Source: a virus. From it: DNA of 22,379 bases. Position numbers and translations under genes: made by a program. The notes under the pieces are model-generated. The model was given only the letters and a program-made list of their open reading frames with translations. It searched no databases and was not told the origin of the DNA. The stretch spans positions 1 through 22,379 of the IMG/VR virus record IMGVR_UViG_3300042475_000473. The stretch is one strand, 5' to 3'. Below are positions 1-22,379 of the stretch, in pieces; position 1 is the first letter of the stretch; each line of letters starts with the position of its first letter.

Positions 1-137
1 TGAAGGGCGACCCCGATCTTCAGACTCTCTACCGCCAGCGGTACGATGAGGCTCTTGCCCGCCTGAAGAACCTGGGTGAAGGCATGGATAAGCGCGACAA
101 CTTCCGCCTTGATATGCCGCGTATCGTGCCGACCTAG
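1..137 (+). CDS. 3' end of upstream phage structural gene (partial)
   Basis: Frame 3 is open from the window edge to a TAG at 135-137, giving about 44 residues that end in DMPRIVPT. The segment is charged and helical-looking (LYRQRYDEALARLKNLGEG). Such a tail is typical of small head-tail adaptor or tail-completion proteins, which often lie just upstream of fibre genes in podoviruses, but too little is present to name the family. The next gene starts 9 bases after the stop, so the two probably share a transcript. That it is coding is well supported by the open frame and tight spacing; the product is a guess. Confidence 0.6.
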   Translation, partial: KGDPDLQTLYRQRYDEALARLKNLGEGMDKRDNFRLDMPRIVPT

Positions 138-146
138 GATTAGACG

Positions 147-587
147 ATGGCAATCGTTCAAGCCTTCTGCACGAGCTTCAAGAAGCAGCTTCTTGAAGGC
201 GTGCATGACTTCCGCACGGTCGGTGGGGATACGTTCAAGATCGCCCTCTACACTGAGGCTGCGAACCTGAACTCTACGACGCTTGCCTATTCCACGACCG
301 GGGAAATCTCCGGAGGCGGCTACACTGCTGGTGGCCTATCTCTCACAAACATAGGACCAACCGAGTACAACTTGGCTGGTGTCTGTTCATTCCAGACGGC
401 GACGTGGCTGGCTGCGACGTTCTCTGCTCGTGGGGCGCTGATCTACAACACGACCCCGGCACACAGCTACACTAACCCGGCCTGCCTTGTGCTAGACTTT
501 GGCACAACGAGGTTTGCTGTGAACAACAGGTTCGAGGTTCAGTTTCCTCAGATCACCGATCTCAGCGCGATTGTAAGGATCAACTGA
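147..587 (+). CDS. Small phage virion-type protein of unknown function
   Basis: 146 residues with an N-terminus MAIVQAFCTSFKKQLLEGVH followed by FKIALYTEAANLNSTTLAY and a Gly/Thr-rich beta-strand pattern. From memory this matches a family of 130-150 residue proteins common in environmental tailed phages, opening with a short helix (CTSFK..LL.G.H.F) and continuing as beta structure. They are usually uncharacterised and encoded next to tail-fibre genes. It lies between the partial structural gene and the first fibre gene, with only one base before the latter's ATG. The start is the first ATG after the upstream stop. A minor tail or head-decoration role is plausible but not shown by the sequence. 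Confidence 0.85.
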   Translation: MAIVQAFCTSFKKQLLEGVHDFRTVGGDTFKIALYTEAANLNSTTLAYSTTGEISGGGYTAGGLSLTNIGPTEYNLAGVCSFQTATWLAATFSARGALIYNTTPAHSYTNPACLVLDFGTTRFAVNNRFEVQFPQITDLSAIVRIN

Positions 588-588
588 G

Positions 589-1557
589 ATGCCTTTCGTA
601 ATCGCGGATCGCGTCCGAGAGAGTAGCGCCACTGTCGGCACAGGCAGCCTTGCGCTTGCTGGTGCGGTCACTGGGTATCAGACGTTCGACGCGGTTCTCG
701 ATACGGGCGACACGACCTACTACACGGCAGCGGATCAGGGCGGCTCCAACTGGGAAGTTGGTATCGGCACGTTCACGGCCCCGTCCACCCTGGCCCGCAC
801 GACGATCCTCTCGTCTAGTAACGGGGGCAGCATCGTCAACTTCGGCGTCGGCACGAAGGATGTCTTTATCAGCCTGCCTGCCAGCAGGACCGTTCAGTCT
901 GTCAGCGGCGGCTCTACCGGCCTTACGCCGTCCACCGCTTCGTTTGGGGCAGTAACCCTTGGAGGCACGCTGGCGATTGGTAGCGGCGGCACTGGGGCGA
1001 CGACGGCCCCTAATGCTCTGACTGCACTGGGCGCCGTTGCCAAGGCTGGCGACACGATGACCGGCGTTCTTGGCATTGTGCCAGGGACTGTTTCTGCCCC
1101 AGGTCTCACGTTCTCAGGCGATCCCAATACGGGCATCTTCTCTCCAGCCGCCGACACGATTGCCTTCACTGAGGGTGGCGTTGAGGCTCTTCGTATCAAC
1201 AGTAATGCCCAGGTTGAGTTTGCTCTAGGCTCTGTGTCCCTGCCGTCCATCACGGTCTCAGGAGACACAAACACTGGCATCTTCTTTCCTGCTGCTGACA
1301 CGGTGGCCTTTGTTGAGGGCGGTACAGAAGTCGCTCGCATCGACAGCAGCGCCAACCTTCTGGTCAACACGACCACCGCCGTCTCTCGGCTCACGGTCAA
1401 CGGCGATGTGGCTGGTACGTTCTTCGTGAACCCGACCACAGTGTCGGCCAACTACACGATTCCGACCAGCTATAACGCCATGACGGCAGGGCCGATTACG
1501 GTGGCGAGTGGAGCGGTCGTGACCGTGCCTTCGGGCAGCACATGGACTGTTTTGTGA
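589..1557 (+). CDS. Tail-fibre protein with internal 48-residue repeat
   Basis: 322 residues. The N-terminal ~100 residues (ADRVRESSATVGTGSLALAG, later WEVGIGTFT, ILSSSNGGSIVNFGVGTKDVF, PASRTV) are a recognisable phage tail-fibre N-terminal module, probably the part that attaches to the tail. Residues 171-218 and 219-266 are two tandem copies of a 48-residue unit centred on DTNTGIFFPAAD..AF.EGG. The C-terminus (NYTIPTSYNAMTAGPITVAS ending in VPSGSTWTVL) is a common fibre-tip or trimerisation ending in environmental phages. A third copy of the 48-residue unit lies in the S74 fibre at 2933. No enzymatic domain is visible. The stop at 1555-1557 is followed by a strong ribosome-binding site for the next gene. 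Confidence 0.85.
   Translation: MPFVIADRVRESSATVGTGSLALAGAVTGYQTFDAVLDTGDTTYYTAADQGGSNWEVGIGTFTAPSTLARTTILSSSNGGSIVNFGVGTKDVFISLPASRTVQSVSGGSTGLTPSTASFGAVTLGGTLAIGSGGTGATTAPNALTALGAVAKAGDTMTGVLGIVPGTVSAPGLTFSGDPNTGIFSPAADTIAFTEGGVEALRINSNAQVEFALGSVSLPSITVSGDTNTGIFFPAADTVAFVEGGTEVARIDSSANLLVNTTTAVSRLTVNGDVAGTFFVNPTTVSANYTIPTSYNAMTAGPITVASGAVVTVPSGSTWTVL
1113..1386 (+). repeat. Tandem 144-bp (48-residue) coding repeat in fibre gene
   Basis: Two head-to-tail in-frame units at about 1099-1242 and 1243-1386. They share the protein pattern SGD.NTGIF.PAADT.AF.EG followed by G.E..RI.S.A. The exact 48-codon period suggests internal duplication of a fibre segment. A related unit occurs at about 2993-3130 in another fibre gene. 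Confidence 0.75.
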
Positions 1558-1576
1558 TGTCTGCTTTCGACCTCAT

Positions 1577-1582
1577 AGGAGG
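1577..1582 (+). promoter_or_regulatory. Strong Shine-Dalgarno (AGGAGG) that points to an ATT start codon
   Basis: AGGAGG lies at 1577-1582, the best ribosome-binding site I see in the window. Five bases later is ATT at 1588-1590. That frame encodes PVRLNSSGGGSVTM and runs on without a stop into the fibre gene. There is no in-frame ATG, GTG or TTG between the upstream in-frame TAG (1576-1578) and the ATG at 1630, which itself lacks a good Shine-Dalgarno. This site therefore decides the start. Confidence 0.7.
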
Positions 1583-1587
1583 CGACC

Positions 1588-2751
1588 ATTCCTGTTAGAC
1601 TCAACTCCTCCGGTGGCGGCTCTGTCACAATGGACGTGCCTGCTGTCGGCACGACCACGACGCTGAACCTTCCGACTGTCAACGGCACGCTTATCGCGTC
1701 CGACAACAGCGGCAACGTCACCTACACTGGCACGACGACCTTCTCGGGCAACGCGACCTTCAATGCTGGGCTGGTGCCGTCGAGCAGCTTCCTCCGTAAT
1801 CGCATCATCAATGGCGACATGCGAATTGACCAGCGGTATGGTGGCGGTAGCGTAAGTGTCCCAAATGCGACGGTCATATACGCCACTGACAGATGGAATG
1901 TTTATGAAGATACTTCAGGGACTCTTTCGTTCCAACGGAGTACAATAGTACCCACTGGATTCACAAGCTCTCTTCTTGTCAGTGTCACAAGTGCTGGAAC
2001 CGCAACTGCATCTCAGTTGTGCCGCATTCAGCAGCGAATTGAAGGGTTTAACATTTACGATCTTGCCTATGGAACCCCATCAGCGGCTACAGTAACAGTT
2101 TCGTTTTGGGTTCGCTCAAGCCTTATTGGTACTTACTGCGTTGGCATTAGAAATAATGCCTTAGATAGAAGCTATGTGGGCACATACACAATCTCTTCCG
2201 CAAACACCTGGGAGCAAAAATCTATCACTATTCCAGGTGACACATCTGGAACATGGCTGACCGATAGTGGTGTTGGAATGTATCTGTCTTGGGATTTGGG
2301 CTCTGGATCAAGCTCAAACACGACGGCTGGAACTTGGGTCTCGGGAGACAGAAACAACACATCCGCACAGGCCAACTGGTGCGGCACCGCAGGCGCAACT
2401 TTCTATGTGACCGGCGTTCAGTTTGAGGTTGGCTCTGTAGCTACACCTTTCGAGCGCCGCCAGTACGGCCAAGAGATTGCTCTGTGCCAGCGGTACTACA
2501 ATGTATCCGGCTTTACCGAGTACCATGTGGTCCCTGCCCCAAATGCCACATACCTTGGTGTGTATCGAATACACATGCCTGTGCAGATGAGAGCAAATCC
2601 GACAGTTGGTGTTAGCTATTCAGCAACCAACGCAGTGTTGGATTTTGGTTGGTACACGCAAAACTTTAATTTTATGGTACACTACATTACTGCGTCCGTT
2701 AGCACGAACGCATTTATGTTCTTCGTTTGGACGGCATCGGCGGAACTCTGA
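1588..2751 (+). CDS. Tail-fibre/receptor-binding protein, first copy of RIINGDMRIDQR family
   Basis: 387 residues if started at ATT 1588; 373 from ATG 1630. The N-terminus PVRLNSSGGGSVTMDVP followed by LNLPTVNGTLI is a common attachment segment of environmental phage fibres, which supports the upstream ATT start. It continues with SSFLRNRIINGDMRIDQR, SFWVRSSLIGTY, then GATFYVTGVQFEVGSVATPF and ERRQYGQEIALCQRYY, and ends FFVWTASAEL. The same landmarks occur in order in the gene at 3817-4896, so the two are paralogues. The middle resembles carbohydrate-binding or concanavalin-like fibre domains, but the fold is inferred. Base composition falls sharply after about 1845 (27/60 G+C at 1921-1980, 26/60 at 2101-2160), suggesting that the variable part was swapped in. 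A small gene follows after 2 bases. Confidence 0.85.
   Translation: MPVRLNSSGGGSVTMDVPAVGTTTTLNLPTVNGTLIASDNSGNVTYTGTTTFSGNATFNAGLVPSSSFLRNRIINGDMRIDQRYGGGSVSVPNATVIYATDRWNVYEDTSGTLSFQRSTIVPTGFTSSLLVSVTSAGTATASQLCRIQQRIEGFNIYDLAYGTPSAATVTVSFWVRSSLIGTYCVGIRNNALDRSYVGTYTISSANTWEQKSITIPGDTSGTWLTDSGVGMYLSWDLGSGSSSNTTAGTWVSGDRNNTSAQANWCGTAGATFYVTGVQFEVGSVATPFERRQYGQEIALCQRYYNVSGFTEYHVVPAPNATYLGVYRIHMPVQMRANPTVGVSYSATNAVLDFGWYTQNFNFMVHYITASVSTNAFMFFVWTASAEL
1786..1836 (+). repeat. 51-bp dispersed repeat, copy 1 (fibre FLRNRIINGDMRIDQR block)
   Basis: This stretch matches 3928-3978 with only six differences over 51 bases by eye, all silent or nearly so, encoding SSFLRNRIINGDMRIDQR in both fibre genes. 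It is the best conserved DNA shared by the duplicated cassettes and a likely point for homologous exchange. Confidence 0.75.
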
Positions 2752-2753
2752 TC

Positions 2754-2933
2754 ATGTACAAGAACGCCCGCTATAAGACTCCTCCGACGATGACGCAGCC
2801 AAATGCCATCCTGGTCGATATCAACGGCGCTCAATGCTCTGTGCCGCTCGATCCAGCCAACAGCGATTACGCTGCGATCATGGCTTTGGTGGCAGAAGGT
2901 AAGCTTGTCATCGCTCCTTCGGAGACCCCCTGA
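2754..2933 (+). CDS. Small protein following fibre (MYxNAxY family), copy 1
   Basis: 59 residues starting at ATG 2754 (MYKNARYKTPPTM). I chose this over an upstream in-frame ATG at 2727 because the start falls 2 bases after the fibre stop and matches the paralogue at 4900, which also begins MY.NA.Y. The C-terminus VPLDPANSDYAAIMALVAEG followed by KLVIAPSETP is a pattern seen at the ends of small phage tail proteins. Function is unknown. The fixed position immediately after each RIINGDMRIDQR fibre suggests a fibre-associated tip or assembly helper. Its stop overlaps the next ATG by one base (TGATG), implying translational coupling. Confidence 0.8.
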   Translation: MYKNARYKTPPTMTQPNAILVDINGAQCSVPLDPANSDYAAIMALVAEGKLVIAPSETP

Positions 2934-3817
2934 TGCCCCTGATTCTGAACGGAACTACCGGCATCTCTGGCACGGACGGCTCTGCCGCAACGCCTGCCGT
3001 GCAGGGTACCGACGCGAACACCGGGATGTTTTTCCCTGCGGCTGACCAGATCGCGTTCGCCGAAGGCGGCACGGAGGTCATGCGGATCGACGCCAGCGGC
3101 AACGTCGGCATTGGGACAAGCACGCCATCCACCTACGGGAACGGCCTCGTTGTCTATAACGCGGCAACTGGCGTTGTGCGCGCTGCTGGCGGTTCCGTCA
3201 CCAGCTATATGTTTGCATCGAACGGCGGTTCTGTTGGAGCGGCTGGCACGGAAACCAACCATCCGTTCGCCTTGTACACCAACAACACCGAACGCGCCCG
3301 CATCACCACTGGTGGCGACTTCCTAGTCGGAACGACGAGCGCCATTGCTAGCTCAACAGGCGGAATACACGTCCAGAATGGCGGCGAACAAATCCGCATT
3401 AAGAACACCAACAATGCCAACTACTGGCGGTTTGTCACCGACAACAACAACACCGTCTACATTGTCAACCAAAGCACGACCGGCGTATTCATGGCAAACG
3501 GCGGAAGTTCGTGGTCTGGTCTTTCTGATGAGCGTCACAAGGATATCATTGAGCCGATCACTGACGCCGTAGAGAAGGTGTCCACGCTGCGGACTGTGAT
3601 CGGGAAGTTCAAGACCGATGACGACGGGGTTCGCCGTTCTTTCTTGATCGCCCAGGACGTTCAGAAGGTTCTGCCCGAGGCAGTTCACCATGCAGACCAA
3701 GACAGGCTTGGGCTGGCCTACACAGAGGTCATCCCACTCCTGACTGCTGCCATCAAGGAACTCACCGCGAAACTGGAAGCCGCAGAGGCCCGCATCGCAA
3801 CGCTGGAGGCCCGCTGA
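2933..3817 (+). CDS. Tail fibre with C-terminal peptidase S74 intramolecular chaperone domain
   Basis: 294 residues. Residues ~20-66 repeat the fibre unit found in the gene at 589 (DANTGMFFPAADQIAFAEGG, then RIDASGNVGIGTSTPS). Residues ~110-190 are beta-rich with repeated TTGGDFLVG and NTNNANYWRF signals. The C-terminal ~100 residues are an S74 domain, which folds a trimeric fibre and then cuts itself off. The Ser-Lys pair expected for self-cleavage is present as S198 and K203 in SDERHKDII, with the same five-residue spacing as in phage K1F endosialidase. LIAQDVQKVLPEAV, YTEVIPLLTAAIKELTAKLE and a coiled-coil ending follow as usual. If active, the mature fibre would end near residue 197. Both ends overlap neighbours by one base (TGATG). 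Confidence 0.9.
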   Translation: MPLILNGTTGISGTDGSAATPAVQGTDANTGMFFPAADQIAFAEGGTEVMRIDASGNVGIGTSTPSTYGNGLVVYNAATGVVRAAGGSVTSYMFASNGGSVGAAGTETNHPFALYTNNTERARITTGGDFLVGTTSAIASSTGGIHVQNGGEQIRIKNTNNANYWRFVTDNNNTVYIVNQSTTGVFMANGGSSWSGLSDERHKDIIEPITDAVEKVSTLRTVIGKFKTDDDGVRRSFLIAQDVQKVLPEAVHHADQDRLGLAYTEVIPLLTAAIKELTAKLEAAEARIATLEAR

Positions 3818-4896
3818 TGTCCACAATTCAAGCTAGCAACATCAAGTCTGCCGCCTCTGCGAGCAACAACATTGTCCTCGACGCCTCGGGCAACGCGACG
3901 TTCGCTGGCACTGCGGCGATGGCGAGCAGCTTCCTGCGGAACCGCATCATCAATGGGGACATGCGGATCGACCAGCGGAATGCTGGGGCGAGCGTGACAG
4001 TCAACACTGGGAACCAGACCTTTTCGGTGGACCGTTGGTGGGCGCAAGGCACGGCTTCATCCGGCGTTTTCACTATTCAGCGTTCCACTGTTGCGCCCGC
4101 TGGTTTTAGCAACTCCCTGTTGGTTACTGTCACCACGGCAGACAGTAGCCTTGCGGCAAACGACCTCTACGACATTGCTCAGTTCATCGAGGGCTTCAAC
4201 GTATCCGACCTTGGGTTCGGCACCGCGTCGGCCCAGACTATCACGTTGTCCTTCTGGGTTCGGTCTAGCGTGACCGGGACATACGGCGGCGCTCTGGGCA
4301 ACAATGCCGGGAATAGGGGCTACCCGTTCACCTATTCGATCTCTGCCGCCAACACCTGGGAATACAAGACTGTCACCATCGCTGGCGATACATCTGGAAC
4401 GTGGACGACGGACAACACTATCGGCCTGCGGGCCTATTTCGGCCTCGGTGTCGGCTCTACGTTCAGCGGCACAGCCGGTTCGTGGTCAAGCAGTTTTCCC
4501 TTGTCTGCGACCGGTGCGACCAACCTCATGGCAACCAACGGCGCGACCTTCTACCTGACCGGCGTCCAACTCGAAGTCGGCACCGTCGCCACGCCGTTTG
4601 AACGCAGGCAGTTCGGGCAGGAACTGGCGCTGTGCCAGAGGTATTATCAAGTGCTACTTGAGCAGTTGGTTTATGAGGGAACGGTTAATGGGGGCGCCAA
4701 CCCAATTAATAATATAGCCTTCCCAGTACCAATGAGGTCTTCCCCAACTGCTTCACTCACACCTCTTGGAGGCAGCAACGCATCCGCCTTGTTGGTGAAC
4801 ACTGTAAATGCGACAACGCTCAGAGTTCAGTGTACGGCACTTGCAACAGGAAGTGCATTCTTCGTCTACAATGTTGGCATTGCAGCGGAACTTTGA
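3817..4896 (+). CDS. Tail-fibre/receptor-binding protein, second copy of RIINGDMRIDQR family
   Basis: 359 residues beginning MSTIQASNIKSAAS and VLDASGNATFAG, an attachment segment different from that of the first copy. It then follows the same order as the paralogue at 1588: SSFLRNRIINGDMRIDQR, FSVDRWW, IEGFNVSDLGFGT, SFWVRSSVTGTYGGAL, DTSGTWTTD, GATFYLTGVQLEVGTVATPF, ERRQFGQELALCQRYY, ending in FFVYNVGIAAEL. The last ~75 residues diverge completely from the paralogue and their DNA is poorer in G+C (28/60 at 4681-4740), so the tip appears to have been exchanged separately. The likely role is receptor binding; the ligand cannot be inferred. A small gene follows after 3 bases, mirroring the first cassette. 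Confidence 0.85.
   Translation: MSTIQASNIKSAASASNNIVLDASGNATFAGTAAMASSFLRNRIINGDMRIDQRNAGASVTVNTGNQTFSVDRWWAQGTASSGVFTIQRSTVAPAGFSNSLLVTVTTADSSLAANDLYDIAQFIEGFNVSDLGFGTASAQTITLSFWVRSSVTGTYGGALGNNAGNRGYPFTYSISAANTWEYKTVTIAGDTSGTWTTDNTIGLRAYFGLGVGSTFSGTAGSWSSSFPLSATGATNLMATNGATFYLTGVQLEVGTVATPFERRQFGQELALCQRYYQVLLEQLVYEGTVNGGANPINNIAFPVPMRSSPTASLTPLGGSNASALLVNTVNATTLRVQCTALATGSAFFVYNVGIAAEL
3928..3978 (+). repeat. 51-bp dispersed repeat, copy 2
   Basis: Partner of 1786-1836, 2142 bases away in direct orientation. A further 15-base identity (CTCGGGCAACGCGAC) lies upstream of each copy at 1743-1757 and 3885-3899. Recombination between the copies would delete one fibre, one small protein and the S74 fibre in a single step. 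Confidence 0.7.
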
Positions 4897-4899
4897 TCC

Positions 4900-5070
4900 A
4901 TGTACACCAACGCTCAATACATAGCCTTCAATGGCGTCAACACCAGCATCCGCTGTGACATTGACGGCGTGACCTCGTTCGTGCCGCTCGACCCTGCGAA
5001 CACCGACTACCAGAACCTGCTTCGGCTTCAGGAGGAGGGTGAGATCGTGATTGCCCCTGCTGACGCATGA
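4900..5070 (+). CDS. Small protein following fibre (MYxNAxY family), copy 2
   Basis: 56 residues beginning MYTNAQYIAFNGV, with SFVPLDPANTDYQNLLRL and the ending EEGEIVIAPADA. It is a paralogue of the 59-residue protein at 2754: same MY.NA.Y start, same VPLDPAN.DY core, same .IAP ending, same place right after a RIINGDMRIDQR fibre. The start lies 3 bases after the fibre stop. Its stop overlaps the ATG of the homing endonuclease (ATGA, 5067-5070). A segment resembling its C-terminus reappears at the end of that endonuclease. Function unknown; a fibre-tip or assembly partner is inferred from position. Confidence 0.75.
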   Translation: MYTNAQYIAFNGVNTSIRCDIDGVTSFVPLDPANTDYQNLLRLQEEGEIVIAPADA

Positions 5071-5696
5071 AGAGCAACTTCTACGTTTACGAGCATTGGC
5101 GCCCGGACAGGGGCGAGTGCTTCTACGTCGGCAAAGGTCGAGGCCGCAGGGCCAACATCATGAAGCGCCGCAACAAGCACCACAAAGCCATTCAGGAGAA
5201 GCTGGCTAGGCTCGGAATGTGCGTTGAGGTCAAGATAGTGGGACACGGCCTTTCTGAAGACGAGGCTTTTGAGCTAGAGAAAAAGAGAATTGCTTTTTGG
5301 CGGTCGGAGAACTGCGATCTCGCCAACATGACTGATGGTGGAGAAGGAACCACTGGGCACAAGCCCGTGATAACTTCTGAATGGCGAGCAAAGCTATCTG
5401 CTGCGAAAAAGGGGAAAAGCAACTACAAGCTGGTGATGGCTTCTGCGGCGGCAAAACGCGGCAAGCCGCATACCCCTGAACATCGGGCCGCTATTAGTGC
5501 TGCCGCCAAAGAAAGGTTCAAAGACCCAGCCGTTAGAGAAAAATTCCGTCTATGCTCGGTGGGTAAGATCGTGTCTGAGGAAAGCCGCAAGAAGATGTCC
5601 GACGCTGCAAAGGCAAGGCGCCAAAGAGAGAAGGCCCTGGCTCTGGTAGCGGCTGGTGAGCTTACTATTGCTCCTGCCGATTCTGCTGGGGGATAA
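5067..5696 (+). CDS. GIY-YIG homing endonuclease with NUMOD3 motifs
   Basis: 209 residues. The N-terminal nuclease module (about 5-95) shows YVY at 6-8 and FYVGKG at 19-24 in place of GIY and YIG, basic residues GRGRRA just after, a glutamate in AFELEKKRI (69-71) and LANMTDGGEG with N87, the usual catalytic and metal-binding pattern of this family. Three NUMOD3-type DNA-binding motifs follow: SEWRAKLSAAKKGKS (~104-118), GKPHTPEHRAAISAAAK (~132-148) and GKIVSEESRKKMSDAAK (~166-182). All nuclease residues seem intact, so it is probably active. It is free-standing, overlapping the preceding small gene by 4 bases. The last ~20 residues (ALALVAAGELTIAPADSAGG) do not belong to the endonuclease family and resemble the C-termini of the small proteins at 2754 and 4900. 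G+C is lower than in neighbours (29/60 at 5281-5340). Confidence 0.9.
   Translation: MKSNFYVYEHWRPDRGECFYVGKGRGRRANIMKRRNKHHKAIQEKLARLGMCVEVKIVGHGLSEDEAFELEKKRIAFWRSENCDLANMTDGGEGTTGHKPVITSEWRAKLSAAKKGKSNYKLVMASAAAKRGKPHTPEHRAAISAAAKERFKDPAVREKFRLCSVGKIVSEESRKKMSDAAKARRQREKALALVAAGELTIAPADSAGG
5634..5681 (+). repeat. Captured C-terminal segment of MYxNAxY small protein in endonuclease gene
   Basis: This stretch encodes ALALVAAGELTIAPAD. By eye it matches 9 of 16 residues with the end of the small protein at 4900 and 9 of 16 with that at 2754. At DNA level, 19 of 26 bases match around GGTGAG...ATTGC.CCTGC.GA when compared with 5038-5063. It appears to be a remnant of a target gene fused to the endonuclease. 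Confidence 0.6.
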
Positions 5697-5702
5697 AGAC
5701 GG

Positions 5703-6419
5703 GTGTTTGGCTTCTACCCATTCAGCGGCGCTTCGTTCAGTGGGCTAGCCAACGCCTTCTATGCCGAGAGTGTGTCTGACGCCATTGTCCTGACGGATGC
5801 TGCCAACAGCACCCTGTCGGGTGTTGCCGCCGCGTCGGACACCCTCGTGCTGTCTGACGTGACGAACGGCAGCCTCAGCATGCTGGCGAGCGCGTCCGAC
5901 GCCATCGTCCTGTTCGACTTTGCGGCCAAGGCCCCGAACTGGTTCGCGGCGGCGTCCGATACCCTGACCCTGACCGACTCTGCGGCCATAAGCTATAATT
6001 TCCTGGGGGCAGCATCTGACACGATAACTCTTACGGACTCCTCGACGGGCGGCTTTGCCTTCTTGGAGAGCGTGTCGGACTCCATCACCTTTGCAGAGAC
6101 GGCGGTTGGCAGCTTTGCCGCATCGGTAAGCGCATCTGACAACATTGTCCTGACAGACGCCGGGGCCGGTATTTTAGCTATGTCGCTGTCGGCATCCGAC
6201 ACCATAGTCCTGACGGACACTGCGGCAAATATCGCTGGCATGGTTGCGTTTGCCTCGGATACAATCACCCTCGTAGATGTTGGGGCAGGATACGGAGGGT
6301 GGGACCCGATACCGAACCCGAACCCAGGCTGGTCTCCGGTGATTGGCCCAGGGGTCATAAATATCTGGAACGACCTTCCTTCGGCTACGGCAACCTGGAC
6401 CCCTATAGGAAACAGCTAG
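5703..6419 (+). CDS. Repeat protein: nine 20-residue SDTIxLTD units
   Basis: 238 residues from a GTG start at 5703; no other start lies nearby in frame, and a G-rich stretch (GGGGGA) lies upstream. After a short hydrophobic head (FGFYPFSGASFSGLANAF), nine repeats begin at residues 25, 45, 65, 85, 105, 125, 145, 165 and 185, each exactly 20 residues. The consensus is SDTIVLTD followed by A/S/T, a small variable part, a hydrophobic pair and AxA. The tail (GGWDPIPNPNPGW onward) is proline- and tryptophan-rich. The unit looks like a beta-solenoid or extended-rod repeat, suited to a fibre shaft or spacer. I do not recognise a named family. It ends exactly one base before the next ATG (TAG-ATG), and that next protein begins with the same repeat. 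Confidence 0.8.
   Translation: MFGFYPFSGASFSGLANAFYAESVSDAIVLTDAANSTLSGVAAASDTLVLSDVTNGSLSMLASASDAIVLFDFAAKAPNWFAAASDTLTLTDSAAISYNFLGAASDTITLTDSSTGGFAFLESVSDSITFAETAVGSFAASVSASDNIVLTDAGAGILAMSLSASDTIVLTDTAANIAGMVAFASDTITLVDVGAGYGGWDPIPNPNPGWSPVIGPGVINIWNDLPSATATWTPIGNS
5775..6314 (+). repeat. Tandem array with exact 60-bp period (20-codon units)
   Basis: Nine in-frame units starting at 5775 and every 60 bases to 6255, each opening with a Ser-Asp codon pair (TCNGAY or AGCGAC-type) and encoding SD..xLTD. DNA identity between units is modest while spacing is exact, suggesting old duplications kept by structural selection on unit length. Confidence 0.8.
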
Positions 6420-6968
6420 ATGAGCATTAAAGACACCCTCCGAGTCGTGGATGAGGCCGCAGCCGGGCTATCTATGGGGCATTCTGCCCAGGACAGCATC
6501 GAGGTGAAGGGCTCCTTCAAGGTGATCTGCCGAGCCGCTGATGGCTCCGTTCGCTGGGAAGATGAACTCTCGAACCTTGTCGTGACGGTCGGCAAGAACG
6601 ACCTCTTCGACCAGTATTTCCGTGGCTCGTCCTACACGGCGGCTCACTTCGTCGGCCTCAAGACGGCTGGCTCTATCAGTGCCGCCGACACGATGTCCTC
6701 GAAGTCGTGGACCGAGATCACGGTTTACTCCAACGCAACTCGCCCCACCTACACGGCTGGTGTGGCTGTGGCTGGCTCGACCGACAACACGGCGTCTCCT
6801 GCTGTCTTCAACATCAACGGCACGGCGACGGTGGGCGGCTGCTTCATCAGCACGAACAGCACGATTGGCGGCACGACGGGCATTCTGTTCTCTGCGACGG
6901 ACTTTGCCACCGCTCGTAGCGTTCTGAGCGGCGACACGCTGACCGTCACCTACACCATTTCCTGCTGA
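6420..6968 (+). CDS. Phage tail-associated protein (LVVTVGKNDLFDQYF family)
   Basis: 182 residues. From about residue 30 it follows a family widespread in tailed phages: FKVICRAADGSVRWED, NLVVTVGKNDLFDQYFRGS, YTAAHFVGLKTAGSISAADT, YSNATRPTYTAG, FNINGTATVGGCFISTNST and GDTLTVTYTIS at the end. These proteins are encoded among tail-fibre genes and are uncharacterised; a structural role is inferred. The first ~28 residues (IKDTLRVVDEAAAGLSMGHS, then QDSIEV) are one unit of the 20-residue repeat of the preceding protein, with the same spacing between the two D-T/S motifs. It starts directly after the preceding stop. Confidence 0.85.
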   Translation: MSIKDTLRVVDEAAAGLSMGHSAQDSIEVKGSFKVICRAADGSVRWEDELSNLVVTVGKNDLFDQYFRGSSYTAAHFVGLKTAGSISAADTMSSKSWTEITVYSNATRPTYTAGVAVAGSTDNTASPAVFNINGTATVGGCFISTNSTIGGTTGILFSATDFATARSVLSGDTLTVTYTISC

Positions 6969-6978
6969 GGTAGGGTAG

Positions 6979-8094
6979 ATGCCCAGTACATATTCGCCAG
7001 CCCTACGGCTTGAGCTTATCGGCAACGGTGAGCAGGCCGCGAACTGGGGCAACACAACGAATACCAACCTGGGCTCCCTGGTTGAGCAAGCGGTTACTGG
7101 CGTTGCCAGCATTGCGATGCTCGATGCCAACTACACGTTGGTCAGCGGTAACGGCGTTACGGACGAAGCGCGCAATGCTGTGCTGGTGATGACCGGCACC
7201 CTGACCGCAACTCGCAACGTGGTCGTGCCGACGAGCAACAAGTTCTATGCCGTCCGGAATGCGACCACGGGCAGTCAGAGCATTGTGGTGAAGACTGCTG
7301 CTGGCACGGGCGTCACGCTCGCCAACGGCTTCACCCAGCTTATGTACTGCGACGGGACGAACGTTGTACTGGCGTCCATCCCCATCAACGCCACCAACGG
7401 GAACGTCTCTGTTTCTGGGGCGGCATCCATTGCTGGCAACACGACGATTGGCGGCAACCTTGCCGTCACTGGCACTATCACTGTCGCTGGCGGCGATATC
7501 ATTCCTGCTGGCGTAATCTGGGAGTATGGTGGCGCTGCGGCCCCGACTGGCTGGCTTCTTTGCAACGGCGCTGCTGTTAGCCGCACGACCTATGCGGCGC
7601 TCTTTGCCATCATCGGCACGGCCTACGGCAACGGTGATGGGTCCACCACATTCAACGTTCCAGACCGGCGCGACCGCGTTGGTGTTGGGGCAGGATCAAG
7701 CTATTCTCGGGGGCAGACCGGCGGTGCAGTTACTGCCACCACCAGCACGGATGGCGCGCACAACCATACCGGCAACACTGGCGGCACGACGCTCACGGTT
7801 GCTCAGATTCCAGCCCACCAGCACACCGGCAGCACTTCTACCATTGGGGATCACGTCCACAGCATTGGGCCTGTTCTCCTCTCTGGCGTTGGGTTTGGCT
7901 TCAGCGGCAGCCAGGGCGTGTCTGGAACGACATCTTCCACAAATGCTGCTGGCGCTCACAGCCATACTTTCACGACCAATGCGGCTGGCGGCAGTGAAGT
8001 TCACAGCCACACCATCACTACGGATGGGTCGCACAACCACACGGTTTCGACGCTTCAGCCCTACCTAGCTTCGACCTTCATCATCAAGACCTAA
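6979..8094 (+). CDS. Tail fibre with collar domain and histidine (HxH) metal-binding tip
   Basis: 371 residues. The N-terminus ([20 protein letters not shown], then [17 protein letters not shown]) is a familiar fibre start. Residues ~175-230 are a phage tail collar domain ([51 protein letters not shown]). From 261 to 354 there are six HxH pairs: AHNH, AHQH, DHVH, AHSH, VHSH and SHNH. In T4 gp12 and related fibres HxH histidines from three chains bind a metal ion on the fibre axis, so this is probably a trimer with stacked metals. It ends [13 protein letters not shown], standard for the family. The Shine-Dalgarno GAGGTAGGG precedes the ATG. The next gene starts one base after the stop. Confidence 0.9.
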
Positions 8095-8095
8095 C

Positions 8096-10180
8096 ATGCC
8101 ACTCACCAAGCTCCAGTTTGCACCGGGGGTCATGCACGACGGGTCTCGGTACTCAACGTCCGGGGCTTGGTCTGACTCTGACAAGGTGCGCTTCCGCTCG
8201 AACTTCCCTGAGAAGATTGGAGGGTGGCAGCGCGCCACCTTGCAGGCGTTTATGGGCACGGCTCGCAACCTGTTCCCATTCTCTGATCTGACGGGCAGCT
8301 ACTTCCTGGGGATCGGCACAAACCTCAAGTACTACATCGAGCGGGGCGGCTCTCTCTACGACATCACGCCGATCAGAGACACAATCACGCAGAGCAACCC
8401 ATTCTCAACCACGAGTGGCTCAACGACGGTCGTTGTGACGATCCCTAATCATGGGGCGTTCCAGAATGATTTCGTGACTTTCTCTGGGGCGAGTGCTGTC
8501 GGCGGTCTTACCCTGAATGGTGAGTTTCAGATTACCGATGTGTTGACATCGGCCACATTCACCATCACTGCCGCATCTGCTGCTTCATCCACAGCGACTG
8601 GCGGCGGTTCTGTAACTGCCGTTTTCCAGCTTAATACAGGGCTAGACACAACTCTCTATGCGAACGGCTGGGGCGCTGGGACCTGGGGCGGCATTCTGCC
8701 CGGAACCAGTGTTACATTCACGGGCTCTATTAGCAGCACGACGCTAACCGTTTCTGCGATCTCGTCTGGAACTCTAGCCGCCGGTCAGTTGGTCACCGGG
8801 ACTGGCGTATCGGCTAGCCCACCGGGCTCTCTTGCAACCTACATCACGGCACAGCTAACCGGGCCAACTGGCGGCGTTGGCACCTACACGGTCAGCGTGT
8901 CGCAGACTGTCTCGTCCACCACGATGTTTGCCTTCACGGGCACGGGCTGGGGCGCTGCTTCCAACACTCAGGTTGCAGGAACGCGACTGAGGCTATGGTC
9001 TGCGGATAACTTTGGGCAGAACCTTGTCATCAATCCGCGTGATGCGGCCATCTATTACTGGGCAAACTCTGGCGGGCTTGGCTCCAGAGCGGTGCTTCTG
9101 TCGTCCCTTGGCGGCGCGTCTGATGTCCCATCGGTTGCGCGACAGATCATCGTCTCCGATCTCGACCGCAAGGTGATCGCCTTTGGCTGCTCTGACATTG
9201 TGACCAATGTTCAGGATCGTCTTTTGATTCGTTGGTCTGATACGGAGAACCCTGCTGTCTGGACTCCACTGGAAACCAACTCTGCTGGCGGTATTCGCAT
9301 TCCTACCGGCTCTGAGTTTGTGTCTGCCATCGAGACCAAGCAGGAGATTCTTGTTTGGACCGACGATGCGCTGCACTCCTTGCGCTACATCGGCGCTCCT
9401 TTTGAGTACTCAATTGCGCGTATTGCCCTGACTTCCCTTCTTGCTCCCCAGGCCGTTGTGTCCGCAAACGACGTGACGTTCTGGATGGGGCAGAATGGAT
9501 TCTTCCAGTACGACGGTCGCGCGATTGGCCTGCCCTGCTCGGTCAAGGATTTTGTCTTCAACGACATCAACCTGAACCAAGCCGAGAAGATCACGGCTGG
9601 CAGCAACATGGCGTTCAATGAGGTGTGGTGGTTCTACCCATCTGCCAACTCAAGCGAGAACGACCGCTACGTTGTCTATAACTACAACGAGCGCGTTTGG
9701 AGTGTGGGTACAATTGTTCGCACGGCCTGGATTGATCGCAGCATTGAGGACTTTCCTCGTGCGGCATCTGTCGATGGCTACGTCTATTTCCATGAGATTG
9801 GGCAGGATGATGGCTCTACCAATCCGCCGTCTCCGATTCTCGCATACATTGAAAGCTCTCCCGTCGAGATTGGGCAGGGCGATCAGTTTGGCTTTGCGTG
9901 GCGCATGATCCCTGACCTGGACTTCAGGAACAGTTCTGCCCCTAATCCAACGGTGAACTTCATCCTGGAGACGCAAGACTTCTCTGGCTCCAACTTCAAC
10001 CAGTTTGCCAACAACAACACGACCCTGACAGCAACGCTGCCTATCGCTCAGTTCACGGACCAGACCTACTTCCGTCTAAGGGGCCGCATGTTGACGCTGC
10101 GAGTGCAGAGTGAAGAGGTCGGCGTTGCTTGGCGCCTGGGCGTTCCGCGTGTCGATATCCGGACGGATGGCCGTCGATGA
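8096..10180 (+). CDS. Tail stabilisation protein (P22 gp10-like) with inserted domain
   Basis: 694 residues. The N-terminus ([20 protein letters not shown], then DSDKVRFR at 27-34 and PEKIGGWQR) and the motifs [35 protein letters not shown] and AIYYW mark the phage stabilisation family typified by P22 gp10, a tail accessory factor that closes the portal channel and binds the tail needle. Residues 191-194 and 284-287 both read GWGA. The 93 residues between them form a separate Ser/Thr/Gly-rich domain ([47 protein letters not shown]) of a type seen as an add-on in other phage structural proteins. Without it the sequence would read as an ordinary family member. The stop overlaps the next start (ATGA). 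Confidence 0.8.
8666..8957 (+). repeat. 13-bp direct repeats bounding a 279-bp in-frame insertion
   Basis: GGCTGGGGCGCTG occurs at 8666-8678 and 8945-8957, both times in the same reading frame and encoding Gly-Trp-Gly-Ala. The distance between copies is 279 bases, exactly 93 codons. The enclosed DNA encodes a discrete beta-type domain, so the repeats look like the scar or site of a domain insertion. Confidence 0.7.
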
Positions 10181-10749
10181 TTGGCAGGACGCGCCTACCC
10201 ACTCCCACGATTGATTATAACTACGAGTGGGGCAACCAGCTTACGCGGGCGATTGACCAGAACCTTGATCGCGCGTTTCTTGGATTCCCCAATTACGCAG
10301 AGGCGAGTGGGTTTTACGGGTCTTTCTTTGACACGACGACCCAGACCGCTGCTGCTGCCAATACAGCCTATGCCATGACTCTGAACACCACGTCAGAGTC
10401 AAACCAGATTTCTGTTATTAGCGGCAGTCGGATAACCTTCAAGAATCGCGGCACATACAATGTGCAGTTCTCGGCCCAGGTGGACCAGACATCGGGCTCC
10501 AACCATTCCGTTTTCATTTGGCTGAGAAAGAACGGAACTGACGTTCCAAACTCTACCAGCAAGGTCACCATACAAGGCCAGCAGAGCGAGCTTGTCCCTG
10601 CCTGGAACTTCGTCGTGACGGTGCTTGGCGGGGACTACGTTCAGATTATGTGGGCAGTATCCGACACTGCTGTTAGATTGATAGCAGAACCGGCCACTGC
10701 CTTTTGTCCTGCTATCCCTTCTGTGATAGCCACAGCGGTGTCGATCTGA
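10177..10749 (+). CDS. Beta-jelly-roll (C1q/TNF-like) phage tail-associated protein
   Basis: 190 residues from ATG 10177 ([20 protein letters not shown]). I preferred this to an ATG at 10129 because it overlaps the upstream stop as ATGA, a coupling seen repeatedly here, and the extra residues of the longer form look like out-of-frame gp10 sequence. Residues ~45-190 ([76 protein letters not shown]) follow a family common in environmental phages that looks like a C1q/TNF-type jelly roll. Such domains trimerise and often bind ligands at tail tips or head decorations. Its exact location in the virion is inferred from neighbours. Confidence 0.8.
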
Positions 10750-10760
10750 GGATATAGCTC

Positions 10761-11996
10761 ATGCGCGATGCAGCCCGTCACCTTGCCAGCTATGGCCGAA
10801 ACGGCGACGACATGCTGGTGCATGTCAGCCGCAAGGAACTTCAGGGCATTCGGGCTCTGACGGGCCGGGACTTCACGCGCAATCCAGACACGGGCCTGCC
10901 GGAAGCCTTCAACTTTGCCAACCTTTTGCCCATCGCGGCGGGCATTGGCGCTAGCGTCCTGACGGGCGGCGCCGCTCTTCCTGCGGCGCTGGCCGCTGGC
11001 GCAACGAGTGCTGGTGTTTCTGCCGCTCAGGGCGCTTCTGCCCAGCAGGCTCTGACGCAGGGCCTTATCAGCGGCGCGACTTCCTATGCTGGTGGACAGC
11101 TTCTGTCTGGTGTGGGGGAGGCGGCTGGGGCCGCTGCCGCACCGGCCACTGGGTCCATTGCGCCCAATGCCATTGATGCGGCTGGGAGCTTGCAGGCTGC
11201 GGAAGCGATTGCGGCTGCGAATCCGGGTGCCGTCGCCGGTTCCTCCACGGTGCCGCTCACAACGCCTCCAAGTTTTATGGACACGATGAGTTCTCGTGCA
11301 GCGGACTTCGGCACGAGGCTATCCAATATCGCCAGCGATCCTGGGGCGGCTGTTTCTCAGATCGGCACCAACATCGCAAACAGGCCGTTTCCTGCCCTTA
11401 TCGCGGCTGGTGGCACGCTCATGCAGGCCAACGACATGATGGGCGGTCAGCCTGCCATTCCTGGCGCCGCACCATACGACCCGAACCGCTACCCTGAGCA
11501 GTTCCCAACCAACCCCCGTCGCTTCACCCCACCGCCTGCTGGATATCGTCCTGGGGCAGGACCTGAGTTCAGGTACTTTGCCAAGGGCGGTCTTGCCTCC
11601 ATGCGCCCCGAGGAAGGCTATACTGCCAACCTCATGAACGAGGCCAAGGCTGCGATCCTGGGCGAGCATCCTCGTCCGCGTGAGGCGCTTGAGCGGTTCC
11701 GGGAAAGCTTTGGTGATGACGCCCTGGCCCTACTGCGTGATCGCATGACGGGCGGTCGGGTCCGTGGGGCTGGTAGCGGCATGGACGATCTTGTCCCCGG
11801 CACCATCGAGGGCCGACAGAAGGTTCGCCTTGCTGACGGTGAGTTCGTGGTCCCGGCAGATGTCGTGTCTGGTTTGGGTGACGGCAGCACCGAGCATGGC
11901 GTGCGCCGCCTGCATGGTATGATGGACAAGGTTCGCCAGGAGCGTACCGGCAAGAAGGCCCAGCCCAAGTCCATCGGCGGGAAGATTAGTCTGTGA
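10761..11996 (+). CDS. Putative internal virion/ejection protein (Gly-Ala-rich core)
   Basis: 411 residues. The N-terminus (RDAARHLASYGRNGDDMLVH, then SRKELQGIRAL, NPDTGLPEAFNFANLLP) and C-terminus (GRVRGAGSGMDDLVPGTIEG, RQKVRLADGEFVVPADVVSG, LGDGSTEHGVRRLHGMMDKV) are hallmarks of a family I associate with podovirus ejection or internal proteins. Residues ~55-150 are a Gly/Ala-rich glycine-zipper-like stretch, suited to membrane insertion. A YFAKGGLASMRPEEGY motif near residue 272 recurs as AGGLASLRRYREGG in the protein at 13386. It heads a block of four such genes. The Shine-Dalgarno GAGGATA precedes the ATG. The stop overlaps the next start as GTGA. Confidence 0.75.
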   Translation: MRDAARHLASYGRNGDDMLVHVSRKELQGIRALTGRDFTRNPDTGLPEAFNFANLLPIAAGIGASVLTGGAALPAALAAGATSAGVSAAQGASAQQALTQGLISGATSYAGGQLLSGVGEAAGAAAAPATGSIAPNAIDAAGSLQAAEAIAAANPGAVAGSSTVPLTTPPSFMDTMSSRAADFGTRLSNIASDPGAAVSQIGTNIANRPFPALIAAGGTLMQANDMMGGQPAIPGAAPYDPNRYPEQFPTNPRRFTPPPAGYRPGAGPEFRYFAKGGLASMRPEEGYTANLMNEAKAAILGEHPRPREALERFRESFGDDALALLRDRMTGGRVRGAGSGMDDLVPGTIEGRQKVRLADGEFVVPADVVSGLGDGSTEHGVRRLHGMMDKVRQERTGKKAQPKSIGGKISL

Positions 11997-12406
11997 ATGT
12001 GAGCCTCGTCCCAGAGAGCCACATTGATGGCGTCTGGGATTCTGTAAAAGAGTTTCTTATCCCTGCCGTTAAGGTGACCAACGGCAGGTATATGCTCTAC
12101 GATGTGTATGTCGCCCTGAAGCGTGCCGACATGCAGCTTTGGATTGCCTTTGACGATGACCGTGAAATTAATGGCTGTGAAGTAACCTCGATTACGGATT
12201 ATCCTTCACGGCGCGTTCTCACGTCCCTGTTCACTGGGGGCAGAAACATCCGCCTTTGGAAGGACCCCTTGATGGGGGTCTTGGTCCGTTGGGCGGAAGA
12301 TAATGAATGCACGGCTATCGAGGGCTATGGTAGAAAAGGCTGGCTCAAGATGCTCGATTCTTACGGGGTAAAGCAGGCCCTTATCATGTTCGAGAAGGAC
12401 ATCTGA
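11993..12406 (+). CDS. Small GNAT-like acyltransferase-family phage protein
   Basis: 137 residues from GTG 11993 (MNVSLVPESHIDGVWDSVKE); the GTG at 11999 is an equally possible start, and the ATG at 11997 is out of frame. The pattern GRYMLYDVYVALKRADMQLW, IAFDDDREINGCEVTSITDY, PSRRVLTSLFTGG, LVRWAEDNECTAIEGYGRKG and WLKMLDSYGVK matches a phage family usually placed in or near the GNAT N-acetyltransferase fold. The canonical acetyl-CoA loop (R/Q-x-x-G-x-G/A) is not clear, so catalysis is uncertain. It lies within the ejection-protein block, overlapping the gene before by 4 bases and ending one base before the next ATG. A substrate cannot be inferred. Confidence 0.75.
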   Translation: MNVSLVPESHIDGVWDSVKEFLIPAVKVTNGRYMLYDVYVALKRADMQLWIAFDDDREINGCEVTSITDYPSRRVLTSLFTGGRNIRLWKDPLMGVLVRWAEDNECTAIEGYGRKGWLKMLDSYGVKQALIMFEKDI

Positions 12407-12407
12407 C

Positions 12408-13376
12408 ATGGGCGGCAGTCGCGGCGGCGGCCCCACGCAAAGCACCACCTACACCTCCAACCTTCCTGAGTATGCGCGTCCATACTTTGAGCGGATGATG
12501 AGTAGGGCTGAGGGTGAGAGCAATCAGCCCTATGTGAGCTATGGCGGTCAGCGCATTGCTGGCTTTACTCCGGACGTTCAGCAGGGCTTTGGCATCACCC
12601 GCGACATTGCTGCCCGTGGAACACCAGAGGCCGACGTGGCTGGTGGCATCCTGGGCGCGTCTGCAATGCGTGGTCTGGGCGCCAGCGACTACACGGCGGC
12701 CCCAATCCAGCAGCAGGCGTTTGGGCGAGAACAGGCCCAGCAGTACATGTCGCCCTACATGGATGAGGTTCTTGCTCGTCAGAAGTCTGCGGCAATCCGG
12801 GACTTTGATGAGGGCCGTCCGTCGCGCGAGACCCAGGCGATCAAGGCTGGCGCCTTTGGCGGATATCGTTCTGCCATCCAGGAAGGCGTTGCCCAGCGTG
12901 GCCTTGGCGAGCGTCTGTCCGACATTGAGGCGGCTGGCCGACAGAAGGCGTTCGAGAACGCACAGACGCAGTTCGAGCGTGATCGCGCCGCATCTATGCA
13001 GGCCCAGGGGACGACCGAAGCACAGCGTCTTGCTGCCGCTCAGTACGGATTGTCTGGGGCAGGACTTGGCTTGCAGGCTGGTCAGCAGTTTGGCCAGCTT
13101 GGCGCGCTGCGTCAGGGCCTTACGATGCAGCAGGCTCAGGAGCTTCAGAAGCAGGGCGGCGTTCAGCAGCAGCAGGAGCAGCGCGAGCTTGATCTTGCGT
13201 ATCAGGACTTCCTGAACCAGCGCGACTTCGACAAGCAGCAGATCAACTTCATGTCGAGCATCCTGCGTGGCATTCCCGTGCAGCCTCAACAGGTTGTTAA
13301 CCAGTACGCCAATCCCAATCCGCTGGCTCAGTTCGGCGGTCTGGGGATCGCTGGCCTTGGTCTGTTGCGTTCCTAG
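12408..13376 (+). CDS. Putative ejection/internal virion protein (Gln-rich coiled coil)
   Basis: 322 residues. It opens MGGSRGGGPTQSTTYTSNLP and EYARPYFERMMSRAE, then YGGQRIAGFTPDVQQGF, MSPYMDEVLARQKSAAIRD, KAGAFGGYRSAIQEGVAQRG and SDIEAAGRQKAFENAQTQFE. A long Gln/Ala-rich helical region follows (~185-285) and the ending is MSSILRGIPVQPQQ and GGLGIAGLGLL. I recognise this as a common podovirus-type internal or DNA-transfer protein family found beside tail and ejection genes. The extended amphipathic helices fit a protein that unfolds and passes through the tail. The stop is followed after 9 bases (containing GGGGGT) by the next ATG. Confidence 0.75.
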   Translation: MGGSRGGGPTQSTTYTSNLPEYARPYFERMMSRAEGESNQPYVSYGGQRIAGFTPDVQQGFGITRDIAARGTPEADVAGGILGASAMRGLGASDYTAAPIQQQAFGREQAQQYMSPYMDEVLARQKSAAIRDFDEGRPSRETQAIKAGAFGGYRSAIQEGVAQRGLGERLSDIEAAGRQKAFENAQTQFERDRAASMQAQGTTEAQRLAAAQYGLSGAGLGLQAGQQFGQLGALRQGLTMQQAQELQKQGGVQQQQEQRELDLAYQDFLNQRDFDKQQINFMSSILRGIPVQPQQVVNQYANPNPLAQFGGLGIAGLGLLRS

Positions 13377-13385
13377 GGGGTCTAG

Positions 13386-15197
13386 ATGAATCTGCTCAAA
13401 GTCCAGGACGCCCTCAAAAACGCTTCCGACCAGCAGCTTATGGCGCTGATGCAGGCTCCGGATAGCACGGCTCCGTCTTATCTGGTGCTGTCTGAAATCC
13501 GCCGCCGCAAGGACATGCGAGCCAAGCAGGCTCCCGAAGGCCAATCCAATCGCACTGTGGCAGAAGACCTTACTGCCCCACAGGAGCCTGTCGGAATCCA
13601 GGGCCTACAGGGCCAGGACTCGATGGACCCGGACGGCGTTGATGTTGCCGATGGCGGCGTGCCGGGCATGGCCGCTGGTGGGCTGGCGTCTCTACGTCGC
13701 TACCGAGAGGGTGGCGTTGTACGGATGCAGGCTGGCGGGGGCATCGAGACGATGTCTGCCGATCAGCTTCGTCAGCTTCTCGGCCAGATGAGCGACCCTC
13801 GTTTTAGGCCGTCTGGGGTTACTGCCACCCCGGACCAGATTCGCAGCCGCCTCGCAGACCTAGAGCAGCGCCAGGAGGATGTGTTCCTTCAGGCACCGAG
13901 GTCTCGTCTGCGGCAAGACCTTGGTACAATCGGCCAAGCCGTTCATGGCGCCGTTGGGTCTGGCGGTGAACTCATCTCGGGTGCTGGTCGGCTGGCTGCT
14001 GATGTCGGTCGCGCTGCAACCGAGTACGCTCTTGCCCCCGTTGAGCCGCGTTCTCCATTTCCGGAGGGAAGGTTCCCGGAGTCGGAGCCGGTTCGCGGTC
14101 AGTTTCTCGCAGAAGAGAGAATCCCAGACCGCGATGAAGTACGCGGTCCTGACCTTGCCTCTCTGGCTGCCGCCCCAAGGCCGGGGTCTCAGGGACAGAC
14201 TCGGCCCGGCGGAACCACGGCCCAGCCCACCACGACGCAGGGCGGTCAAGGTACGCCGGGCGGCGGCACGCCGGGCATTGAGGGTCTGAGGAATGCCCCT
14301 GCTGCCCTGCCTGAAGGCGGTCAGTTGCCGACGATGGCCGAGCTTATGCGCCAGAATGCGGCCCTCTTCCCTGACGGGATGGGCAGCATTCGAGAACGCA
14401 TGCGTGAGGAGCGCGTTGATCCTGCTGCCCGTCGCAGCGAGGCGGTCAACATGGCTCTGATTGAGGCTGGCCTCCGTATCGCTGGCTCTCGCAACCCCAG
14501 TCTGATTGGCGCGATTGGTGAAGGCGCTCTGCCTGCCGTCCAGTCCTACGGTCAGCAGCTTGGTCAGATTCGTGCCGAGCAGCGGCAGGCTCGTCAGGAC
14601 GATCTCGAACTGGCCAAGCAGGAGACTAACCGCCAGTTTGCGATTGGGCAGATCAGTGCTGCCGAATACCGCAGCCGGATGGACAACATCAACGCGAACA
14701 TCCGGGTCAACGCTCAGGAGCGTGGCGCTAACGCAAGGCTTGCTGCATCTGAGGCGGCTGCCACACGTCGCGCTGCCGATGCTGCTGCCGCCGCCGAGGC
14801 GGCTGATCTTCGTCGCGGCTACGTTTCTCCGGAACGCTGGGCTCGCATGGGTACGGAGGAGCGCGCCGCTGTTGAGCGCAACCGCACCCTTGGCCGTCCG
14901 CTCGACACGTCTGGCGCGTCTTCCGCACTGAACGCGACGCTTCAGGACATCAACAGGATTGCGACGCAGATCGACACTCTTGGTCCGCGTCCGACCAGAA
15001 ACTTTGCTGAGTGGGATCGCAACAACGCATCTCTTCAGCAGCGCCTTCGTGATGCCGAAGCGCGCCGTCGTCAGCTTGAGGACATTGTTGTCTATGGTCG
15101 CCCTCGTGAGGGGGCTGGCGGATCAGCGTCTGGAACTACTAATCTTCCGTCCGGAGCGCGCATTGAGAACGGTAGGTACGTACCGGCTGGGAGCTAA
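13386..15197 (+). CDS. Putative internal virion protein with GGLASLRRYREGG motif
   Basis: 603 residues. The N-terminus (NLLKVQDALKNASDQQLMAL, then APSYLVLSEIRRRKDMRAKQ) is a helical start typical of a phage protein family, followed by AAGGLASLRRYREGGVVRMQ around residues 97-117. Residues ~240-310 are Pro/Gly/Gln-rich and probably flexible (GTTAQPTTTQGGQGTPGGG). From ~350 it is Ala/Arg-rich and helical, with likely coiled coils (AEQRQARQDDLELAKQETNR, and later ARLAASEAAATRRAADAAAA). No catalytic motif is evident. It lies between the Gln-rich ejection protein and the giant polyvalent protein, 3 bases before the latter's ATG, so it is probably part of the same ejected set. Function is inferred from context only. 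Confidence 0.75.
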   Translation: MNLLKVQDALKNASDQQLMALMQAPDSTAPSYLVLSEIRRRKDMRAKQAPEGQSNRTVAEDLTAPQEPVGIQGLQGQDSMDPDGVDVADGGVPGMAAGGLASLRRYREGGVVRMQAGGGIETMSADQLRQLLGQMSDPRFRPSGVTATPDQIRSRLADLEQRQEDVFLQAPRSRLRQDLGTIGQAVHGAVGSGGELISGAGRLAADVGRAATEYALAPVEPRSPFPEGRFPESEPVRGQFLAEERIPDRDEVRGPDLASLAAAPRPGSQGQTRPGGTTAQPTTTQGGQGTPGGGTPGIEGLRNAPAALPEGGQLPTMAELMRQNAALFPDGMGSIRERMREERVDPAARRSEAVNMALIEAGLRIAGSRNPSLIGAIGEGALPAVQSYGQQLGQIRAEQRQARQDDLELAKQETNRQFAIGQISAAEYRSRMDNINANIRVNAQERGANARLAASEAAATRRAADAAAAAEAADLRRGYVSPERWARMGTEERAAVERNRTLGRPLDTSGASSALNATLQDINRIATQIDTLGPRPTRNFAEWDRNNASLQQRLRDAEARRRQLEDIVVYGRPREGAGGSASGTTNLPSGARIENGRYVPAGS

Positions 15198-15200
15198 CTG

Positions 15201-18200
15201 ATGCGGACCATTGATGTCCCCGGCGTCGGGCCGATTCAATTCCCCGACACGATGTCTGATACCCAAATTATCCAGGCAATCGAGCGGGACATCCTTCCTG
15301 GCGTTAGGGGCAGAACTCAAGTTGCCCCCACCATGCCGCTTGATGGCGCTCCTGTCGGCCAGGGTTCCACGATGGAGCCGGTCCCTGAGCGTGGGCTCTT
15401 CGGCACTATCGGCGCTCGTGCCGCTGATGTGGGCGGCTCTCTCGTTTCCGGCGCTGGTAGCGTTGCCACTGGCATTGGCGGTCTAGGCGGCGTCCTTGGC
15501 CTCACTGGCTACGACAACGTTCTAACCCGGCTTGGCCGTCGCGGCGCTGAGTTCGGGGCAGAACTCATGTCGCCCGAGCTTCGTAATCAGCGTCGTGCCC
15601 TGGCTGACGCCATGAAGGAAGCTGAGGAGCGGGGCCTTGCTGCTGAAGCCGGTGCTGCCCTCAGCACGCTGGCGAGCAATCCTAGCCTGCTCTTCTCTAT
15701 GGCGGTCGAGCAAATCCCTGCCTTCGTGCTGAGTGGTGGCGTTGGCCGTGCCGCGACTGCCGTTGGTCAGATTGGCGCTCGTGGCGCCGCTCGTGCTGGT
15801 ACTGCTGCCGTTGATCGTGCCGGTCAGGTCGGCGCTATCGGCACTGCGGCCAGCCTTCAGACGGGCGGCATCGCAGACCAGACCTATCGGGAGGTGATGG
15901 ACCTCCCCGAAGAGACCATCGCCCGCAGCCCCAACTACCAGCAGCTTCTTCGGAGCATGTCGCCTGCCGAGGCGCGTGACGCGATTGCCAATCGTGCCGC
16001 CCGTGAAGCTGCTGCCTTGGGTGGTGGTATCTCCGTTGCCGCCATGACTGCACTACCGAGTGCCGAGAAGGCGCTCTTCACTCGTGGCGTCTCTCAGAGT
16101 GCCGTGCGTCGTGCGCTTGGCGTCGGCGGCGCTGAGGCTGTCTCTGAAGGTGTCGAGGAGGGCGGCGGTCAGTTCGCTCAGAACCTTGCTGTCCAGAGGC
16201 AGGCTGATGCAGAGCGTGATCTTCTTCGTGGTGTCGGTGGTGCTGCTGCTACTGGCGCTGTGCTTGGCGGCGTCATGGGCGCTGGTGCTGGCGCTCTTCA
16301 GCGTGCGCCTCTGCCTCCCTCGACGGAGCCGGGCGCTGGCAACCTGACGCCGGAACTTCAGCAGGCGATCAACGAGTACGTCGCTAACCGCGAGCCTATG
16401 ACTGAGGGGCAGAATCTTCTGCCTCGTGAGCGTCCCGTCGTTGATACGCCGGTCGGCAACCTCACTGTGTCTCAGGCCATCCGCTACTTTGAGCGTCGGT
16501 TCCCTGAGCTTGCCACCCTGGACGATGTTCAGGAGAAGATTCGTGTAGGTCAGACGCTTCTCGCCCAGGAGCAGGAAGGTCGCGCTGCTGGTCGGCAGGG
16601 TGTGGAAGAGGGCCGCTACCGCAGGGAGATTGCTACCAGCCCTGAGACAGAAGAAGCCTTTCGTCTTGCTGAGATTCAGAGACAGGCTGGTCGCCGTGCG
16701 GAAGATGTCATTAGTCGCGTCCCCCTTGAGAGGGAAACTCCATACGCTGCCGGGCGTCGTGCTGAGGCAGAAGAGGCATTTCGCGCCGCTGACATTCAGA
16801 GGCAGACCGGGCGCCGTGCCGAAGAAGTCACTGGCCGCGTTCCCCTTGAGAGGGAGACTCCGTATGCCGGTGGTCGTCGCGCTGAGGCTGAACAAGCATT
16901 CTCTGATGTAGAGCGTCAGCAGAAGCTTGGCTCTGTTCCCAGCGTCAATGTTCTTCGGCGCGATCTTCAAAAGGAAGAGCGCGAGATTCGAGAGCTTACG
17001 AAGGCTCGCGATAAGGCTCAGGTTCGCCTTCGTCAGATCGAGCGTGCGCCTGTTGTTAATGCCGTTGCCCGTGAGGGCGTTCAGGCTGAGATCGACCAGC
17101 TTACCCAGCTTATCGCCGGGCGTGAGCAGATTCGTCGTGACATTGAGGCCCGCATCCCCGAGGTCGAGCGTCAGGTAACGGCACGGGAAAACCTCCAGGC
17201 TGATGCCCAGGGTGCGTTTGATATCGCCCAGGCTGACCGTGAAAGACTTGCGCGGCAGAGGCAGGCTCCCGGCATTGAGATTCCTTCCGGCTCTGGCGTT
17301 CCCGACACAATCCCTCAGCAGACGGACGACACTCGCGCTGGCGCTCCACAGATCACCGGCCAGCGTTACCTCCTGAACCCCGTCTATAACGAGCGTGGTG
17401 AGCTTGAGGGCGGTGAACAGGTTCTCGATATTCTGCCGTCCGATAACTTCGGGAATGTCCTGGCGATTGTTGAGCGCCAGAGAGGCAACATCACCGAGCA
17501 AGTCCCCGTCGAGACGACGATGGACGAGCTTGTTCAGATGCCTGTGCGCGATACCGCACGCATGACGCAGGAAGCCACCGCTGCTGCGGTTGGCCCGGAA
17601 CAGGTTGCCGGTCGTCGTGGTCGTGGGGTTGATCCTCTGGGGCAGGACCTTCAGCCCCGCCGTATGGCGAACCGCCAGGGTCCGGAGGCTTCTGCCCGTG
17701 TGACAGGGGAGGCTCAGGCCGCTCCTGAAGCTGAGGTCAGCGAGGCTGATTCTCGCGCGACCAAGCGCATCGAAGCCCAGAACAGGATCAACAAGCTCTA
17801 CCTAGACAAGCTCAAGGGCATGGGTGCCCAGGGCCGTCTGCTTCGTAACGCGCTGGTGCAGGCCCTGAAGGACCGCACCATGTCGGCGGGTGAAGTGTAC
17901 ACGGCGTTTGTCTCGGCGGATAAGTTTGCTTCTCTCCTTCCTGCCGGTGCGAACCATCGCATCGAGTTCGTGAAGGAGATTCTGCCCACAGCCGAACTTG
18001 CTGAGGCGATCCGCCGCAGCGGTGGTGATCCCACCAAGCCGTTGCAGGGTCTTCGTCAGCGTCCTTCCCCCGAAGGTTTGCCGGGTCTCATCAGGATATC
18101 TCTGGCTCCAGAGATGTTGCCGATGCTTGGCGAGACGGTGGCACACGAAGCCTTCCACGTCCTTCAGGACTACTACGGCAAGTTCGACGCCCAGTTCAAA

Positions 18201-21200
18201 AAGCTGATGGACCAAGGCTTCCGCGATGGCATGTCCATCTCGGACCTTGAGCCGACGATCCGTCGCAAGCTGCAACAGATCGCTTATCCTGGGGCGCGCG
18301 ACGACAAGGGCAGGCAGAGGAGCTATTGGGATTATCTGACGGCCACTGTCCCCGGCACCCTGACTGCCAGGGAGGCACAGGCTTACGCCTTCGGCGCCCT
18401 TGCCGACGCGGCCCGTCGCGGCGCTCCCATGTCTGGGCTGAAGCCTGCCTTTGCTCGCTTCGTTAATGTCATCAAGAACTTCTTCTCGAAGTTTGGCAGC
18501 CAGCTTCGTGGCGATGGATTCCAGACGGTTGAGGAAGTGCTGGGCCGCGTGTCTCGTGGCGATGCTCGTCGCTTTGATGCGATGGCTTCCCCCACTGCTC
18601 GTGACATCGCCACGTCTGGGCCTGAGCTTTCCGCCCGCTCTGAAGGCGGGATGACCGAAGAGCAGTTCGAGGCTTCCGCTCGCGCGACCAACACGTCCGT
18701 TCCTGAGTTCAAGAACTGGTGGAATGGCGGGTGGCGCGGGGAGGGTGTTCGGGTTGGGCCTAGCACCGCCGCAAATCCTGACGGCTCGCCTGTGAACTTC
18801 TATCACGGCACTCAGAGAGGCTTCACTAGGTTTGGTGAAGCTCGCAGCGGCGCCTATGGTCTCAATGAAGGCCCGTTCTTCTTCTCGCCTGATCCCGACT
18901 TTGCTGGCGACTATGCCATCTCAGAGATGTTTGCTGGCGGCGACAATCGGCGCGCCACAGATGGTCAGCGCATGCTGCCCGTGTATCTGTCTGTTCAGAA
19001 TACCTTCAACGCGACAGACCCCCGTCTTCGTCAGGATTTGCTGGACTACGTTGATACCGGCCTGGACGATGGCACGATTGACTGGCGTGATATCGTTGGG
19101 AACAGGACTCGCGCCAGCTATCAGGATCAAATCGACCGGGGCGAACTCACTGAGTACAAGGCCGCTGGTCGTGCATTCAGGATGTTCAAGCTTTTCCTTG
19201 AGAAGGACACGGATAACTGGCCAGCTTTGGAGACCAAGGCTGCCCAGAAGTACATCCGCGACAACGACTTCGACAGCTTCTATGTGAGGGAACTGGGCAC
19301 CGAGAACATCGCTGTCTATGACCCACGGCAGATCAAGTCGATCTTCAACAAGTTCGAGACTGGGGCAGCAACCGAGCCTGAGTTCTCGGCGCGCTCTCCC
19401 CTTGCGGCTGATCCTGCCTTTGCTGTCATGCGAGACAAGCTGACTGGCAAGGAGATGGACAAGCCCAACGTCTTTGCTGACGGGCTTCGTAGGTTTGTTG
19501 GAGCCCTGCCGGGCGAGAAGCTTTCTTCTGCCCTCGTGCGGACCTCCGTCAATCGCGCTGGTGCAGGGTGGATGATTGACACCCTGTCTAAGCAAAAGGG
19601 CATGACCGTCAGGAATGTCGGTCAGGCTATGGAGATCGCGCTCAACAACAGCGGTCGCGTTCAGATGTACCTGAACCACGGCCCACTGGCCTACGATCCG
19701 AAGACTGGCGACGTGACTGTGCGCGATGACGTGCCGGGCCTCATCGACGCCATCAAGGGTAAGCTCAACGTTGCAGACAAGAGGGAGGCGCAAGCCTATC
19801 TCGTCGCTCTTCGTGAGCGTGATCTTCGTAAGGCAGGGAAGAAGGGCTTCTTCAACCTGACGGACAAGGAGATGAACTCCATCATCTCCAAGGCTGAGGC
19901 GGCGCATCCTGAGTGGAAGCAGATGGCTGCTGACATTCAGCGCATCAACAAGGCGCTGCTCGACTTTGCCGTAGCCACTGGAACTCTTGATCGTGCCAAG
20001 GCTGATCAGCTTGGCAGCATGTTCTACACGCCGTTCTACCGGCAGGCCGACGAAGATGTGAAGGACGATTCAGACGCGGTGGTTGGGCCTCGTCTGTCTC
20101 AGAGCCTCACTCGCGTTAAGAGCGCCTTCGATGTCAGCGTGAAGGGCGGTGAGAATCCGCTTGGCGATCTGTTCGAGAACATGATCCGCAATGCCGACGT
20201 GATCATGAAGGCTGGCATGAAGAACGTCGCCATGAGCAAGGCGGCTGAGGCATTGCAGGATGTTGGCCTTGGTCGCCCCGTGAAGACGCGCGAGACGGGC
20301 AAGACGATCACCTACCGTGTTAATGGGCAGGATAAGCACTTCGAGGTTGATGACCCTGCCTTCTACATCGCTCTTGCTGGTGCGCCGCGTGAGTTCACGA
20401 ACGGCATCTATCAGACGATGGCGACGATGGCGGGCTTCTTCCGCGACATGGTGACGCTGGCGCCGAGCTTCATGCTGGCGAACCTGTGGCGTGGTAAAAT
20501 CATGGCGTATGTGCAGGAGGGAACTCCCCTCTATGCAAATACGTTCGATGGTCTGAAGCAGGCCCTTCAGTCTAGCGCATCCTACAAGGCTATCGCCGCA
20601 CAGACTGGCTTCGGCGGCTACACCTACGGCATGGGCGAGCGTGATGCTGCTGCCGCCTTCGAGCGTGAGATTGCCGGGCTTGGCTACGGCCCTGGCGGTC
20701 TGATGCGTCGTACCTTCGATGCGCTTCAGAAGGCGAGTGAGGCCACGGAAATGGCCGAGCGCATCAAGATTTATGAGCGCATGAAAGCCCAGGGGATGAG
20801 CGACAAGGACGCTGCATTCCAGGCTTATCTCCTTGCCCCGTTCTCTCGCAGGGGCATGGGCGGCGGCTGGATCGGCTCTACCGTCAACTGGCTCGTGCCT
20901 CTTGTGCCGTTCTTGAACGCCAAGATTCAGGGCATGTATCGCCTCATCGAAAACGAGAAGGGCGACACGCAGAAGATTTGGACGCTTGGTCTTCCCAAGC
21001 AGATGCTGCTGCGTGGCCTTGTGGTCATGGGCCTGTCGCTGGCACTTTTTGCCAAGAACATAGGGGATGAGCCCGAGCGTTGGGACAACGAGAACCCTGA
21101 TCTCAAGTTCCGATACGACATCATCTATCTGCCAAACGACAACAGGATTCTCCTGCCCCGAGCGTTCGAGGTGGGCTCCGTCTTTGGTGCGCTGCCCGTC

Positions 21201-21977
21201 TTTATCCTCGACGCCATCCGTCGCAATGACAGCAGGGACTTGAGCAAGGCGCTGGCCGATCTCGGCACCTCGACCTTCTTCTTCAATCCGATCCCCCAAG
21301 CTGCTGTGCCTATGCTGGGTGCCTTCACGAACTACGACTTCTTCCGTAGTCGCTCGCTTGAGACGGCTGGTGATGCGAGCAAGCTCCCGCAAGAGCGCGT
21401 CAACCGCAGCACGAGCGCCGTTGCCAAGGCTATTGGTGAGACGTTCGGCGTCAGCCCGATCCGGGTTCAGTATGTGCTGGAGGGATACTCGGGCACGATT
21501 GGCTCGTCTGTTTTGGCTGGCTTCGACAGCATCCTTGCTTCCTTCGGGATGATCCCCGGCAAGCCTGCTGGCGCCTTTGGTGATCCGATGAGCATGCCCG
21601 CCATCGCGGCTGGTCTGACTGGCGTGAGCCGCTTCTATCGGAGCGACGACCAGAGCGCGACCCGCTTCATTGGCGACTTCTACAAGATCAAGGAGATGAC
21701 CGATCAGCTTGTGCGGTCTCAGAACATGGCTATGGAGACACGCGATCTTGATCGGTTGGCAGAACTCCGTGGTGATGCGGGCCTGCCTCTGCGTCTGAGG
21801 CCGATGGTCAATCAAGCCTCGACGCAGATCACTGAAATCAACAAGCGCATTGCCAGGATTGAACGCAGCGACCTAACCTCTGTGGAGAAGACTGAAGCCC
21901 TTCGTCCTCTGAGGGAGCAGCGTGATCGTGTGGCAAGGCGCGTTGTTGAGAGGGCAAGGGATATCGGAGCCTACTAG
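15201..21977 (+). CDS. Giant polyvalent internal virion protein: Zn-peptidase, ADP-ribosyltransferase-like and LPD38-like domains
   Basis: 2258 residues. The start MRTIDVPGVGPIQFPDTMSD is typical of large phage proteins of this class. Residues ~60-390 are Gly/Ala-rich with zipper-like stretches (GGAAATGAVLGGVMGAGAGA); ~485-564 hold two 40-residue tandem repeats; ~583-690 form a charged coiled coil. Residues ~965-1130 carry a gluzincin-like peptidase: HEAFH at 982-986 with E1058 in AREAQAYAFG as possible third zinc ligand, then FVNVIKNFFSKFG. Residues ~1190-1385 resemble the ADP-ribosyltransferase of polyvalent proteins: NFYHGTQRGF with H1202, GPFFFSPDPDFAGDYA, RELGTENIAVYDPRQIKS with E1364 or E1368. 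The last ~850 residues resemble LPD38 (large polyvalent protein-associated), with hydrophobic segments WLVPLVPFLNAKIQG (~1896) and LLRGLVVMGLSLALF (~1937). Polyvalent proteins are thought to be injected with phage DNA. The domain names are from memory of the families. Confidence 0.85.
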   Translation: MRTIDVPGVGPIQFPDTMSDTQIIQAIERDILPGVRGRTQVAPTMPLDGAPVGQGSTMEPVPERGLFGTIGARAADVGGSLVSGAGSVATGIGGLGGVLGLTGYDNVLTRLGRRGAEFGAELMSPELRNQRRALADAMKEAEERGLAAEAGAALSTLASNPSLLFSMAVEQIPAFVLSGGVGRAATAVGQIGARGAARAGTAAVDRAGQVGAIGTAASLQTGGIADQTYREVMDLPEETIARSPNYQQLLRSMSPAEARDAIANRAAREAAALGGGISVAAMTALPSAEKALFTRGVSQSAVRRALGVGGAEAVSEGVEEGGGQFAQNLAVQRQADAERDLLRGVGGAAATGAVLGGVMGAGAGALQRAPLPPSTEPGAGNLTPELQQAINEYVANREPMTEGQNLLPRERPVVDTPVGNLTVSQAIRYFERRFPELATLDDVQEKIRVGQTLLAQEQEGRAAGRQGVEEGRYRREIATSPETEEAFRLAEIQRQAGRRAEDVISRVPLERETPYAAGRRAEAEEAFRAADIQRQTGRRAEEVTGRVPLERETPYAGGRRAEAEQAFSDVERQQKLGSVPSVNVLRRDLQKEEREIRELTKARDKAQVRLRQIERAPVVNAVAREGVQAEIDQLTQLIAGREQIRRDIEARIPEVERQVTARENLQADAQGAFDIAQADRERLARQRQAPGIEIPSGSGVPDTIPQQTDDTRAGAPQITGQRYLLNPVYNERGELEGGEQVLDILPSDNFGNVLAIVERQRGNITEQVPVETTMDELVQMPVRDTARMTQEATAAAVGPEQVAGRRGRGVDPLGQDLQPRRMANRQGPEASARVTGEAQAAPEAEVSEADSRATKRIEAQNRINKLYLDKLKGMGAQGRLLRNALVQALKDRTMSAGEVYTAFVSADKFASLLPAGANHRIEFVKEILPTAELAEAIRRSGGDPTKPLQGLRQRPSPEGLPGLIRISLAPEMLPMLGETVAHEAFHVLQDYYGKFDAQFKKLMDQGFRDGMSISDLEPTIRRKLQQIAYPGARDDKGRQRSYWDYLTATVPGTLTAREAQAYAFGALADAARRGAPMSGLKPAFARFVNVIKNFFSKFGSQLRGDGFQTVEEVLGRVSRGDARRFDAMASPTARDIATSGPELSARSEGGMTEEQFEASARATNTSVPEFKNWWNGGWRGEGVRVGPSTAANPDGSPVNFYHGTQRGFTRFGEARSGAYGLNEGPFFFSPDPDFAGDYAISEMFAGGDNRRATDGQRMLPVYLSVQNTFNATDPRLRQDLLDYVDTGLDDGTIDWRDIVGNRTRASYQDQIDRGELTEYKAAGRAFRMFKLFLEKDTDNWPALETKAAQKYIRDNDFDSFYVRELGTENIAVYDPRQIKSIFNKFETGAATEPEFSARSPLAADPAFAVMRDKLTGKEMDKPNVFADGLRRFVGALPGEKLSSALVRTSVNRAGAGWMIDTLSKQKGMTVRNVGQAMEIALNNSGRVQMYLNHGPLAYDPKTGDVTVRDDVPGLIDAIKGKLNVADKREAQAYLVALRERDLRKAGKKGFFNLTDKEMNSIISKAEAAHPEWKQMAADIQRINKALLDFAVATGTLDRAKADQLGSMFYTPFYRQADEDVKDDSDAVVGPRLSQSLTRVKSAFDVSVKGGENPLGDLFENMIRNADVIMKAGMKNVAMSKAAEALQDVGLGRPVKTRETGKTITYRVNGQDKHFEVDDPAFYIALAGAPREFTNGIYQTMATMAGFFRDMVTLAPSFMLANLWRGKIMAYVQEGTPLYANTFDGLKQALQSSASYKAIAAQTGFGGYTYGMGERDAAAAFEREIAGLGYGPGGLMRRTFDALQKASEATEMAERIKIYERMKAQGMSDKDAAFQAYLLAPFSRRGMGGGWIGSTVNWLVPLVPFLNAKIQGMYRLIENEKGDTQKIWTLGLPKQMLLRGLVVMGLSLALFAKNIGDEPERWDNENPDLKFRYDIIYLPNDNRILLPRAFEVGSVFGALPVFILDAIRRNDSRDLSKALADLGTSTFFFNPIPQAAVPMLGAFTNYDFFRSRSLETAGDASKLPQERVNRSTSAVAKAIGETFGVSPIRVQYVLEGYSGTIGSSVLAGFDSILASFGMIPGKPAGAFGDPMSMPAIAAGLTGVSRFYRSDDQSATRFIGDFYKIKEMTDQLVRSQNMAMETRDLDRLAELRGDAGLPLRLRPMVNQASTQITEINKRIARIERSDLTSVEKTEALRPLREQRDRVARRVVERARDIGAY
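16653..16892 (+). repeat. Two 120-bp tandem repeats (40 residues each) in the giant gene
   Basis: In-frame units at 16653-16772 and 16773-16892, with a partial third unit starting at 16893. Each encodes EAFR.A.IQRQ.GRRAE.V followed by .RVPLERETPYA.GRRAEAE. The two full units differ at only a few residues, so this duplication looks recent. Confidence 0.85.
18621..19397 (+). repeat. Duplicated PE(L/F)SARS linker flanking the ART-like domain
   Basis: CCTGAG followed by codons for L/F-S-A-R-S occurs at 18621-18641 (residues 1141-1147) and 19377-19397 (residues 1393-1399), 252 codons apart, just before and just after the ADP-ribosyltransferase-like domain. The codons differ at third positions while the peptide is conserved. 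Confidence 0.65.
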
Positions 21978-21989
21978 GAAGTAGGCTCC
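21966..21989. terminator. Bidirectional terminator-type hairpin containing both convergent stop codons
   Basis: Bases 21966-21975 (GGAGCCTACT) pair perfectly with 21980-21989 (AGTAGGCTCC), leaving a 4-base loop AGGA. The stem is 10 bp with six G-C pairs. Rightward it is followed by only a weak T-rich stretch (TTGTT), so efficiency is uncertain. The rightward stop TAG (21975-21977) and the leftward stop (CTA on the plus strand, 21974-21976) both fall at the top of the hairpin, exactly where the two transcription units converge. Confidence 0.7.
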
Positions 21990-22279
21990 TTGTTGGCGAT
22001 CTCCTCCATAATGGAGGCATAGCCAGCGATATCAACGTGGCTGTCTTGGTGGCCCGGCGAGTGCATCAGCCGGGCTACCTTCACCAGCAGCATCATCATG
22101 GCCGCGTCGTAGGCGTTGATCTCGGGACTGTCGTAGTTGGGGTTCTTGCGGCTCTCCACCATCCAGTAGGTCCAGAGGGCAGCAATTCTCTTGTGGTTCT
22201 CCGTCTTGTCGCCGTAGTCCTCGGCGCGCTGACCGCCAACGAGTTCGGCTGCGTGAAGCAGCATATCAGAAGCTTTCAT
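21974..22279 (-). CDS. DUF6378-family phage protein
   Basis: 101 residues from the ATG at 22279 (MKASDMLLHAAELVGGQRAE). This start has a good Shine-Dalgarno (AAGGAGAGG) about 7 bases upstream on the minus strand; a longer in-frame form starting at 22360 would lack family support at its N-terminus. The pattern GGQRAEDYGDKTENHKRIAA, LWTYWM, INAYDAAMMMLLVKVARLMH and HQDSHVDIAGYASIMEEI is characteristic of DUF6378, a small all-helical domain common in phages and without a known function. It runs opposite to the structural genes, so it belongs to another (probably early or middle) unit. It overlaps the upstream charged gene by 14 bases. Confidence 0.85.
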   Translation of the reverse strand: MKASDMLLHAAELVGGQRAEDYGDKTENHKRIAALWTYWMVESRKNPNYDSPEINAYDAAMMMLLVKVARLMHSPGHQDSHVDIAGYASIMEEIANKEPTS

Positions 22280-22379
22280 TCTCAAACCTCTCCTTGAGTT
22301 CCTTGAAGCGTTCACGGGCCTGTCTGTTATCTTTGAGTTCTGCCCTACTCTCCACCTCACAGAATGCTTTGAGCCCTTC
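22266..22379 (-). CDS. 3' end of a small charged protein (partial, leftward)
   Basis: Read leftward from the window edge, one frame stays open for 37 codons to a TGA at 22268-22266. It encodes a charged helical tail including RAELKDNRQARERFKELKER and ending FENESF. The 14-base overlap with the DUF6378 start, in another frame, fits a tightly packed operon, and the DUF6378 Shine-Dalgarno lies inside this reading frame. The start is beyond the window and the family cannot be recognised. The main doubt is its short visible length. Confidence 0.55.
   Translation of the reverse strand, partial: EGLKAFCEVESRAELKDNRQARERFKELKERFENESF

What the first reader, a model, noticed from the sequence alone, without database searches (positions are those of the whole stretch)
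15201..21977. 2258-residue polyvalent virion protein combining a Zn-peptidase and an ART-like domain
One third of the window is a single gene with a zipper-rich N-terminus, tandem repeats, a coiled coil, a peptidase motif, an ADP-ribosyltransferase-like domain and an LPD38-like C-terminus. Polyvalent proteins of phages and conjugative elements are thought to enter the cell with the DNA and disarm host defences, and few have been tested. This arrangement, at the end of an ejection block, is a good candidate for an injected multi-effector.
Basis: partly seen in the sequence, partly recalled or inferred. Interest (0 to 1): 0.75.

Follow-up and report, generated by a model that had tools for sequence, protein, structure and literature searches.

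The report
Phage giant protein with module-boundary motifs
This phage gene encodes a 2,258-residue protein, probably ejected into the bacterium with the DNA, whose swappable enzyme modules are separated by a repeated five-residue motif that looks like a cutting site for the protease built into the same protein.

Summary
One 2258-aa ORF (15201-21977) closes a block of virion/ejection genes and carries ART-PolyVal (Pfam 2.5e-15), an HEAFHxxQD...E zincin-type motif and LPD38 (1.8e-21). It is a phage-type polyvalent protein, a kind described by Iyer et al. 2017. (1) Residues 171-376 are homologous to the membrane-inserting N-terminal region of the phage N4 virion RNA polymerase (36% identity; PDB E 2e-10), but no polymerase follows. 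(2) The ART is an exchangeable cassette: relatives with up to 95%-identical flanks carry other cassettes, or none, in its place. (3) The exchange points are copies of a pentapeptide, [EQ]-phi-S-A-R (four here). Variants of [EQ]-phi-S-x-R flank the zincin at about -150 and +155 residues and precede the C-terminal domain in most HEAFH-zincin giants sampled. At least two copies occur in 14/18 lineages with this zincin and 2/24 without (p=1e-5); a held-out test agreed in 3 of 7 lineages. I infer that the zincin cuts at these sites and releases the modules, making the protein a self-processing polyprotein. Cleavage and injection are not shown, and no solved structure matched the zincin or C-terminal folds.

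The parts
15201..21977 (+). Giant polyvalent protein gene, 2258 aa
   Evidence: Intact ORF; 100% identical in L002, L003, L004
15711..16328 (+). Residues 171-376: segment homologous to the N-terminal region of N4 virion RNA polymerase
   Evidence: phmmer against PDB E 2e-10; phrog_2206; blastp 36% over 170 aa, E 2e-16
16398..17684 (+). Linker: Glu/Arg/Gln-rich repeats and likely coiled coil; tandem repeat of 120 bp at 16642-16900
   Evidence: Tandem Repeats Finder; composition
17685..17699 (+). Boundary motif 1, EASAR (residues 829-833)
17700..18623 (+). Zincin-type module; HEAFHVLQD at 18144-18170, candidate third ligand E1058 at 18372-18374
   Evidence: Invariant H, E, H, D, E in alignments; AF2 secondary structure as described for zincins; no Pfam or PDB match
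18624..18638 (+). Boundary motif 2, ELSAR (1142-1146), zincin/ART joint and left exchange point
18669..18683 (+). Boundary motif 3, EASAR (1157-1161)
18684..19379 (+). ART-PolyVal cassette (YHGT 1201, GDYA 1236, YDPRQIKS 1373)
   Evidence: Pfam E 2.5e-15; motif positions; replaced or absent in L005, L006, L007, L029
19380..19394 (+). Boundary motif 4, EFSAR (1394-1398), ART/C-terminal joint and right exchange point
19395..21974 (+). C-terminal domain of about 840 aa, mostly helical; Pfam LPD38 (21075-21536) is only part of it
   Evidence: AF2 pLDDT 75.5, pTM 0.70; 69 viral model matches at E<=1e-3, TM to 0.88; no PDB match
12408..13376 (+). Upstream DNA ejection protein
   Evidence: phrog_4287 E 6.3e-21
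13386..15197 (+). Upstream 603-aa protein, candidate second ejection protein
   Evidence: Position only; no family match

Best explanation
The gene encodes a virion-carried polyprotein that is ejected with the DNA. The N-terminal segment, homologous to that of the N4 virion RNA polymerase, probably attaches to or crosses the inner membrane. A central HEAFHxxQD zincin cuts the chain, in cis or between copies, at the [EQ]-phi-S-A-R motifs that separate the zincin, ART and C-terminal modules, freeing the ART cassette to modify host proteins, while the 840-aa LPD38-type C-terminal domain serves packaging or ejection. Because the joints are standard, cassettes can be exchanged between phages. Shown here by sequence: the domains, the motif, its position and specificity, and the cassette exchange. 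Inferred: cleavage, its timing (in the head or after entry), injection and the ART target.
For: [FYAL]SAR is among the top two self-repeated 4-mers in L005, L007, L008 and L033. Synonymous codons differ between copies, so the peptide is what is kept. In 24 lineages [FY]SAR occurs 12 times against 1.0 in shuffles, and other orders of S, A, R at most once. Exchange points: P0001/L005, P0001/L006, P0001/L029 (right side), L008/L033 and the left side of L043/L046 diverge at the motif. The same modules sit between motifs in different relatives. Specificity: 14 of 15 hits in six phage contigs are in the giant ORF, 14% of the residues scanned. A repeat search without prior pattern found clade-specific variants QFSGR, YSGR, EASxR, E.SIR in other zincin giants. 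The general motif ranks 1st of 120 element permutations (53 against median 9) and flanks the zincin in 12/20 (upstream) and 11/20 (downstream) lineages against 2.2 and 1.1 by chance. At least two copies: 14/18 lineages with the zincin, 2/24 without, p=1e-5. Held-out lineages: correct flanks in 3 of 7 (0.5 and 0.2 expected); [EQ][FY]S[AG]R 7 against 0.12. N4-type N-terminus; isolated N4 NTD goes into membrane nanodiscs (PMC12633501). Ejection synteny.
Against: No cleavage has been observed. N4 vRNAP, which also has a zincin, is packaged uncut (PMC5512222), though it lacks this motif. The zincin had no Pfam match, no PDB sequence or fold match and no profile match to the N4 C-terminal region. 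Four HEAFH-zincin lineages have fewer than two motif copies, and 4 of 7 held-out lineages lack correct flanks. The generalised pattern was refined on some of the sequences it was tested on, and the zincin giants are related, so p-values overstate independence.
Confidence: 0.5

Rival explanations
1. The motif is only a preferred joint: a short linker at which cassettes are recombined or tolerated, and the protein works uncut, like N4 vRNAP as beads on a string.
For: Exchange points coincide with the motif; N4 vRNAP is packaged unprocessed and is described as beads on a string.
Against: A generic linker would not need S-x-R with E/Q at a fixed spacing, nor co-occur with one zincin class; copies differ at synonymous sites, so DNA homology alone does not maintain them.
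Confidence: 0.25
2. The motif is a real cleavage site, but for another protease (a phage prohead protease during maturation, or a host protease after entry).
For: Phage P1 annotates its co-injected head protein DarA as proteolytically processed during head maturation; Arg at the end of the motif would suit trypsin-like proteases (general knowledge).
Against: The motif is almost confined to the giant gene, not other virion ORFs, and tracks the in-chain zincin. Some contigs are incomplete, so capsid genes may be missing.
Confidence: 0.15
3. The zincin is itself an effector that cuts host proteins, so that zincin and ART are two injected weapons; the boundary motif is incidental.
For: Iyer et al. 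list host-directed action of MPTases as a possibility; the two uses are not exclusive.
Against: The zincin is kept while the cassettes next to it change, and it is itself bracketed by the motif.
Confidence: 0.1

Closest known systems
Phage-type polyvalent proteins (Iyer et al. 2017, PMC5512222)
   Same: Giant multidomain protein encoded next to virion genes, with MPTase, ART and LPD38 domains; MPTase autoprocessing was already proposed there
   Different: No recurring boundary motif was found in that paper by text search; here candidate cut sites are named and cassette exchange is resolved to the residue
N4 virion RNA polymerase gp50 (Schitoviridae; PMC12633501)
   Same: Homologous N-terminal segment; giant last gene after ejection proteins; an HExxH domain before a large helical C-terminal domain
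   Different: No RNA polymerase; C-terminal domain and zincin not matched by fold or profile; N4 has no [EQ]-phi-SxR motif
Roseovarius Plymouth podovirus 1 vRNAP with fused ART (cited in PMC5512222)
   Same: An ART carried on an N4-type injected giant
   Different: That protein keeps the polymerase; not compared by sequence here
P1 DarB/DdrB/DarA
   Same: Internal virion proteins co-injected against restriction; some are proteolytically processed
   Different: No boundary motif repeats and a different HExxH type in DdrB

Membership tests
Phage-type polyvalent proteins | Two or more unrelated enzymatic or effector domains in one giant chain | tested here: met
   ART-PolyVal plus HEAFH zincin-type module plus LPD38
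Phage-type polyvalent proteins | Encoded among virion genes | tested here: met
   Follows tail, collar and DNA ejection genes
Phage-type polyvalent proteins | Packaged in the virion and delivered into the host | not testable with these tools
   No virion proteomics; inferred from synteny and the N4-type N-terminus
ART-PolyVal (PF18760) | Profile match above gathering score | tested here: met
   57.9 bits against 31.2
ART-PolyVal (PF18760) | ART fold and catalytic activity | tested here: inconclusive
   AF2 model of this part is low-confidence; activity not testable
LPD38 (PF18857) | Profile match above gathering score | tested here: met
   77.5 bits against 27
Zincin-like metallopeptidase (polyvalent MPTase) | HExxH with downstream Glu and the helix/three-strand/helix/helix order | tested here: met
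   Invariant residues; secondary structure of the model
Zincin-like metallopeptidase (polyvalent MPTase) | Fold or profile similarity to known zincins | tested here: inconclusive
   No Pfam, PDB sequence or Foldseek match; N4 region not matched
N4-like virion RNA polymerase | Homologous N-terminal region | tested here: met
   E 2e-10 in PDB search, 36% identity
N4-like virion RNA polymerase | Single-chain RNA polymerase domain | tested here: not met
   Matches cover only the NTD; no hit to N4 residues 1007-2101

The most novel reading that the evidence does not exclude
A large group of tailed phages builds its injected effectors as self-cutting polyproteins: a dedicated zincin recognises [EQ]-phi-S-x-R at the module joints, the site varies by clade with its protease, and the standard joints allow rapid exchange of anti-host cargo.
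Probability: 0.42. Interest if true: 0.82.

Novelty: new variant of a known kind. Interest (0 to 1): 0.63.

Why it matters
It has been open since 2017 whether the metallopeptidase domains of polyvalent proteins process the proteins that carry them. The motif gives exact predicted cut sites and an obvious active-site control, so the question becomes testable with one recombinant protein. If true, it also offers a simple rule for cutting many unannotated giant phage proteins into effector modules, and shows how injected cargo is exchanged among phages on a shared scaffold whose N-terminal part is common with the N4 virion RNA polymerase.

Tried and rejected
Shared C-terminal fold with N4 vRNAP C2: not found (Foldseek PDB; hhalign). 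Zincin profile against the N4 C-terminal region: no match. Deeper ART family by scan: few relatives. Cellular relatives by genome-contig scan: none. DNA near-match in phage records: none. I first took the C-terminal domain of L118/L119 for an unrelated one; Pfam showed it is also LPD38. DNA-level repeat as the reason for the motif: rejected because synonymous codons differ. NCBIfam gave nothing.

Full report
Observation. The ORF at 15201-21977 encodes 2258 residues without interruption and recurs at 100% identity in IMG/VR loci L002, L003 and L004, so it is unlikely to be an assembly accident. The window is itself an IMG/VR record. L004 lies in a 48-kb contig that matches the window over 17 kb, with terminase, portal, an Erf-like protein and a GroES-like gene. 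Pfam finds ART-PolyVal and LPD38 well above their cut-offs. The upstream genes encode tail fibres, a collar protein, a virion structural protein and a DNA ejection protein. In annotated phages the LPD38 giants also follow small virion genes; in Vibrio phage VvAW1 one of these is named 'DNA ejection'.

N-terminal region. Residues 171-376 match N4 virion RNA polymerase residues 253-448. A direct comparison gives 36% identity over 170 residues (E 2e-16), and several relatives match as well. In N4 this region lies at and after predicted membrane-spanning helices, and the isolated NTD goes into membrane nanodiscs (PMC12633501). No polymerase domain follows here, so this is not an N4-like vRNAP; it shares that segment only.

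C-terminal domain. The last 840 residues are the most conserved part. The AlphaFold2 model (pLDDT 75.5, pTM 0.70) has no PDB counterpart, but matches 69 viral models at E<=0.001 with TM-scores up to 0.88, in giant proteins some of which are named for RelA/SpoT, methylase or lysozyme domains. Pfam LPD38 (189 positions) covers only part of this domain. Similarity to the N4 C2 domain was tested and not found.

Zincin and ART. HEAFHVLQD (982-990) and E1058 are conserved in the zincin alignments. The HExxHxxxD form agrees with the MPTase type that Iyer et al. describe as widespread in phage polyvalent proteins. Model residues 35-245 of the 591-residue fragment are confident and show helix, three strands, HExxH helix and a later helix with the glutamate, the order given in that paper. 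No solved structure was matched. The ART part was modelled poorly, so its assignment rests on Pfam and on the YHGT, GDYA and YDPRQIKS motifs.

Cassette exchange. At the DNA level L005 aligns with the window on both sides, at 70-74% (15438-18595) and 88.6% (19386-22379), but not across the ART. L005 and L007 carry a roughly 550-aa cassette plus a 140-aa module there, L006 a DUF7178 cassette plus the same 140-aa module, and L029 nothing. In another clade L008 has an ART where the otherwise 95-98% identical L033 has an M78-like zincin and a further module. The ART with its flanking motifs also occurs in L046, whose C-terminal domain is only 45% identical.

The motif. In each of these cases the sequences part at or within a few residues of a copy of [EQ]-[FYAL]-S-A-R. 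Copies use different synonymous codons. [FYAL]SAR is among the two strongest self-repeats in L005, L007, L008 and L033. Across 24 lineages [FY]SAR occurs 12 times against 1.0 in shuffles, with permuted controls at one or none. In six phage contigs 14 of 15 occurrences are in the giant gene, which is 14% of the residues scanned. A repeat search without prior pattern in other zincin giants returned QFSGR/QYSGR (L060), YSGR (L094), EASxR (L067, L068, L071), E.SIR (L078) and EES.RG (L073), all fitting [EQ]-phi-S-x-R or close to it. This general pattern is first of 120 orderings of its own elements and sits near -150 and +155 from the HExxH. It occurs at least twice in 14 of 18 lineages with the HEAFH zincin and 2 of 24 without (p=1e-5). 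A test on lineages fetched afterwards, with pattern and windows fixed, gave correct flanks in 3 of 7, against 0.5 and 0.2 expected; its permutation control was weaker there (rank 2 of 120 on few counts). In the AF2 model the second copy (model 313-315) is called as a short strand at pLDDT about 77; this would suit a substrate-like strand, but its partner could not be read.

Interpretation. The simplest account is that the constant zincin cuts at the joints. Iyer et al. proposed autoprocessing in general terms; a text search of their paper found no such site described, and literature searches in the open library found none. That library lacks most subscription journals, so novelty is provisional. 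The main alternatives are an uncut beads-on-a-string protein with preferred recombination joints, or cleavage by another protease. Caveats: the general pattern was refined on part of the data, lineages are related, several zincin lineages lack it, and there is no biochemical evidence.

Verdict. The protein is a new member of the polyvalent class. The boundary motif tied to the zincin and the residue-exact cassette exchange are the new and testable points.

Noticed in passing
window 15201-15302; L005 9851 onward; L007 9851 onward: The first 30-40 residues are themselves exchangeable: FPDxMSxxQI type in the window, L008, L009 and L029; a doubled GYSDxDIxxYL type in L005 and L007. They may be packaging tags.
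   Followed up: no
L118 6670-15417: A relative carries a GHKL/HSP90-type ATPase module between the zincin and an ART, again bounded by the motif.
   Followed up: partly
L005 15170-15592, L006, L007, L047, L119: A 140-150 aa module without a Pfam name moves among distant giants, bounded by the motif.
   Followed up: partly
L006 and L098 (PF23802 matches): DUF7178 occurs as a cassette in these giants, which suggests an injected role for this unnamed family.
   Followed up: no
window 21974-22378 (-): DUF6378 gene, convergent with and overlapping the end of the giant gene by 4 bases.
   Followed up: no
window 5067-5696: Homing endonuclease-like gene between tail-fibre genes and the collar region.
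   Followed up: no
L011 2099-2479 (-) and 9839-11224 (+): GroES-like co-chaperonin gene next to the portal gene, and a gene matching a PHROG named porphyrin biosynthesis, in the matching 48-kb contig.
   Followed up: no
L110 5357-14560: A different giant ORF (over 3068 aa, open at the locus end) with several ART-like YHGT motifs in one chain.
   Followed up: no
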